In this document: in pieces, positions 1 to 64,000 of the stretch
Layout: each line of letters opens with the position of its first letter
How positions within the stretch are numbered: position 1 is the stretch's first letter
Program-made: the position numbers and the translations under genes
The notes under the pieces: model-generated
The model's input: the letters and a program-made list of their open reading frames with translations, nothing else
What the model was told of the DNA's origin: nothing
Databases searched by the model: none
DNA from: Billgrantia campisalis
GTDB taxonomy: Bacteria; Pseudomonadota; Gammaproteobacteria; Pseudomonadales; Halomonadaceae
Assembly (NCBI RefSeq): GCF_022341425.1
Contig: NZ_JABFUC010000014.1
Span: 62,001-126,000 of the forward strand
Length of the DNA stretch: 64,000 bases
Direction: 5' to 3'

Positions 1-241
1 CGGGGGCCTGATGGCGCTGCAGCAGACCGGCGCCGGAGCTTGCCAGAATCAGCCGTGCCGGCACCCAGCTGCTGAGATAGACCGCCATCAGTACCGCCGC
101 CAGGCAGATCAGTACACCGCCGACACCGGCCAGCAGGTAGCCTGGCACCGACAGCACCAACGACAGGCCCAACAGGATCAGTAGCGTTTGCAAGCCGTTC
201 TTGAGGCGGCTTCGCCATAGCCGGTACGGTTGAATCTTCAC
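1..241 (-). CDS. N-terminal fragment of an M48-family (HtpX-like) membrane peptidase
   Basis: The minus strand stays open from a GTG at 241 to the window edge (80 codons), and a GAGAGG ribosome site lies about six bases before it. The product begins VKIQPYRLWRSRLKNG, followed by two hydrophobic stretches (about residues 18-34 and 36-54) and then WVPARLILASSGAG and QRHQAP. Two early membrane helices followed by a short amphipathic stretch ending in xAP resemble the start of M48 zinc metalloproteases. The HExxH active site would lie outside the window, so the family is inferred from the N-terminus only. A gene for another small membrane protein is possible. Confidence 0.45.
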   Translation of the reverse strand, partial: MKIQPYRLWRSRLKNGLQTLLILLGLSLVLSVPGYLLAGVGGVLICLAAVLMAVYLSSWVPARLILASSGAGLLQRHQAP

Positions 242-432
242 CTTGCCCTCTCGTTCCCGGTGGTTGGTAGGGTGCCTTGAGTGGCGGTGCGTCGCTGGAG
301 GTCTACACTGGACGGTGGCGCGGCAGACGGTTGACCGTTGACCCTCTTCTGCCCTGTGATTCTCCTGCCCCACATACTTCAGGATGGGGCAGTAAGATGA
401 GGAATAACAACCGAAAAGGAAGTGTATTCAAC

Positions 433-1083
433 ATGGATCCAGTTTACTTGGCCTTGGGGCTGGCAGGCGCAGCCCTGCTGCTCGCGTTGGTCTGCGCGGT
501 TCTATATATCAAGGTTCGCCGGCCGGCGGCACCTCTCGATGCCCAGGTGAGCCACGACCCAGATGAGTCATCGCAGCCAGAGGCGAACAGCGATGATTCG
601 GCCGAAGATGGGCGAAGCGTGAGCACCGCCGCCACTCCCCAGGCAGGTTCCGAGACAACCTACCGCCGTTTCCAGGTGACGGACGGCACTGACGTCCAGC
701 AGTGCCTGTTCGTGGTATTCGACTGGCCGGCCAAGGACACCAATCGCCGGCTGACAAAGCGGCTGGAGGCCTACGGCGCCCGGTACGATAGTGGCCTGCA
801 GGTCTACGTGATCCGTGACACTCAGGTTGGCTACAAGCTGACAGTGGCCAACGCCTCGCCGCCCGGTGACATGCCGCCTTTGCATGAGGAGGGCGAGCAT
901 CCCATCGTCAACGGGATCTCCATTCTGGTGCACTTCATCAATAAGCGGCGTGTGGCACATAGCCCGGACACCTTGATCGATTTCACCCTGTCGGTGGCCG
1001 AGATAGGCGGTCAGATCCTGGATGCCGACCGTCAAGCGGTCACCGAGGAGGACTTTGAGCGGCTACGGCGTGCTTCGGCCTGA
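433..1083 (+). CDS. ZipA-like cell-division protein (ZipA C-terminal domain)
   Basis: The product has 216 residues. An N-terminal membrane helix (about residues 5-25, LALGLAGAALLLALVCAVLY) is followed by a charged, low-complexity linker rich in D, E and S. A folded C-terminal part starts near residue 75. Its end (LSVAEIGGQILDADRQAVT) resembles the closing strand-helix of ZipA FtsZ-binding domains, where a conserved GG-x-(I/V)-L-D appears. ZipA tethers FtsZ to the membrane in gammaproteobacteria. The linker is much shorter than in E. coli ZipA, so this may be a paralogue rather than the essential ZipA. The ATG at 433 is chosen because it has an AAAGGAAG site ten bases upstream; upstream in-frame ATGs at 277 and 397 lack one and would put extra residues before the helix. 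Confidence 0.55.
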   Translation: MDPVYLALGLAGAALLLALVCAVLYIKVRRPAAPLDAQVSHDPDESSQPEANSDDSAEDGRSVSTAATPQAGSETTYRRFQVTDGTDVQQCLFVVFDWPAKDTNRRLTKRLEAYGARYDSGLQVYVIRDTQVGYKLTVANASPPGDMPPLHEEGEHPIVNGISILVHFINKRRVAHSPDTLIDFTLSVAEIGGQILDADRQAVTEEDFERLRRASA

Positions 1084-1139
1084 GGCCACGCTGGCGGGTA
1101 CAGGGAGTCTCCTGGGTGACTGCCACCGGTGTGTCGCCC

Positions 1140-1171
1140 CTGTCATGACAGCGATGTCATGAAACTGTCAC
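1140..1171 (+). promoter_or_regulatory. Pho box upstream of the phosphate cotransporter gene
   Basis: ATGTCAT-GAAA-CTGTCAC at 1154-1171 is two 7-base half-sites on an 11-base period, the layout of a PhoB operator. A further CTGTCAT half-site starts at 1140. The site lies about 90-115 bases before the start of a sodium/phosphate cotransporter gene, which fits induction by phosphate starvation. Confidence 0.7.
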
Positions 1172-1256
1172 ACTATGCCGCTACCGTGCGCCCCTGAAAC
1201 TTGGGTGTCACGCGCCCGTCATCTCCCACGTGTACACTGGAAGCGGCCCATCGCCT

Positions 1257-2465
1257 ATGCGCAACTCCGACCCCTCATCGTTGCCTGCCGGTCAGTCGGC
1301 GCTCTCCCGCGAGCCTGTCCGTGAGCCTCCGGCCTGGCTGCGTGGCCTCTACGCCGGTCTCTGCCTCTACCTGTTCCTCGCCGCCCTCAACGTGCTGGGC
1401 TCGGGGCTGGGCACCTTCGGCCACGCCAGCGACTTCCTGACCCAGCTCTTCGCCTATGGCGAGAACCCCTTTATCGCGCTGCTCGCCGGGGTGCTGGTCA
1501 CCATGGTGGTGCAGAGTTCGTCGTTCACCTCGGCGCTGATCGTGACCCTGGTGGCCAGCGGCGAGATGACGTTGGGCACGGCGGTGTTCGCCATCATGGG
1601 GGCTAACATCGGCACCGCGGTGACCGGCGTGATCGTGGCCCTGGCCAACGTTCGCATCAAGCGCAACTTCCGCCGCTCCTTCACCGCTGCGCTGATGCAT
1701 GACTTCTTCAATATCCTCACGGTGCTGGTGGTCTTTCCGCTGGAGTTGATCACCGGGCTTTTCCACGAAGCGGGGCGTGGCATCTTCAGCCAGCTGGCTG
1801 GCTGGCTGACCCAGCTGATCGGCCTCGAGGAGGTGGCGCGACCCAACAGCCCCATCAAGGTGATCACCGCGCCGGTGGTCGACCTCTTCAACGGCATCGG
1901 GACGCTGTTGATGCCGACCCCGGCATCCCAGGGATTGATGGTCGCCGGGCTGGGCATGCTGCTGATGTTTACCGCGCTGATCTTCATGGTGCAGAACCTG
2001 CGCGGCGCCCTGCTGCGCCACATGGATGGGCTGTTTCGCACCTACTTTTTCCGCAGTGACCTGCGCGCCTACGGCGTGGGCGTGATCTCCACCGTGCTGG
2101 TGCAGTCGAGCACCATTACCAGCAGCCTGATGGTGCCGCTGGCCGGGGCCGGGGTGGTGCGGCTGCGTCGGGTGCTGCCGTTCATGATGGGGGCCAACCT
2201 GGGGACCACCGTCACCAGCGTGCTGGCGGCGACCGCCAATCCGGTGGCGGCGGCGATGACGGTGGCGCTGTTCCACGTCATCTTCAACCTCACCGGTACG
2301 GCCATCTGGTGGCCGCTGCGCTATATCCCGCTCAAGGTGGCGGCCTGGTATGGCCGCCTGGCCAGCCGCCAGACGCGCTATGCGTTTGTGTTCCTGATTG
2401 GCGTATTCTTGGTAATACCGCTGCTGGGAATCGGCATCATCGAACTGTTCACGAGCCTGCGCTGA
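1257..2465 (+). CDS. Na+/phosphate cotransporter (NptA/Na_Pi_cotrans family)
   Basis: A 402-residue inner-membrane protein with the two inverted repeats of the Na/Pi cotransporter family. Each repeat has a QSS signature (VVQSSSFTSALIV and LVQSSTITSSLMV) followed by a GAN motif (GANIGTAVTG and GANLGTTVTS). It should import inorganic phosphate with sodium, which suits a halophile. Many bacterial members carry a C-terminal PhoU domain; here PhoU is a separate gene starting 26 bases downstream. A GTG at 1230 would add nine residues, but the ATG at 1257 gives a more usual N-terminus. A Pho box lies upstream. Confidence 0.85.
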   Translation: MRNSDPSSLPAGQSALSREPVREPPAWLRGLYAGLCLYLFLAALNVLGSGLGTFGHASDFLTQLFAYGENPFIALLAGVLVTMVVQSSSFTSALIVTLVASGEMTLGTAVFAIMGANIGTAVTGVIVALANVRIKRNFRRSFTAALMHDFFNILTVLVVFPLELITGLFHEAGRGIFSQLAGWLTQLIGLEEVARPNSPIKVITAPVVDLFNGIGTLLMPTPASQGLMVAGLGMLLMFTALIFMVQNLRGALLRHMDGLFRTYFFRSDLRAYGVGVISTVLVQSSTITSSLMVPLAGAGVVRLRRVLPFMMGANLGTTVTSVLAATANPVAAAMTVALFHVIFNLTGTAIWWPLRYIPLKVAAWYGRLASRQTRYAFVFLIGVFLVIPLLGIGIIELFTSLR

Positions 2466-2491
2466 GCGCGGCATACCCGGAGTTACTGCCC

Positions 2492-3175
2492 ATGTTTCGA
2501 CAGCTGTATAGTGCGCTCACCTCGGAGAACACCATCAACCTGGCCTTCGAGGATCTGACCGGCATGCTGGAGCACGGTGCCTGGATGTTTGCCCGGGCCA
2601 ACGATGTGCTGCACAGCACCGCACCGGCGGACGAAGTGCGCCAGCCGCTCTATGACCGTGACCAAGCCATCAATGAGCTGGAACGCTCGATTCGCCGCAA
2701 GGTGCTGCGCTACCTCACCGTCAATCCCGGGCACGATGTGGCCATCTGCCTGGCGCTGATGAGCGTGGCCAAGGACGCCGAACGCATCGGCGACTACTGC
2801 AAGAATGTCTTCGAGGTGGGCCACTTCTACAGCGAAGGCTTCCATGTCCCGAAGTATCAGCGGCCGCTGGATGAGATGGCGGAGCAGATGACCGACATGT
2901 TCGACATGGTCATTACCGCCACCCGCGACTCCGACGAGGAGCAGGCGCGCCAGGCGCTTGCCCGGGCCGTCGAGGTGCGCCAGCGCTGCGATGGGCTGAT
3001 CGAGGCGCTGTTCGCCGATGAGGGCCAGATCGAGTTCCATGAGGCCGTGGCCTACTCGCTGCTGGCCCGACACTACAAGCGCGTGGCGGGGCATCTTGCC
3101 AATATCGCCACCGCCGTGCTGGGGCGGCTGGAGGATCTGGACTTCTATCCCGACGAGGACGACCCGTCTCTCTAG
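2492..3175 (+). CDS. PhoU-like phosphate-regulatory protein
   Basis: The product has 227 residues, the usual length of a two-repeat PhoU protein. The first repeat has DQAINELERSIRRKVLRYL and the metal-binding-type segment KDAERIGDYCKNVFEVG. The second ends with YSLLARHYKRVAGHLANIA. PhoU proteins are helical regulators that restrain phosphate uptake. As it sits directly behind the cotransporter and probably shares its transcript, it most likely controls that transporter rather than PstSCAB. CGGAG precedes the ATG. Its stop codon lies in a CTAG that also serves as the stop of the convergent peptidase gene. Confidence 0.8.
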   Translation: MFRQLYSALTSENTINLAFEDLTGMLEHGAWMFARANDVLHSTAPADEVRQPLYDRDQAINELERSIRRKVLRYLTVNPGHDVAICLALMSVAKDAERIGDYCKNVFEVGHFYSEGFHVPKYQRPLDEMAEQMTDMFDMVITATRDSDEEQARQALARAVEVRQRCDGLIEALFADEGQIEFHEAVAYSLLARHYKRVAGHLANIATAVLGRLEDLDFYPDEDDPSL

Positions 3176-4905
3176 CCGGGCGCCGCGCCGGGGACCCACA
3201 GCCGGTGAATCAGCTCCCCCAGCCTCGGGCTGCCAAAGCGTAGCGTGATTTCCCCTTCGCCCTGAATCAGCCAGCGCACGCAGGTGCGGTGGCTGCTGCC
3301 TCGAGAGCGCTGGAACCAGGGCATCTGGGAGGCCTCGCCCAGTCCTTGGCCCCAGCCCTCCAGGTGGCCGAGTCGCCGGTGCGCCTGGTCGGGGTGTATC
3401 AACCGGCAGCCCCTGGTAGCGGCGCGAGCCTCCAGGCCGGTGTTCCAGGGGCGGTCGCGGGCGGCATTGAGCCCGTAGCTGGGCAGGTAACCGTGATTGC
3501 CTAGCGTGACCGCCAGCTCCCAGTGTCTCTCGCCCAGCGGTGTCCAGTGTATCCCCTCTATGGTCAGGCGCGGCAGTAGTGAGGCGACGCGTAGCCAATA
3601 GGCGGCTAGGCCGTCGCAGATCGCCGGCAGGATCTCCGGAGGCGGGTTCCAGATGCCGATGGAGGGGGTAATCCCACCGACTTCCACCGCACCGAGCTGG
3701 GGATGGTCCAGGGGCCGCCAGGGCTGGAAGAGGCGTTGCTGGTTGTGGGCGGCATCCCACTGCGCCAGGTGCACCATATCGGTGCGCTCGAAGGCGGTGT
3801 AGTGGTCCACGAAGCGGCGGGGGCGCGGACGCCCCAGCCGCTGGAAGAGGTCCCAGAGTTCACAGACCACGGCGATGCAGCCCCGCTGATGGTAAGCGAA
3901 CTCGGTCAGGTCGCCGTGCAGCGGCGTTTCCGGCTGATAGGTGAACTCCTCGTAGCTGCTGACGGTGGGGTAGCCGGCCAGCGACTGGCCCCAGGCGTCG
4001 AGTTGGCGATAGAGGGCCAGGTCCTGCTGGTCCATGCGGCTGTCCGGGGCGTCGATCCGTGGACGGATGAAGACGCCGCCGAAGGTGTGCAGGTTCAGCC
4101 AGGCATAGAGGTTGGGGTTGGCCAGGGCGAAGTCGATGACGGCCTTGGTTTCGGGCTCCGAGCCGGGGTAGTGGCCGGCGCCGAGCTGCTCGGGTTCGGG
4201 CTGCCAGCCCCATGGGAAATTGCGATTGAAATCCGGGGTATCCCGCAGCCAGTCCGGATCGGGAATCGTCTCGCCGTCCCACGCCTCGATGAGGCCTTCG
4301 GGGTAGAGTCGCCAGTAGGGAGGCGGGTCCTCGACCCGACGGGGCAGCATCAGGCCGGGAATGTCGGTCGATTCGACGAAATCGCCTGCCGGATCCTGAA
4401 GGCGCAGGTAGCGGCACAGGCCGTCACCGTCCAGGTCCTGGGGGCGCCAGCGCGGCGTGTCCGGGGCATCCGCGCTGCGCCGCGGGGCCGAGCGCACGAA
4501 GCCACCGTGGCGGATCACCTGTTCGGCGCCGTCCGGTGAGACGCGCGGGCAGACGTGGAAAAGCACGCCTTGCAAGAATTGGCGCAGGTGCTCGGGCAGG
4601 CCATGGGGCAGCGCGGCGGGTTCGCTGTGCAGGGCCAGCGCCGCTTCGGCCACGGCCAGGGCGACGTTGGAACCGGCCAGCTCCGTGCCGTGCATGTTGC
4701 CGTCAACCCAGACCGCGGGTCGGCGCCGCTCGGGCTCGGGGCCGATGGTCAGCACCCAGATGTCGCGTCCCTCGGGAGAGGTGCCGATACTCTGCAGGTG
4801 GGCCAGGTCAGGGTAGCTTCGGGCCCACTCCTGAAGTTGATGGGTCAGCGCCTCAAAGCTCAGATACTGGTGCCGAAAGCGGCCGTTGAGTATGTCCAGT
4901 TCCAT
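3172..4905 (-). CDS. M14-family zinc carboxypeptidase
   Basis: A 577-residue protein. The zinc motif HxxE is in [13 protein letters not shown] (His72, Glu75) and the third ligand is probably the His in LNLHTFGG. A later CELWDLF segment could supply the catalytic glutamate. The metallocarboxypeptidase domain covers roughly residues 15-400; the remainder contains a beta-rich C-terminal region (about 430-577) such as accompanies some bacterial M14 enzymes. There is no signal peptide, so the enzyme looks cytoplasmic. Its substrate cannot be read from the sequence. The gene is convergent with the PhoU-like gene and ends inside the same CTAG. Confidence 0.8.
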
Positions 4906-5001
4906 CGCAATACCTCGGCGGTCGACGGCGTCGGGTCAAGGAGGCCTGGCTGCAGTATGGCGCAGTGTTCGCAATGGGGGGAGTCGAGACGGCCGGGTTC
5001 G

Positions 5002-5907
5002 TCACGACGCGGCCGGCAGGCACTCCGGCAGGCTATCGCGCAGGGCGCGTGGGGCGATACCCAGCTCGGCGAAGCTGCCGACTGCCTCGCTGACGCAGTT
5101 GTCCTGCTGCATCAGGAACACCTGATCGCGGGTCAGCGGTGGGTTGGGCAGCACTGAGGCGAGCAGTGCCAGCAGGTGCCATAGCGGAAAGGGGATTGGC
5201 AGCAGCGGGCGTTCCCGCTCCAGGTAGGCCAGCAGCAGGGCGAGGATGTCGCGATAGCGGATCACCTCGGGCCCGCCCAGCTCGAACAGTCGCCAGCGGG
5301 GCGGGTTGCCGCCCAGTAGTCGGACCACGGCGCGGGCCACATCCACCACATGGACCGGCTGCAGGCGGGTCTCGCCGCGGCCGAACAGCGGAATCACCGG
5401 CAGTCGGGCAAGCCCTGCCAGGGTGCCGAGGAAGGCGTCGCCGGGGCCGAACAGGACGCTGGGGCGCACGATGACCGCCTTGGGGAACCCCGCGATGACT
5501 TCTGCTTCCCCCTGGGCCCGGGCGCGCACATATGACGAGGGGGAGCGTGAATCGCTGCCGATGCCGGAAACATGCACCAGTTCCTCGACGCCGGCGTCCC
5601 TGGCCAGGCGGGCGAGCCGGCCGGCTCCCTCGACGTGAATGGCGTCGAAGCGCGCCTCGCGGCTCTGCACGTAGAGACTCACCGCGTTCACCACACCGCC
5701 GGCGCCGTCCAGGGCGTCGGCGACGCTGGCCTCATCACGGATGTCGGCGTGGATCAGCGACAGCGGGTCGCCCTCTTGGGCCCATGCCGGCAAGACGGGC
5801 CGTCGGGCGGCGATGCGCACCGCCTGGCCGGCATCCACCAGTTCATGAACGATGGCGCTACCGAGAAAGCCGGTGCCGCCGAACACCGTGATTGGGCCGC
5901 TGGGCAT
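5002..5907 (-). CDS. NAD(P)-binding SDR-family protein, complex I NDUFA9-like
   Basis: A 301-residue extended or atypical short-chain dehydrogenase. The Rossmann motif GGTGFLGSAI is at the N-terminus. HVSGIGSD and the segment FGPGDAFLG followed by LQPVHVVDVARAV are typical of the NDUFA9-like bacterial group. The usual YxxxK pair is replaced by a YVRARAQGE segment, so catalysis is uncertain; proteins of this group often act as oxidoreductases of unknown substrate. The start at 5907 has a GGGAG site at the right distance; a longer start at 5958 lacks one. Confidence 0.75.
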   Translation of the reverse strand: MPSGPITVFGGTGFLGSAIVHELVDAGQAVRIAARRPVLPAWAQEGDPLSLIHADIRDEASVADALDGAGGVVNAVSLYVQSREARFDAIHVEGAGRLARLARDAGVEELVHVSGIGSDSRSPSSYVRARAQGEAEVIAGFPKAVIVRPSVLFGPGDAFLGTLAGLARLPVIPLFGRGETRLQPVHVVDVARAVVRLLGGNPPRWRLFELGGPEVIRYRDILALLLAYLERERPLLPIPFPLWHLLALLASVLPNPPLTRDQVFLMQQDNCVSEAVGSFAELGIAPRALRDSLPECLPAAS

Positions 5908-6041
5908 AGGGGTCTCCCGTCGAGGATGTCGCGAACCAGTCCAGGGGGTGGCGACCATTATGCCCGTTGTGACGGCTCGGGGTGAGCCCGGGAGGGAGAG
6001 GGGGAGAGCAAAGGGCCCGAGGCGAGTCGGGCCGAAGCGAG

Positions 6042-6245
6042 TCAGGCGTAGGTGTTGACCAGGGTGCCCAGGTTGCCTTCACTCGCCAGCTGCGGGTCGG
6101 CGGTGGCCGATTCCATCAGCGCGGTGACCTGATCCTTCTGGTTATCGAGTGCTTCCTTGAACACCTGCATCTGGGCCTGCTGGGCGGTCTGGGCCTGCTG
6201 GAGGACCAGGGACTGGCCCACGGCGCTGATGACGGCGGAATCCAT
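6042..6245 (-). CDS. yjfB: YjfB-like putative motility protein
   Basis: A 67-residue protein beginning MDSAVISAVGQSL, with a glutamine/alanine-rich helix (QQAQTAQQAQMQVFK) and ending NLGTLVNTYA. This matches the small YjfB putative-motility family, whose members end in a short G-x-x-(V/L/I)-(N/D)-x-(L/Y/F)-A tail. AAGGAGG lies just upstream of the ATG. No flagellar genes are next to it, and the function of the family is not established. Confidence 0.75.
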   Translation of the reverse strand: MDSAVISAVGQSLVLQQAQTAQQAQMQVFKEALDNQKDQVTALMESATADPQLASEGNLGTLVNTYA

Positions 6246-6317
6246 GTCACGCCTCCTTGTCGATGAATGCTGCCCCAGCCTACCAAGCGGGTGTCGGCGG
6301 TTGCAAAGCCAGGCCGG

Positions 6318-6803
6318 TCAGCGGCTCGTCAGCGGCAGTGGACCGTTCTCCTTGACCGCGCGAATGGCGAAGCTGCTGTCCAAGGTGTTGACCATCGGCA
6401 GCTTCTGCAGGCGACGGACCCACTGCTCGTAGCCGCGCAGGTCGGCGCTCACCACCTGTAGCAGGTAGTCGAAGGCGCCGGAAACCGTGTGGCAGTTGAT
6501 CACCTCCGGCATGGCGCGCACTGCGGCCTCGAACTGCTCGACCAGCGTGTCCTGGTGCTGACTGAGGCGCACCTGCACGAAGATAGAGATGCCGAGCCCC
6601 AGCTTTTCCTTGTCCAGCACGGCGCGGTACTGGGCGATCAGCCCCTCTTGTTCCAGGCGGCGGATACGCCGGGCGCACGGCGAGGGAGTGAGGCTGACCC
6701 GCTCTGCCAGTTCGGTAGTGGTCAGCCGGGCATCCCGCTGCAGGGCATCGAGCAGCTGGCGATCGATTCGGTCGAGGGGCGTGATGGACATGGAATGGCT
6801 CAT
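6318..6803 (-). CDS. Lrp/AsnC-family transcriptional regulator
   Basis: The product has 161 residues. An N-terminal winged helix-turn-helix (LDRIDRQLLDALQRDARLT, ELAERVSLTPSPCARRIRRL) is followed by a RAM effector-binding domain with VRLSQHQD, FEAAVRAMPEVINCHTVSG and DYLLQVV. Proteins of this type form dimers to octamers and sense amino acids. The gene is divergent from an EamA-type exporter, a common arrangement in which the regulator controls the exporter. Starts at 6803 and 6791 are both possible; neither has a strong ribosome site. Confidence 0.85.
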   Translation of the reverse strand: MSHSMSITPLDRIDRQLLDALQRDARLTTTELAERVSLTPSPCARRIRRLEQEGLIAQYRAVLDKEKLGLGISIFVQVRLSQHQDTLVEQFEAAVRAMPEVINCHTVSGAFDYLLQVVSADLRGYEQWVRRLQKLPMVNTLDSSFAIRAVKENGPLPLTSR

Positions 6804-6936
6804 AATGGCGAATCGATGAAGTTACTTGGCTCGTTCAGCCAAAAATCAGGTGAAGTCTGGGGGATTTTGCCCGCCCGCGCCAGTCGAGTTGGCGCACACT
6901 GGTGGCTCCTCATCCTTTCAGTCGAGCCTGTTGCCC

Positions 6937-7872
6937 ATGACTCTCCGGACCCCGTCGCTCACCGATGTGCAGCCGCTGCTTTCCAGCCGCTCCCAGCGCC
7001 TGCTGGGTTATGGCGCCGCCCTGGGCATGGTGCTGATCTGGTCATCTTACTTCCTGTCGTTGCGCCACGGCGCGCTGTCGCCCATCGGGCAGTTGGACAT
7101 GACGCTGTTTCGCTATGCGGTGCCAGGGCTGCTGCTGCTGCCGCTGCTGATCCAGCGCTGGTCGGCGATACGCCGGGTTCACCCTGTATGGCTGGCTGGC
7201 ATGGTCCTGGGGGCGGGTCTGCCCTTCTTCCTGCTGGGGGCCATCGGCATGGGCTGGGCGCCGGTGGCTCAGGGCAGCACGCTGATTCCGGGCACCGCGC
7301 CGCTGTTCGTCACCCTGCTGGCGGTAGCGGTATTTCGCCAGCCGCTGTCGCGCTGGCGTCGTCTGGGGCTCTGTGCGGTACTGGCCGGCGTTCTCTGCCT
7401 GCTGTGGGGTGGCCAGGCCGAGGGTGCCGCCCTGGGGCGCGGCCAGGCGCTGTTTCTGGTGTGTAGTTTGCTGTGGGCGCTGTTCACCGTGTCGATGCGC
7501 CAGAGCGGGCTCAGCGCCCTGGAAGCGGCGGCCGTGGTGACCGTACCCAACGGCGCGCTCGCGGTGCTCTACCTGCTGGCGACCGCCACCCCCCTGACGC
7601 TGGGCAGCGTACCCGGCGATGAATGGCTGCTGCAGCTGCTGGTGCAGGGCGTGGCCGTGGGGCTGGGGTCGAGCTTTCTGTACGGCTTCGCCATTCGCCA
7701 GCTGGGTGCCGAGATCACCTCGTCGATCGGTTCGCTGACCCCGGTGTGTGCCACCCTGATGGCATGGCTGCTGCTGCAGGAAAGCATCACCGCCGCGACC
7801 GCCCTGGGCATGGCCCTGGTCAGTCTGGGGGTGGTTATTGCCAGCGGGCTGTTGCAGCGTTGGGCGAACTGA
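6937..7872 (+). CDS. DMT-superfamily (EamA) metabolite transporter
   Basis: A 311-residue membrane protein of about ten hydrophobic segments in two EamA repeats. The first starts at GAALGMVLIWSSYFLSLRHG and the second at LFLVCSLLWALFTVSM; it ends in a repeated LGMALVSLGVVIASG. Drug/metabolite transporters of this type export amino acids or other small metabolites. It is divergent from the Lrp/AsnC regulator, suggesting export of an amino acid sensed by that regulator. The substrate is unknown. The ATG at 6937 has only a weak ribosome site. Confidence 0.75.
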   Translation: MTLRTPSLTDVQPLLSSRSQRLLGYGAALGMVLIWSSYFLSLRHGALSPIGQLDMTLFRYAVPGLLLLPLLIQRWSAIRRVHPVWLAGMVLGAGLPFFLLGAIGMGWAPVAQGSTLIPGTAPLFVTLLAVAVFRQPLSRWRRLGLCAVLAGVLCLLWGGQAEGAALGRGQALFLVCSLLWALFTVSMRQSGLSALEAAAVVTVPNGALAVLYLLATATPLTLGSVPGDEWLLQLLVQGVAVGLGSSFLYGFAIRQLGAEITSSIGSLTPVCATLMAWLLLQESITAATALGMALVSLGVVIASGLLQRWAN

Positions 7873-7909
7873 GCAAGGGCGGTTCTGGCACGGGCGGCAG
7901 GCGCTGGTG

Positions 7910-8950
7910 TTATGACTCCGGCGCCGCGGCTTCCTCCGCTTCCTCCGCTTCCTCCGCTTCCTCATCATCGTCCTCGATCCAGCCGCGCTCGCGGTAGTAG
8001 CGCAGCGCCCCCTCGTGGAGCGGCGCCGACAGTCCGTCGCGGATCATGCCCTCGGGTTCGAGCAGCGAATAGGCCGGATGGAAGCTGGTGAAGCGCTTGA
8101 AATTCTCGAAGACGCTGGACACCACCGCATAGACCTCGTCCGGGTCGCTGGCTTCGCTGGCGACCAGGGTGGCGCGCACGCCGAAGGTTTGCACCGCGGG
8201 CTGGTCGCGGGAGTAGACGCCGGCGGGAATCTCCGCGAGCGTGTAGTAGGGGGCGTCCTCGAGCAACGCGTCGACGTAGGGCCCCTCGACGCCGACGATG
8301 GCGGCATCGCACAGATCGATGGCCTGGCGGATGGAGAGGTCCGGATGGCCCACGGTGTAGACCATGGCATCGATGTTGCCGTGGCAGAGTTCCAGCGATT
8401 GTTGCTCGGCCGGCAGCTGATTGACCAGCGCGAAGTCGTCCAGCGTCCAGCCCTTGGCGGCCAACAGCTGCATCATGGTGGCGCGCTGCCCGGAGCCGGG
8501 GTTGCCGATGTTGACCGCCCGCTGCTCCAGGTCGTCGAAGCCCTGTATGCCGGCGTCACGGCGCACCACCAGGGTAAAGGGTTCGCTGTGCACCGAGAAC
8601 AGCGAACGCAGCGAGGTATCGGGGCCTGCACCGGCAAAGCCCTCAATGCCCTCCACGGCATAGTACTGAAGGTCTGACTGGGCCAGGGCGATGGGGACGT
8701 CGCCGGCACGCACGGCCCGCAGGTTGGCCTCCGAGCCTTGCGAGGGCCGGGCCTGGCAGCGGACTTCCAGCAGGCGGCAGATCGACTGGCCGGTGAGGTG
8801 ATACACCCCGGTGGGGCTGGCGGTAGCGATCACGATCGGATCGTTGGCCTGGGCGGCCGGCAGCAGCGGCAGGGCCAGTGCGATGAGGGTCAGGCCGCCG
8901 GCGAGGCGACCGACGCGGGGCAGTGGTTGCTTGACGTGGGCGTGACGCAT
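7910..8950 (-). CDS. TAXI-family TRAP transporter substrate-binding protein
   Basis: The product has 346 residues with a cleavable signal peptide (hydrophobic LTLIALALPLLP, probable cut after AAQA). The mature part starts PIVIATASPTGVYHLTG, the hallmark beginning of TAXI (TRAP-associated extracytoplasmic immunogenic) proteins, and has GSEANLRAVRAGDVPIALAQ further on. It should bind a small acid or amino acid in the periplasm for a TRAP transporter. No TRAP membrane subunit lies nearby, so it is an orphan in this window. The C-terminus ends in an acidic DDDEEAEEAEEAEEA tail encoded by a tandem repeat. GGGAG precedes the ATG. Confidence 0.85.
   Translation of the reverse strand: MRHAHVKQPLPRVGRLAGGLTLIALALPLLPAAQANDPIVIATASPTGVYHLTGQSICRLLEVRCQARPSQGSEANLRAVRAGDVPIALAQSDLQYYAVEGIEGFAGAGPDTSLRSLFSVHSEPFTLVVRRDAGIQGFDDLEQRAVNIGNPGSGQRATMMQLLAAKGWTLDDFALVNQLPAEQQSLELCHGNIDAMVYTVGHPDLSIRQAIDLCDAAIVGVEGPYVDALLEDAPYYTLAEIPAGVYSRDQPAVQTFGVRATLVASEASDPDEVYAVVSSVFENFKRFTSFHPAYSLLEPEGMIRDGLSAPLHEGALRYYRERGWIEDDDEEAEEAEEAEEAAAPES
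7930..7963. repeat. 9-bp tandem repeat coding an EEA tail
   Basis: CTTCCTCCG is repeated almost four times head to tail at the 3' end of the TAXI-protein gene. On the coding strand it reads as Glu-Glu-Ala units. Such an array can gain or lose units by slippage without shifting the frame. Confidence 0.85.
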
Positions 8951-9112
8951 GGTGCTCTCCCGCTGCGGCGATTCCGGTATTGGCTCCGGAGTCTGAGGTC
9001 AGTGTTGGCCACTCACGGCGCTATGTGCAAAGTCTAGCAGGTCGGTCAGCGCCGGACCGTAAGCGAAGTGATCATCGCCCTACCTAGAAGGGGGCTGTCG
9101 GACGCTGGCGTA

Positions 9113-9140
9113 TTGTGCTCATTAGAAAAAAGTGTACTAT
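9113..9140 (+). promoter_or_regulatory. Candidate sigma-70 promoter of the EAL-domain gene
   Basis: TTGTGC (9113-9118) and TACTAT (9135-9140) are separated by 16 bases in an AT-rich patch that stands out in a GC-rich gap. It lies about 95 bases before the EAL gene. The remainder of the gap from 8951 to 9234 shows no gene. Confidence 0.45.
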
Positions 9141-9234
9141 AACGTTTAAGCACTTTGATGTTTGCTAATAGGGTGCTCGACCATCATCTTTGCAATAACC
9201 CTCTGCACCACCCGCTAGGAATGGAGGTCTCGTC

Positions 9235-10923
9235 ATGAGTGGGGGGCTCAGAAGGCTGCAGCGTGAGCTGTTGTTTATCGCCCGCTGGAGAGCCTGGCCA
9301 ACTCCCGCCAGGCACGCCTTGCGTGTCGCGGGGCTAGTGATGCTGCTGGCCGCCGGTGCCATGATTGTCTATCTCACCGGCGGCACGCGCTTTGCTTATC
9401 CCTACTTGATGCTGATCCCCGTGCTGCTGGCCGCGGCCTGGTACGGGCTGCCCGGGGCGCTTCTCACGGCGGTGGTGGCTGGGCTGCTGATGGCAGCCAC
9501 TCCCTTGAACGTGCTCACCGGCGAACAGCAGGAACCCCTAAACTGGCTGATCCGACTGGCGCTTTATCTCCTCATCGGCGGTTTCGCCGGCTGGCTGTTC
9601 TCACGGCTGCTTCAGATCCATGCCGAGCGGGATGCGGCGGCGCGTACCGACCCGCGTGTCGGTCTGCCCAATCAGGTTGCCCTGGAGGAGGACCTGGCCG
9701 GACTGCTCGCCCGGATGCCGCGCCGCGACGGCAAGACTGTGGGGCTGATTTTGATCCGCATCTCCGATATCGGCGAGATTCTGGAGGCCATGGGGGCCGA
9801 CGCGTCCGATGCCCTGATGATCGCCATGAGTCAGCGCCTCGGCCACCAGGAGTTGGTGCAAGGTATCTACCGTTTCAGTGGGGCGGAGCTGGTGGTGCTG
9901 CTATGGCCGATTGACCGCGACGGTCTGGAGCGTGTCGCCGAGCATTTGGTAGCCGCGGGCGAGGAGAACCTCACGGTGCAGGGCATCCCCATACGTGCCC
10001 AGCTGGTGCTGGGCAGCAGTATGCCGCTGGGCAAGGAGGCCGGACCCGGAGAGCTGATTCGTGAGGCGCGGATTGCGCTGCTGGCGGCTTCCGAAAAGCA
10101 GCGTTCTCACTGCCACTACTCTCCCGATTTCACGCGTCGAACGGTGGAAACCATCAAGCTGATCGCTCGAGTGCGGCGTGGGCTGGAGGCGGGGGAGTTC
10201 GAGCTGCACTATCAGCCCAAGCTGAGACTCTCGGATGGCCAGATCTGTGGCTGTGAGGGGCTGATCCGCTGGCGCGATGACAGGGGCGAGCTGATCTCCC
10301 CGGCTATGTTCATGCCCAAGGTGGAGAGCACCACCTTGATTGCCCCGGTCACCCGCTTCGTGATTCGAGAGGCTTGTCGGTATGCCGAGCGCTTCGGGGG
10401 CGCGGTCAGTATCAATGTCTCCGCTCACAATCTGCAGGATAAGGCCTTGCTTGGCTATCTCGAGTCGCTGGTGGAGCAGTCTGGTATACACCCGTGGCAG
10501 TTGGAGGTCGAGATCACCGAGACGGCGTTAATGCAGGATATGGTGGCTGCGAAGCAGGCGCTGGAGCGTATCCGCAGCTTTGGCATCGGCGTTAGCATTG
10601 ACGACTTCGGCACCGGGTTCGCCTCCTTCGAGTATCTGCGTCATCTGCCGATTACCGGGTTGAAGATCGATCGCGCCTTCGTCAGCGGCCTGGAGGACGA
10701 CGAGAGACTCCGCAAGCTGATGACCTGTCTGATCGACGTGGGGCATGCACTGGATCTGTTGGTCACTGCGGAAGGCGTGGAAACCCAGGCGCAGCATCGC
10801 ATTCTACGTGAGCTGGGCTGTGATCAGGCCCAGGGCTTCCTGTACACCAAGGCCTTGCCGGCCGAAGAGTTGACCGCCTGGCGGCGAAGCCATGAGCAGC
10901 GCGCCGGTTCCATTCACTCGTGA
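9235..10923 (+). CDS. Membrane-bound cyclic-di-GMP phosphodiesterase (degenerate GGDEF plus EAL)
   Basis: The product has 562 residues. The N-terminal part (about 30-125) has four hydrophobic segments typical of a small membrane sensor. A GGDEF-type fold follows (about 138-295), but its active motif is SGAEL (215-219), so diguanylate cyclase activity should be lost. The EAL domain (about 305-550) looks complete: the motif is EGL with Glu341, then Asn394, Glu426, Asp456-Asp457 in DDFGTGF, Lys477, Glu513 and Gln533. It should hydrolyse cyclic di-GMP. The degenerate GGDEF may act as a regulatory GTP- or nucleotide-binding domain. The ATG has a GGAGG site nine bases upstream. Confidence 0.88.
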   Translation: MSGGLRRLQRELLFIARWRAWPTPARHALRVAGLVMLLAAGAMIVYLTGGTRFAYPYLMLIPVLLAAAWYGLPGALLTAVVAGLLMAATPLNVLTGEQQEPLNWLIRLALYLLIGGFAGWLFSRLLQIHAERDAAARTDPRVGLPNQVALEEDLAGLLARMPRRDGKTVGLILIRISDIGEILEAMGADASDALMIAMSQRLGHQELVQGIYRFSGAELVVLLWPIDRDGLERVAEHLVAAGEENLTVQGIPIRAQLVLGSSMPLGKEAGPGELIREARIALLAASEKQRSHCHYSPDFTRRTVETIKLIARVRRGLEAGEFELHYQPKLRLSDGQICGCEGLIRWRDDRGELISPAMFMPKVESTTLIAPVTRFVIREACRYAERFGGAVSINVSAHNLQDKALLGYLESLVEQSGIHPWQLEVEITETALMQDMVAAKQALERIRSFGIGVSIDDFGTGFASFEYLRHLPITGLKIDRAFVSGLEDDERLRKLMTCLIDVGHALDLLVTAEGVETQAQHRILRELGCDQAQGFLYTKALPAEELTAWRRSHEQRAGSIHS

Positions 10924-11070
10924 TGTATTCCACGCTTGCGGACGTCGCGCTTCCCTTGTTTAGCCTCTTCCCCTCTTGACCCACTTTGTTTTTTATCTCC
11001 CTGCTGCGTGGTGCTGTGTGTAACGCCCCACTGCGGTGGTCTCAGGCCATGCCAAGCCTGAGCGAAAGGT
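10924..11070. other. Gap before the suf regulator, no gene seen
   Basis: The gap between the EAL gene and the suf regulator is 317 bases. This first part holds an inverted repeat (CTCAGGC at 11041-11047 and GCCTGAG at 11056-11062) with no T-tract, so it is not a clear terminator. No open frame is supported. The right part holds the two candidate operators listed separately. Confidence 0.5.
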
Positions 11071-11089
11071 GAGAATGATTGTTATTTTT
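11071..11089 (+). promoter_or_regulatory. Candidate Fur box upstream of the suf operon
   Basis: GAGAATGATTGTTATTTTT matches about 12 of 19 positions of the consensus Fur box (GATAATGATAATCATTATC), mostly in the left half. It lies about 150 bases upstream of the suf regulator, where iron control would be expected. The match is partial. Confidence 0.4.
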
Positions 11090-11165
11090 ACTCTATTGGC
11101 GGTGAACGTGTCGCTATCCTGCCGCTTCCCGCAGGGAACCCGCCGCGGGGCTTCACATCGAAACC

Positions 11166-11190
11166 ATACAGGACTAAAATGGTCCCCAAT
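11166..11190 (+). promoter_or_regulatory. IscR type-1-like operator upstream of the suf regulator
   Basis: The 25 bases start ATAC, contain GGACTAAAATGGTCC and end AAT. This fits the left half and core of the IscR type-1 consensus (ATASYY-GACT-RWWWY-AGTC), with one change in the AGTC half and a divergent right end. It lies 51 bases before the Rrf2-family regulator gene, so autoregulation by the cluster-loaded protein is likely. Confidence 0.5.
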
Positions 11191-11240
11191 CGAACGCGAG
11201 GCCCTTGCGGGGCTCGTCGGTGAATCCTCTGGAGTCAGGC

Positions 11241-11705
11241 ATGCTCAAGCTTTCCCGGCTGACCGACTATGCCGCGGTGGTGATGGCGCAGATCGCCCGC
11301 CACCCGCAGCAGCCCCACGCCGCGGCGGAACTGGCCGAGGCCGTGCAGCTGCCGCATCCCACGGTCTCCAAGACCTTGAAGATGCTGGTACGTGCCGGGC
11401 TGCTGGAGTCACGGCGAGGCGCCCAGGGGGGCTATTCGCTGGCGCGACCGGCATCGCACATCACGGCGCGGGACATCATTACCGCCATCGAGGGGCCGGT
11501 GGCGATGACCGAATGCAGTCATGCCGACGGCGACTGCGACCTGGCCAGCGTGTGCGGTGTGGCCGACAACTGGCAGCGGGTGTCGCTGGCGATTCGCACC
11601 CTGCTCGACAGCGTGACCCTGGCCCACCTGGCCGACACCGCGCCGATCAAGCTGCCGGTCCAGCTGCCCATACAGAGCATTAGCCTGGCCTCCGACACGG
11701 CCTGA
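11241..11705 (+). CDS. Rrf2-family regulator of SUF Fe-S cluster assembly
   Basis: The product has 154 residues. An Rrf2 winged helix begins MLKLSRLTDYAAVVMAQIA and continues through LPHPTVSKTLKMLVRAGLLESRRGAQGG. Three cysteines lie in ECSHADGDCDLASVCGVADNW, the positions that bind an iron-sulfur cluster in IscR and SufR-like proteins. It should sense cluster status and control the operon that follows. The ATG at 11241 has GGAG seven bases upstream. The gene lies 87 bases before sufB on the same strand. Confidence 0.9.
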   Translation: MLKLSRLTDYAAVVMAQIARHPQQPHAAAELAEAVQLPHPTVSKTLKMLVRAGLLESRRGAQGGYSLARPASHITARDIITAIEGPVAMTECSHADGDCDLASVCGVADNWQRVSLAIRTLLDSVTLAHLADTAPIKLPVQLPIQSISLASDTA

Positions 11706-11792
11706 GGCATCGCGACCCGGTTCCCATACGAATCATCATCACCCAGGCGAGCCCGGCGTTCGCCAGCCCAACCGCCCGGGAGGGGAGACATC

Positions 11793-13235
<1,443 letters not shown>

Positions 13236-13263
13236 GCGCTATTGCGCTCGGTCACTCTGCGTT

Positions 13264-13325
13264 GGAGGCCCTCCTCGGCATGCTCATTGAGCAGCAGTCA
13301 ACTCCGCTGCACTCGTCGGGCCTCC
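13264..13325. other. Structured spacer between sufB and sufC
   Basis: GGAGGCCC (13264-13271) and GGGCCTCC (13318-13325) form a perfect 8-base inverted repeat around a 46-base loop. The loop contains further GC-rich self-complementary stretches. The whole sufB-sufC spacer is 190 bases, unusually long for the middle of an operon, and carries no gene. It may be a mobile repeat or an mRNA processing or stability element. There is no T-tract. Confidence 0.5.
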
Positions 13326-13425
13326 GCCTTGATTGACCGTCGCTCATCACGCGCCTAGGGCGTTGAGGAAAGCATTCATTTTTTGGGTCGCCACGGCGGC
13401 TCACCAAGATCAAAAGGTAGTCAAG

Positions 13426-14174
<749 letters not shown>

Positions 14175-14178
<4 letters not shown>

Positions 14179-15539
14179 GCGATGTTCAGACCTTTCTCGA
14201 TCGCCTGGCCGAGCGCACCGAGACGCGTCGCCAGGCCCACGGGCCAGAGCCGACCTGGATCGCCGCCCGGCGTCAGGCGGGCGCCGCCCGCTTCGAGGCG
14301 CTGGGGTTTCCGACCCGTCGCGTCGAGGAGTGGAAGTACACCGACGTGCGCCCCATCGCTGGCGGCGACTTCGCGCTGGCCGAGACGGCCGATTTCTCGC
14401 CGGCCGCGGCGGCGGCGCTGACGCTGCCCCTCGATGCGCATCGGCTGACCTTCGTCGACGGGGTGTTCTCCGCCGAGCTGTCGCAGCTCGATGGCCTGCC
14501 CGCCGGGGTTGCGCTGCTGCCGCTCTCCCAGGCGCTGGACGAGAATCACGAGGCCGTGGGCGGCCCGCTGGGTCGGCTGACCGGGGTGGAGTTCTCGCCC
14601 TTCGCGGCGCTCAACACCGCCTTCATGGAGGAGGGGGCCCTGCTGCGGCTGGCGCCGCGGACCGTGGTGGACAAGCCGATCATCCTGCAGTTCCTGTCCC
14701 GGGCGGGTGAGACGCCGGTGATGAGCCATCCGCGCATCCTGGTGGAGGCCGGTTCGCGCAGCCAGGCGACGGTGATCGAGCATCATCTGGGCGAGGCGGA
14801 TGCCGCCAACTTCACCAACCTGGTGGAGGAGATCATCCTCGACCGCGGCGCGAACCTCACCCACTATAAGCTGCAGGAGGCGCCCCTTGGCGATCTCCAC
14901 GTGGCCAGCATCCACGTGGAGCAGGGCCGCGACAGCCGCTATACCTCGTTCAACCTGAACCTGGGGGGCGGCTTGGTGCGCAACGACCTGGTCACCGACT
15001 TGAACGGCGAGGGCGCCGAGGCGAACTTCAACGGCCTGTTCTTCGGCCAGGGCCGCCAGCACGTGGACAACCATACCCTGGCCAACCACAACGCGCCGCA
15101 TACCTACTCCAATGAGACCTACAAGGGCATTCTCGATGACCGCGCCCGCGGCGTGTTCAACGGCAAGGTGATCGTCAAGCGCGACAGCCAGAAGATCGAG
15201 GCCTATCAGAGCAACGCCAACCTGCTGCTCTCCGACCGCGCCGAGATCGACACCAAGCCCGAGCTCGAGATCTACGCCGATGACGTCAAGTGCTCCCACG
15301 GTGCCACCACCGGTCAGCTCGACGAAGAGGCGGTGTTCGCGCTGCGTACCCGCGGTCTCGATGAGCAGACGGCCCGCGGTCTGCTGACCCTGGCCTTCGC
15401 CGGCGAGGTGATGGAGCAGGTGGCGCTGGACGCCGTGGCCGAGCGGGTAGAGCTCGCGGTGGCGGGCAAGCTGCCCGAGCGCTTCAATCTGGCCGGGCTG
15501 GTGGAAACCGCCGTGGCCCTGCACGAAGACGAGGAGTAA
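14175..15539 (+). CDS. sufD: SufD, scaffold partner of SufB
   Basis: The product has 454 residues. The N-terminal helical part has [13 protein letters not shown]. The beta-helix core has [20 protein letters not shown], and [20 protein letters not shown] is the SufD C-terminal signature with the conserved His. SufD completes the SufBC2D complex and helps iron entry. The gene overlaps sufC by ATGA, so translation is coupled. It ends three bases before sufS. Confidence 0.95.
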
Positions 15540-15542
15540 GCC

Positions 15543-16802
15543 ATGACCGAGCTGGCCACCCAAGGCGTGATCGACACCCGAGTCCTGGACGTGGCCGGGG
15601 TGCGGGCGGACTTTCCGATCCTCGAGCGGCGGGTGCACGGCAAGCCGCTGGTGTATCTCGACAACGCCGCCACCAGCCAGACGCCGCGCCAGGTGATCGA
15701 GACGCTCAGCGACTACTACAGCCGCTACAACGCCAACATTCACCGCGGCCTGCACACCCTGGCCGACGAGGCCACGGCAGCCTTCGAGGGCACCCGGGAA
15801 ACGGTGCGCGGCTTTATCAATGCCGCCGAGCCGCGCGAGATCGTCTTCACCCGCGGCACCACCGAGGCGATCAACCTGGTGGCCAACAGCTGGGGCCGGG
15901 CCAACCTCGAGGCCGGTGACGAGGTGCTGGTCTCGCTGCTGGAGCATCACTCCAACATCGTGCCCTGGCAGCTGCTGGCCGACCAGTTGGGCATCGTGGT
16001 CAAGGTGATTCCGGTGGATGAGCGCGGCGTGCTCGACATGGAGGCCTATCGCGCCCTGTTCACCGAGCGCACCCGGCTGGTGGCGGTCAACCATGTTTCC
16101 AACGCCTTCGGCACGGTCAACCCGGTGCGTGAGATGGCCACCATCGCCCATGCTCACGGCGCGCGGATCCTGGTGGACGGCGCCCAGGCCGCGCCGCACC
16201 AGCGGGTCGATGTGCGCGAGATCGACGCCGACTTCTACGCCTTTTCGGGGCACAAGGTCTATGGCCCCACCGGGGTCGGTGTGCTCTACGGCAAGGCGGC
16301 GCTGCTCGAGGCGATGCCCCCCTGGCAGGGCGGCGGCGAGATGATCAAGACGGTCTCCTTCGAGGCGCCCACCACCTTCGCGGGTATTCCCCACAAGTTC
16401 GAGGCGGGGACCCCGGCCATCGCCGAGGTGATCGCCCTCGGGCGTGCCCTGGAGTGGGTCGGCGGCGTGGGGCTCGAGGCGATTGGCGCCTGGGAGGCGC
16501 GGCTGCTGGCCCATGCCACCGCGGCGGTGTCGCGTATCGATGGGCTGCGCATCCTGGGCACGGCGCCGGACAAGGCAGGGGTGCTGTCGTTCGTGGTCGA
16601 CGGGGCCCACTCCCAGGACATCGGCCTGCTCATCGACCAGTTGGGGGTGGCGATCCGCACCGGCCACCACTGCGCTCAGCCGCTGCTGACCCAGTTCGGC
16701 GTGGATGCCACCTGCCGGGCCTCCTTCGCCGCCTACAACACCCTGGAAGAAGTCGATGTCTTTGTTGAGGCGTTGGAGCGGGTGATTGGGATGGTGAGGT
16801 AA
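15543..16802 (+). CDS. sufS: SufS cysteine desulfurase
   Basis: A 419-residue class V aminotransferase fold. Lys238 in FSGHKVYGPTGVG is the PLP lysine, and Cys377 in RTGHHCAQPLL is the persulfide cysteine. DNAATSQTP near residue 41 binds PLP phosphate. It releases sulfur from cysteine as a protein persulfide and passes it to SufBCD. Type II desulfurases normally need SufE or SufU as acceptor; neither is in this operon, so one must be encoded elsewhere or sulfur transfer is direct. Confidence 0.96.
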   Translation: MTELATQGVIDTRVLDVAGVRADFPILERRVHGKPLVYLDNAATSQTPRQVIETLSDYYSRYNANIHRGLHTLADEATAAFEGTRETVRGFINAAEPREIVFTRGTTEAINLVANSWGRANLEAGDEVLVSLLEHHSNIVPWQLLADQLGIVVKVIPVDERGVLDMEAYRALFTERTRLVAVNHVSNAFGTVNPVREMATIAHAHGARILVDGAQAAPHQRVDVREIDADFYAFSGHKVYGPTGVGVLYGKAALLEAMPPWQGGGEMIKTVSFEAPTTFAGIPHKFEAGTPAIAEVIALGRALEWVGGVGLEAIGAWEARLLAHATAAVSRIDGLRILGTAPDKAGVLSFVVDGAHSQDIGLLIDQLGVAIRTGHHCAQPLLTQFGVDATCRASFAAYNTLEEVDVFVEALERVIGMVR

Positions 16803-16810
16803 GGAGCGAT

Positions 16811-17383
16811 ATGGACACTACCGAGCAGATTTCCGGGCTGCAGAAGGGGCAGACCCTGCCGCTGCAGCGCGACGTGGCGGCCATCTCCATTCCTTTCGGC
16901 AAGACCGTCACCCTGCCCGAGGACAGCGTTGTCAGCGTGATGCAGGCCAAGGGCAGCACGGTGAGCGTGGGCTTCGAGGGCCGGCTCTATCTCATCGAGG
17001 GCGCCAACCTGGATGCCCTGGGGCTCGAGGCGCTGCCGCGGCCGACCCTGCCCGAGGATGCCACGGAGGAGCAGATCGAGCAGTTCGTCTGGGACCAGCT
17101 GCGTACCTGCTTCGATCCGGAGATTCCGGTCAATATCGTCGACCTGGGGCTGGTCTACGGCTGTCGCATCGAGCGGCTGATCTCGGGCGAGCGCATCGTC
17201 ACCATCCGTATGACGCTGACCGCCCCGGGCTGCGGCATGGGCGATGTGATCGCCGCCGACGCCCGCAACAAGATCCTCGGTGCACCGCAGATCAGCCAGG
17301 TTCATACCGAGATTGTCTTCGACCCGCCCTGGAGTCGTGAGATGATGAGCGATGAAGCAAAGCTGGAACTCGGTATGTTCTAG
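16811..17383 (+). CDS. sufT: SufT, DUF59-containing Fe-S assembly factor
   Basis: The product has 190 residues. The N-terminal half (1-80) has LQRDVAAISIPFGKTVTLP. The DUF59/MIP18 domain follows, with IEQFVWDQLRTCFDPEIP, VDLGLVYGCRIE and a cysteine in LTAPGCGMGDVIAADAR. SufT proteins assist maturation of iron-sulfur proteins late in the pathway. It is the last gene of the suf cluster and starts eight bases after sufS, behind a GGAG site. Confidence 0.92.
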   Translation: MDTTEQISGLQKGQTLPLQRDVAAISIPFGKTVTLPEDSVVSVMQAKGSTVSVGFEGRLYLIEGANLDALGLEALPRPTLPEDATEEQIEQFVWDQLRTCFDPEIPVNIVDLGLVYGCRIERLISGERIVTIRMTLTAPGCGMGDVIAADARNKILGAPQISQVHTEIVFDPPWSREMMSDEAKLELGMF

Positions 17384-17403
17384 CTCCTCCAGCGGGGACG
17401 GGG

Positions 17404-18111
17404 GTGCGTGCGGTGGCGTGGAAATTCTTGAAGGCGGTGTTGATGGCGCTGGGGGCTTGCCTGCTCCTGGCGTCGCTGCTGTTCGTGGGGGCCAACCTCT
17501 GGGTGCTGGGCCAGACGCAAGGGCGCATCGTGCACGAGCTGCCGCTGTGCGGCCCGGATCGGGTGGGGATCGTCTTCGGCACCTCGCACTGGACACGCAG
17601 TGGCGTGCGCAACCCCCACTTCGAGGCGCGCATGAGCGCGGCCTCGCGGCTGATTCGCATGGGGCGGGTCGAGCACCTGCTGCTCTCCGGCGACAACCGC
17701 ACGCGCTACTATAACGAGCCGGTGACCATGTGGCGCGACCTGCGCGGGCGCCAGGTGCGCGACGAGGATATGACCCTGGACTACGCGGGTTTCAGCACCT
17801 TCGATACCCTGGTCCGGGCGCGGGATGTCTTCGGCGTGGAGCGGGCGCTGCTGGTAACCCAGGCCTGGCATCTGCCGCGGGCGCTGTTCATCGCCGATGC
17901 GCTGGGCCTGGAGGTCACCGGCTGCGCCGCTCCGGCCCGCCCGGTGGCGGGGCTGTGGCGGCTGCAGGCGCGGGAGTGGGTGGCCCGGGTGGCGACCCTT
18001 GGTGACCTTTACCTGTGGGGCCGGGAGCCCTACTTCCTAGGGCCGCTGGAGCCTCTGGAGATCGCCCCCCAGGCGTGGCAGCTGCCGGTCGAGGCGCCGC
18101 TGGCCGACTAA
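17404..18111 (+). CDS. SanA/YdcF-like DUF218 membrane protein
   Basis: The product has 235 residues with one N-terminal membrane helix (about 10-36, FLKAVLMALGACLLLASLLF). The DUF218 domain follows, with IVFGTSHWTRSGVRNPHFEARM, LLLSGDNRTRYYNEP and LLVTQAWHLPRALFIADALGLEV. This matches the SanA branch, linked in E. coli to envelope barrier function and vancomycin resistance. The start codon is GTG. It may be read through from the suf operon, 20 bases upstream, but has no functional link to it. Confidence 0.8.
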   Translation: MRAVAWKFLKAVLMALGACLLLASLLFVGANLWVLGQTQGRIVHELPLCGPDRVGIVFGTSHWTRSGVRNPHFEARMSAASRLIRMGRVEHLLLSGDNRTRYYNEPVTMWRDLRGRQVRDEDMTLDYAGFSTFDTLVRARDVFGVERALLVTQAWHLPRALFIADALGLEVTGCAAPARPVAGLWRLQAREWVARVATLGDLYLWGREPYFLGPLEPLEIAPQAWQLPVEAPLAD

Positions 18112-18130
18112 CCGGCAAGGGGCGCGCCGA

Positions 18131-18574
18131 TCAGCGCTGGCGCTGCTTCTGCTGCCGGTAGAGTTCGCGGATCAGCGCCCGGCACTCCTGCCAGCACTGC
18201 TCCACAGTGGGCTCCAGGGCGTCGGGGAGGGGGTGGGTGAGCAGGGTGGCAAGCGCCTGCATCAGCACCCGTTCCTGCTCGAGAAGCTCGCCGATGACCA
18301 CCTGGCTCTCGTTGCCGACGAAGCTCTTTAGCCGGCTCCACAGCCACATGTAGTCGTCGCGCTCGACGTCGGCATCCCGCGGCAGCAGGTTGAGATGACG
18401 GCGGGCCTGCTCCCCGAGCTGGCGCATTGCCTTGGCGCGGGCCTCGTAGTGGGGCTTGAGGGCTTCGCGCAGGGACGGTCGCAGGCGCTCCAGATTGTCC
18501 TGAAAGTAATCGATACTGTCGGCCAGCGCTTCCAGTACGCTGTCCATCGCCACCTGGCGATTGTCGAGAAACAT
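18131..18574 (-). CDS. Helical protein of unknown function
   Basis: The product has 147 residues and is nearly all alpha-helical by composition, with many Glu, Arg and Leu residues and no membrane segment. It begins MFLDNRQVAMDSVLEALADS and has one cysteine pair site in EQCWQECRAL. The helix spacing suggests a four-helix bundle, but I do not recognise the family. It lies downstream of rimK on the same strand (gap 88) and could be the last gene of that group. Confidence 0.6.
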   Translation of the reverse strand: MFLDNRQVAMDSVLEALADSIDYFQDNLERLRPSLREALKPHYEARAKAMRQLGEQARRHLNLLPRDADVERDDYMWLWSRLKSFVGNESQVVIGELLEQERVLMQALATLLTHPLPDALEPTVEQCWQECRALIRELYRQQKQRQR

Positions 18575-18662
18575 GAGTGGTCACCTCCTCCGGTGACGCC
18601 GATTGTGGGGGGGGCGACACGCTTTTGCCACCCCCTCCGGCAATTATTTCGTCGCAGGCGGC

Positions 18663-19571
18663 TCAGCCCTTCGGCTTGGGCGGCGTCTTGCGCGAGGCGC
18701 CGGCATTCTTTTCGATGTGTTCGATGATCATGCCGGCGATATCCTTGCCGGTGGCGGCCTCGATGCCCTGCAGGCCCGGCGAGGAGTTGACCTCCATGAT
18801 CACCGGGCCATGGTTGGCGCGCAGCAGATCGACGCCGGCCACCCGCAGGCCCATGGCCTTGGCGGCGCGGATCGCCGTGGAGCGCTCCTCCGGGGTGATG
18901 CGGATCACGCTGGCGCTGCCGCCGCGGTGCAGGTTGGAGCGGAACTCGCCCTCGGCGGCCTGGCGTTTCATGGCGGCCACTACCTTGTCGCCGATCACGA
19001 AGCAGCGGATATCGGCGCCTTTCGCTTCCTTGATGTACTCCTGGACCATGATGTTGGCCTTCATGCCCATGAAGGCCTGGATCACCGATTCCGCCGCCTG
19101 GTTGGTCTCGGCCAGCACCACGCCGATGCCCTGGGTGCCTTCCAGCAGCTTGATGACCAGCGGTGCGCCCTTGACCATGGTGATCAGGTCGGGGATATCG
19201 TCGGGCGAGTGGGCGAAGCCGGTGATCGGCAGGCCCAGTCCCTTGCGCGACAGCAGTTGCAGCGAGCGCAGCTTGTCCCGGGAGCGGGTGATGGCCACCG
19301 AGTCGTTGATCACGTAGGTACCCGACATCTCGAACTGGCGCAGCACCGCGCAGCCGTAGAAGGTGACCGAGGCGCCGATGCGCGGAATCACCGCGTCGAA
19401 GTGCTCGATCTCCTTGCCCTTGTAGTGGATCGACGGGTGATGGGAGACGATGCTCATGTAGCAGCGCAGGGTGTCCACCACCCGGGCGGTATGGCCCCGT
19501 TGCTCGGCGGCTTCCACCAGCCGGCGGGTGGAATAGAGGTTGCGATTGCGGGACAGCAGCGCGATGTGCAT
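18663..19571 (-). CDS. rimK: RimK, ribosomal protein S6 glutamate ligase
   Basis: A 302-residue ATP-grasp ligase, the usual RimK length. It begins [20 protein letters not shown] and has the ATP-binding [36 protein letters not shown] and metal-binding [15 protein letters not shown]. RimK adds glutamate residues to the C-terminus of ribosomal protein S6, tuning the proteome. It follows rimB with a 35-base gap on the same strand. Confidence 0.95.
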
Positions 19572-19606
19572 CTAGGGCTCCGGTTGTCTGGGTGCCGGGG
19601 AAGGGG

Positions 19607-20044
19607 TCAGGGTTCGCCGTGCAGGAAGGCGGTGCCGGGGGCCACCAGCAGCCGACGCAGGGCGCGGCGGCCGAGCAGCATGGGGTGGCGCATGCTGCGT
19701 CGGTCGGCCAGGGAGAGTTCCACCATCATCTCGAGCCCGCCCAGCTGCATGGGGGTGCGAATCACGTAGCGCCACTCCGCCTGGCCGTTGGAGCTGGTCA
19801 CGCGCCGGCGGTCGTGCAGGTGCATGCGGTAGACGTGGGGCGCCGTGCTGGGTCCGCCGCTGCGGGTGGTGAAGCTGACCCACAGGTGGCCCTCCTCCTC
19901 GAAGGCTTCGATATCCTCGGCGTGCAGCGCGGAGGTGCGAGCGCCGGTATCGGCCTTGCAGCACAGCGTCAGGCCCAGCGCCGGCAGGGCGACCATTTCG
20001 CGACGGCCGATCACGGCCTTGGGGGTATAGGGCAGTTCCTTCAT
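19607..20044 (-). CDS. rimB: RimB-like retropepsin-type protease
   Basis: A 145-residue protein with the aspartic-protease-like motif ADTGARTSALHA near residue 31 and LLGRRALRRLLVAPG near the end. This is the small family once called ATP-dependent zinc proteases and now known as RimB in Pseudomonas, where rimB and rimK act together on S6 modification. The pairing with rimK here supports that role. Third partner rimA is not seen. It starts 33 bases after the DUF3549 gene. Confidence 0.85.
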   Translation of the reverse strand: MKELPYTPKAVIGRREMVALPALGLTLCCKADTGARTSALHAEDIEAFEEEGHLWVSFTTRSGGPSTAPHVYRMHLHDRRRVTSSNGQAEWRYVIRTPMQLGGLEMMVELSLADRRSMRHPMLLGRRALRRLLVAPGTAFLHGEP

Positions 20045-20077
20045 GGCATCGATTCCTGTGTGGTTACCCTAATGGCA

Positions 20078-21112
20078 TCACTCGGCTTGTCGCGTCAGCT
20101 CGCGAAGCCGCTTGCCGATGGCGGAGTCGGCGTCGGCTTCGTGCAGCGCCATCAGCACCGGCAGGCGCAGTCGCGGTATCAGCGCCAGGTCGCGTGCCAC
20201 GGCGGCGAAGTCGGCCCGGGGCTCTTCGGCCAGCCGGGCCAGGTAACGTGTCAGGCGCTCGGCGTGTTCCAGGTGGGACCAGCCGCGGCCGGCGATGGCG
20301 GCCAGCAGGTCGGGGCCGCCGGCATGGGGGTCGTCCAACAGCCTGTCGAACCAGTCGCCGGCGATGGCATCTGAGGCACCGCCCAGGGCGCGCACGCAGG
20401 CGCAGAAGCTCTCGATATCGCCCCGGGCGGCGGCCTGCTCGCCCCGCGACCGCAGGGCGTGGGCCAATTCATCCGGCACCTCGACATGCTCCAGACAGTA
20501 GCACAGCGAGGTGAGCACCTGGTCGGGCAGCTCGCCCAGCCGCTCGGCCAGCGCCTGGCTGCGTTCGGCGTCCAGGCGCACCGCGAAGTCGGCCAGCCCC
20601 TGCAGCCCCAGCGCCTGCCAGTCCAGCGTCTGCTGTCCGCTGAGGTAGTCCTCCACCGGCTCCAGGTGCTGGCTGGCCGGTAGTCCCATGTCGTATCGGG
20701 CGCGGGCGTGAAGCATGGCCTGGAAGGGCAGCGAGGGCGTGAAGGCCAGCGGGTTGTCCTGCATCAGGTTGTCGATGGCGCCGTCGTCGGGCTGCCCGAC
20801 CCGCTGCACGCCGCGTCCCAGGGTCTCCAGCAGCCGCTGCAGGAAGGCGTCGCGGGGTGCCGCCACCAGCTGGCCCTGCTCGTCAAGCGGCAGTGCCAGG
20901 AACCAGATCACCGGCTCGGGCATGTCGCCCAGCCGAAATACCAGCCCTAGGCGCGCCTGACCCTGCCAGGGTGCGGGCCAGGGATGGTCGCCCGCCTCGA
21001 AGCCTGCCAGGGTTGCCAGGGCGAAGGGCTCGACCCGGCGGCCCAGGTGATAGGCGCGGACCTCGGCGCCGGTGCGGACGAAGAATTCGTGAAGGGTAAG
21101 GATTGGCTGCAT
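20078..21112 (-). CDS. DUF3549-family protein
   Basis: The product has 344 residues starting MQPILTLHEFFVRTGAEVR, with RLGLVFRLGDMPEPVIWFLALPL split over two strands and a long alpha-helical C-terminal half. This matches DUF3549, found in Pseudomonas and Halomonas beside rimB/rimK or other core genes. No catalytic motif is visible and no function is known. It is probably the first gene of the rimB-rimK group. Confidence 0.75.
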   Translation of the reverse strand: MQPILTLHEFFVRTGAEVRAYHLGRRVEPFALATLAGFEAGDHPWPAPWQGQARLGLVFRLGDMPEPVIWFLALPLDEQGQLVAAPRDAFLQRLLETLGRGVQRVGQPDDGAIDNLMQDNPLAFTPSLPFQAMLHARARYDMGLPASQHLEPVEDYLSGQQTLDWQALGLQGLADFAVRLDAERSQALAERLGELPDQVLTSLCYCLEHVEVPDELAHALRSRGEQAAARGDIESFCACVRALGGASDAIAGDWFDRLLDDPHAGGPDLLAAIAGRGWSHLEHAERLTRYLARLAEEPRADFAAVARDLALIPRLRLPVLMALHEADADSAIGKRLRELTRQAE

Positions 21113-21369
21113 GTCGGCTCCCTCGCTTGAGGGTGCACTCTACCGTGGTCGCCGGGGGCTTGTCAGCCACCCGCGGCGCCTGCCCGCTGTCGCGATTGGT
21201 CATGAAATGATCGTCTCGCCCAGACGCCCCTGACATGGGGGCTCGGCATGATTTTCCAGAGATTATCCACAGGCTCATGCAGTCTATCTGTGTACAGAGC
21301 GGCGCCGGCGGGGTGGCCAGCGGCGCAGTGCAACGGGATAATGGAGGTCAATGCTAGCGAGGTGTGGAT

Positions 21370-21702
21370 ATGACGGTTCACGAGGAGCTCGATGTGGCGC
21401 TGAGGCGGCTCGAGGCGACCCTGAAGGCGACCGATATGTGGCGCATGGAGCGCCCCGATGCCGAGGCGTTCGACAGCCAGCAGCCGTTCTGCATCGATAC
21501 CATGACGCCGCTGCAGTGGCTACGCTTCGTGTTCATTGCCCGGCTCGATGCCCTCATCGAGGTGCGCGGCCCGATGCCGGCGAAGTGCGACGTGGCCCCG
21601 GCGATGGAGGCCTACCTGGTCCAGCGGGGCGTGCGCGCCAGAGACCGGCTGCTGATCGCCAAGGCGGTCGAGGAAGTGGACAGGCTGATAACCGAGAATT
21701 GA
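21370..21702 (+). CDS. yqcC: YqcC-family protein
   Basis: A 110-residue helical protein starting MTVHEELDVALRRLEATLKA, with the family core QQPFCIDTMTPLQWLRFVFI. YqcC proteins are conserved in gammaproteobacteria, usually next to truC; no tRNA pseudouridine synthase is next to this copy. GAGG precedes the ATG at 21370; an in-frame GTG at 21364 is less likely. It ends 11 bases before the cyclotransferase gene, so the two are probably one transcript. Confidence 0.85.
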   Translation: MTVHEELDVALRRLEATLKATDMWRMERPDAEAFDSQQPFCIDTMTPLQWLRFVFIARLDALIEVRGPMPAKCDVAPAMEAYLVQRGVRARDRLLIAKAVEEVDRLITEN

Positions 21703-21713
21703 GCGGGAGGCCC

Positions 21714-22208
21714 ATGCCCTACTATTTTGCCTACGGCAGCAACATGAACCCGGCCCGGGTCGAGGCGCGTATCGGCGCCACGCGTCGCGTGGTGCCGGGC
21801 GTGCTGCACGACCATGCGCTGCGCTTCGACAAGGCGTCGCGAGTGGCCGGTATCGCCCATGCCAATGTGGCCCCGACGCCCGGTGAGCGGGTCGAGGGGG
21901 CACTCTTCGAGCTGCTGCGCCCCGAGCAGATTCAGCTGATGGACCCCTTCGAGGGCTATCCCCATGAGTATGACCGCCATCGGCTGGCGGTGGTCACTCC
22001 CGAGGGGGCCATCGAGGCCTGGATCTACATCGCCGCCCCCGGTACCACCGCCGGGTCGTTGAAGCCCGCACGGGAATATCTGGCCCATCTGCTGGCCGGC
22101 CGGCCCTTCCATAGCCCGGCCTACCATGCGCGGCTGGCCGCCGTGGAGGCGGTAACCGGCCTCGATGAGGCCGCCCTGGTCAGCTTGGGGCTTTCCCGAC
22201 ATAACTGA
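21714..22208 (+). CDS. Gamma-glutamylcyclotransferase-family protein
   Basis: The product has 164 residues with the substrate-loop motif YFAYGSNMNP at the N-terminus and the catalytic glutamate in DPFEGYPHEYDR (Glu80). The family converts gamma-glutamyl compounds to 5-oxoproline and a free amino acid; bacterial members may act on gamma-glutamylamines. GGGAGG lies just before the ATG. Confidence 0.85.
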   Translation: MPYYFAYGSNMNPARVEARIGATRRVVPGVLHDHALRFDKASRVAGIAHANVAPTPGERVEGALFELLRPEQIQLMDPFEGYPHEYDRHRLAVVTPEGAIEAWIYIAAPGTTAGSLKPAREYLAHLLAGRPFHSPAYHARLAAVEAVTGLDEAALVSLGLSRHN

Positions 22209-22234
22209 CCCTTTTTCGGGACCCTCCACAGACG

Positions 22235-25200
22235 CTAGACAGCCGTCGCCAGCAGGCTGGCGTTCCCGCCGGCGGCGGTGGTGTCGATGCACAGGTGGCG
22301 CTCCACGACGTAGCGTTCTGGCGCGATGGTCTGGGTCTCCAGCGACACGATGGGGCCGTCGCGGCGGGCCAGCGCGATCCGCAACTCGCGGGTCCAGTCG
22401 CTGGCGCCGGCCGCGGCCACCGCCGCGATGCCGTTGACCGCGCTCAGCGTCTCAGCTGTGACGCTGCCGTCCAGTGCGGCGACGGGCGCCCCGGCTTCAC
22501 TCAGCGGCTGCACGGCCTGGGCGGCACCGGGCGCGACCAGCACCGCGGCACAGCCCGCACCGAGGGCCTGTACCGCCTGGGCGATGGCGATCTCGAGGGT
22601 CGGCCCCAGGCACAGTACCGGGCCCTTCGGATACTGCGACAGTCGGTTGCTCTCCCCCGTCGGCCCCGGCAGCGTCTGCGGCGTCATGTCCAGCGCCGCG
22701 GTCTCGGCAAGGGCCTTGCGGATCACGCCGCCCTTGCCGGAAAGCGCCCTGCGCAGCACCTCGACCCGATCGCGCCGCGCCGCCCAGTTGCGCGCGTCGA
22801 GCCCGTCGAGGGCCGACTGGAGATCCCCGAGCGTCACGGCATCCCCCTTCGGCGCCTCGTGTTGCTCGGCGGCGGCGGTGCGACGGAAGCGGTTGACGTA
22901 GAGCGGACCGCCCGCCTTGGGGCCGGTGCCCGAGAGCCCCTCGCCGCCGAAGGGCTGGGAGCCGACGATGGCGCCGATCTGGTTGCGGTTGACGTAGATA
23001 TTGCCGACATGAATGCGCTCGACGATCTGCTGCACCCGGTCGTCGATGCGGGTATGCAGGCCGAAGGTCAGCCCGTAGCCCCGGTCATTGATGGCGTCGA
23101 CCACCTTGTCGATGTCCCGCGCCTTGAAGGTGGCCACGTGCAGCACCGGGCCGAAGATCTCGCGCTCGAGATCCTCGATGCCCCCCACCTCGACCACGGC
23201 CGGGGTGACGAAGGTGCCGACGTCCGGCGCGGGCAGCGTCTTGATCACCTTGCCGGCCTTCTGCTGTGCCGCCACATAGGCCGTGATATCGGCCTGGGCC
23301 TCGGCGTCGATCACCGGTGAGACGTCGGTGTCGGTATTCCAGGGGTCGCCGATGGTGAGCGCGTCCATGGCGCCATCGAGCATCGTCAGCAGCCGCTCTC
23401 GCGCCTCCTCCTGCACGTAGAGCATTCTCAGCGCCGAGCAGCGCTGCCCGGCCGACTGGAAGGAGGAGATCAGGATGTCGCGCACCGCCTGCTCGGTCAG
23501 CGCCGTGGAGTCCACGATCATGGCATTCAGCCCGCCGGTTTCGGCGATCAGCACCGCATCCGGCCCCGCGTTCTGCGCCAGGGCCTTGTGGATGATCTGC
23601 GCCACCTCGGTCGAGCCGGTGAAGCAGACCCCGGCGATCCGCGGATCGCTGGTCAAGGGCCCGCCCACCGTCGGGCCGTCGCCGGGCAGCAGCTGCAGCG
23701 CCGCCTCGGGCAGGCCGGCCTCGCGCATCAGCTCGACGGCTCGCGCGGCGATCAGCGGCGTCTGCTCGGCGGGCTTGGCGAGCACCGCGTTGCCCGCCGC
23801 CAGTGCCGCGGCGATCTGGCCGGTGAAGATGGCCAGCGGAAAGTTCCAGGGGCTGATGCAGACGAAGAGGCCGCGGGCGCTGCCGGGCGCTTCCGCCTCC
23901 AGCCGCTCGCCCTCATTGGCGTAGTAGCGCAGGAAATCCACCGCCTCGCGCACCTCGGCGATGCCATCGAACATCATCTTGCCGGCCTCGCGGGTGGCGA
24001 TCACGGTCAGCTCGGCGATGTGCTCCTCATAGAGGTCGGCGGTGCGGCGCAGCACCTCGGCCCGCTCGGCCGCAGGCCGCGCCGACCAGTCGCGGAAACC
24101 CTCCTCGGCGGCGTCGAGAGCGGCCGTCACCTCGTCCCCGGTCGCCTCATGCACCTGGCCCACCACCCGCGAACCGTCGGCGGGGGAGAGGGCATCGCGG
24201 CCCGGTCCCTGGGGTGCCGGGCTTCCCGCCAGCATGGGCCCGGCGGTCCAGGTGGTGTCGGCGAATGCCTCCCGCGCCGCCAGCAGCGGCAGGATCGAGG
24301 CGGGCTCGTTGATCCGGTAGCCGCGGGAGTTCTTGCGCTCGGGGGCGAACAGCTCGCCGGGCTGGCGAATCATGGGGCTGGCGATGGCGTCGCCAAGCCG
24401 CTGCAGCTCGGCCACCGGGTCCTTGGAGACCTCGCTTGGGGGGATCGAGTCGTCCACCACCTGGTTCACGAAGGAGGAGTTCGCCCCGTTCTCCAGCAGG
24501 CGGCGGACCAGGTAGGCCAGCAGGTCACGGTGCGCGCCGACCGGGGCGTAGATGCGGCAGTGGGTGCCCTCCGACTGCTTGACGATGTGGTGCAGCGACT
24601 CGCCCATGCCATGCAGGCGCTGGAACTCGTAACTCTCCTTGTCGTCGCCGGCCATGGCGACGACGGCGGCGCAGGTATGGGCGTTGTGGGTGGCGAACTG
24701 GGGGTAGATGCGGTCACGCCGGTCGAGGAGCAGCTGCGCGCAGGCCATGTAGCTGACATCGGTGTTGACCTTGCGGGTGAAGACCGGGAAGGTCTCGACG
24801 CCCATTTCCTGGGCCAGCTTGATCTCGGTGTCCCAGTAGGCGCCCTTGACCAGCCGCACCATGATCTTGCGGTCGAGCCGCTCGGCCAGCTCGTAGAGCG
24901 CCTCGATCACCGGCCCGGCGCGGCGCCCATAGGCCTGCACCACGACCCCGAAGCCGTCCCAGCCGGCGAGCTCGGGGTCGTCCAGCAGCGCCTCGATCAC
25001 GTCCAGCGACAGGTCCAGGCGGTCCTGCTCTTCGGCGTCGATGTTGAAGCCGATATTGGCCTTGGCCGCCTGCTGCACCAGCTCCCGTGCGCGGGGCACC
25101 AGGGTCTCCAGCACCGTGTCGCGGTGGGTGTATTCGTAGCGCGGATGCAGCGCCGAGAGCTTGACCGAGATGCCGGGGCTGCCCCGCACGTCGCCCTTGG

Positions 25201-25900
25201 CCTGCTTGGCGATGGCGGTGATCGCCTTGGCGTAGGCCTGGTGGTAGCGCAGCGCATCGTCGTCGGTGCGCGCCGCTTCGCCCAGCATGTCGTAGGAGTA
25301 GGTGTAGCCCTGCTTCTCGAGCTCGCGGGCATTCTTCATGCCCTCCTCGATGGTCTGGCCGAGTACGAACTGGCGCCCGAGGATCCGCATCGACTGGGCC
25401 ACCGCTTTACGCACCACCGGCTCGCCCATCCGGCGCACCAGGCCGCGCAGCGCCCGCACCGGGCCCTTGGGATCGTCCTCCAGCACCTTGCCGGTCAGCA
25501 TCAGTGCCCAGGTCGAGGCGTTGACCATTGATGACGACGACTTGCCCAGGTGCGCGCCCCAGTCGGACGGTTCGATCTTGTCGTGGATCAGGTCATCGAT
25601 GGTCTCCGCATCGGGCACGCGTAGCAGCGCCTCGGCCAGGCACATCAGGCCGACGCCCTCGGCGGTCGAGAGCCCATACTCGGCCAAAAACGCCTCCATC
25701 ATCGAGGGGGAGGTCTCCTTGCGCACCCGTTCCACATAGTGGGCACCGGCATCGGCCACCTTGCGGCGCTCCTCTTCCGAGAGTCCGATACGCTCGACCA
25801 GCCCATGCAGCACCGCTGCCTCATCGGCCGCATAGTGTTCGCGGATGCGCGCCCGAGCCTCGCTCACGTCGCTATTCAGATGGAGCTTTGCCTTGTTCAT
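22235..25900 (-). CDS. putA: PutA, bifunctional proline dehydrogenase / P5C dehydrogenase (long form)
   Basis: A 1221-residue enzyme. The FAD-dependent proline dehydrogenase barrel occupies about 170-470, with HCRIYAPVGAHRDLLAYLVR and RRLLENGANSSFVNQV. The aldehyde dehydrogenase domain is about 520-1000, with ETGGLNAMIVDSTA and the catalytic Cys in SAGQRCSALR. A C-terminal extra domain (about 1000-1221) ends TTAAGGNASLLATAV, the lid motif over the substrate channel. It lacks the N-terminal ribbon-helix-helix DNA-binding domain, so it should not repress its own gene. It oxidises proline to glutamate. A putP gene lies 89 bases downstream of its start on the same strand, and a second shorter putA follows. 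Confidence 0.97.
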   Translation of the reverse strand: MNKAKLHLNSDVSEARARIREHYAADEAAVLHGLVERIGLSEEERRKVADAGAHYVERVRKETSPSMMEAFLAEYGLSTAEGVGLMCLAEALLRVPDAETIDDLIHDKIEPSDWGAHLGKSSSSMVNASTWALMLTGKVLEDDPKGPVRALRGLVRRMGEPVVRKAVAQSMRILGRQFVLGQTIEEGMKNARELEKQGYTYSYDMLGEAARTDDDALRYHQAYAKAITAIAKQAKGDVRGSPGISVKLSALHPRYEYTHRDTVLETLVPRARELVQQAAKANIGFNIDAEEQDRLDLSLDVIEALLDDPELAGWDGFGVVVQAYGRRAGPVIEALYELAERLDRKIMVRLVKGAYWDTEIKLAQEMGVETFPVFTRKVNTDVSYMACAQLLLDRRDRIYPQFATHNAHTCAAVVAMAGDDKESYEFQRLHGMGESLHHIVKQSEGTHCRIYAPVGAHRDLLAYLVRRLLENGANSSFVNQVVDDSIPPSEVSKDPVAELQRLGDAIASPMIRQPGELFAPERKNSRGYRINEPASILPLLAAREAFADTTWTAGPMLAGSPAPQGPGRDALSPADGSRVVGQVHEATGDEVTAALDAAEEGFRDWSARPAAERAEVLRRTADLYEEHIAELTVIATREAGKMMFDGIAEVREAVDFLRYYANEGERLEAEAPGSARGLFVCISPWNFPLAIFTGQIAAALAAGNAVLAKPAEQTPLIAARAVELMREAGLPEAALQLLPGDGPTVGGPLTSDPRIAGVCFTGSTEVAQIIHKALAQNAGPDAVLIAETGGLNAMIVDSTALTEQAVRDILISSFQSAGQRCSALRMLYVQEEARERLLTMLDGAMDALTIGDPWNTDTDVSPVIDAEAQADITAYVAAQQKAGKVIKTLPAPDVGTFVTPAVVEVGGIEDLEREIFGPVLHVATFKARDIDKVVDAINDRGYGLTFGLHTRIDDRVQQIVERIHVGNIYVNRNQIGAIVGSQPFGGEGLSGTGPKAGGPLYVNRFRRTAAAEQHEAPKGDAVTLGDLQSALDGLDARNWAARRDRVEVLRRALSGKGGVIRKALAETAALDMTPQTLPGPTGESNRLSQYPKGPVLCLGPTLEIAIAQAVQALGAGCAAVLVAPGAAQAVQPLSEAGAPVAALDGSVTAETLSAVNGIAAVAAAGASDWTRELRIALARRDGPIVSLETQTIAPERYVVERHLCIDTTAAGGNASLLATAV

Positions 25901-25950
25901 GGTCGATCTCCCTGGATAACCGGTACGCAGCGTCGATGCGCCGCCTGGAA

Positions 25951-25968
25951 GGGCTCCCGCAGGAGCCC
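25951..25968 (-). terminator. Hairpin between putP and putA
   Basis: GGGCTCC-CGCA-GGAGCCC forms a perfect 7-base stem in the 89-base spacer after putP and before the putA start (minus strand). It is followed by TTCC rather than a T-run, so it is a weak terminator or attenuator at best. Confidence 0.4.
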
Positions 25969-25989
25969 TCCCACTACGTTGAGTTTCTG

Positions 25990-27480
25990 TTAGCGGGTGA
26001 TGTGCTGATATTCACCGGCATCGGCAGTCACGCTGCTCACCACCAGGATGGCGATAAAGGAGGCGATGAAGCCAGGAATGATCTCGTAAACGCCGGGACC
26101 GCCCATGAACTCTGCGTTCCAGCCCAGCGTAATCCAGATCATGACGGTGACGGCACCCGTCACCATGCCCGCAATGGCGCCGGCGCCGTTGGTGCGTGGC
26201 CACATCAGCGAGAGGATAATCAGCGGGCCAAATGCCGCACCGAAGCCTGCCCAGGCGTTACTGACCAGCCCCAGCACCTGGGAATCCTCGTCAGACGCAA
26301 TGACGGCTGCCACCAGGCCAACCAGTACGACACAAACCCGGCCTATGGCGACGGTCTCCTTCTCCGATGCCTCTTTACGCAGGAAGAGGCGATAGAAGTC
26401 CTCGGTCAGTGACGAAGACGACACCAGAAGCTGGCTGGAGATGGTACTCATGATCGCCGCCAGGAGAGCCGCGTAGAGGAAGCCTGTAATCAGCGGATGG
26501 AACAGCAGGTTCGCCAGGACGATGAAGATGGTTTCCGGATCCTGGATATCCAACCCATTGCGGACTGCGTAGGCCCGGCCGAAAATGCCCAGGGAGATCG
26601 CGCCGATCAGGGAGATGGCCATCCAGCCCATGCCGATGTTACGGGCAACAGGCACATCCTTCAGCGTGCGGATGGCCATGAAGCGCACGATGATATGCGG
26701 CTGCCCGAAATAGCCCAGCCCCCAAGTCACCGCAGAGAGCCACCCGACGAAGGTCAGTCCCGCCGTCCACGAGAGTAGGGTGGGGTCGACTTCGTTCAGG
26801 GTCTGTGACGCCTGGGCGAAACCGCCGCCGCCTTCGCCAAAGAGCACAACCGCCGGCATGATCACCAGTGCCAGCATCATGATGCAGCCCTGCACGAAGT
26901 CCGTCAGGCTCACGGCCAGGAAACCGCCTACCACTGTATAGATCAGCACGACGCCAAGCGTGATGATGACCCCCATGGCGTAGTCACTCATCCCACCGAA
27001 GTTATAAATGCCGGAAAACGCGCTCTCGAACAGCTTGCCGCCTGCCACCAGGCCGGACGCCGTGTAGACCGCGAAGAAGACAACGATGACGATGGCGGAT
27101 ACCGTTCTCAGCGACATTGATCGGGTCGGGAAGCGGTTTGCCAGGAATTCCGGAATGGTGATGGCGTTACCATAGTGAACCGTCTGTTCACGTAGGCGTG
27201 GTGCGACCAGCGTCCAATTCAGGAACGCGCCCACCAGCAGGCCGATACCGATCCAGGCCGAGCCCAAGCCAGACACGAATAGTGCCCCGGGCAAGCCCAG
27301 GAGCAACCAGCCGCTCATATCCGACGCCCCGGCCGAAAGGGCTGCCACCTGTGGACTGAGGGCTCGGCCCCCCAGCATGTAATCTTCGGATGAAGAGGTG
27401 GCTTTGCGCATGGCATAAACGCCGATGGCGATCATGAGCGCAAAGTAACCAACCAGACTGATCCAGACGCCAGTAGCCAT
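25990..27480 (-). CDS. putP: PutP, sodium/proline symporter (copy 1)
   Basis: A 496-residue solute:sodium symporter with about 13 membrane segments. Typical family segments are GASDMSGWLLLGLPGALFVSG, ALSPQVAALSAGASD and GYFGQPHIIVRFMAI. Family members import proline with Na+. It is upstream of the long putA on the same strand. A second symporter (30088-31566) has the same organisation, and the two are clearly related but distinct. The second hydrophilic loop carries DEDSQVLGLVSNAWAGFG. Confidence 0.95.
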   Translation of the reverse strand: MATGVWISLVGYFALMIAIGVYAMRKATSSSEDYMLGGRALSPQVAALSAGASDMSGWLLLGLPGALFVSGLGSAWIGIGLLVGAFLNWTLVAPRLREQTVHYGNAITIPEFLANRFPTRSMSLRTVSAIVIVVFFAVYTASGLVAGGKLFESAFSGIYNFGGMSDYAMGVIITLGVVLIYTVVGGFLAVSLTDFVQGCIMMLALVIMPAVVLFGEGGGGFAQASQTLNEVDPTLLSWTAGLTFVGWLSAVTWGLGYFGQPHIIVRFMAIRTLKDVPVARNIGMGWMAISLIGAISLGIFGRAYAVRNGLDIQDPETIFIVLANLLFHPLITGFLYAALLAAIMSTISSQLLVSSSSLTEDFYRLFLRKEASEKETVAIGRVCVVLVGLVAAVIASDEDSQVLGLVSNAWAGFGAAFGPLIILSLMWPRTNGAGAIAGMVTGAVTVMIWITLGWNAEFMGGPGVYEIIPGFIASFIAILVVSSVTADAGEYQHITR

Positions 27481-27881
27481 GAAATTTCTCCAGTTCGTCA
27501 GGGCGGAGCTAGCTCCGGCCGATTAGCGCGCTTACCGTGTAGAACCCGGTATTGGCACGGTCTTATTTTTGTTGACTATGTCTTCCATGTACGCCAAAAG
27601 GCGCTACCGCCCGTGATGCCAGCCTCCCAAGTCCCTACCTCATGGCTACCTCCTGTCGTTCCCAAATGCCAGGTGCCAACAGCGATGCACTACCTGAGCC
27701 GGCTGCTGTATCGATCCACGCTTCCACTTGCAAAGCGTAGCAGGGAATTCGGGCCGTCGGCCTTAGGCCCAGTATTCGATGGACTGATACCACCCTCGGA
27801 GAGCCGACGCAGGGCCCCATGACCGCATCGCCCCAGCAGCTCTCCTTTCGGCTCATGGGGGCCAGGCGCCGGGACTATTCC
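27481..27881. other. Long gap upstream of putP, no gene seen
   Basis: The gap from 27481 to the ompW terminator is about 450 bases. I see no convincing open frame; short possible peptides lack ribosome sites. The part next to putP is AT-richer (around 27550-27600) and probably holds its promoter. A tandem repeat lies at the other end. Confidence 0.5.
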
Positions 27882-27909
27882 GACGCTCGACGCTCGACGG
27901 TCGACGCTC
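27882..27909. repeat. 7-bp tandem repeat in the putP upstream gap
   Basis: GACGCTC occurs as four head-to-tail units, with the third changed to GACGGTC. It lies between putP and the ompW terminator and has no coding context. Confidence 0.75.
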
Positions 27910-27933
27910 GCCGCGCGGCACTCCCTTGCAACG

Positions 27934-27958
27934 CAAAAAGGCCCGCCGGTGGCGGGCC
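27934..27958 (-). terminator. Rho-independent terminator of ompW (copy 1)
   Basis: On the minus strand GGCCCGCC, a three-base loop and GGCGGGCC form a perfect 8-base GC stem, followed by TTTTT. It lies about 20 bases past the ompW stop codon. Confidence 0.9.
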
Positions 27959-27979
27959 TTGTCATGGCGTGCTGGTCGA

Positions 27980-28606
27980 TTAGAAGCGGTAGCTGATGCC
28001 GGCCATAAAGGCCCAGGGGTCGATGCTCACCTTGCCCAGATCGTTTCCGTCCAGGCTGGCATCGGTGTCGATATCGATATACCAGGCGGCGGCGTTGAGG
28101 GCCCAGCTGTCGTCGAGCAGCACGTCCAGGCCCAACTGCCCGGCGGCGCCCCAGGAGCTGCTCAGGTTCAGGTCGCCCAAATCACTGGATTCACTAAAAA
28201 AGGTAGTGTAGTTCAGGCCGATGCCGGCGTAGGGCTGCAGCATGGCATCGCTGCCGCCCAGCGGGTAGTACTGCACGGTCACCGTCGGCGGCAGGTGCTT
28301 GGTGGAGGCCAGGGTGTCGCCGTTGAGCTTGATGTCGTGCTCGAAGGGCAGCGCGGCCAGCAGTTCGATACCGATCTTGTCGTGGACGCGGTAGCCGAAG
28401 GTAAAGCCCAGGGTGGTGTCGCTGCGCACGTCGACGTCGATGGCGCCGTCGGCGAGGGTGCCGTTGTTGCTCTTGGGGTTGACGTGGGCGACGCCGACTC
28501 GGGTGAAGAAGTCGCCTTCGCCGTAGGCCATGACCTGGGCGCTGGTGGTGATGGCCGCGGCGGCAAGGCCTGTGGCGAGCAGGGTGGGAAGGGCGATCTT
28601 GCGCAT
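27980..28606 (-). CDS. ompW: OmpW-family outer-membrane porin (copy 1)
   Basis: The product has 208 residues starting MRKIALPTLLATGLAAAA, a signal peptide probably cut after AQVMA. The mature part begins YGEGDFFTRVGVAHVNPKS, typical of OmpW, has YYPLGGSDAMLQPYAGIGLNY, and ends MAGISYRF with the aromatic C-terminal residue of outer-membrane barrels. OmpW is an eight-strand barrel with a hydrophobic channel. AAGGAG precedes the ATG at 28606. It has its own terminator, so it is probably a single-gene unit. Confidence 0.95.
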   Translation of the reverse strand: MRKIALPTLLATGLAAAAITTSAQVMAYGEGDFFTRVGVAHVNPKSNNGTLADGAIDVDVRSDTTLGFTFGYRVHDKIGIELLAALPFEHDIKLNGDTLASTKHLPPTVTVQYYPLGGSDAMLQPYAGIGLNYTTFFSESSDLGDLNLSSSWGAAGQLGLDVLLDDSWALNAAAWYIDIDTDASLDGNDLGKVSIDPWAFMAGISYRF

Positions 28607-28697
28607 GGGCGACTCCTTGTCGGTACGCATATTGGCGATAGCGGCGCGAGCCGCAAAGGTGATAGCGCAATCCTACCCAGCTTATGGCGATGAATTC

Positions 28698-28711
28698 TTG
28701 ATCCAGCGCAA
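28698..28711 (+). promoter_or_regulatory. Weak FNR-like site upstream of ompW copy 1
   Basis: TTGATCCAGCGCAA matches 8 of 10 defined positions of the FNR site (TTGAT-N4-ATCAA). It lies about 92-105 bases upstream of the ompW start. ompW genes are FNR-regulated in several gammaproteobacteria. The match could be chance. Confidence 0.25.
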
Positions 28712-28771
28712 TAGTTGCATTCGACAACAAAAGTGGCATTTATAATGCTTGTTATGCCGTTTCTACCTACG

Positions 28772-28797
28772 AAAACGCCGGACCCAAGGGCCCGGCG
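28772..28797 (-). terminator. Rho-independent terminator of ompW (copy 2)
   Basis: On the minus strand CGCCGGGCC and GGTCCGGCG form a 9-base stem with one G-U pair and a short loop, followed by TTTTC. It lies just past the stop codon of the second ompW gene. Confidence 0.8.
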
Positions 28798-28821
28798 ATA
28801 TGCAAGCAGGTTCGCTGCGAA

Positions 28822-29406
28822 TCAGAAGCGGAAGGTCACACCGCCGCCGATGGTCAGCGGGTCCACCTTGGCCCTGCCGATTCGGTCGCCGTCTACGGAG
28901 AGGCGAGACTCCACGTCGGCGTAGTTGGCGAAGCCGTTGAGCAGGAAATGATCGGTGACCGCCAGGTCGACGCCCAGCTGGCCGACGGCGCCGTAGCTGC
29001 GCCGCGCATTGATGCCTGTCGGCTCGCCGGAGAAGCGAGTGTAGTTGAGGCCGGCACCGGCATAGGGCTGCACGCGAGAATCGAGCCCCCCCAGCGGGTA
29101 GTAGTTGACCATCAGATTGACCGGCATACGGTCGATGGTTTCGCCACCATCGATGGTGTGCTCGATCTTCTCGGAGCTGTTCAGCTCGATGCCGACGTTG
29201 TCGTGGAACAGGTAGCCGGCGCCAAAGGTAAAGCCCGTTTCCCCGCTGCTGATGGTATCGAGCACGCCGTTGTCGGAGCGAGTGTCGGTCTTGGCGAAGC
29301 CACCGCGTACGAAGGTGTCGCCGGCGCTATAGGCCAGAGCGACCTGGCTGGCGAAGAGACAGCCGGCGGCGATCATGGCGGTGGGAATCAGTCGGTTAGC
29401 TCTCAT
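28822..29406 (-). CDS. ompW: OmpW-family outer-membrane porin (copy 2)
   Basis: The product has 194 residues starting MRANRLIPTAMIAAG, a signal peptide probably cut after VALA. The mature part begins YSAGDTFVRGGFAKTDTRSD, keeps VNYYPLGGLDSRVQPYAGAG and ends IGGGVTFRF. It is an OmpW paralogue of copy 1, with different loops. Both copies sit between two proline-catabolic clusters, but no functional tie is shown. GGAGG precedes the ATG at 29406. Confidence 0.93.
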   Translation of the reverse strand: MRANRLIPTAMIAAGCLFASQVALAYSAGDTFVRGGFAKTDTRSDNGVLDTISSGETGFTFGAGYLFHDNVGIELNSSEKIEHTIDGGETIDRMPVNLMVNYYPLGGLDSRVQPYAGAGLNYTRFSGEPTGINARRSYGAVGQLGVDLAVTDHFLLNGFANYADVESRLSVDGDRIGRAKVDPLTIGGGVTFRF

Positions 29407-29703
29407 CAGGGGAATCCTCCAGGTTGGGGACGTGACGAGTCGAGTGGGGCCGGATGATGCATGCCGGCTGCATTGGACAAAATGCATTATAGGAACGCTG
29501 TTTCTAAAAGTCTTGTAAAATTATTCAATGGCTTTGAACGAGGTGATATGAGCAGTTTATGAGGTTTGGTTAGATTATGTGGATGTTCTGCATATTGAAG
29601 CGGGGTTCGCTGTATAAGAAATGCTGTGATGCAGTGTGAGCGATTCGCCATCCCGCGCGCTATCGTCTTGACTGGGGGCTGGGTATCGAAGGGAGGAGAG
29701 CCG

Positions 29704-30000
29704 ATGAGAAGCGATGTGCAAGCGCGACCCGACTGGGTGGCGCTGGTGGCGATGTTGGTAGCGGCCGCGCTGGCGCTGTGGCTATTGCTGCGCCCGGAAC
29801 TGATCAGTGCGCTGCCCATGCCGGTGCGCCTGCCGCTGATCGCTCTGGGGGTCTGGGCTCTGGGGGCCGCCTTCATGCGCCCGCTGGGGCTCGAGCTGCG
29901 ACGCCACTGGCAGCGGCGGGCGGCGTCGCCGCCGTGGAGCCTGGTGGCCCTGGGCGTCTTTACGCTGATCCTGCTATTGCGAGCGCTGTGGCTGACATGA
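29704..30000 (+). CDS. Small integral membrane protein of unknown function
   Basis: The product has 98 residues. Three hydrophobic stretches are seen: WVALVAMLVAAALALWLLL (about 11-29), MPVRLPLIALGVWALGAAF (about 39-57) and LVALGVFTLILLLRALWL near the C-terminus. The loops are rich in Arg. It resembles cation-rich small membrane proteins of Halomonas but I do not recognise a family. GGGAGGAG lies just before the ATG at 29704. No partner gene is on the same strand nearby. Confidence 0.65.
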   Translation: MRSDVQARPDWVALVAMLVAAALALWLLLRPELISALPMPVRLPLIALGVWALGAAFMRPLGLELRRHWQRRAASPPWSLVALGVFTLILLLRALWLT

Positions 30001-30024
30001 TCTGGCCACCACGTGAGGGGTGTG

Positions 30025-30059
30025 AAAAAACGACAGGCCGCCAAAGAGGCGGCCTGTCG
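30025..30059 (-). terminator. Rho-independent terminator downstream of putP copy 2
   Basis: CGACAGGCCGCC and GGCGGCCTGTCG form a 12-base perfect stem around a five-base loop, followed on the minus strand by TTTTTT. It lies about 30 bases past the end of putP copy 2. Confidence 0.92.
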
Positions 30060-30087
30060 AGTCGAGCCTAAATCGCTCAGTGGCGGA

Positions 30088-31566
30088 TCAGGGCTCCGCG
30101 AAGGTATCGAAGTCGGCGGTCACCCGCAGGTTCGGCTCCTCGGTAGCCAGGCTTGCCGCCACGATGGCGATGTAGGCGAAGATCACCCCGGGGACGATCT
30201 CGTAGAGGTCGAACAGCCCGCCGGAGAGTTCGGCCCAAATCACCACGGTCACGCCGCCCACCACGATGCCGGCCAGCGCCCCCCACTTGTTCATGCGCCG
30301 CCAGTAGAGCGACATGATCAGTGCCGGACCGAAGGCGGCGCCGAAGCCGGCCCAGGCGTAGGCGACCAGGTCGAGCACGGTGGCGTCGGGGTTCAGGGCG
30401 AGCAGGTAGGCGATCACGGCGATGCCGATCACCGCGAAGCGGCCGACCCACACCAGCTCGGTCTGGCTGGCGTCCTTGCGGAAGATCGCCTTGTAGAAGT
30501 CGTCGGTCAGCGCCGAGGAGGAGACCAGCAGCTGGGAGTCGGCGGTGGACATGATGGCGGCCAGGATGGCGGCCAGCAGGATACCGGCGATCACCGGGTG
30601 GAAGATCAGGTTGACCATCACCATGAACACCGTCTCGCCATCGGCCAGATCGCGCTGCACATAGCCCACGCCGAGCAGGCCCACGGCCACGGAGCTGATC
30701 AGGGCGATGGCGGTCCAGGAGACGGCGATGCGCCGAGCGGTGGGGATGTCGCGGTCGCTGCGAATGGCGGCGAAGCGGGCCAGGATGTGCGGCTGGCCGA
30801 AGTAGCCCAGGCCCCAGGCCAAGGAACTGACGATACCGATGAAGGTCAGCGCCTCGCCGGTGGAGGCGTCGCGGAACCAGGCCAGCATGTACTCACTCTC
30901 GGCGGCGAGCGCCGCGCCGGCGCCTGCGGTACCGCCCAGGTCGCTGAAGGCGATGATCGGCACGATGGCCAGGGCGGCGGCCATCATCAGCCCCTGGATC
31001 AGGTCGGTCCAGGAGACCGCCAGGAAGCCGCCGAAGAAGGTATAGGAGATGACCGCGATGGTGCCGATGGTCACCGCCAGGGTGTAGTCATAGCCGAATA
31101 CCGTCTCGAACAGCCGGCCGCCGGCCACCAGGCCCGAGCTGGTATAGAAGAGGAAGAACATCAGAATGAACAGCGCCGAGATCACCCGCAGCAGCTGCGT
31201 CTTGTCCTGGAAGCGGTTGGCGAAATACTCCGGCAGGGTCAGGGAATCGCTGAGCTTGAAGCTGTAGAGGCGCAGGCGACGCGCCACGACCAGCCAGTTG
31301 AGCCAGGTGCCGACCAGTAGGCCCACGGCGATCCAACTCGCCGAGATGCCGCTGACGTAGGCGGCCCCGGGCAGGCCCAGCAGCAGCCACCCCGACATGT
31401 CCGAGGCCCCGGCGGAGATCGCCGAGGTCCAGGGCCCTAGCGAGCGACCGCCGAGGATGTAGTCGGAGAGGTTGGTGGTGCGCATGTAGGCGACGATACC
31501 GATGCCCAGCATCAGCAGCAGGTACGCCACGAAGGTAAAGCCGATGGCCATGTTGTTCTCAATCAT
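30088..31566 (-). CDS. putP: PutP, sodium/proline symporter (copy 2)
   Basis: A 492-residue symporter with about 13 membrane segments. It has ISAGASDMSGWLLLGLPGAAY, GYFGQPHILARFAAI and STADSQLLVSSSALTDDFYK, all family marks also present in copy 1. It follows the shorter putA on the same strand, with a 43-base gap, and ends with a strong terminator, so putA2-putP2 is probably an operon. The presence of two symporters may give different affinities or osmotic control of proline uptake. Confidence 0.95.
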   Translation of the reverse strand: MIENNMAIGFTFVAYLLLMLGIGIVAYMRTTNLSDYILGGRSLGPWTSAISAGASDMSGWLLLGLPGAAYVSGISASWIAVGLLVGTWLNWLVVARRLRLYSFKLSDSLTLPEYFANRFQDKTQLLRVISALFILMFFLFYTSSGLVAGGRLFETVFGYDYTLAVTIGTIAVISYTFFGGFLAVSWTDLIQGLMMAAALAIVPIIAFSDLGGTAGAGAALAAESEYMLAWFRDASTGEALTFIGIVSSLAWGLGYFGQPHILARFAAIRSDRDIPTARRIAVSWTAIALISSVAVGLLGVGYVQRDLADGETVFMVMVNLIFHPVIAGILLAAILAAIMSTADSQLLVSSSALTDDFYKAIFRKDASQTELVWVGRFAVIGIAVIAYLLALNPDATVLDLVAYAWAGFGAAFGPALIMSLYWRRMNKWGALAGIVVGGVTVVIWAELSGGLFDLYEIVPGVIFAYIAIVAASLATEEPNLRVTADFDTFAEP

Positions 31567-31609
31567 ATGAGAGTTCCTTCAGTGTTGTTGTGGTTCCAGT
31601 CATGAGTGC

Positions 31610-34600
31610 TCACTCATCTCCCAGCGCAAGCAGTGACGCATTGCCGCCCAGCGCGGCGGTGTTGTTGGTCACCGTTTTTTCCGTGGCGAAGCGCAGCAGG
31701 TAGTGCGGTCCGCCGGCCTTGGGGCCGGTGCCGGAGAGGCCCTGGCCGCCAAACGGCTGTACGCCGACAACGGCGCCGATGATATTGCGGTTGATATACA
31801 CGTTACCAACCCGGATTTTCTGCGCTATTTCATCGGCAAAGGATTCGTTACGGCTGTGCACGCCGAAGGTCAGGCCGTAGCCGCGACCGTTGATCGACTC
31901 GATCACCTTGTTCAGCTCGCTGGCCTTGTAGCGCACGATATGCAGCACCGGGCCGAACTGCTCACGCTCCAGCGCCTCGATGCCGTCGATCTGGAAGGCC
32001 GCCGGGGCCACGAAGGTGCCGTTGGCGGTGTACCGCGGGTCGAGTCGGGTTTCGGCCAGCAGCCGGCCCTCGCCCTTGAGCGTCTCGATATGCGCCATCA
32101 GCCCCCGACGGGCGTCCTCGTCGATCACCGGGCCCACGTCGGTGCCCAGGTCGCGGGGATCGCCCACGTGCAGTTCCGCCATGGCCCCTTCGAGGATCTC
32201 GATCACTCGGTCGGCCACGTCGTCCTGCAGGTAGAGTACCCGAAGCGCCGAGCAGCGCTGGCCGGCGCTCTGGAAGGCCGACTGGATCACGTCCACCACC
32301 ACCTGCTCGGGCAGGGCGGTGGAGTCGACGATCATGGCGTTCATGCCGCCGGTTTCGGCGATCAGCGTTGGCAGCGGCGCGTTCTCTCGGGCGGCCAGGG
32401 CGCGGTTGATGATCTGGGCGGTGTCGGTGCCGCCGGTGAAGACCACCCCGGTGATGCGCGCATCGCGGGTCAGCACGCTGCCCACGGTGGGGCCGTCGCC
32501 AGGCAATAGCTGGACGACGTCGCGGGGCATGCCGGCCTCGTACAGGAGCTCGATGACCCGGTGGGCGACGATGGAAGTCTGCTCGGCGGGCTTGGCCAGC
32601 ACGGTGTTGCCGGCCACGGCAGCGGCCACCACCTGGCCGCAGAAGATCGCCACCGGGAAGTTCCAGGGGCTGATGGCGGCGAAGACGCCCTTGCCGGAGA
32701 GCATCAGCTCGTTGGATTCGCCGGTGGGCCCGGGCAGGGCGGTGGGCTCGGCGAACATCGCTTCGGCGCGCATGGCGTAGTAGCGGCAGAAGTCCACCGC
32801 CTCGCGGATTTCATCGACGCCGTCGGTGAGCAGCTTGCCGCCCTCCCGGGAGCACAGCGTCATCAGCTCGGCCATGTGGGTTTCCATCAGATCGCCCAGG
32901 CGGCGCACGATGGCGGCCCGCTCGGCCACCGGGGTGGCGTCCCAGCGCGGGAAGGCGGCCCAGGCGGCATCCACGGCGCGGGCGGCCTGCTCGGCGCTGG
33001 TCCACTGCACGCTTCCGACCCGCTTGTTGCGATCAAAGGGGCTGGTTACTTCGTGGGTATTGGCCGGATCGGTGGCCACCTCGAAAGCCAGCAGTGGACG
33101 CGCGCTATAGGCCTTGTCCATGAAGCCGGCCATGGCGTCCATCAGCGGCTGGTACTGGCTGCGCACATTGAGATTGACGCCGCCTGAGTTGCGTCGACCC
33201 TTGCCATAGATGTCCTGGGGCAACGGAATCTTCGAGTTGGTGTAGCGGCTGTGCTGCTTGAGCGCCTCCACGGGGTGCACGCAGAGCGACTCCACCGGCA
33301 CCTTGGGGTCCACCAGCTGGTGGACGAACGACGAGTTGGCGCCGTTTTCCAGCAAGCGGCGCACCAGGTAGGGGAGCAGGTCCTTGTGGGCGCCCACCGG
33401 GGCGTAGATGCGGCAGTAGGTCCCCTTGGGGGCGCGCTTGAGAGCGGCCTCGTAGAGCGCCTCGCCCATGCCGTGCAGCCGCTGAAACTCGAAGGCGCGA
33501 TCGGCGGCATTGGCCTGCTCGAGGATGGTGCTGATGGTGTGGGCGTTGTGGGTGGCGAACTGGGGGAAGATCCGCCCGCGGGTGTCATCGGAGAGCAGGA
33601 AGCGGGCGCACACCAGGTAGGCCACGTCGGTGGCCGCCTTGCGGGTGTAGACGGGGTAGCCGTCGACGCCGAGCTGCTGGGACTCCTTGATTTCGCTGTC
33701 CCAGTAAGCGCCCTTGACCAGACGCAGGGGGATCTCGTCGCCCTGACGGTCTGACAGGCGGTTGAGGTAATGCAGGGTCGGCAGGGCGCGCGTCGAGTAG
33801 GCCTGCACCACCAGGCCGAAGTGGCCCCATCCCCGGCAGCTGTCGCTTTCGTAGACGGCTCGGAACACCTCCAGCGACAGCTCGAGGCGGTCCACCTCCT
33901 CGGCATCGACGGTCAGCGCCACGTCGCGCTCGCGGGCCATGTCGACCAGCTGGCGAACGCTCCCCACCAGTTCGCGGAGGATCTGCTCGCGGCGGCCGAA
34001 CTCGTAGCGCGGATGCAGCGCCGAGAGCTTGATCGACACCGAAGGCGCCGGGGTCTTCGCCGACAGGCCCTGGCTGGTCTTGCCGACCCGCTCGATGGCC
34101 CGGGCATAGTCGTCGAAGTAGCGCTTGGCGTCGGCGCGGGTGCGGGCGGCTTCGCCAAGCATGTCGTAGGAATAGGTGTAGCCCTTGTCAAACAGCGGCT
34201 TGGAGCGCTTCAGGGCCTCGTCGATGTCGCGGCCCAGTACGAACTGCTTGCCCATGATCTTCATGGCTTCGACCATGGCCCGGCGAATCACCGGCTCGCC
34301 CATGCGGTTGACCAGCTTGTTGATAAAGCCGCTGGGCTTGCCCTCGCGGGGCTTGTCGAGCGTCACCACCCGGCCGGTCATCAACAGGCCCCAGGTAGAG
34401 GCGTTGACCATCCAGGAGTCGCTCTGGCCCATGTGCGCCTTCCAGTCGGCGGGGCCCAGCTTATCCTCGATCAGTGCATCGGCGGTGGCCTTGTCGGGAA
34501 TGCGCAGCATGGCCTCGGCCAGGCACATCAGCATCAGGCCTTCATGGGTGTCCAGGCTGTACTGCTGCAGCAGCTCGTCGATGGTGTCTACCGCGGTGTC

Positions 34601-34801
34601 CATCTCGCGAACGTCGCGAACGAGTTCCGCCGTCTTGCCGGCAATGCGCCGAAAGTCGTCGGTGTCGGCGCTCAGTACCGCGATCAGTTCGCCGACGAAG
34701 GCGTCTTCATCGACGACGTAGTGTTCGCTGACGCGCGCGAAGAGCGTGTCGAGATCCTGCTGCCAGGTGGCGGTGTCCAGCATCTTGTTGGAATCGAGCA
34801 T
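31610..34801 (-). CDS. putA: PutA, bifunctional proline dehydrogenase / P5C dehydrogenase (short form)
   Basis: A 1063-residue enzyme with the proline dehydrogenase domain (about 170-500, TYCRIYAPVGAHKDLLPYLVRR, shortened here) and the aldehyde dehydrogenase domain (about 560-1030, ETGGMNAMIVDSTALPEQ and SAGQRCSALRVLYL). It ends NTAALGGNASLLALGDE, the conserved C-terminal lid. It has no DNA-binding N-terminus and no long C-terminal domain, so it differs in architecture from the 1221-residue copy. Starts at 34801 or 34783 are both possible. It is followed by putP copy 2. An AraC-type regulator lies upstream on the same strand. Confidence 0.96.
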   Translation of the reverse strand: MLDSNKMLDTATWQQDLDTLFARVSEHYVVDEDAFVGELIAVLSADTDDFRRIAGKTAELVRDVREMDTAVDTIDELLQQYSLDTHEGLMLMCLAEAMLRIPDKATADALIEDKLGPADWKAHMGQSDSWMVNASTWGLLMTGRVVTLDKPREGKPSGFINKLVNRMGEPVIRRAMVEAMKIMGKQFVLGRDIDEALKRSKPLFDKGYTYSYDMLGEAARTRADAKRYFDDYARAIERVGKTSQGLSAKTPAPSVSIKLSALHPRYEFGRREQILRELVGSVRQLVDMARERDVALTVDAEEVDRLELSLEVFRAVYESDSCRGWGHFGLVVQAYSTRALPTLHYLNRLSDRQGDEIPLRLVKGAYWDSEIKESQQLGVDGYPVYTRKAATDVAYLVCARFLLSDDTRGRIFPQFATHNAHTISTILEQANAADRAFEFQRLHGMGEALYEAALKRAPKGTYCRIYAPVGAHKDLLPYLVRRLLENGANSSFVHQLVDPKVPVESLCVHPVEALKQHSRYTNSKIPLPQDIYGKGRRNSGGVNLNVRSQYQPLMDAMAGFMDKAYSARPLLAFEVATDPANTHEVTSPFDRNKRVGSVQWTSAEQAARAVDAAWAAFPRWDATPVAERAAIVRRLGDLMETHMAELMTLCSREGGKLLTDGVDEIREAVDFCRYYAMRAEAMFAEPTALPGPTGESNELMLSGKGVFAAISPWNFPVAIFCGQVVAAAVAGNTVLAKPAEQTSIVAHRVIELLYEAGMPRDVVQLLPGDGPTVGSVLTRDARITGVVFTGGTDTAQIINRALAARENAPLPTLIAETGGMNAMIVDSTALPEQVVVDVIQSAFQSAGQRCSALRVLYLQDDVADRVIEILEGAMAELHVGDPRDLGTDVGPVIDEDARRGLMAHIETLKGEGRLLAETRLDPRYTANGTFVAPAAFQIDGIEALEREQFGPVLHIVRYKASELNKVIESINGRGYGLTFGVHSRNESFADEIAQKIRVGNVYINRNIIGAVVGVQPFGGQGLSGTGPKAGGPHYLLRFATEKTVTNNTAALGGNASLLALGDE

Positions 34802-34964
34802 GAGGTATCCCCCGGGTATGACCCGTTTGCTAAGGCATCACCACGGCCGCGTTCGGGCGGGCTGCCCGGGGCCAGTGGGTTTTCCAGAGAGTAGGGGGCC
34901 GCTCGACTAACTGCTTGTCGATTCCGGGGGTAAGTTTGTCGATTTCGCGCGTGGCGACAGTGGT

Positions 34965-35786
34965 TTACGACTTAAGTCGAATGCTGTGTGACGTGTCACT
35001 GTCAACTTTCAGGCGTCCGAGGGGCTGCTGGCGCAGCTTGCTGGGGGGGCAGCCGAAGGTACGCCGGAAGGCGTGGGACAGGGCGCTCTGGTGGGTGAAG
35101 CCGGTGGCGGCGGCGACGTCGGACAGCGGCATGCGGCTTTCCAGAAGCAGCTGCCTTGCCCGGTTCAGGCGCCGGCTGCGAACGTACTGCCAGGGCGAGA
35201 CGCCGGTCTGTTCGCGGAAGCAGCTGCGAAAGTGTGCCTCGCTCAGGCACGCCTGGGCGGCCAGGTCGCCGACCGTCAGGGGGCTGGCCAGGTGCTGGTC
35301 GATGTAGCGGTCGAGCTTGGCCAGGTCGAGCCGCTGCAGGGCCGGAGGCGGCGCGCTGTTGCCCAGGCGGGCGTGCAGGCAGCCGAGCAGGGTGGCGGCC
35401 AGACGATCGCTCTGGAGCGGGTCGTGGCGATCCGGCGGCAGGCTGGCAAGCTCATGGAGCAGGAAGTCGAGATAGCGCTTCAGGGGATCATCGAGATCGA
35501 AGAAGCGCGGGGCATCGAACAGGCGCACCAGTTCATGGTGGTGGCCGGTCAGCGAGGGGGCCTCGGCGGGCAGGTCGAGGATCAGCTGGCGGTTGTCGCC
35601 CTGGCCGACATAGTAGTGCACGTGATTGGCCGGCACGATGCAGCCCGAGAGGGCCGAGATGGCACCGCCCAGCCCCTCGATCTCGAATTCGGCCTGGCCC
35701 CGCAGCCCGATCACGATCTGGTGGTAGTCGTGAGCATGATGCTGGGTGGCGGTATCGAGAGGGATCTGGCGAATGGCACTGGGCAT
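34965..35786 (-). CDS. AraC-family transcriptional regulator
   Basis: The product has 273 residues. The N-terminal half is a cupin-like sensor domain with HHAHDYHQIVIGLRGQAEFEIEG, only partly quoted here. The C-terminal half (about 165-265) has the two helix-turn-helix motifs, with DLAAQACLSEAHFRSCFREQ and SDVAAATGFTHQSALSHAFR. Because it lies immediately upstream of the putA2-putP2 genes, it may be the proline-responsive activator, as PruR (also AraC-type) is in Pseudomonas. That role is an inference from position. Confidence 0.85.
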   Translation of the reverse strand: MPSAIRQIPLDTATQHHAHDYHQIVIGLRGQAEFEIEGLGGAISALSGCIVPANHVHYYVGQGDNRQLILDLPAEAPSLTGHHHELVRLFDAPRFFDLDDPLKRYLDFLLHELASLPPDRHDPLQSDRLAATLLGCLHARLGNSAPPPALQRLDLAKLDRYIDQHLASPLTVGDLAAQACLSEAHFRSCFREQTGVSPWQYVRSRRLNRARQLLLESRMPLSDVAAATGFTHQSALSHAFRRTFGCPPSKLRQQPLGRLKVDSDTSHSIRLKS

Positions 35787-35836
35787 GCACGCTCCCCGCC
35801 TGGGTGTCGAAGCGCTACAGTATAGACGATGCCCGG

Positions 35837-36217
35837 TCAGCGTTCATTGTCTTGCTCTTGCTGGCGTTTGAGCCGGGTATGGGCGGCCAGGTGGTCGCGT
35901 AGCGCCGCCAGCTCCTCCTGACCCGTTGCGTCCAGCAGCGGCTTGCCCTGGGCAATCTGCCAGCGGCGGCCGTGCTCGCTCATCAGTCGCTGGGCACGGC
36001 GGCGAACGCCGTCCAGATACTCGTCATGACGAATCGGGTAGCCGACGATGGCATTCCACTCATTCTCGCTGATACGGCTCTCCAGGGCCTTGTCGAAGGC
36101 CTCCAGGAGGTGCTCGGGCTCGGTGCGGTAGCGCGGGGTGCGCGAGAACATCAGGATCAACACCATGCCGCCGATGATCAGCAGGCAGACGGCGAAAATC
36201 AGCAGGAAAAGCGCCAT
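35837..36217 (-). CDS. Small membrane-anchored protein of unknown function
   Basis: The product has 126 residues with one N-terminal membrane helix (MALFLLIFAVCLLIIGGMVL) followed by a charged helical domain containing ESRISENEWNAIVGYPIRHD and a glutamine-rich C-terminus. The start at 36217 is chosen because the upstream region would overlap a tRNA-like end and has no ribosome site. No family is recognised with certainty. GGAG is seven bases upstream. Confidence 0.65.
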   Translation of the reverse strand: MALFLLIFAVCLLIIGGMVLILMFSRTPRYRTEPEHLLEAFDKALESRISENEWNAIVGYPIRHDEYLDGVRRRAQRLMSEHGRRWQIAQGKPLLDATGQEELAALRDHLAAHTRLKRQQEQDNER

Positions 36218-36296
36218 GGAGCCGCTCCAGGAGCTCGTGTCGCTGGAAGCGCAGGGCCGATAAATGCAGGCAAGGCAAGTTGACACGAGAAGAGAT

Positions 36297-36370
36297 TGGA
36301 GCGGGTGAAGGGAATCGAACCCTCGTCTTAAGCTTGGGAAGCTTCTGCTCTACCATTGAGCTACACCCGC
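36297..36370 (-). tRNA. tRNA-Gly (CCC)
   Basis: The minus strand reads GCGGGTG...CACCCGC TCCA with the CCA end encoded. The D-arm is GCTC/GAGC, the T-arm is GAGGG-TTCGATT-CCCTT and the anticodon loop is TTCCCAA, giving anticodon CCC. One pair of the anticodon stem (27-43) is a G-A mismatch. Length 74 with CCA. Confidence 0.95.
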
Positions 36371-36772
36371 AAGGCGGTTTCGATAGTAAAACCAAATGGT
36401 TGCCGCTTGCAAGCTGTCTCCCTACCTGGCGTTTCGCTTTTTTCCGATTTTCCCTGGTAAGTGCCTGTTTTGACGTTCTCGCTCGGGGCGCTGTCGCCTG
36501 CCATGGGCGGCGGGCCACCCCGAGGTGAGCGAGTCGGCCATGCCGGGGGGAAAAACCTGCCACGGTGCGCGAACTTTCTGGCGAAGGAGTGTCATATTGA
36601 GTACAGACAACAGCGCGATGGCAGTCGCTAACACTGTTGCTCTGGCTCGCAGTTTCGATCTTGCCGCCCATGCTCCCATGTGGCGGCTTTCTTTTGCGCG
36701 CGGCTTCTCCGTGAGCGTGCCAGACGCGACGACGCCCGGCGCGCGGCCAGGCGTCGTCAGCGGCTTGACTGC
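36371..36772. other. 402-base gap between the tRNA and the CBS gene
   Basis: No established gene is seen. A frame with a TTG start at 36597 behind GAAGGAG (leading with LSTDNSAMAVANTV) runs about 60 codons and then enters the CBS gene on the other strand; I do not accept it as a gene. The right end holds a perfect 9-base inverted repeat (GACGACGCC at 36728-36736, GGCGTCGTC at 36750-36758, 13-base loop) just past the CBS stop, which may act as a terminator or transcript end for the CBS gene, although no T-run follows. Confidence 0.5.
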
Positions 36773-37180
36773 TCAGGCGCGGCGCATGCGCAGGATCGCG
36801 GTTAGCACGTCGCGCCGGGTGACGATGCCGACCAGGCGCTCCTGCTCGGTCACCGGGTAGACCTTGGGCTTGGAGCCGAGCATCTCCTGGGCCAGGTCGG
36901 TGATGCTCTTGTTGGGTGTGACCGAGAGCACCTCGTGGCGCATCAGTTCTCTCACCAGCGGTGGCTCCTCGTTGAGGTAGGCGCTCTCCAGCAGCTTGCC
37001 GAGCACGTCCTGCTCGGAGATGAAGCCGATCAGGTGGTCATGGCTGTCGACCACCGGGACCCCGGGGAGCCGGTGCAGTGCCAGGCCTTCGGCCAGGGTC
37101 GTGACCGACGTATTGGCGGTGACCCGATAGCAGTCGCGGGACATGATGTCGCGAACGATAGTGGGGGCCTTGCTGGGCAT
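36773..37180 (-). CDS. CBS-domain protein (two CBS repeats)
   Basis: The product has 135 residues starting MPSKAPTIVRDIMSRDCYRV. Two CBS motifs follow: the first with HRLPGVPVVDSHDHLIGFIS and the second with MLGSKPKVYPVTEQERLVGI. A standalone CBS pair binds adenosine nucleotides or regulates a partner protein; none is nearby. AAGGAG lies before the ATG at 37180. Confidence 0.85.
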   Translation of the reverse strand: MPSKAPTIVRDIMSRDCYRVTANTSVTTLAEGLALHRLPGVPVVDSHDHLIGFISEQDVLGKLLESAYLNEEPPLVRELMRHEVLSVTPNKSITDLAQEMLGSKPKVYPVTEQERLVGIVTRRDVLTAILRMRRA

Positions 37181-37263
37181 GGCGGATCTCCTTGTCCATG
37201 GTTCGGATGCGTTCAGCATAGCCGACAGCCGGTGCGCCGGTCTGCCATCGGTTAACACTTTTA

Positions 37264-37314
37264 CCAACGCTGGGAGCTGTCTGCGTTGGAACCCGGTAAA
37301 GGAGCGAGGGCTCC
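37264..37314 (+). other. Two short hairpins upstream of the YqaE-like gene
   Basis: CCAACGC (37264-37270) pairs with GCGTTGG (37283-37289), and GGAGC (37301-37305) pairs with GCTCC (37310-37314). They lie 84-134 bases before the gene. They could be a leader structure; no terminator T-run follows either. Confidence 0.3.
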
Positions 37315-37397
37315 AAATTAGGAAAACGCTTGTACATGGCAGGGGCGGCCGTCCAGTCTGACAGTCGACTGCTGCTTGCCGTCACCGGGAGGTCGCG

Positions 37398-37880
37398 ATG
37401 GATGCACGGGAATACATGGCCAAGAAAGGCATCGGCGGTGGCCGTGATGAGGAGCGGCCCAACACTCTCGAGGAGAAAGCCTGGGCCCGTGCCCGCGAGG
37501 CCGGTGATCATCGGCCGCGGGCGGGAACGCCCTACGATTGGGAGGACTGGGAGCGCTACCATGACGAACTCGCTGAGGGAGCCGAGGAGATCGAGCAGAA
37601 GATTGACCACGAGGCCCACCCTGCCCTCGCCCACGCCGAGGCCAAATCCGCCGCGGGCGCCGGCGGTGAGGTGACGACAGCGGCTGCCACGCCCGCTGTG
37701 CCTCCTCATCCGGCGGTTCGGCTGGCGTTCAAGACGCTGGCCGTGCTGCTGCCCCCGCTGGCCGTTGGCCTGTCGCGCGGCGGGCCCAAGCGCCTGATGG
37801 TCAATCTGCTGTTGACCCTGCTCGGTTGGCTGCCAGGGGTGGTGCATGCGCTGCGCTGGCTGCGCCGTGGGAGCGGCTAA
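37398..37880 (+). CDS. YqaE/Pmp3-like membrane protein with an acidic N-terminal extension
   Basis: The product has 160 residues. The last 55 contain the Pmp3 signature: LAVLLPPLAVGLSRGG, then INLL-type VNLLLTLLGWLPGVVHAL. Normal YqaE/Pmp3 proteins are about 50-60 residues. Here a soluble region of about 105 residues precedes it, beginning MDAREYMAKKGIGGGRDEER and rich in Glu, Asp and Ala. Pmp3-type proteins modulate membrane potential and salt tolerance in plants and yeast. The extension may be a salt-adapted addition. GAGG lies before the ATG. Confidence 0.75.
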   Translation: MDAREYMAKKGIGGGRDEERPNTLEEKAWARAREAGDHRPRAGTPYDWEDWERYHDELAEGAEEIEQKIDHEAHPALAHAEAKSAAGAGGEVTTAAATPAVPPHPAVRLAFKTLAVLLPPLAVGLSRGGPKRLMVNLLLTLLGWLPGVVHALRWLRRGSG

Positions 37881-39548
<1,668 letters not shown>

Positions 39549-39579
39549 GCGCCTCCGGACCTGGTGGCCCTCGGCGGCA

Positions 39580-39607
39580 TTGATGTGGGCCTGAGACCGG
39601 GTATAAA
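39580..39607 (+). promoter_or_regulatory. Candidate sigma-70 promoter of the DMT transporter gene
   Basis: TTGATG (39580-39585) and TATAAA (39602-39607) are separated by 16 bases, 33 bases before the GTG start of the DMT gene. Confidence 0.5.
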
Positions 39608-39640
39608 CTCCGTCAACTTTTTCAATGGCTGGAGTTAACC

Positions 39641-40510
39641 GTGGGCTATCTCATCGGCGTCACCGCCCTCTGGGCCTTCTCATTCTCGCTGATCGGCGTC
39701 TACCTGGCCGGCCAGGTGGACAGCTACTTCGCGGTACTGGTGCGGGTGGCGCTGGCGGCGTTGGTGTTCCTGCCCTTTCTGCGGCCCTCCCTGCTCAAGG
39801 GGCGCCAGCGCCTGGCCCTGATGGCCCTGGGAGCCGTCCAACTGGGCGTGATGTACATCTTCTTCTATCAGTCCTTCCTGCTGCTCTCGGTGCCGGAGGT
39901 GCTGCTGTTCACCATCTTCACGCCGCTCTATGTCACGCTGCTCGACGACGCCCTGTTCGGGCGATTCACGCCCTTCTACCTGCTTACCGCTGCGCTGGCG
40001 GTGCTGGGCGCGGCGGTGATCCGCTACGACGGCGTCGACGGTAGCTTCTGGCTGGGTTTCCTGGTGGTGCAGGGGGCCAACCTCTGCTTCGCCCTGGGCC
40101 AGGTGGGCTATCGACGGCTCTCCGTCGAGCTGCCGCCGGCGCTGCCGCGCTACAGCGTCTTCGCCTGGTTCTATCTGGGTGCCATGGTCGTGGCGCTGCC
40201 GGCGTTCGCGCTGCTCGGCAATGCCGGGGCCATGCCCACCACCGGCGTGCAGTGGGGCGTGCTGGCCTGGCTGGGTCTGGTGGCGTCGGGCCTTGGCTAC
40301 TTCCTCTGGAACCTGGGCGCCACCCGGGTGGATGCCGGGGCCCTGGCGATCATGAACAACGCCCTGGTTCCCGCCGGCCTGCTGGTCAATCTGGTGATCT
40401 GGAACCGCGACGCCGACCTGTTGCGTCTGACGCTGGGTGGCGCCATCATCGTCGGTTCGCTGCTGCTCAATGAGTGGTGGATTCGCCGTCGGGTGCCTGC
40501 CGCTGCTTGA
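39641..40510 (+). CDS. DMT-superfamily transporter (carboxylate/amine type)
   Basis: A 289-residue membrane protein with about ten hydrophobic segments in two EamA-like repeats. It begins VGYLIGVTALWAFSFSLIGVY and has VPEVLLFTIFTPLYVTLLDD and GLGYFLWNLGATRVDAGALAIMNNALV, a typical repeat-2 motif of this family. Members export or import amino acids, amines or carboxylates. Substrate unknown. Start codon GTG behind CTGGAG. It lies on its own between glpK and nadK. Confidence 0.8.
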   Translation: MGYLIGVTALWAFSFSLIGVYLAGQVDSYFAVLVRVALAALVFLPFLRPSLLKGRQRLALMALGAVQLGVMYIFFYQSFLLLSVPEVLLFTIFTPLYVTLLDDALFGRFTPFYLLTAALAVLGAAVIRYDGVDGSFWLGFLVVQGANLCFALGQVGYRRLSVELPPALPRYSVFAWFYLGAMVVALPAFALLGNAGAMPTTGVQWGVLAWLGLVASGLGYFLWNLGATRVDAGALAIMNNALVPAGLLVNLVIWNRDADLLRLTLGGAIIVGSLLLNEWWIRRRVPAAA

Positions 40511-40569
40511 GTTTGCTGGGCTCGCGGCCAGCCGCCATAATGAGCGGCCGTGATCCGAGAGGCCAGGGA

Positions 40570-41451
40570 ATGCAAACCTTCAAGAACATCGGGCTGATCG
40601 GTCGCCTGGGCAGCGCCAAGGTGGTCGACACCCTCAAGCGGCTGATGCGCTTCCTCGACGAGGCGGGCTACCACGTGATCGTCGAGGACCGTACCGCCAC
40701 GGTGCTGCTCGACCACGGCCATCCCGAGGCCAGCCGTCGCACCCTGGGCGAGCTGTGCGACCTGGTCATCGTGGTGGGCGGCGATGGCAGCCTGCTGGGG
40801 GCGGCGCGCACCCTCTGCCACAGCGGCACCCTGGTGCTGGGCGTCAACCGCGGGCGACTGGGCTTTCTCACCGATATCTCGCCGGACGAGCTGGAGGAGC
40901 GCGTCGGCCACGTGCTGGCCGGCCAGTACGAGGTGGAGGAGCGCTTCCTGTTGGATGCCGAGCTCTATCGCGATGATACCCTGGTCGGCAACGGCGATGC
41001 GCTCAACGAGGTGGTGCTGCACCCGGGCAAGGCGGTGCGCATGATCGAGTTCGAGCTGTTCATCGACGGACAGTTCGTCTACAGCCAGCGCAGCGACGGC
41101 CTGATCATGGCCACGCCCACCGGCTCCACCGCCTATTCACTGTCCGGCGGGGGCTCCATCATGCACCCCAAGCTGGATGTCATCGAGCTGGTGCCGATGT
41201 TCCCGCATACCCTCTCGAGCCGGCCGATCGTCATCGATGCCGCCAGCGAGATCCGCGTGCACATCGGCGAGACCAACCAGACCTATCCGCATATCAGCTG
41301 CGACGGCCAGACCCGCGCGGTGGCCAAGCCCGACGATGTGCTGGTGGTGCGGCGCAAGCCCCAGCGAGTGCAGCTGGTGCATCCGCTGGGCCATAACTTC
41401 TATGAGGTCCTGCGCAGCAAGCTGGGCTGGAGCAACCGCCTGGGGGACTGA
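40570..41451 (+). CDS. nadK: NAD kinase
   Basis: A 293-residue enzyme. GGDG is present in VIVVGGDGSLLGAARTL, followed by the NE/D-type segment VNRGRLGFLTDISPDEL and the conserved ATPTGSTAYSLSGGGSI. It makes NADP from NAD and ATP. GGCCAGGG lies before the ATG at 40570. The following phosphoesterase gene begins two bases after its stop, so translation is probably coupled. Confidence 0.96.
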   Translation: MQTFKNIGLIGRLGSAKVVDTLKRLMRFLDEAGYHVIVEDRTATVLLDHGHPEASRRTLGELCDLVIVVGGDGSLLGAARTLCHSGTLVLGVNRGRLGFLTDISPDELEERVGHVLAGQYEVEERFLLDAELYRDDTLVGNGDALNEVVLHPGKAVRMIEFELFIDGQFVYSQRSDGLIMATPTGSTAYSLSGGGSIMHPKLDVIELVPMFPHTLSSRPIVIDAASEIRVHIGETNQTYPHISCDGQTRAVAKPDDVLVVRRKPQRVQLVHPLGHNFYEVLRSKLGWSNRLGD

Positions 41452-41452
41452 G

Positions 41453-42448
41453 GTGACGGCAATCGAAGGCTACGACCTGATCGGCGACGTGCACGGCTGT
41501 GGCGCCACCCTGGCCGCGCTGCTGGAGAAGCTCGGCTATCACCAGCGCGGCGGCGTCTACCGCCACCCACGCCGGCGGGTCATCTTCCTCGGCGATCTCA
41601 TCGACCGCGGCCCGCGGATCCGGCTGGCGGTGACCATCGCCCGCCGCATGGTGGAGGAGGGCGAGGCGCATATCGTCATGGGCAACCATGAATACAATGC
41701 CCTGGCCTATTGCCACCGGGCGCCCCGGCGGCTGGGGCGTGAATGGCTGCGCGACCACTCGCCGCGCCACAATCGCATCATCAAGGAGACCCTGGATCAG
41801 TACCGCGATCATCCCGCCGAGTGGGAGGATACCCTGGCCTGGTTCCTGGAGATTCCGCTGTTTCTGGAGTTTGCCGGCCTGCGCGTCGTGCATGCCTGCT
41901 GGGATCAGCCGCTGATTGATGCCCTGCGCCAGGAGCACCCCGACGGGCGTATCGACGAGACCTTCCTGGAGGCTTCGGTGGACCCCGCCACCCAGGCGTT
42001 CCGGATCCTCGATCGACTGACCCGGGGAACGCACATTCCGCTTCCTCAAGGCACCGAGATCCACTCCGGCGACGGCTTTACCCGGCGCAGCTTCCGTGCC
42101 CATTTCTGGGCCCGCGACCCGGTCACCTGGGGCGATGTGGTCTTCCAGCCCGACAACCTGCCCGGCGACCTCGAGGCGCGGACCCTGAGCGACGCCGAAC
42201 GGGCCCGGCTGAGCTACTACGGCCCCGAGCAGCGGCCGCTGTTCATCGGCCACTACTGGTGCGAGGGGATTCCCGCGCTGCCCGCCGCCAACGTGGCCTG
42301 CCTGGACTACAGCGCAGTGAAGTTTGGCCGCCTGGTGGCCTACCGCTGGAGCGGCGAGTCGCGCCTGGACGCCAACCACTTCGTCTGGGTGCGAGTGCCG
42401 CGGGAAGAAGAGGCGCGGCCCTGCCCCTGGGAGATCGAGTTCGACTAA
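41453..42448 (+). CDS. Calcineurin-like metallophosphoesterase
   Basis: The product has 331 residues starting with GTG in VTAIEGYDLIGDVHGCGAT. Metal-binding motifs are GDVHGC, GDLIDRGP and GNHEYNALAY, and FIGHYW near the C-terminus. This fits the PPP-type phosphatase fold. Adjacent to nadK, with two bases between the genes, it may act on NADP or another nucleotide, but the substrate is not shown. A symmetric diadenosine tetraphosphatase-like role is another possibility. Confidence 0.82.
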   Translation: MTAIEGYDLIGDVHGCGATLAALLEKLGYHQRGGVYRHPRRRVIFLGDLIDRGPRIRLAVTIARRMVEEGEAHIVMGNHEYNALAYCHRAPRRLGREWLRDHSPRHNRIIKETLDQYRDHPAEWEDTLAWFLEIPLFLEFAGLRVVHACWDQPLIDALRQEHPDGRIDETFLEASVDPATQAFRILDRLTRGTHIPLPQGTEIHSGDGFTRRSFRAHFWARDPVTWGDVVFQPDNLPGDLEARTLSDAERARLSYYGPEQRPLFIGHYWCEGIPALPAANVACLDYSAVKFGRLVAYRWSGESRLDANHFVWVRVPREEEARPCPWEIEFD

Positions 42449-42573
42449 TGGGGCGCGCTGTGGCGCTTGCCAATGGGTATACAATTTATTACATGATTTT
42501 TTCGTCCCGGCGTGAACTTCCCCCGGCGCCGTCCATCAGAGTAAGTGTTCCCTTGAATGATCCCTTGCTCTTG

Positions 42574-42602
42574 TCCGGCGGCCCCCTTCCGCCGGATTTT
42601 TT
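42574..42602 (+). terminator. Rho-independent terminator between the phosphoesterase and rhomboid genes
   Basis: TCCGGCGG and CCGCCGGA form an 8-base GC stem around a seven-base loop, followed by TTTTTT. It stands 125 bases past the phosphoesterase stop, farther than usual for a gene terminator, which leaves room for a short transcript before it. Confidence 0.88.
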
Positions 42603-42687
42603 CTGTGCGTGGGTAGTGTGCCGGCGCATTGTCGCGGCGGCTCGCTCATCGCATGATTGGGCCAGGCGCCAAACTCAGGGAGAGCTA

Positions 42688-43536
42688 ATGTACCGCGTCA
42701 TGCTGTTTCCCCACGATGTCGACACCCGCGACCTGCGCCAGGCGCTGTGGGCCCATCGCATCGGCCACCGGTTCACCGAGGAGGCCGAGGGCCAGGTGCT
42801 GTGGCTGGCCGACCCCGACCAGCACGAGGCCATGATGCAGCTGCTGTCGCGTTGGCAGCGCGGCGAGCGGGTCATGCCCGAGCGACGGCGCCGGCCCGTG
42901 GGCGGCGCCTCGCTGGCGGTGCCGTTCCGCCAGGCCCCGGTCTGCGCCACCACCCTGGGGCTGTGTCTGCTGGTGTTCGCGCTGATGGCGGTGATGGGCG
43001 ACATCGTGGTGGCCATGCTGACCATCGTCCCCATCGGCATCGTCAACGGCAGCCTGGCCGTTGGCAGCCTCGGCGAGGCGCTGGCCTCCGGACAGGTGTG
43101 GCGGCTGCTGTCGCCGGCCTTCCTGCACTTCGGCTGGATGCACCTGATCTTCAACATGCTGTGGCTGTGGTACTTCGGCCGCCAGGTCGAGGCCTTCCAC
43201 GGCTCACGACGGATGCTGCTGCTCCTGCTGGTGGCCGGCATCGGCGCCAACCTGGCCCAGTACGCCACCGGCACGGTGCTGTTCGGCGGCATGTCCGGCG
43301 TCGACTACGCGCTGCTGGGCTATGTGTGGCTGATGTCGCGTCGCGCGCCGGGAAGCGGCTTCTTCGTGCCGCAGATGCTGGTGGTGTTCATGCTCGGCTG
43401 GATGGTCTTCACCATGACCGATGCCGCCGGCGCGGTGGGGTTCGGCAACGTGGCCAATGAGGCGCACTTGGGCGGGCTGGTCGTGGGCCTGGCGCTGGGC
43501 TGGTATTATTCGAGCAAAGCCCGATTTCGGCAGTGA
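42688..43536 (+). CDS. Rhomboid-family intramembrane serine protease
   Basis: A 282-residue protein. The N-terminal cytoplasmic part (1-65) resembles the GlpG N-domain. It is followed by a hydrophobic core of about six segments. The conserved HxxxN is HLIFNMLWLWYFG, the active serine is in GGMSGVDYALLGY and the catalytic His in NEAHLGGLVVG. It should cleave membrane proteins within the bilayer; substrates are unknown. CAGGGAGAG precedes the ATG at 42688. YeaC follows directly. Confidence 0.92.
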   Translation: MYRVMLFPHDVDTRDLRQALWAHRIGHRFTEEAEGQVLWLADPDQHEAMMQLLSRWQRGERVMPERRRRPVGGASLAVPFRQAPVCATTLGLCLLVFALMAVMGDIVVAMLTIVPIGIVNGSLAVGSLGEALASGQVWRLLSPAFLHFGWMHLIFNMLWLWYFGRQVEAFHGSRRMLLLLLVAGIGANLAQYATGTVLFGGMSGVDYALLGYVWLMSRRAPGSGFFVPQMLVVFMLGWMVFTMTDAAGAVGFGNVANEAHLGGLVVGLALGWYYSSKARFRQ

Positions 43537-43549
43537 CAGGACCGATTCC

Positions 43550-43834
43550 ATGAGTGATATGACCTTCGAGAGCATGATCCAGCAGATGACCCCGAGCATC
43601 TATGAGAGCCTCAAGCAGGCGGTGGCGCTGCGCAAGTGGCCCGACGGACGCAGGCTGACCGCGGAACAGACCGAGCTTTGCCTGGAGGCGGTGATCCGCT
43701 ATGAGGTGGAGAACGGTGTGCCTGAGGCCGAGCGGGTCGGCTACCTGGAGCAGCGCACCTGCGGCAGTGCCAGCTCCGGCGCCGATGTGCCGCCGGAACT
43801 GGCCGGCTTGGCCAAGAACGCCGCCGGTGACTGA
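43550..43834 (+). CDS. yeaC: YeaC-family protein (DUF1315)
   Basis: A 94-residue soluble protein with the family core QMTPSIYESLKQAVALRKWP, then DGRRLTAEQTELCLEAVIRY. YeaC proteins are conserved in gammaproteobacteria and have no known function. The gene starts 13 bases after the rhomboid gene and overlaps the DUF2797 gene slightly, which matches a conserved neighbourhood in pseudomonads and halomonads. Confidence 0.88.
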   Translation: MSDMTFESMIQQMTPSIYESLKQAVALRKWPDGRRLTAEQTELCLEAVIRYEVENGVPEAERVGYLEQRTCGSASSGADVPPELAGLAKNAAGD

Positions 43835-44684
43835 GGTGGAAAGGATCGATACCGCCGCTTCCGTGCGGGGCTGTCTGAGCAAGATGGCCATCGAGCCCGG
43901 TGCGTCGGGTGAGTCGGCGCGCTACACCCTGCGTGCCGGCGACCAGCGCCTGGACCTCAACGCCAGGCTCGGCGAGCCGCTACGGCTGGCCTGGACCGGC
44001 GCCATCGCCTGTACCCACTGCGGGCGGGCAACGAAGAAGAGCTTTGCCCAGGGCTACTGCTACCCCTGCTTCAAGCGCCTGGCCCAGTGCGACACCTGCA
44101 TCATGAAACCCGAGCTCTGCCACTACTTCGAGGGCACCTGCCGCGAGCCCGAGTGGGGCGAGCGCCACTGCTTCCAGTCCCATGTGGTCTACCTGGCCAA
44201 CGCCTCCGGGCTCAAGGTGGGCATCACCCGGGGCACCCAGGTGCCGACCCGCTGGTTCGACCAGGGGGCGGTGCAGGCGCTGCCGATCCTCGAGGTGGAC
44301 AGCCGTCAGCAGTCGGGCTTCGTCGAGGTGCTGTTCAAGGAGGAGGTGAGTGATCGCACCAACTGGCGGGCCATGCTCAAGGGCGAGACCCAGGCGCTGG
44401 ATCTCGTCGCCGAGCGTGACCGCTTGCTGGCGCGGCTGGAGGCGGGCCTGGCCAACCTGCGCGAGCGCTTCGGCGCCGAGGCCATCCGCCTGCTCGATGC
44501 GCCGCCGGTGACCCTCGACTATCCGGTGCTCGAGTACCCCACCAAGGTGGTCTCCCACAACCTCGACAAGACACCGGCGATCGCCGGCACCCTGCTCGGC
44601 CTCAAGGGGCAGTACCTGATCCTCGACAGCGGGGTGATCAACCTGCGCAAGTACACCGGTTACGAGGTCGAAGTCTCCGTCTGA
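43827..44684 (+). CDS. DUF2797-family zinc-ribbon protein
   Basis: The product has 285 residues. A zinc-ribbon-like stretch has ACTHCGRATKKS, YCYPCFKRLAQCDTCIM and a further Cys-His pair, giving several CxxC pairs. It is followed by HVVYLANASGLKVGITRGTQVPTRW, the DUF2797 core, which resembles a nuclease-like GIY-YIG strand arrangement. It may bind nucleic acid; function is unproven. The start is GTG at 43827 or 43836; the first overlaps yeaC by eight bases. Confidence 0.8.
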   Translation: MTEVERIDTAASVRGCLSKMAIEPGASGESARYTLRAGDQRLDLNARLGEPLRLAWTGAIACTHCGRATKKSFAQGYCYPCFKRLAQCDTCIMKPELCHYFEGTCREPEWGERHCFQSHVVYLANASGLKVGITRGTQVPTRWFDQGAVQALPILEVDSRQQSGFVEVLFKEEVSDRTNWRAMLKGETQALDLVAERDRLLARLEAGLANLRERFGAEAIRLLDAPPVTLDYPVLEYPTKVVSHNLDKTPAIAGTLLGLKGQYLILDSGVINLRKYTGYEVEVSV

Positions 44685-44762
44685 CCGCTGACCGCTAACC
44701 GGTCTTCGGTCGCCCTGCGACTGGGCTATGCTCCGGGTGTGTATCTGCCACAGGAGCTCCCC

Positions 44763-45758
44763 ATGAGCGAGATGCGTGCCATGCGCCTGCATGCCCCGGG
44801 CCAGCCGCTGGTGCTGGAACGGATTCCCCGTCCCGACCCTGGCCCGGGGGAAGTGCAGTTCCGGGTGCTGGCGTGCGGGGTCTGTCGCACCGACCTTCAC
44901 GTGGTCGACGGCGAGCTTAGCGAGCCGACGCTGCCGCTGATTCCCGGCCACGAGATCGTCGGGGACATCACCGCCCTGGGGCAGGGCGTCGATGATCTGC
45001 AGGTGGGGCAGCGGGTCGGGGTGCCTTGGCTGGGCGGCACCTGTGGGGCCTGCGAGTACTGCTTGGCCGGCCGCGAGAACCTCTGCCCCCAAGCGCGCTT
45101 CACCGGCTATACCCGTGACGGCGGCTACGCCGAGTATGGCGTCGCCGATGCGCGCTACTGCTTTTCGCTGGATGCCGAGGACCCCCAGGCCGCCGCTCCG
45201 CTGCTGTGCGCTGGCCTGATCGGCTACCGGACCTGGCGCCTGGCCGGCGGGGAGCAGCCCCGACGGCTAGGCATCTACGGCTTCGGGGCTGCTGCCCATA
45301 TCCTCGTCCAGCTTGCCGTGGCCAAGGGGCAGGCGGTGTATGCCTTCACACGCCCCGGCGATGACGATGCCCAGGCCTTTGCTCGGCGGTTGGGAGCGGT
45401 GTGGGCCGGCGACAGCGACCAGGCTCCCCCAGAGCCTCTGGATGCGGCACTGCTGTTCGCTCCGGTGGGCGAGCTCATACCCCTCGCGCTTTCCCAGGTG
45501 CGACCCGGGGGGAGCGTGGTATCGGGCGGTATCCATATGTCCGATATTCCAAGCTTTCCTTACCGCCTGCTGTGGCAGGAGCGCAGCCTGCGCTCGGTGG
45601 CCAATCTCACCCGCCGCGATGGCGAGGAATTCCTGGCCCTGGCGCCGCGGGTGCCGATCCTGACCGAGACCCGAGCCTATCCGCTCGAACAGGCCAACCA
45701 GGCGTTGGATGACCTGCGCCAGGGGCGTCTGTCCGGCGCCGCCGTGCTGATGCCCTGA
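44763..45758 (+). CDS. Zinc-dependent alcohol dehydrogenase family protein
   Basis: A 331-residue medium-chain dehydrogenase. The catalytic zinc ligand region is ACGVCRTDLHVVDGEL, with LPLIPGHEIVGDI. The structural zinc site has four cysteines in GTCGACEYCLAGRENLC. The NAD-binding fold has GIYGFGAAAHILVQLA. It resembles the AdhA/cinnamyl-alcohol dehydrogenase type and should oxidise small alcohols. AGGAG precedes the ATG at 44763. It is a single gene with no obvious pathway partner. Confidence 0.9.
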   Translation: MSEMRAMRLHAPGQPLVLERIPRPDPGPGEVQFRVLACGVCRTDLHVVDGELSEPTLPLIPGHEIVGDITALGQGVDDLQVGQRVGVPWLGGTCGACEYCLAGRENLCPQARFTGYTRDGGYAEYGVADARYCFSLDAEDPQAAAPLLCAGLIGYRTWRLAGGEQPRRLGIYGFGAAAHILVQLAVAKGQAVYAFTRPGDDDAQAFARRLGAVWAGDSDQAPPEPLDAALLFAPVGELIPLALSQVRPGGSVVSGGIHMSDIPSFPYRLLWQERSLRSVANLTRRDGEEFLALAPRVPILTETRAYPLEQANQALDDLRQGRLSGAAVLMP

Positions 45759-45892
45759 CCGAGGTGGCGGCCCTGGTCGAGCGGGCTTGAACAGCGGCTC
45801 CGTTAGTGGCTGGCCTGGCCCACTTCGATGGCGTTGGCTAGGGTGAACAGAGTGGGCTCCACCAACATCGGTTACTGCGCAAGGATGCTGTT

Positions 45893-46330
45893 ATGCCTTG
45901 GCTCAAGTTTCTGCACATCGTTGCGTTGGTCATCTGGTGCGGGGCGCTACTCTACCTGCCGGCCCTGCTCTGCCAGTGCCTGTCCCGATATCGCGACGCC
46001 ACCTTCGGCACCGCAGCGCCGTCCTTGCTCCGCACCTTTTTCAACGCCCTGGCTACGCCCTCGGCGCTGGTTGCCATCATCTCGGGCACGCTGCTGTTCC
46101 TGCTCCACGGCCTGCTGGGGGGGTGGCTGATCTTAAAGCTGGTGGCGGTGGTGGGCATGGTGATCAGCCATGCCCTGCTGGGATGGCTGGTCATACGGCT
46201 GGAGGCGGGCAGCGAGCGCTGGCTGGCAGCCGGGGCGCTGGGCTGTGCGCTGCTGGCCGGGCTGAGCATGCTGGCGGTGTTCATGCTGGTGCTGACCAAG
46301 CCGCTGGACTGGAGCGGAGGGCTACCATGA
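45893..46330 (+). CDS. CopD-like small membrane protein
   Basis: The product has 145 residues with four membrane segments. It begins MPWLKFLHIVALVIWCGALLYLPAL (here cut), with early His and Cys/Trp typical of CopD-like proteins in LHIVALVIWCGALLY. It ends with LAVFMLVLTKP. The family is linked to copper tolerance and to haem or copper handling near terminal oxidases. It lies beside the caa3 oxidase genes and so may help copper delivery. Confidence 0.6.
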   Translation: MPWLKFLHIVALVIWCGALLYLPALLCQCLSRYRDATFGTAAPSLLRTFFNALATPSALVAIISGTLLFLLHGLLGGWLILKLVAVVGMVISHALLGWLVIRLEAGSERWLAAGALGCALLAGLSMLAVFMLVLTKPLDWSGGLP

Positions 46331-46371
46331 GCCGTCACTGGATCGCGGACCGGGCAAGGTCGCGCCGGGCA

Positions 46372-46890
46372 TCACTCTTCTTCCAGTTCCTCCAGGGCGT
46401 GGTCCAGGTCGACGCCCACGGCGTGCTCGTAGACCAGCTGGCCACCGAGAAAGCCGGCGAGCGCCACCAGACCGGCGGTGAGCAGCGACAGGCCGAGTCC
46501 CCAGGGGAAAATGGCGCTGGCGTCATGAAAGCGCAGCAGCCAGTTCAGCGAGGCGAGCGACAGCATCATTACCGCAATGATGGCGTGACACCAGCCGGCC
46601 ACCAGACGCCGGACCTCCTTGATGGTGGTCAGATCGATGAGGCCGATCAGGCTGGCGACCCAGCCACCGAAGGCGCCCACCCCGGCCAGCCACAGCCCGG
46701 TCCGGGCCCAGAAGGGGTCGTCGGTGTAGAGATAGCCGAGATCGCTGGCCACCAGCGCTATCAGCATCGCCACCGGAAAGTGAATCAAGACCGGGTGCAA
46801 TGGGTGCCCGGCGATGGCGGCGTGGCTTCTGATGGTGTGATGCACCGTACCCCGCGGTGTTCGGGTCGCGCGCTGACGTGTCCTGGCCAT
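46372..46890 (-). CDS. DUF2231-family membrane protein
   Basis: The product has 172 residues with about four membrane segments. It has the family signature GHPLHPVLIHFPVAMLIALV at residues 28-47 and ends in an acidic VDLDHALEELEEE tail. DUF2231 proteins are conserved, often near cytochrome oxidase or redox genes. The gene runs opposite to the adjacent oxidase operon. Function unknown. Confidence 0.75.
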   Translation of the reverse strand: MARTRQRATRTPRGTVHHTIRSHAAIAGHPLHPVLIHFPVAMLIALVASDLGYLYTDDPFWARTGLWLAGVGAFGGWVASLIGLIDLTTIKEVRRLVAGWCHAIIAVMMLSLASLNWLLRFHDASAIFPWGLGLSLLTAGLVALAGFLGGQLVYEHAVGVDLDHALEELEEE

Positions 46891-46947
46891 GGAGCCTCCC
46901 CGGATCGTGACAATCGCTCTCTTCGCATTCAAGGTGCCGGCCGAGCC

Positions 46948-47955
46948 GTGGTCAAGTCGATTCGCCAACGCCCGCTGGCCTGGGCCGCGCCCCTGGGGCT
47001 CGGTTTGGCCGGCTGCGCCGGCGATACCTCGATCCTCGACCCCGCGGGGCCGGCGGCCCGCGACGTGGCCCTGGTGTGGTGGGGCATGCTGGCCTTCTTC
47101 ACCCTGGTCTTCGTGGCACTGGTGGTGCTGTGGCTCTACACCTTCCGTGGCGGCAGTCGCCCCGAACGTAGTGCCGAGGACGAACGCCGCATTGGCCGAC
47201 ACTGGATACTGGGCGGCGGGATCCTGCTGCCCGGGGTAACCATCGTGGTCTTGCTCGCCTGGGGCGTTCCGGCGGGGCAGCACATGCTGCCGCTGCCCAT
47301 CGGAAAGCCGCCGATGGTGATCGAGGTGGTCGGCCATCAGTGGTGGTGGGAGGTGCGCTACCCCGATGCCGAGGGGGGAGAGGTGGTCACCGCCAACCAG
47401 CTGGTGATGCCGGTGGGCGAGCCGGTGGATTTCCATGTCACGGGGGCGGATGTGATCCACGCCTTCTGGATTCCCCGGCTCGGCGGCAAGATCGATATGA
47501 TTCCCGGGCGTATCAACCGCATCCGGCTGGAAGCCGAGGTGCCCGGTGTGTTCGGCGCCCAGTGTGCCGAGTTCTGCGGTGCCCAGCATGCCAATATGCG
47601 CCTGCATGTGGAGGCCATGCCGCGGGAAGAGGTCGAGGCCTGGCTGGCGGCGCGGCGGCCTGAGCCGGCGCCGACACCGGAGCATGCCGAGGCGCGGGAA
47701 CACTTCCGTGAGCACTGCGCCGATTGCCATCGTGTCGCCGGTGTCAGCGAGGGTGACGTGGGACCCGACCTCAGCGATATCGGGGTCCGGGCGACCCTGG
47801 GGGCCGGGGTGATGGCCATGCAGGAGGGCGCCATCGCCGACTGGCTGCGCCACCATCAGGCATATAAGCCCGGCAATCGCATGCCCGCCCATGATGACAT
47901 CGACGCCGAGACCCTAGAGGCGATCGGCGCCTGGCTGGAGACCCTTCAACCATGA
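46948..47955 (+). CDS. ctaC: caa3-type cytochrome oxidase subunit II with fused cytochrome c domain
   Basis: A 335-residue protein. A lipoprotein-like signal has LAGC at residues 20-23. Two membrane helices follow. The CuA domain has GHQWWWEVRYPD and the ligands His171, Cys206, Cys210, His214 and Met217 in CAEFCGAQHANM. A C-terminal cytochrome c domain has the haem motif CADCH (257-261) with Met312 as probable axial ligand. The start is GTG at 46948. The domain order defines a caa3-type oxidase that accepts electrons from its own cytochrome c. It overlaps the next gene by ATGA. Confidence 0.95.
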   Translation: MVKSIRQRPLAWAAPLGLGLAGCAGDTSILDPAGPAARDVALVWWGMLAFFTLVFVALVVLWLYTFRGGSRPERSAEDERRIGRHWILGGGILLPGVTIVVLLAWGVPAGQHMLPLPIGKPPMVIEVVGHQWWWEVRYPDAEGGEVVTANQLVMPVGEPVDFHVTGADVIHAFWIPRLGGKIDMIPGRINRIRLEAEVPGVFGAQCAEFCGAQHANMRLHVEAMPREEVEAWLAARRPEPAPTPEHAEAREHFREHCADCHRVAGVSEGDVGPDLSDIGVRATLGAGVMAMQEGAIADWLRHHQAYKPGNRMPAHDDIDAETLEAIGAWLETLQP

Positions 47956-50477
47956 GCGAGACCTCCACGCCCCGTCGCGACCCCGAGGAACTGCATCGAA
48001 CCCTGGATGAGGTCTGGGCCAACCCGCGGGGTTTCCGGGCGCTGACCGTCGTCAACCATACCACCCTCGGCCTGCGCTTCATGATCACCGGCCTGGTGTT
48101 TTTCCTGATCGGCGGGGTGCTGGCGATGCTGATACGCGCCCAGCTGGCGCTGCCGGATCAGGACTTCCTCTCGCCGGATCTCTACAACCAGGTCATGACC
48201 ATGCACGGCACGGTGATGATGTTCCTGTTCGCCATCCCCATGCTCGAGGGGCTGGCGATCTACATGGTCCCCAAGATGATCGGCGCCCGCGATCTGGTCT
48301 GCCCACGACTCACCGCCTTCGGCTACTTCTGCTACCTGTTCGGCGGGATCATCATCATCTCCAGTCTGCTGCTGGAGATCGCCCCGGAAAGCGGCTGGTT
48401 CCTCTACACCCCGCTGAGTTCCAGCGAGTTTTCGCCGGGTCCGGGGTCCGATTTCTGGCTGCTGGGGGTCACCTTCGTGGAGATCTCGGCCATGGCCGCG
48501 GGGGTGGAACTGGTGGTGGGGATCCTGCGCACCCGCACCCAGGGCATGTCGCTGACCCGGATGCCGCTGTTTGTCTGGTACATCCTGGTCATGGCATTCA
48601 TGATCGTGATGGGCTTCCCGCCGCTGATCCTGGCCAGCATCCTGCTGGAGCTGGAGCGCGCCGTGGGTATGCCCTTCTTCGTGGTGGAAGCCGGTGGCGA
48701 CCCGGTGCTCTGGCAGCATCTATTCTGGTTGTTCGGCCACCCCGATGTCTACATCATCTTCCTGCCTGCGGCGGGGATCGTCTCGACGCTGATTCCGGTG
48801 TTCGCCGGGCGTCCCATCGTCGGCTACAGCTGGGTGGTGGCCGCCGTCATTCTCACCGGCTTCGTCAGTTTCGGGCTCTGGGTGCACCATATGTTCACGG
48901 TGGGCATTCCGCAGCTGGCCCAGACCTTCTTCTCGGCCGCCAGCATGCTGGTCGCGATTCCCACCGCCATTCAGATATTCGCCTGGCTGGCCACCCTATG
49001 GCTGGGCAAGCCGCGCATGACTTTGCCCATGCTGTGGATCCTGGGCTTTCTGATCATCTTCGTTATTGGTGGGCTGACCGGTGTCATGCTGGCCCTGGTG
49101 CCCTTCAACTGGCAGGTCCACGACACCCATTTCGTGGTCGCGCATCTGCACTATGTGGTAGTGGGTGGCATGCTGTTTCCGCTGGTCGCCGGTGCCTACT
49201 ACTGGATGCCGCTGCTCTCCGGACGGCTGCCCTCCGAACGCCTGGGGCGCTGGGGCTTCTGGCTGACCTTCCTCGGCTTCAACCTGACCTTCCTGGTCAT
49301 GCACTGGACGGGGCTCTTGGGCATGCCGAGGCGGGTCTACACCTATGACACGACCATGGGCTGGGATCTCTTCAATCTGATCTCCTCGGTGGGTGGCTTC
49401 ATCCTGTCGGTGGGCATTGCCATGGTGATCGTGGATTTCGCGCTGCATTTCCGCTTCGGTCGCCGGTCACCCCGCAATCCCTGGCACGCCGATACCCTGG
49501 AGTGGGCCAATACCATGCCACCGACGAATTACAACCTGGTCAGCCTGCCGGCGGTCCACAGCCGCCATCCCCTCTGGGACGACCCGGATCTGCCGCGCAG
49601 CACCTCCGCCGGCGAGCATGGCCTGGCAGGGACGACATTCGGTCGGCGCGAGATGTGGGGCAGCGATCCCCTGACCGGCCAGGTCCGCGAGGTGGTCCAT
49701 GTCCCCACCAACAGCTGGTGGCCGGTAAGCGCGGCGGCTGCCCTGGCGGTGGTCTGCGTGAGCCTGCTGGCGCGTGTCTATGTGGTGGCCGGGCTGGCCA
49801 CCCTGGTCGCGGTGGTGGTGCTGCTGTACTGGTCCTGGGAGAACGGTGCCCACCCCCGGGCCTCGGCGAGTGACGAGGTGGCCCCCGGCGATCCCCCGCT
49901 TCACTCGCGCACCCTGGACGGCCCGGGGCGCTGGGGCATGGGGATTGGGCTGCTGGCCAACGGCGCGCTCTTCCTCTCGCTGCTGTTCGGCTGGTTCTAT
50001 CTCTGGACCGTCTCGCCGCAGTGGCAGATGCCCGACGCCTCGCCGCTGTCGCTGCCGCTGCTGCTGGCCGGCGGAGTCGTGCTCACCGCCGCGGCCCTGT
50101 GGTTGGAGCGGCTGGTGCGCGGCCTGCGCCGTGGCCATGACCGGGGCCTGGCGTTCGGCCTGTACGGCACGGCCGCCCTCGGCGCGCTGCAGCTGGTGCT
50201 GCTTGTGGTCCTGCTGCGCCAGGCGGAGCTGGCCCCCACCGCCAGTGCCCATGATGCCGTGGTGACGGTGGCGCTGATCTACGGGCTGATTCACTCCGGG
50301 CTGGCGACGGTACTGGTGCTGCTGCAGGGGCGGCGGGTCGGCTATGGCTACGTCAGCGCCCGGCTGCCCTACGAGCCGCTGGTGGTGGTGCAGCTGTGGC
50401 GCTATCACCTGGGCGTCTACTGGGTGCTGGTGGCCGCCTTCTGGTTGCTGCCGACGCTGATGGGAGGAAGCGCATGA
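47952..50477 (+). CDS. ctaD: Cytochrome oxidase subunit I-III fusion
   Basis: An 841-residue protein. Residues 1-560 are subunit I, with FWLFGHPDVYIIFLPAAG (the cross-linked His-Tyr pair), WVHHMFTVGI and the haem-ligand segment VVAHLHYVVVGGM. Residues about 590-841 form a subunit III-like part, with GWFYLWTVSPQW and later HDAVVTVALIYGLIHSG. Fusion of I and III occurs in several caa3 oxidases, ensuring equal amounts. It reduces oxygen to water and pumps protons. It overlaps the subunit II gene at ATGA and the next small gene likewise. Confidence 0.94.
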   Translation: MSETSTPRRDPEELHRTLDEVWANPRGFRALTVVNHTTLGLRFMITGLVFFLIGGVLAMLIRAQLALPDQDFLSPDLYNQVMTMHGTVMMFLFAIPMLEGLAIYMVPKMIGARDLVCPRLTAFGYFCYLFGGIIIISSLLLEIAPESGWFLYTPLSSSEFSPGPGSDFWLLGVTFVEISAMAAGVELVVGILRTRTQGMSLTRMPLFVWYILVMAFMIVMGFPPLILASILLELERAVGMPFFVVEAGGDPVLWQHLFWLFGHPDVYIIFLPAAGIVSTLIPVFAGRPIVGYSWVVAAVILTGFVSFGLWVHHMFTVGIPQLAQTFFSAASMLVAIPTAIQIFAWLATLWLGKPRMTLPMLWILGFLIIFVIGGLTGVMLALVPFNWQVHDTHFVVAHLHYVVVGGMLFPLVAGAYYWMPLLSGRLPSERLGRWGFWLTFLGFNLTFLVMHWTGLLGMPRRVYTYDTTMGWDLFNLISSVGGFILSVGIAMVIVDFALHFRFGRRSPRNPWHADTLEWANTMPPTNYNLVSLPAVHSRHPLWDDPDLPRSTSAGEHGLAGTTFGRREMWGSDPLTGQVREVVHVPTNSWWPVSAAAALAVVCVSLLARVYVVAGLATLVAVVVLLYWSWENGAHPRASASDEVAPGDPPLHSRTLDGPGRWGMGIGLLANGALFLSLLFGWFYLWTVSPQWQMPDASPLSLPLLLAGGVVLTAAALWLERLVRGLRRGHDRGLAFGLYGTAALGALQLVLLVVLLRQAELAPTASAHDAVVTVALIYGLIHSGLATVLVLLQGRRVGYGYVSARLPYEPLVVVQLWRYHLGVYWVLVAAFWLLPTLMGGSA

Positions 50478-50821
50478 TGGCTCGCCTGCCCCTGACGCAC
50501 CCGTTGCACCTGGTCATTGGCATGATCCTCTGGAGCCTGTGGTTCGTGGCCTTCTATGGTGGGCTCTCGGTGGCCTGTGCCGTGGCGCCGCCGGACCCGT
50601 TGCAGGGTGCCTTCACCGCCATCAATGCCGGTCTGGCACTGCTGACCCTGGCGACTGTCGGCCTGCTGGCCTGGCTGGCCTGGCGGGCCTGGCAGGCCGC
50701 CAGAGCCGCCCGGGGGCGGGCGCGCTATCTGGCAAGACTCTCCGCCGGACTCTACATCTTCGCTGCCATAGGGGCCCTCTACATGGGGCTGCCGGTCGTT
50801 GCCTTGTCGCCATGTGTGTGA
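50474..50821 (+). CDS. Small membrane protein of the oxidase operon
   Basis: The product has 115 residues with three hydrophobic segments, starting MMARLPLTHPLHLVIGMILW. LWFVAFYGGLSVACAVAPPD follows. It overlaps the oxidase fusion gene by four bases and the ATPase gene by ten, so it is translated with them. It could be an accessory oxidase subunit or an assembly factor; I do not recognise the family. Confidence 0.7.
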   Translation: MMARLPLTHPLHLVIGMILWSLWFVAFYGGLSVACAVAPPDPLQGAFTAINAGLALLTLATVGLLAWLAWRAWQAARAARGRARYLARLSAGLYIFAAIGALYMGLPVVALSPCV

Positions 50822-53085
50822 AGCCGCGGGCCGGCGAGGCGACGCCGGCCGAAGTGCTCCATTCGGTGCAGGGGCTGTGGTGCACCAGCTGCGCCTTGGC
50901 CGTCGAGGCCCAACTGGTACGTCTGCCCGGTGTTCACTCGGCAAGCCTGCACTACCCCAGTGCCACCCTGCTGGTCAGCGGTGAGCCGAAGGCACTGGAG
51001 GAAGGGCGGCTGGCCGCGGCGGTGGCGCGGCTGGGTTACCGCCTGGCGCCGCCGGAAGCGGCGCGGGACGCCGCGGTGCGCCTGGAGGCGGAGAGCCGCT
51101 ACCTGAGCCTGCGGCTGCTGGTGGCGGCGGTTTTCGGCATGTGGACCATGCTGGCCTCGCTGCTGATCTACGCCGGTGCGCTGCCCGACGCCGGCCTGGA
51201 GGGGGTGATGGCCTGGGCATCCGGGGCCTTTGCGGTGCCGGTGGTGACCTATGCCGGCTGGCCCTTCTATCGTGCTGCATGGCGTACCCTGCGGGCGCGT
51301 CGACCCGGCATGGATGCGCTGGTGTCGCTGGGGGCCCTGGGCGCCGTCGGTGTCTCGCTGTGGCTGCTGGGGCGCGGCTCGTCGGAGGTCTATTTCGATA
51401 CCGCGGTGATGCTGATCGGCCTGCTGCTGGTGGGCCGCCTGGTGGAGACCCTGTGTCGCCACCGCGGGCTGCGCGCCCTGCAGGCGCTGCATATGCCGCC
51501 GGACGAGGTCAGCCGCTGGTCGCAGGGCCGCTGGCAAAGCTGTGCCCTGGAGGAGGTGCATCGCGGCGATCGGCTGCGGGTGGCCACCGGCGAGTCGATC
51601 CCCCTGGACGGCACCCTGGAGACGGCTGAGGCGCGACTCGATACGGCGCCGCTCACCGGCGAGAGTGCTCCGCGGCGCTGCCTGTCCGGCGAGGGGCTGG
51701 CCGCGGGCTGTCGCAACCTGGGGCCGGCGCTCGAGATGAGCGTCACCGCCGTGGCCGGCGAGTGCCGGCTCGACCGGCTGCGCGAGCAGATGTGGTGGCA
51801 GCAGGCTCGCAAGGGTGAGCTGGCGCGTCTCGCCGACCGCTTCGCCGCCTGGCTGAGTCCCCTGGCGGTGGTCCTTGCCGTGCTGACTCTGGCGGCGACC
51901 TGGCTGGCTGGGGTGCCGGCGGAGGAAGCCATGGTGCGCGCCCTGTCGGTGCTGGTGGTGGCCTGCCCCTGTGCGGTGGGGCTGGCGATTCCCCTGGCCG
52001 GGCTGGCCGGCAGCGGTCGCGCGCTGGGCCGGGGCGTGGTCTTTCGCGACCCCGCCGCCTTCGAGACCCTGGCCCGGGTACGCTCGGCCGCCTTCGACAA
52101 GACCGGCACCCTGACCGCGGGGGAGCCCGTCGTCACCCAGCTGAGACCGGCGCCGGGTGTCGAGGGCCAGCGGCTGCTGGCGCTGGCCGCGCTGGCCGCC
52201 CGCGGCAGCGACCACCCGCTGGGTCGCGCCCTGCGCCGTGAGGCGCATGATCGGGGCGTGAGCGAGAGCGGGGAGGTGGACCAGCGGCAGGAGATCGCCG
52301 GCCGCGGTCGCCGGGTGCGACTGGCCGACGGCCGCGAGCTGTGCCTCGGCAGCCGGGCCTGGCTGGCCCAGCGAGGGATCGCCGTGCCGGAGGGCGATGC
52401 CGGCGTCGACAGCGAGGTGGCCCTGGCCTGTGACGGCCGCTGGCTGGGCAGCGTCTTGTTGGGCGAGGCGGCGCTGCCCGGCACCGCCGAGACGCTGGCG
52501 CGACTGCGCCAGGGCGGTCTGACCCTGGCGCTGATCAGCGGCGACCGTCCACCGGCGGTGCGGCGGCTGGGTCGGGCGGTGGGGCTGCGGGAGGCGGAAT
52601 GCTTTCCCGGCCGCAGCCCCGAGGCCAAGGCGGCGCTGATTGCCGCGCTCCCCCAGCCGTCGCTCTACGTGGGCGATGGGCTCAATGATGCCCTCGGCCT
52701 GGCCACGGCCAGCGTCGGCGTGGCGCCGCTGGGCGCCAGCTCGGCGGCGCGGGAGGGTGGGGCGGTGGTGCTGCTGCGCCCGGGCATCGGCGGCGTCGAG
52801 GAGGCCTGGGACCTGGCCCGGCGCACCCGGCGGGTGATGCGCCAGAACCTGGTGCTCTCGGCGCTCTACAATGCCCTGGCGCTGGGCCTGGCGGTGAGCA
52901 TGGCGATCCCGCCGCTGGTGGCGGTACTGGCCATGGTGGCCAGCTCGCTGAGCGTAATGGGCAATGCCGCGCGGCTGGCCTGGAGCCAGCCCCCGGTCAC
53001 TGGCGGCGGGGAAGTCCACGGCCAGCAGGCCCACCGCTGGCGCCTGGCCGGTGGCGCCGAGAGTCGTCGCCCGAAGTCGTCCTGA
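50812..53085 (+). CDS. Copper-transporting P1B-type ATPase
   Basis: A 757-residue heavy-metal P-type ATPase. The N-terminal metal-binding domain has GLWCTSCALAVEAQL (Cys24, Cys27). The membrane metal site is ACPCAVGLAIPLAG, the phosphorylation motif DKTGTLTAGEP, the nucleotide-binding HP is SDHPLGRALR, and the hinge is GDGLNDALGLATASVGVA. The CPC motif indicates Cu+. As it lies in the caa3 operon, it probably acts like CcoI/CtpA by delivering copper to the oxidase rather than detoxifying. The ATG at 50812 overlaps the preceding gene. Confidence 0.93.
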   Translation: MCVKPRAGEATPAEVLHSVQGLWCTSCALAVEAQLVRLPGVHSASLHYPSATLLVSGEPKALEEGRLAAAVARLGYRLAPPEAARDAAVRLEAESRYLSLRLLVAAVFGMWTMLASLLIYAGALPDAGLEGVMAWASGAFAVPVVTYAGWPFYRAAWRTLRARRPGMDALVSLGALGAVGVSLWLLGRGSSEVYFDTAVMLIGLLLVGRLVETLCRHRGLRALQALHMPPDEVSRWSQGRWQSCALEEVHRGDRLRVATGESIPLDGTLETAEARLDTAPLTGESAPRRCLSGEGLAAGCRNLGPALEMSVTAVAGECRLDRLREQMWWQQARKGELARLADRFAAWLSPLAVVLAVLTLAATWLAGVPAEEAMVRALSVLVVACPCAVGLAIPLAGLAGSGRALGRGVVFRDPAAFETLARVRSAAFDKTGTLTAGEPVVTQLRPAPGVEGQRLLALAALAARGSDHPLGRALRREAHDRGVSESGEVDQRQEIAGRGRRVRLADGRELCLGSRAWLAQRGIAVPEGDAGVDSEVALACDGRWLGSVLLGEAALPGTAETLARLRQGGLTLALISGDRPPAVRRLGRAVGLREAECFPGRSPEAKAALIAALPQPSLYVGDGLNDALGLATASVGVAPLGASSAAREGGAVVLLRPGIGGVEEAWDLARRTRRVMRQNLVLSALYNALALGLAVSMAIPPLVAVLAMVASSLSVMGNAARLAWSQPPVTGGGEVHGQQAHRWRLAGGAESRRPKSS

Positions 53086-53129
53086 CCGTTGGCAGGGAAA
53101 TCCGTAGTGGCGAAGCGCAGGGGGGCGGA

Positions 53130-53295
53130 GACAAGCCGAAGGGGAGGTCCTGCGCCAGGGGTGAGAAGCACTGCTTCGAACGGGCTGGCCATGGATGGCC
53201 AGCACCGGTCCTGCAAGCGGAGCAGGACGCGAGAGCGAAGCAGGGCGCCGGTAGCGCCCAGGGATGGGTTTACAGCGCCTCCCCGCAGGCTTGTC
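53130..53295. repeat. Palindromic repeat, long copy, upstream of cobT
   Basis: The outer arms are GACAAGCC-gaa-GGGGAGG (53130-53147) and CCTCCCC-gca-GGCTTGTC (53278-53295). They pair perfectly except at the three central bases. Inside are further hairpins, including GTCCTGC/GCAGGAC. The right third (GTAGCGCCC to TGTCGACGG) is nearly identical to the copy inside the aminotransferase gene at 56396-56480. The middle is about 80 bases longer than there. It fills most of the gap before cobT and gives that gap no coding role. Confidence 0.85.
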
Positions 53296-53356
53296 GACGG
53301 TATAGTTCCGAGCGCCTATGATGGGCGCCGTTTTCGAGCCAACGCAGGATGCCCCC

Positions 53357-54409
53357 ATGCTCATCGAGACCATTGCGCGCCTTCGCCCTGTCGACAAGTC
53401 GATCGTCCCCCAGGTCGTCGACCACCTCAATCGCCTGACCAAGCCGCCGGGCAGCCTGGGCCAGCTGGAGTCGCTGGCCGTCAACCTGGCCACCGTGACC
53501 GGCGAGCCCTTCCCGCGCGTCTCGCCTCCCGGCGTGCTGGTGTTCGCCGCCGACCATGGCGTGGCCGCCGAGGGGGTCTCGGCGTTCCCTCAGTCGGTGA
53601 CCGCCCAGATGGTGGCCAACTTCGTGGCCGGCGGGGCGGCGATCAATGTGTTTGCCCAGGGCATCGGAGCGCGGCTAGAGGTCATCGACGTGGGGGTGGC
53701 CGAGGCGCTGCCCGCCGACGGCGTGGTGAACGAAAAGGTGCGCCTCGGCACGGCCAACTTTACCGAGCGGGACGCCATGAGCGCCGGCGAGGCCGAGCGG
53801 GCCATCGAGGCGGGGATTCGCGCCGCCGAGCGGGCCGTCGATGCCGGCTGCCGCTGCCTGGTGGTCGGGGAGATGGGCATCGCCAACACCACGACGAGCA
53901 GCGCGCTGCTGGCGGTGCTGACCGGCAAGCCCGTGGCCAGCCTGACCGGGCAAGGCACGGGGATCGCGGAGGAGCGTCTGGCCCACAAGCGGACGGTCAT
54001 CGAGCGGGCCATTGCCGCCCGGGCGCCGGCCCCGGATAACCCCCTGGAGGTGCTGGCCAAGCTGGGCGGCCTGGAGATCGCCGCCATGGTCGGCGCCTAT
54101 CTGGGCGGTGCGGCGCGGCGGGTGCCACTGCTGGTGGACGGTTTCATCGCCACCACGGCGGCGCTGCTCGCCTGTCGACTCAGCCCGGCGGTGCGCGACT
54201 ACCTGATCTTTGGCCACCGCTCCCGGGAGCCGGGACACGCCCACGCCCTGGCCGCCCTTGGGGCTCACCCGCTGCTCGACCTGGAGCTGCGCCTGGGCGA
54301 GGGCACCGGTGCGGCCCTGGCATTTCCGCTGCTGGAGGCGGCCAGTCGCATGCTGGCCGATATGGCCACTTTCGAGGCGGCCGGCGTCGACACCGGCGAG
54401 TCGGACTGA
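53357..54409 (+). CDS. cobT: CobT, nicotinate-nucleotide:dimethylbenzimidazole phosphoribosyltransferase
   Basis: A 350-residue enzyme. It has LTKPPGSLGQLE, FAADHGVAAEGVSAFPQ, GEMGIANTTTSSAL and LRLGEGTGAALAFPLLEA with the catalytic base Glu315 near the expected place. It makes alpha-ribazole phosphate, the lower ligand of cobalamin. The ATG at 53357 has CAGGA upstream; an earlier ATG pair at 53318 has no better site. It is the first gene of a four-gene cobalamin operon with cbiB, the aminotransferase and cobU. Confidence 0.96.
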   Translation: MLIETIARLRPVDKSIVPQVVDHLNRLTKPPGSLGQLESLAVNLATVTGEPFPRVSPPGVLVFAADHGVAAEGVSAFPQSVTAQMVANFVAGGAAINVFAQGIGARLEVIDVGVAEALPADGVVNEKVRLGTANFTERDAMSAGEAERAIEAGIRAAERAVDAGCRCLVVGEMGIANTTTSSALLAVLTGKPVASLTGQGTGIAEERLAHKRTVIERAIAARAPAPDNPLEVLAKLGGLEIAAMVGAYLGGAARRVPLLVDGFIATTAALLACRLSPAVRDYLIFGHRSREPGHAHALAALGAHPLLDLELRLGEGTGAALAFPLLEAASRMLADMATFEAAGVDTGESD

Positions 54410-54414
54410 GCGGC

Positions 54415-55392
54415 ATGGCCGAACCGCTCTCCCTGGCGCTGCTGGGCCTGGTGTCGGCGGCCATCCTGCTCGATCTGCTGATCGGCGACCCGCGGTGCTT
54501 GCCGCATCCTGTAGTGGGCATGGGCCGGCTGATCGCCGTGCTGGAGCGGGCCTGGAATCACGGCTCTCCCCGGGCGCGGCGACTCAAGGGCCTCCTGCTG
54601 ACGGCGCTGGTGGTGGCCGGGGTCTTCCTGCTCGCCTGGCTGGTGCTCAGGGGACTCGCCTGGATTCATCCTGCGCTGGCGCTTGTCGCCGAGCTGTGGC
54701 TGCTGGCCACCACTCTGGCCATCAAGGGGCTGCGCGATGCCGCCCTGGCGGTGGCCGTGCCGCTGGCGCGGGGCGATCTCACCGAGGCGCGCCTGGCCCT
54801 GGGACAGGTGGTGGGGCGCGATACCGCCACCCTCGACGAGGCCGAGATCACCCGCGGGGCGGTGGAGAGCGTGGCCGAGAACAGCGTGGACGGCATCACC
54901 GCGCCGCTGTTCTGGGCCCTGCTCGGCGGGGCGCCGTTGGCGCTGGCCTACAAGGCGGTCAACACCCTCGACTCCATGGTTGGCTATCGCAATGCGCGCT
55001 ATGCCGACTTCGGCTATGCCTCGGCCCGGCTCGATGACCTGGCCAACTGGCTGCCGGCCCGGCTCACCGCCCTGGCGATGTGGCTGGGTGCGCTGGCCCT
55101 GCCCGCCGCCCGCTGCCGGGGCGCCCTGGCCAGCGTGGTTCGCGAGGTGCCGCGCCATGCCAGCCCCAACAGCGGCTGGCCGGAGGCGATGATGGCGCGC
55201 CTGCTGGGCGTTCGGCTCGGGGGCACCAATCACTACGCCGGCGTTCCCTCCCACCGCGCCACCCTGGGGGAACCGCTCGAGGCCCTGGGGGTGACCCATA
55301 TTGATCGGGCGATTCGCCATATGCACGCCGGCTGGCTGCTTTTCCTGCTGATGATGGCCGGCCTGGTGCTGCTCGGGGAGCTGCTGCGATGA
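54415..55392 (+). CDS. cbiB: CbiB (CobD), adenosylcobinamide-phosphate synthase
   Basis: A 325-residue membrane protein with about five hydrophobic segments. It begins with LLIGDPRCLPHPVVGMGRLI, the family start, and has ENSVDGITAPLFWALLGGAP and YKAVNTLDSMVGYRN. It attaches aminopropanol phosphate to cobyric acid. It overlaps the downstream aminotransferase gene by ATGA and starts six bases after cobT. Confidence 0.95.
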   Translation: MAEPLSLALLGLVSAAILLDLLIGDPRCLPHPVVGMGRLIAVLERAWNHGSPRARRLKGLLLTALVVAGVFLLAWLVLRGLAWIHPALALVAELWLLATTLAIKGLRDAALAVAVPLARGDLTEARLALGQVVGRDTATLDEAEITRGAVESVAENSVDGITAPLFWALLGGAPLALAYKAVNTLDSMVGYRNARYADFGYASARLDDLANWLPARLTALAMWLGALALPAARCRGALASVVREVPRHASPNSGWPEAMMARLLGVRLGGTNHYAGVPSHRATLGEPLEALGVTHIDRAIRHMHAGWLLFLLMMAGLVLLGELLR

Positions 55393-56687
55393 GCAAGGCA
55401 TCTGCGGAACGAGACTCTGCGATGAACGAGACTGCGCCCTGGCCAGCCCACGGCGGCCAGGCCGACGCGCTGCTGGCGCGCTATGGGCTGCCCGCCGATC
55501 ACCCGCTGGTCGACTTCAGCGCCAATCTCAATCCGCTGGGGCCACCGGCCTGGGTGCCGGCTCGGCTCGCGGAGCTGGCCGCGGGCCTCGCCCGCTACCC
55601 GGCGCCGGACTACGCCGAGGCCCGGGCCGCCATCGCCCGCCGCGAGGGCGTCGGCGTCGACCAGGTGCTGCTCACCAACGGCGGGGCCGAGGCGATCTTC
55701 CTGGTGGCGGCGGCTAGCGCCGGCAGGCGCGCGGCGATCGTCCAGCCCACCTTCACCGAGTACGCCCGGGCCTGCCGCGCCTGCGGCCTGGCCGTCGACG
55801 CTATCTCCCTGGCGCCACCCGACTTCGCGCTCGACCCGGAGCGAGTGGCGGCGCAGCTGGGTGGCTGTGGGCTGCTGTTCCTGTGCCGACCCAACAACCC
55901 CACCGGCACCCTGGTGCCCCGCGAGGCCGTCGAGCGGCTGCTGGCGCTGACCGAACCGCTCGGCTGCCGAGTCGTGATCGACGAGGCCTTCATCGATTTC
56001 GTCGTGGAGGGCGACGAGCGCTTGACGCCGCTGCTGGGGCGTTTTCCCCATCTGCTGCTGCTGCGCTCGCTGACCAAGTGCTACACCCTGCCGGGCCTGC
56101 GGCTGGGCTATCTGTTGGCCGACTCGCAAACCGTGCGGCGGGTCGGGGCGCACCAGCCGCCCTGGAGCGTCAACCACCTGGCCGCCGAACTGGTGGCACC
56201 GCTGCTCGACGATGGCGAGTTCATGGCGCGCATGCGCACCTGGCTGCTGGAGGAGCGCCCCCGGCTTGCACTCGGTCTCGCCCGGCGGGGACTCCGGGTC
56301 GTGCCCAGCCGCGCCAACTTCTTTCTGGTGAGACCCGCTTTGGGGCCCGAAAGGCTGACAGGACAATCGCCTAGACACACAATGCCAGAGCCGAGGGCAG
56401 GTCGAAGAGGAGGTCATTTGCCAGGGATGGCAAATGTAGCGCCCATGGAGGGGTTCACAGCGCCTCCTCGAAGACCTGTCGACGGCTCAACTCGGGTGAC
56501 AGGGCCAGCGGCAATGGCTCTGGTGTCGACGGATGCGCTCTTCGAGCGGCTGCTGCGCTGCGGGATACTCGTCCGCCACACCCACAACTTCGCCGGGCTC
56601 GACGGCGGCTGGCTGCGCCTGGCGCTGCGCGACCGGGCCGACAACGACCGCCTGCTGGCGGCGCTGAGCAAAGAGGGCGAGGCATGA
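55389..56687 (+). CDS. cobC: L-threonine-O-3-phosphate decarboxylase-type aminotransferase, carrying an in-frame repeat insertion
   Basis: The product has 432 residues, longer than the usual 330-370. It is a PLP aminotransferase of the CobD/CobC type, making aminopropanol phosphate for the cobalamin loop. It has SANLNPLGPP, LCRPNNPTGTLVP and the PLP lysine Lys230 in LRSLTKCYTLPGLRLGYL. The C-terminal domain is split: RVVPSRANFFLVR (to about 315) is followed by about 65 residues before TDALFERLLRCGILVR. In relatives this link is only a few residues. The extra segment is encoded mostly by the palindromic repeat at 56396-56480 and its flanks, kept in frame. It overlaps cbiB and cobU by four bases each. 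Confidence 0.9.
   Translation: MSKASAERDSAMNETAPWPAHGGQADALLARYGLPADHPLVDFSANLNPLGPPAWVPARLAELAAGLARYPAPDYAEARAAIARREGVGVDQVLLTNGGAEAIFLVAAASAGRRAAIVQPTFTEYARACRACGLAVDAISLAPPDFALDPERVAAQLGGCGLLFLCRPNNPTGTLVPREAVERLLALTEPLGCRVVIDEAFIDFVVEGDERLTPLLGRFPHLLLLRSLTKCYTLPGLRLGYLLADSQTVRRVGAHQPPWSVNHLAAELVAPLLDDGEFMARMRTWLLEERPRLALGLARRGLRVVPSRANFFLVRPALGPERLTGQSPRHTMPEPRAGRRGGHLPGMANVAPMEGFTAPPRRPVDGSTRVTGPAAMALVSTDALFERLLRCGILVRHTHNFAGLDGGWLRLALRDRADNDRLLAALSKEGEA
56396..56480. repeat. Palindromic repeat, short copy, inside the aminotransferase gene
   Basis: The outer arms are GGCAGGTC-gaa-GAGGAGG (56396-56413) and CCTCCTC-gaa-GACCTGTC (56463-56480), paired except for three central bases and one G-U. 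An inner hairpin has CATTTGCCA and TGGCAAATG, a perfect 9-base stem with a GGGA loop. The frame is open through the element and reads GRRGGHLPGMANVAPMEG and FTAPPRRPVDG. It shares GTAGCGCCCA, ACAGCGCCTCC and TGTCGACGG with the copy upstream of cobT. Confidence 0.88.
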
Positions 56688-57235
56688 TCGCCTTCGTCAG
56701 CGGCGGGGCGCGCTCGGGCAAGAGCGAGGTGGCCGAGCGGCTGGCCCACGAGCGGCGGGAGCTCCGCGGCGGCGCGCTCTACTACCTGGCCACCGCCCGT
56801 GCCAGCGACGGCGAGATGGCCGCCCGAATCGCTCGCCATCGCCGCGCGCGGGGCGAGGGCTGGCTCACTCGGGAGGCCTCCCTGGCGCTGGGCGAGGCCC
56901 TGGAGGGCGTGCCGGACGGTGCCAGCGTGCTGCTCGACTGCCTGACACTATGGGCCAGTCGCGCCATCTTTGAAGCCGCCTTCAGCGAGCGCCAGGCCCA
57001 CGAGCAGTTCACGGCCCTGCTGGCCGAGGCCCGCGCCCGATGCATCGACCTGGTGGTGGTCTCCAACGACCTCAACGAGGACCTGCCGCCCCGGGACGCC
57101 GAGACCTGGCGCTACCTGGCCTTCCTGCAGCGCCTGCATCGCCACCTCGCCAACGAGGCCGAACGGGTGATCGAGGTGGTGTCCGGCATGCCCATTGAAT
57201 GGAAAGTGACGACTTACCAGGAGCCGACGAGATGA
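56684..57235 (+). CDS. cobU: CobU, adenosylcobinamide kinase / guanylyltransferase
   Basis: A 183-residue enzyme. It begins MIAFVSGGARSGKSEVAERL, with the P-loop GGARSGKS. The guanylylated histidine is His52 in ARIARHRRARGEGW. It ends VSGMPIEWK, a family tail. It phosphorylates and activates adenosylcobinamide. It overlaps the aminotransferase gene by ATGA. Its own stop overlaps an ATG (57232) that looks like the start of the next cobalamin gene, which is cut off by a prophage. Confidence 0.94.
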   Translation: MIAFVSGGARSGKSEVAERLAHERRELRGGALYYLATARASDGEMAARIARHRRARGEGWLTREASLALGEALEGVPDGASVLLDCLTLWASRAIFEAAFSERQAHEQFTALLAEARARCIDLVVVSNDLNEDLPPRDAETWRYLAFLQRLHRHLANEAERVIEVVSGMPIEWKVTTYQEPTR

Positions 57236-57240
57236 GAGGG
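57232..57240 (+). pseudogene. First codons of a cobalamin gene cut by the prophage
   Basis: ATG at 57232 overlaps the cobU stop as ATGA, the same coupling used at two other junctions of this operon. It runs only ATG-AGA-GGG before the probable prophage end at 57241. The gene probably continues beyond the right end of the prophage, outside the window. Its identity cannot be told; in related operons a cobS, cobC phosphatase or cobyric acid synthase gene follows. Confidence 0.4.
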
Positions 57241-57303
57241 TGTTTACAAAACAGGCGAATGAAGGCAAGACGAGGCAAAAATTGGCGAAATAGTGTCCCC
57301 TCT

Positions 57304-57334
57304 TAAGATAATTCCATGGAGCGCCGTAAGATAA
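57304..57334 (+). repeat. Short repeats in the prophage left end
   Basis: TAAGATAA occurs at 57304-57311 and 57327-57334, 23 bases apart, within 100 bases of the prophage end. Mu-like ends carry spaced transposase-binding sites, and these may be such. The 190 bases from 57241 to 57431 contain no gene. Confidence 0.35.
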
Positions 57335-57431
57335 ATGCGAAACTTCGCGGGAGGACACGGTATATCATGGGATAGAAAATGGAATGGTGGTTTCAGTTTG
57401 CGAGATAGAATGTGGGGCCGCAGATAGCTCC

Positions 57432-57881
57432 TCAATCTCTCCAGCGGCGCTTGAGCGCTTGCCACTTCACCGAGCAACAGGCTCGGAGCCAGATCCAACC
57501 TCCCCAGGCGAAGACTGCCGCGAAGCCACACACGGCCACGGCGTCCAGGAAGCCGAGCGAGGTTCGGCTGCTTGTCCAGGCAGCAATGCCAACCATCGTG
57601 CCAAGGCCATAGATTGAACTCAGCACCAGGCGTTCACGATCCTTGCGTTCACGCTCGACGGCGATAGCACGCTCCAGGGCGTAGTCGTAACCGCACTTCC
57701 CGCACTGAGCGGCATTCACAGCCACGCCGTGCCAGCCACAGGCCTTGCAGTTCTGGAGATAGGGGCTATCGACCGGCGGTACGTGCTCCTGAACCTGGTT
57801 GTAGAAGTCACGCCCCGCTACTTGATTGTCGCTTCCGCCGATCTCCTGGGCCACCTGGGGCTGCTGTTTATCCGATGTCAC
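57432..57881 (-). CDS. Prophage membrane protein with zinc ribbon and NQVAGRDF motif
   Basis: The product has 149 residues. The N-terminus has GGSDNQVAGRDFYNQ (about 15-29). A zinc-ribbon-like part follows, with CKACGWHG and QCGKCGYDY. Two hydrophobic segments (about 90-130) precede an Arg-rich C-terminus. It overlaps the repressor gene by four bases (ATGA), so the two are translated together. The NQVAGRDF motif also occurs in the repressor. It may modulate or anchor the repressor or act on the cell envelope; the function is unknown. Confidence 0.65.
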   Translation of the reverse strand: MTSDKQQPQVAQEIGGSDNQVAGRDFYNQVQEHVPPVDSPYLQNCKACGWHGVAVNAAQCGKCGYDYALERAIAVERERKDRERLVLSSIYGLGTMVGIAAWTSSRTSLGFLDAVAVCGFAAVFAWGGWIWLRACCSVKWQALKRRWRD

Positions 57882-58609
57882 CGCTTGCCCCCGCGACCGC
57901 CCTTATGATCTCCGTGGTTTTGGAAGTCGCGGCCTGCTACCTGGTTGCCACTGCCAAAAATACTCTGATGAGCGCTATGGGCAAGCCGTGACGATTGCCG
58001 TTCTTCTTCGCTCGTTGCTTCTTCCAGGCCGCGCTCTTCGGCACTCGCCTGGTTCTCTAGCCTCTGAGCCAGGCCTTCAAATTCGTCGACGACCGCCTTT
58101 GGCATCTCTGGATGCTGTCTCACGAAATGTCGCAGCTGCTGCGCCTCCGACTTCAAAGTTACTAGGTTCAATAGCTTAACAACGCCGCGGATAGCCTTAG
58201 CGCGAGAACCTTGGTCATCGATATGGGCAAACTGGTTGTAGATGTATATGGCCTGGCCAAGGAGTAGATCCCCCTCCAAGTGCCTGAGCTGGCAGTCTTC
58301 AGAGCGAAGAGCTGCCCACACCTCTCGGAATCGCCCCTCATTGATCTCAGGCGCGGAAGCGTCCTGGTGTGAATCTGGCGGTGTTCCCCCCTTCACGCCA
58401 GTCAGCAGCCATGTGACATCAACGTCATGCTGGTTGATCAGGGCGCAGAGTAGCTCCTTTGAGACGGCACGCTGCCCCCTCTCATAATTTTGGTAGGTCC
58501 TCAAGGACACGTTCAAAGAATCCGCAAAGGCCTGCTGCGACAGCTTCTCGCGCTCTCGTAGTTCCTTCAGGCGCGCACCAACCTCAAGATCCTCATTCGT
58601 GCTTGACAT
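57878..58609 (-). CDS. Prophage XRE-family repressor
   Basis: The product has 243 residues. A helix-turn-helix (about 10-65) has LKELREREKLSQQAFADSLN and SLRTYQNYERGQRAVS. A long helical region follows, then a Glu-rich stretch and GSGNQVAGRDFQNHGDH near the C-terminus. Read leftward from the operator region at 58610-58689, it should keep the prophage silent. There is no S24 protease domain, so induction may not follow RecA-type cleavage. The NQVAGRDF motif matches the next protein. Confidence 0.8.
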   Translation of the reverse strand: MSSTNEDLEVGARLKELREREKLSQQAFADSLNVSLRTYQNYERGQRAVSKELLCALINQHDVDVTWLLTGVKGGTPPDSHQDASAPEINEGRFREVWAALRSEDCQLRHLEGDLLLGQAIYIYNQFAHIDDQGSRAKAIRGVVKLLNLVTLKSEAQQLRHFVRQHPEMPKAVVDEFEGLAQRLENQASAEERGLEEATSEEERQSSRLAHSAHQSIFGSGNQVAGRDFQNHGDHKGGRGGKR

Positions 58610-58619
58610 GAGTACGTAT

Positions 58620-58655
58620 GTTCTCCATATTATGAACGAACGTGCTGCATAGTTC
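58620..58655. promoter_or_regulatory. Candidate prophage repressor operator
   Basis: Four GTTC/GAAC half-sites lie at 58620, 58634, 58638 and 58652, within 36 bases, between the divergent repressor and Ner-like genes. Both promoters probably lie in this AT-rich 80-base gap. The outer two sites are in opposite order to the inner two. Confidence 0.4.
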
Positions 58656-58689
58656 TTATTTGATACAACTAATTGTGAGGTATCCCAAG

Positions 58690-58923
58690 ATGAACGGCAA
58701 TGACGTGAAGCCCGGTCCGGAGCTGTATCAGCAGGTGCGCGGCGGGTTCATCGCCAGAGGCACCACCTTGGCGGCCTGGTGTCGTGAGCATGGCCACAAC
58801 CCTACCAATGCCAGGTCTGCCCTAGTGGGCGCTTGGAACGGTCCCAAGGGGCGTGCGCTGCGGCATCGGCTTGCTGAGGATTCCGGCGTCATTCGAGCCC
58901 CCCGGTCAGTGGCATTGGCATAG
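58690..58923 (+). CDS. Ner-like phage DNA-binding protein
   Basis: A 77-residue basic protein. LYQQVRGGFIARGTTLAAWC and NPTNARSALVGAWNGPKG form a helix-turn-helix-like arrangement of the type seen in small regulators of Mu-like Pseudomonas phages, where Ner turns down early transcription. It is the first gene to the right of the repressor, the place of ner in Mu. GAGG lies nine bases before the ATG at 58690. Confidence 0.65.
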   Translation: MNGNDVKPGPELYQQVRGGFIARGTTLAAWCREHGHNPTNARSALVGAWNGPKGRALRHRLAEDSGVIRAPRSVALA

Positions 58924-59005
58924 CTAAACGTTAAACGGTCCCCAGGCGGGGTAGTAGGGGCACCAGCCGCCTTTGTTTGGACGGCACGGTTGAGGGGATA
59001 GGGCA

Positions 59006-59497
59006 ATGACCAGGCGTAGTTGGAAGTACCGGCAACCCGGCTCGCTGCGGCAGGCGATGGAGTGGAACCTGGAGTATGCGCGGGTGAAACACCAGCGTTC
59101 CGTGGATCGCGTCGCCGACCTTATGGGCTTGTCCAGCAAGTGGTCGCTGTACAAATGGATGGAGTCGGGGCGCATGCCGGCAATTTTGATCCGGCCTTTC
59201 GAGCAGGCCTGCGGGATCGACTTCATTACGCGCTATATCGGCCACTCAAGCCACAAGCTGCTGATCGATATCCCGACCGGCAAGCGTGGCAACGGCGCTG
59301 ACATCAACGCGCTGCAATTAAGTTTCACCGAGGCAGTGGGCCTGCTGCTGCGCTACTACGACGGCCAAGCTGAGGCTGAGGACACCCTGGGCGCGCTGTA
59401 TACCACCATGGAGCAGCTGGCCTGGCACCAGGGGACGATCGAGCGGCACCGCCAGCCGGGGTTCGAATTTGGCGCTGATATGGGAGGTGACGAGTGA
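59006..59497 (+). CDS. Phage early protein with a possible helix-turn-helix
   Basis: The product has 163 residues. RSVDRVADLMGLSSKWSLYK (about 32-51) looks like a DNA-binding helix pair. The centre has IRPFEQACGIDFITRYIGHS and the end is acidic. It is read with the following small gene (overlap one base). Similar genes occur in Mu-like phage early regions of Pseudomonas, with no known role. Confidence 0.55.
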   Translation: MTRRSWKYRQPGSLRQAMEWNLEYARVKHQRSVDRVADLMGLSSKWSLYKWMESGRMPAILIRPFEQACGIDFITRYIGHSSHKLLIDIPTGKRGNGADINALQLSFTEAVGLLLRYYDGQAEAEDTLGALYTTMEQLAWHQGTIERHRQPGFEFGADMGGDE

Positions 59498-59886
59498 TGC
59501 TGAACACGCCAGAACTGAAAAGGCGGCGTAACCGGGTGCTGGGCGCCATCGACAAACTTTCGGTCGTTGATGCGTTGGCGGTGATGGGCGAGGCCATACG
59601 AGAGCTGGCGATGCAGGAGTCGGTAGGCCAGTCCGCAGCGGCCAATGATGCTGAACCTTCCAGCGCTGATTTAATCCTCGGGGGCGAGTTCAGTCGCTTC
59701 AAGATCGATCACGATCCCGAGGTGAGGGACTTCATCTATGGGTTGCGCGGCATGCGCTCGGTCCCCCAGATCGCGGCGCTGGCCAAGGAGAAGTTCGGAG
59801 ACAGGGCCCCAAGCAAGATGGCGCTGTACCGCTACTTCAACAGCCTAAAGTATCGCCGGGGCACAAGGGAGCAACAGCATGACTGA
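59497..59886 (+). CDS. Phage early protein of unknown function
   Basis: The product has 129 residues starting MLNTPELKRRRNRVLGAIDK. The C-terminal part (RSVPQIAALAKEKFGDRAPS and KMALYRYFNSLKYRRG) looks like a helix-turn-helix. The start ATG overlaps the previous stop as TGATG. A GGGAGG site is nine bases upstream. No family recognised. Confidence 0.6.
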   Translation: MLNTPELKRRRNRVLGAIDKLSVVDALAVMGEAIRELAMQESVGQSAAANDAEPSSADLILGGEFSRFKIDHDPEVRDFIYGLRGMRSVPQIAALAKEKFGDRAPSKMALYRYFNSLKYRRGTREQQHD

Positions 59887-60142
59887 ACCAACGAACGTGA
59901 GGGCTATGGCCGGCAAGTCGCCACAGCTGCTCGTGACCCAGGTGGAAGCGGCGCTGGTGGCGGCATCAGAGCAGATCGGGGGCATCGCCGAGATGGCGCA
60001 CTGGGCTGTCGCTGGCCTGGCGGTCCGGGTCGAGCGGAGGGGCAAAGCGGTCTCCGAGCTAACCGTGGGCGAACTGCTCGCGATGCTCGACGACCAGCGT
60101 CAGCGGCATCACCGAGTCTTTGGGGGCGAGCCTCATGAGTAA
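59879..60142 (+). CDS. Phage early protein, small and helical
   Basis: The product has 87 residues: MTEPTNVRAMAGKSPQLLVT, a central AALVAASEQIGGIAEMAHWA, and an Arg/Lys-rich end. It overlaps the previous gene by eight bases and the next by eight, as is common in phage early clusters. No domain is recognised. Confidence 0.55.
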   Translation: MTEPTNVRAMAGKSPQLLVTQVEAALVAASEQIGGIAEMAHWAVAGLAVRVERRGKAVSELTVGELLAMLDDQRQRHHRVFGGEPHE

Positions 60143-60461
60143 GGAGATGAATCAATCAGTCAGCAAGGCGATGACTTTGTTCGAGGCGCTGCTGGCTGAC
60201 GGCTTCAAAGGCAAGCGCCTGGGGGAGATCGCAGTAGCGGTCGAGGTATCAACTACCACGGCCTGGCGGTTGCTCAAGACCCTGGAAGCCCACGGTTGGG
60301 TGGTCGAGGTGCCGGTACCGGGCTCCAAGGGCATGCATTGGAAGGTGTCCTCCCAACTGGTCACGGTGGCACACGCCTACCAGCGGGATGCACTGCGCCG
60401 GATCCAAGGCGTTCAGCAGGAATATCGAAACGTGACAGGAGAGGAACTCAACCATGGATAA
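60135..60461 (+). CDS. IclR-like winged-helix phage regulator
   Basis: The product has 108 residues. VSKAMTLFEALLADGFKGKR and GEIAVAVEVSTTTAWRLLKT match the N-terminal winged helix of IclR-type regulators, but the effector-binding domain is missing. It should bind DNA. It lies in the early cluster between the Ner-like gene and the transposase and may control early or transposition genes. ATG at 60135 overlaps the previous gene by eight bases. Confidence 0.65.
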   Translation: MSKEMNQSVSKAMTLFEALLADGFKGKRLGEIAVAVEVSTTTAWRLLKTLEAHGWVVEVPVPGSKGMHWKVSSQLVTVAHAYQRDALRRIQGVQQEYRNVTGEELNHG

Positions 60462-60942
60462 CCACAAGCGTATTGCCACAGGGATGGCTGCCTTCCCACT
60501 GCAAACCGGCCAGCAACGTGGCCGCCTGAGCGACGCCGAGCTGGCTGTGTGCCGTGAGATGGGTCTGAGCCCCGAAGAGTTCTGCCAGGCCAATCCCGTT
60601 GAGCCCACTCAGGCTGACCGGAGCCTGAACGATGTGGAGCTGGCCGTTTGCAAGGCCATGGGGCTGAGCTCCGAGGCCTACCGACAGGCGAACCCGGAGG
60701 ATGACTCTCCCCAGGAGATCGAGGCGCTGATTGCCGAGGGACTGCGGGATGGCCGGATCGCTGGCCCGGCAACCGCTACGTGGCTGCGTCAGCAAGGCGT
60801 AGCAGCCTGCCGCTCCCACCTTACCAGGGTGCCCGGCACTGAGGCGCTGAAGCACGGTATCAGCGATGCCGAGTTGGCGGTGTGCCGCCGCATGGGACTG
60901 AGCCCAGCAGCGTACCGTCGCGCCAATTCGAACAACGAGTGA
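60454..60942 (+). CDS. Phage protein with three ELAVC repeats
   Basis: The product has 162 residues. Three copies of a motif D-x-ELAVC-x-x-MGLS-x-E/A-x-F/Y occur at about 27-47, 59-79 and 137-156: DAELAVCREMGLSPEEFCQA, DVELAVCKAMGLSSEAYRQA and DAELAVCRRMGLSPAAYRRA. A like motif ends the protease (gpI) of Mu-type phages and marks some other phage proteins. Here it is repeated three times with no protease domain. It may be a multivalent docking protein. Function unknown. Confidence 0.6.
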   Translation: MDNHKRIATGMAAFPLQTGQQRGRLSDAELAVCREMGLSPEEFCQANPVEPTQADRSLNDVELAVCKAMGLSSEAYRQANPEDDSPQEIEALIAEGLRDGRIAGPATATWLRQQGVAACRSHLTRVPGTEALKHGISDAELAVCRRMGLSPAAYRRANSNNE

Positions 60943-60954
60943 AGGAGACCTGGC

Positions 60955-61914
60955 ATGGATGGTCGCAACCCTGATATCACACTCAACCAGCTCCGCGATC
61001 AGCTGGAGCAGGTTGACGTGGCTGAACGGCAGCTGGAGGAGCGCGCCTTGATCGAAGGCGCCGAGAAGGCCGGGCTGGCGCGTTATACCGAAGCTCGGGA
61101 TGAGGCCAACCAACTTCTTGGTGAGGCTCGCGCCATGAACGCGGTCGCAAAACTGACAACCGTCGTCACTTTGAAAACCCTGGCCAAGGTGAAAAAAACC
61201 CAAGTATATAAGGAGCTTAAAGGGAAATCAGGCATTGACTCCCAAGGTAATAAAATCGACGACGTCGGCACTTGGGAGGGCTATTGCCGGGCAATAGGAC
61301 GCTCTAAATCATCCGTAGATACTGACCTGAAGAACTTGGAGGTCTTCGGCGAGGAAGCTCTGGAAAGCCTCAGGGCCATCGGCGCCGGCTACCGCGAACT
61401 GCGCAAACTTCGCCAGTTACCCGATGAGCAGCGTGAGCTGATCATCCAGGGCGAGGCGGTGCAGGCCGGAGACAAGGAAACCCTGGTCGAGCTGATCGAG
61501 GACATGGCGGCCAGGCATGCCAAGGAGAAAGAGTCGCTGCAGCAGAAGGCTGACGAAAGCCGGCAAGAGCTCGAGGCGTCGCGCCGGGTTACTCAGGACA
61601 AGTCGAGCAGGATCGCTGAGCTTGAGGAGCAGCTGCATCGCCGCCAACACCTGACGCCCGACCAGCGTGCACAGGAGCTTTCAGGGCGCCTGGAGGCCGA
61701 AGGGTTCAAGGCTCGCAGTCTACTGCTGCCGCTACGCTCAGTGATGGTCGAGATCCTCGACTGGGAAGAGGCACCCCGCGAGCTGAAACACGCTTGCGCC
61801 CAGCAGCTGGCCCGACTGCGCATTGAGCTGGATGAGCTGCAGATTGAGCTGGGGCTGGAGACGGTCGATCTGGACGTCGACGACAGCTGGATGCAGGAGG
61901 TCGAGCCGTCATGA
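60955..61914 (+). CDS. Phage DNA-binding-like coiled-coil protein
   Basis: The product has 319 residues. The middle (about 90-160) has GTWEGYCRAIGRSKSSVDTD, a helix-turn-helix-like stretch. A long charged coiled coil follows (about 175-235) with KEKESLQQKADESRQELEAS. The end is acidic. Such proteins occur before the transposase in B3-like phages. It overlaps the transposase gene by four bases, which suggests a role in transposition or DNA binding. Confidence 0.6.
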   Translation: MDGRNPDITLNQLRDQLEQVDVAERQLEERALIEGAEKAGLARYTEARDEANQLLGEARAMNAVAKLTTVVTLKTLAKVKKTQVYKELKGKSGIDSQGNKIDDVGTWEGYCRAIGRSKSSVDTDLKNLEVFGEEALESLRAIGAGYRELRKLRQLPDEQRELIIQGEAVQAGDKETLVELIEDMAARHAKEKESLQQKADESRQELEASRRVTQDKSSRIAELEEQLHRRQHLTPDQRAQELSGRLEAEGFKARSLLLPLRSVMVEILDWEEAPRELKHACAQQLARLRIELDELQIELGLETVDLDVDDSWMQEVEPS

Positions 61915-63659
61915 CCACATTCAGCGCCGACGAACTCCGCCATTTCGACCGTGTTGCCCAGGAGCTTCGCGAGGCGCCACGCGGCCAGAAAGGCCAGATC
62001 GTGGCGCGGGCGGCTCAGTTTCTGAGCTGCTCTAAGGACCGGATCTATCGCGGCCTGAAGGCCAGCGGCTGGGACGCGCAGCGGCAACGCCGGCGTGACC
62101 GTGGTGCCAGTCAGGTCAGCCGCGAAGAGGCCACAGTCGTGGCTAACATCATGCGTCAGAGCACTCGCGACACCGGCAAGCGGCTGTTGTCGGGCGAGGA
62201 TGCCCTGGAGATGGCTCGGGCGAACCCTGCCAGCGGCGTCACCTCTCAGGCTTCGGTAGACACCTTTTTTCGGAAGATGCGGGAATATGGTGTACACCCG
62301 GACCAGGTGAGCCGGGCCACGCCGTACACCCAGATGCGCAGCCAGTACCCCAACCACGTGCATCAGTTCGACGTCTCGGTCTGCGTTCTCTACTACCTGG
62401 ACAAGGGCGGCCTGGCGGTGATGGACGAGAAGCGGTTCTACAAGAACAAGCCGCAGAACGCCGCCAAGGTGGCCAAGCAGCGGGTGCTGCGATACCTGAT
62501 CACCGACCACTACAGCGGGACTTTCTACGTTGAGTATTTCCAGGCCGCTGGCGAAGACCAGGAGACACTGTTCGAGTTTCTGATGCGCGCCTGGGCGAAG
62601 CGCGACCACCCGCACGATCCCTTCCACGGTGTGCCAAAGATGATGGTATGGGATGCCGGCAGCGCCAACCAGTCGCACCTGATCCGCAACCTGCTGGACC
62701 AGCTTCAGGTGACGCACTGGGCGCATACGCCGGGCCAGCCGCGCAGCAAGGGGCAAGTCGAACGTACCCACGACCTGGTCGAGCGTAGCTTCGAGGGACG
62801 CTTGTCACTGATGACGGTGGAGAGCCTGGAAGCACTGAATACCGCGGCCCATAAATGGATGCGCCGTTTCAGCGCCACCAAGGTCCACACCCGCACCCGT
62901 AGCACGCGCTATGGCCTATGGCAGACCATCAGGCCCGAGCAGCTGCGACTGTGCCCGCCGCGGGAGCTGTGCGAGCAGCTGCTGCGCACCAAGCCCGAGC
63001 CGCGCAAGGTGCGGGGTGACCTGACGATCTCCTTCGCCATCAAGGGCTTCGACCCCGCGACTTACTCGGTAGAGGACCTGCCTGGCGTGCGCGTCGGCGA
63101 GAACGTGACTGTCACGGTGAACCCCTACCGGGCGCCTAATGTGTTCGTAGCCCTGGAGGAGGATGGCGAGCAGATCGAGTGCCTGCCACTGGAGCGCGAT
63201 GCTGCGGGCTTCTACCTGGACAGCCCGATTTTCGGCGAGAGCTACGCGAGCAAGCCGGATACCGACGTGGATACCAACCGCAAGGCGATGGACAAGGCGG
63301 CCTATGGCGTGGAGACCCAGCAGGAGGTCGACAAGGCGCGGGGCAAGCGGAAGACCCCCTTCAATGGCGAGATCGATCCGATCAGTTACCTGGCAGCCGA
63401 GACCTTACCGGCCTTCATGACACGCCGTGGCACGCCTCTGGACGTTGCCAAGGCCGCCGCACCAACCCTGGCACCGCTCTCCCATATCGAGGCGTTGAAG
63501 CGGCTAAGGGCCTGGCTTGGGCGGGGCCTCACGCCGGACGAGAGCGACCTGGTGAAAGAGCGGCACCCGGAAGGGGTGCCGGAAGACCAACTCGACGACC
63601 TGGCGGCCTGGCTGGCTGATCAGCCCAAGACGCCGAAGGCCGTCGCCCTGGCACGCTAA
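61911..63659 (+). CDS. Mu-type DDE transposase A
   Basis: A 582-residue protein. The N-terminal part is a helical DNA-binding region (about 1-130). The integrase-type core has HQFDVSVCVLYY with the first Asp, MVWDAGSANQ with the second, and GQPRSKGQVERTHDLVER with the catalytic Glu. The C-terminal part has the Mu beta-barrel-like region. It cuts and joins the phage ends to target DNA. It is of the B3-like rather than the classic Mu type by these segments. Confidence 0.92.
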   Translation: MTTFSADELRHFDRVAQELREAPRGQKGQIVARAAQFLSCSKDRIYRGLKASGWDAQRQRRRDRGASQVSREEATVVANIMRQSTRDTGKRLLSGEDALEMARANPASGVTSQASVDTFFRKMREYGVHPDQVSRATPYTQMRSQYPNHVHQFDVSVCVLYYLDKGGLAVMDEKRFYKNKPQNAAKVAKQRVLRYLITDHYSGTFYVEYFQAAGEDQETLFEFLMRAWAKRDHPHDPFHGVPKMMVWDAGSANQSHLIRNLLDQLQVTHWAHTPGQPRSKGQVERTHDLVERSFEGRLSLMTVESLEALNTAAHKWMRRFSATKVHTRTRSTRYGLWQTIRPEQLRLCPPRELCEQLLRTKPEPRKVRGDLTISFAIKGFDPATYSVEDLPGVRVGENVTVTVNPYRAPNVFVALEEDGEQIECLPLERDAAGFYLDSPIFGESYASKPDTDVDTNRKAMDKAAYGVETQQEVDKARGKRKTPFNGEIDPISYLAAETLPAFMTRRGTPLDVAKAAAPTLAPLSHIEALKRLRAWLGRGLTPDESDLVKERHPEGVPEDQLDDLAAWLADQPKTPKAVALAR

Positions 63660-63675
63660 GCATGGAGGAATCGAA

Positions 63676-64000
63676 ATGCTTGCAACCAAGACTCACCCAG
63701 AAATTGAAGGGCAGCCCGAAAACCAGCCGATCAAGGCCAGGAGGCTATTGATGGCGCTCGGCGTGCGGCAGGCCGACCTGTCGAAGCATGTCGTGCTGTC
63801 GAGTGGCCGGCACCCTTCCAAGCCCATCATTACCGGCATCCTTGCACGCAATACCTGGCCGGGAAGAACGCCGAGGGGCTTTCTGCAGCAACAGATAGCC
63901 GATTACCTGCGCCAGGCGGGTGCCAGTGAAAAGGAGATAACTGTGGCATTTGAGATTGATGACGAGAGCCCCGACCGGGTGCGCCCCATCCGCCAAGATA
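63676..64000 (+). CDS. Phage helix-turn-helix protein, cut by the window edge
   Basis: The frame is open from ATG 63676 (GGAGG upstream) to the window end, 108 codons, so it is incomplete. It has IKARRLLMALGVRQADLSKH and PSKPIITGILARNTWPG, a helix-turn-helix-like arrangement, then FLQQQIADYLRQAGASEKEI. It follows the transposase, the place of the MuB ATPase gene. It may be the N-terminal DNA-binding part of that ATPase or a separate small protein. Confidence 0.6.
   Translation, partial: MLATKTHPEIEGQPENQPIKARRLLMALGVRQADLSKHVVLSSGRHPSKPIITGILARNTWPGRTPRGFLQQQIADYLRQAGASEKEITVAFEIDDESPDRVRPIRQD

Follow-up and report, generated by a model that had tools for sequence, protein, structure and literature searches.

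A dispersed palindromic repeat with putative twin CsrA-type loops lies in frame within cobD of Billgrantia campisalis

Results

The cobD gene and its product

The window, as the whole 64,000-nucleotide stretch of Billgrantia campisalis DNA analysed here is called, contains a cobalamin (B12) cluster in which cobT and cbiB both score above their cut-offs and the gene for a cobinamide kinase, whose frame is open, is recognised yet scores under its cut-off (128 vs 161 bits). In the same cluster, the open reading frame 55389..56687 (+ strand) encodes a 432-residue protein that passes the curated cut-off of TIGR01140 (threonine-phosphate decarboxylase CobD) with 307 bits against 290.55, and the gene is referred to here as cobD (L-threonine-O-3-phosphate decarboxylase). 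After the cluster, at 57432-59886, lie small ORFs that resemble phage-type regulators (an XRE-like repressor and others) as judged from their translations.

The cobD reading frame is uninterrupted across the inserted element described below. The codon for the active-site residue Lys230 lies at 56076-56078 (+); an alignment of 25 CobD proteins shows no variation at S227, T229 and K230, and the C-terminal part of the protein retains its own invariant residues. An earlier, sequence-only reading of this DNA had described the frame as open and both Lys230 and the C-terminal domain as intact, which these results bear out. It had also counted about 65 residues at a place where relatives need only a few. 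Alignment with Salmonella CobD (1lc5) pairs query residue 315 with 303 and query residue 384 with 311, so that 68 residues in the window protein stand against 7 in the Salmonella enzyme. Relative to most aligned relatives, the extra coding segment spans 56337..56527 (+), about residues 317-379.

An AlphaFold2 model of the 432-residue protein had a mean pLDDT of 83.8, with values of at least 90 at 304 of the 432 residues. Residues 321-377, which the model places after a strand that ends at 316 and before a helix that begins at 381, fell below 50, and the inserted residues are thus predicted to form a disordered loop on a confident core, in agreement with the proposal that the insertion lies where the fold seems to tolerate a loop. 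dN was lower than dS on both sides of the insert (for example 0.224/0.694 and 0.173/0.365 against the relative L012), with a dN/dS of about 0.2-0.5 for the C-terminal domain; cobD is under purifying selection on both flanks of the insert. We infer that CobD is active and tolerant of the loop.

Extent and parts of the inserted element

The extra segment consists of an element at 56381..56498 (+, sense relative to cobD; covariance-model match of 117.7 bits) together with about 45 nt of 5' flank and about 30 nt of 3' flank. Since the element occupies about 118 bp of a segment of about 190 bp, it supplies about 40 of the roughly 60 extra residues, the rest being flanking sequence. The suggestion that the segment is mostly one copy of a palindrome therefore stands, although the element is longer than the 56396-56480 originally assigned to it.

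An inverted-repeat search and folding placed the left arm of the outer stem at 56388..56413 (+) and the right arm at 56463..56488 (+). These 26-nt arms are 77% complementary, and the perfect 9-base hairpin reported along with an arm pair was recovered as an inverted repeat at 56415-56423/56428-56436. This repeat lies within hairpin H1 (56415..56436, +), which contains CAGGGATG at 56422-56429; the adjoining hairpin H2 (56439..56462, +) contains CATGGAGG at 56444-56451. Both sequences match the motif CANGGANG, the H2 motif lying 22 nt past that of H1. The element has the terminal inverted repeats characteristic of MITEs. An imperfect 17-nt direct repeat (76%; 56353-56369 and 56494-56510) flanks it and could be a decayed target duplication or a product of chance.

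The window holds a second copy, a variant with a longer H1 region, at 53213..53313 (+; covariance model, 35.1 bits). It ends a few bases 5' of the listed start of the cobT ORF (53318) in the same B12 cluster.

Dispersal and genomic placement of the repeat

BLAST searches with the cobD insertion matched at least 40 places in the B. campisalis genome. Sites of a 28-nt core pattern, with as many as 3 mismatches allowed, numbered 67, compared with 0 for the reversed control, and a BLAST search with the consensus gave 78 places, or 72 once split halves were joined. The element is a repeat of about 118 nt, dispersed in about 70 copies over the B. campisalis genome, far beyond the chance sites of the reversed control. 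It was found in 84 of 90 genomes of the genus. In a sample of the order, 23 of 293 genomes contained a match; near-full-length matches were confined to the family of B. campisalis, and elsewhere only part of the inner core was covered. One Halomonas megaplasmid record contained 9 places, and a search of phages gave none. A RAYT-type (Y1) transposase, PF01797, was matched 0 times in the B. campisalis genome by a search that was positive in 5 of 14 control genomes; the cognate tyrosine transposase expected of a REP/RAYT system is thus absent from the matches in this genome, and RAYT was rejected as the mobiliser of the repeat. One copy in this genome (L009:1492-1609) sits between two TPP riboswitches (L009:536-700 and L009:1664-1773).

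Neighbouring genes and their orientation were called by a crude heuristic based on ORFs and codon position, and by these calls a same-strand gene precedes 52 of the 69 copies located elsewhere than in cobD, recB and gph (p 3e-5), 38 of the 52 lying 60 nt or less from the end of that gene. Among the same 69 copies, both neighbours were co-directional with the element in 38 and opposed to it in 12 (p 3e-4), while 14 copies lay between convergent genes and 5 between divergent genes. Copies prefer sites downstream of genes, in sense orientation.

Structure of the element and its two loops

The computed fold of the element is a long outer stem capped by two adjacent hairpins. Covariation was assessed in 49 of the 56 near-full-length copies from the B. 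campisalis genome, a set that comes from one genome, is non-independent and is itself the source of the structure: over 36 pairs, 98.7% of cells were paired, and 25 of the 36 pairs showed double (compensatory) changes, a number reached in none of 500 shuffles. When the structure was slid along the alignment as a control, 33-51% of cells were paired. The seven omitted copies retain 230 of 252 pairs (91%), and six of them retain both motifs. One U-G and one G-U pair are each preserved in 48 of the 49 copies, which fits RNA better than DNA. The consensus has a predicted folding energy of -72.4 kcal/mol (z -7.7) and the window copy one of -60.5 kcal/mol (z -5.2).

The stems vary with compensation and the loop letters are constant. 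Each hairpin ends in a C[ANGGAN]G loop, and the closing C-G pair is present in 49 of 49 copies at both loops. Among the 66 copies with a recognisable H2 flank, CANGGANG, which we take to be the classical RsmE hexaloop, was matched by H2 in 64 and by H1 in 54; 11 of the 12 H1 exceptions have one common alternative sequence there. The letters C A. G G A. G of H2 were found in 66, 64, 66, 66, 65 and 65 of the 66 copies, respectively. The most variable loop position, position 7 (T23 A15 G25 C3), coincides with the N of CANGGANG; position 3, with G in 60 of the 66 copies, is hardly free. The element also has a conserved core, GTAGCGCCC...TTCACAGCGCC, a GTAG preceding H2 and a GAA/GNA internal loop.

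The loops have the form expected of a CsrA/RsmA target, CANGGANG within a hairpin whose loop a C-G pair closes, and the genome contains a single csrA gene. The same motif has been published as an Rsm-binding motif (available text of PMC6849547). From these features the RNA of the element would be expected to bind a CsrA/RsmA dimer via its two loops. The description of the insertion as an extragenic-type palindrome accordingly holds as far as a dispersed palindromic repeat is concerned, but it is best understood as a structured RNA that carries twin loops of the CsrA/RsmA type.

Relatives outside the genus and the TwoAYGGAY family

Twenty stretches from other genera, 16 of them from outside the family, were fetched from among the order-sample matches. 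Two CANGGANG motifs 22-24 nt apart were present in 18 of the 20, the first motif being shortened in L275 and L280; this is partly expected, since the stretches were found by similarity to the loop-bearing core. In the stretches from outside the family, the sequence of the outer stems is different and the architecture is constant. A covariance model built only from B. campisalis copies (R1) detected all 16 out-of-family stretches, 15 at E values of about 2e-9 or better and L273 at 0.0016. In a sample of the class, R1 matched in 17 of 143 genomes, B. campisalis included.

The architecture of TwoAYGGAY RNA (RF01731, clan CL00106), two adjacent terminal hairpins on a long stem, is present in the element, with loops that are ANGGAN and not strictly AYGGAY. 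R1 matched in five of eight RF01731 loci (L287 at 6.4e-8, L288 at 2.5e-6, L286 at 9.9e-6, L293 and L289 at about 0.015, the L289 match being at a neighbouring RF01731 place) and gave no match in L290-L292. Conversely, RF01731, whose gathering score is 43 bits, scored 27.6-35.1 bits in five of the 16 out-of-family stretches, under that cut-off. It gave no match up to E 10 to the window stretch and five Halomonas loci, and none at E 0.001 in the B. campisalis genome; an Rfam scan of the window stretch returned two weak matches only, far under their cut-offs. Because the RF01731 cut-off is missed while R1 cross-matches, the halomonad repeat is best described as TwoAYGGAY-like and not as a member by the Rfam threshold. 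RF01731 itself was found above its cut-off in 13 of 145 genomes of the order, in several of them in multiple copies. In five of the genomes (G222, G173, G150, G192 and G220), TwoAYGGAY matches often form inverted pairs about 170-420 bases apart from start to start, as though flanking a small unit.

In-frame copies in recB and gph

Besides cobD, the B. campisalis genome has in-frame copies in recB (TIGR00609) and gph (NF009695, antisense frame), so that cobD is not special. Frames spanning copies in this genome were chosen by length and scanned in sets of 9, 10 and 10 with Pfam and 10 with NCBIfam; most had no domain match and were discounted as frames that are probably antisense or due to chance. 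Copies at epmB (L043), L064 and L060 were rejected as in-gene copies because the element precedes the recognised domain. The copy at L043:1580-1697 in B. campisalis is in frame at or just before the epmB N-terminus, and its translation hinges on the start codon. A genus-wide peptide search yielded mostly short open frames among 30 loci; of five long frames scanned with Pfam, two had the element only upstream of the domain and three had no domain, and all five were discarded.

Of 30 recB loci fetched, 23 were run against R1. Nine carry the element at one RecB loop, eight in sense orientation (L205, L207, L208, L210, L213, L219, L220 and L221) and one in antisense (L223); L220 has two copies. 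The recB of L206 (G065) reads NAGAPGAAPS at the element loop and resembles a deletion scar. Among 30 aligned gph loci, the element is antisense in three (L235, L236 and L237, B. campisalis included) and sense in L242 at the same loop, opposite orientations that reflect either separate insertions or inversion in place. The search for copies across halomonad genomes and within other genes, proposed in the sequence-only reading, was thus positive.

The peptide encoded by sense recB copies drifts (PGM, PGK, TWM, AGM, PGT, TGM, PRK), while CANGGANG is retained except in one loop of one copy. In 10 sense coding copies, changes were found at 1 of 120 loop letters compared with 239 of 980 letters elsewhere, a difference that is partly older than the insertions, since the family conserves its loops already before it enters a gene. 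In recB, three pairs presumed to be orthologous had 0 of 30 loop letters changed compared with 43 of 287 elsewhere (p 0.02), the loop positions being those of the motif in a single member per pair; by the same definition, three antisense gph pairs had 0 of 36 changed compared with 21 of 282 (p 0.15). These counts are suggestive of RNA-level selection on the loops of coding copies. Antisense coding copies also keep their loops (0 of 48 letters changed), although the message would not carry them, and recency or a constraint at the level of DNA can explain such retention; with conservation also preceding insertion, RNA-level selection is unproven.

History of the cobD insertion

Out of about 70 relatives with a strong CobD match, 29 (L012-L040) were aligned. 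At the insertion site 25 have a short loop only, lacking the extra residues; L012, L013 and L014 have insertions, each smaller than that of the window, and L015 has a slight extension. The frame is continuous through the site in all 29, with no disruption of the gene. Arm-like remnants lie in frame at the site, of the left arm in L012 and of the right arm in L013, L014, L070 and L071, the last two being Halomonas sp. PR-M31 and an uncultured Halomonas. The inserts of L013 and L014 have the same sequences as the inserts in Billgrantia gudaonensis (L068) and Halomonas faecis (L067). Among the carriers seen, only B. campisalis has kept the whole element.

When 2000 shuffles of each insert were compared with the window copy, none scored as well for L013, L014, L070 and L071, and 4 did for L012 and 630 for L015. 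Against the consensus, the numbers were 0 for L012 and L071, 2 for L070, 1194 for L013, 1263 for L014 and 1350 for L015, which lies within the clade and has extra residues but no significant remnant. L013 and L014 score 31 against the window copy and 15 against the consensus. A match to the window copy and not to the consensus argues for common descent of one insertion, and it also makes the identification of these two inserts as repeat remnants dependent on the window copy. The remnant carriers, L015 and the window sequence form one 7-row group with moderate support (81/68). One insertion in the common ancestor of B. campisalis and up to six relatives is most likely on these alignments, and it seems to be old and mostly trimmed in frame in the relatives, which would have shed most of the element through in-frame deletions. 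Insertion at one site can also be repeated, as both orientations at one loop in gph and recB indicate.

Discussion

The reading we favour, with a probability of roughly 0.7, is that most of the extra segment of CobD derives from a halomonad-wide element of about 118 nt with putative twin CsrA sites, which was inserted in frame in cobD, probably in an ancestor. A copy would have entered cobD in the common ancestor and then have been mostly lost from the relatives by in-frame deletions. In its usual place, the RNA of the element may act as a module at the 3' end of mRNAs or as a distributed CsrA sponge that binds a CsrA/RsmA dimer; inside cobD it would be a twin CsrA site within the coding message.

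Dispersal in about 70 copies would also suit a selfish MITE- or REP-type repeat. Its loops would be conserved because a transposase or another DNA-binding protein reads them in folded single-stranded DNA, and the cobD copy would be a neutral accident with no link to CsrA. The loops kept by antisense coding copies and the GTAG before H2 speak for such a repeat, since GTAG-tagged REPs are known in genes including recB (available text of PMC3733652). Against it stand the U-G and G-U pairs preserved in 48 of 49 copies, the sense bias downstream of genes, the coincidence of the most variable loop position with the N of CANGGANG, and the absence of matches to PF01797, the one transposase family searched, in a genome scanned alongside 14 controls, five of them positive; on balance we regard it as rather unlikely. 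That the extra residues reflect variation native to a permissive loop, or several insertions of unrelated origin, is improbable. The recB and gph loops, which in different species took the element in one orientation or the other, show that a loop can be hit repeatedly, and L015 has extra residues without a remnant while L013 and L014 do not match the consensus; yet the window copy is an unmistakable full element at 117.7 bits, which contradicts this explanation for that copy, L013 and L014 are nearer to the window copy than to the consensus as common descent predicts, and the carriers group together.

Decay of cobD, with the insertion as a step toward a pseudogene, could be argued from the size of the insertion and from the survival of the whole element in the window species alone among carriers seen. 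It is very improbable given a frame open on both sides, constrained C-terminal codons (dN/dS about 0.2-0.5), the invariant C-terminal residues kept, cobT and cbiB above their cut-offs beside an open, recognised cobinamide kinase gene, and relatives that preserved the frame through changes of size.

The ancestral in-frame insertion of a twin-site element can be extended, tentatively and at rather long odds, to a repeat that serves halomonads as a CsrA sponge, with tens of structured twin-site RNAs carried at the 3' ends of messages and an occasional copy within a gene, where the RNA sites are selected and the peptide drifts. If this were true, CsrA would govern B12 synthesis by way of a translated module in cobD, and this repeat family would supply the Csr-antagonist RNA that is missing in Halomonas. 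The cobD insertion may possibly be a floppy protein loop and an RNA switch at once, one DNA stretch selected as RNA and merely tolerated as protein. The earlier idea that a repeat has become protein is right in that the element is coded in frame; nothing indicates that the peptide itself is selected. A twin CsrA-site RNA is the likely molecular identity of the palindrome in this gene, and a series of size reductions can be followed across species in a named enzyme.

For Halomonas, a table in the available text of PMC7366521 lists GacS/GacA of Halomonas anticariensis with CsrA in brackets and the RNA partner as unknown, and the repeat family is a concrete candidate for that partner. CsrA targets of Halomonas hydrothermalis have been modelled in 5' leaders and in the initial 100 bases of coding sequence (PMC12889724), a source whose available text makes no mention of palindromes. 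In Pseudomonas putida, a palindromic region near ISPpu8 is among the Rsm-bound RNAs (PMC7937890); a long palindromic region that co-purifies with Rsm proteins is, by description only, like the halomonad element, and differs in that the available text does not describe it as a dispersed element of the halomonad type.

The closest structural parallel is TwoAYGGAY RNA, which appears as a table row in the available text of PMC2864571 and for which CsrA binding has been proposed as a prediction (PMC4333381, in the portion available). Both have a long stem, two adjacent hairpins and ANGGAN-type loops, and the tandem GA described in the TwoAYGGAY stem (PMC4333381) resembles the GAA/GNA internal loop of the halomonad element. 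The halomonad element differs in its shorter outer stem, its GTAGCGCCC...TTCACAGCGCC core, loops that are often not AYGGAY and copies in coding genes.

As for palindromes in genes, the sequence-only reading had likened the insertion to the Rickettsia palindromic elements, and the genome copies, alignments and predicted loop support such in-frame entry of a dispersed palindrome. The Rickettsia elements, of 105-146 bp, lie in frame in conserved protein genes, and the element-bearing enzyme Gmk has been shown to be active (PMC2229807); they share with the halomonad element a palindromic repeat in frame in protein genes and are set apart, by description, by occurring in other bacteria and by the lack of any mention of a CsrA-type loop in the available text of that source. 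ERIC and NEMIS miniature elements, according to the same text (PMC2229807), are of similar size, are transcribed as hairpins and form some in-frame fusions; the likeness is by description only, and the organisms are unrelated. REPs of the GTAG/CGTC type occur mostly downstream of genes and also in ORFs, many of them DNA repair genes; in two Xanthomonas, recB is hit at nearly the same place (PMC3733652, available text). These are units of 20-40 bp tied to RAYT transposases (PMC3733652), of which (PF01797) the B. campisalis genome gave no match, and the main text of that source mentions neither Halomonas nor CsrA.

In the open-access literature searched, no description was recognised of this repeat or of a dispersed CsrA-site repeat entering genes. 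In-frame palindromes in genes are already known, as are twin GGA-loop RNAs (TwoAYGGAY); what appears to be new, in the literature searched, is a dispersed halomonad repeat with putative CsrA sites that enters genes in frame and leaves shortened remnants.
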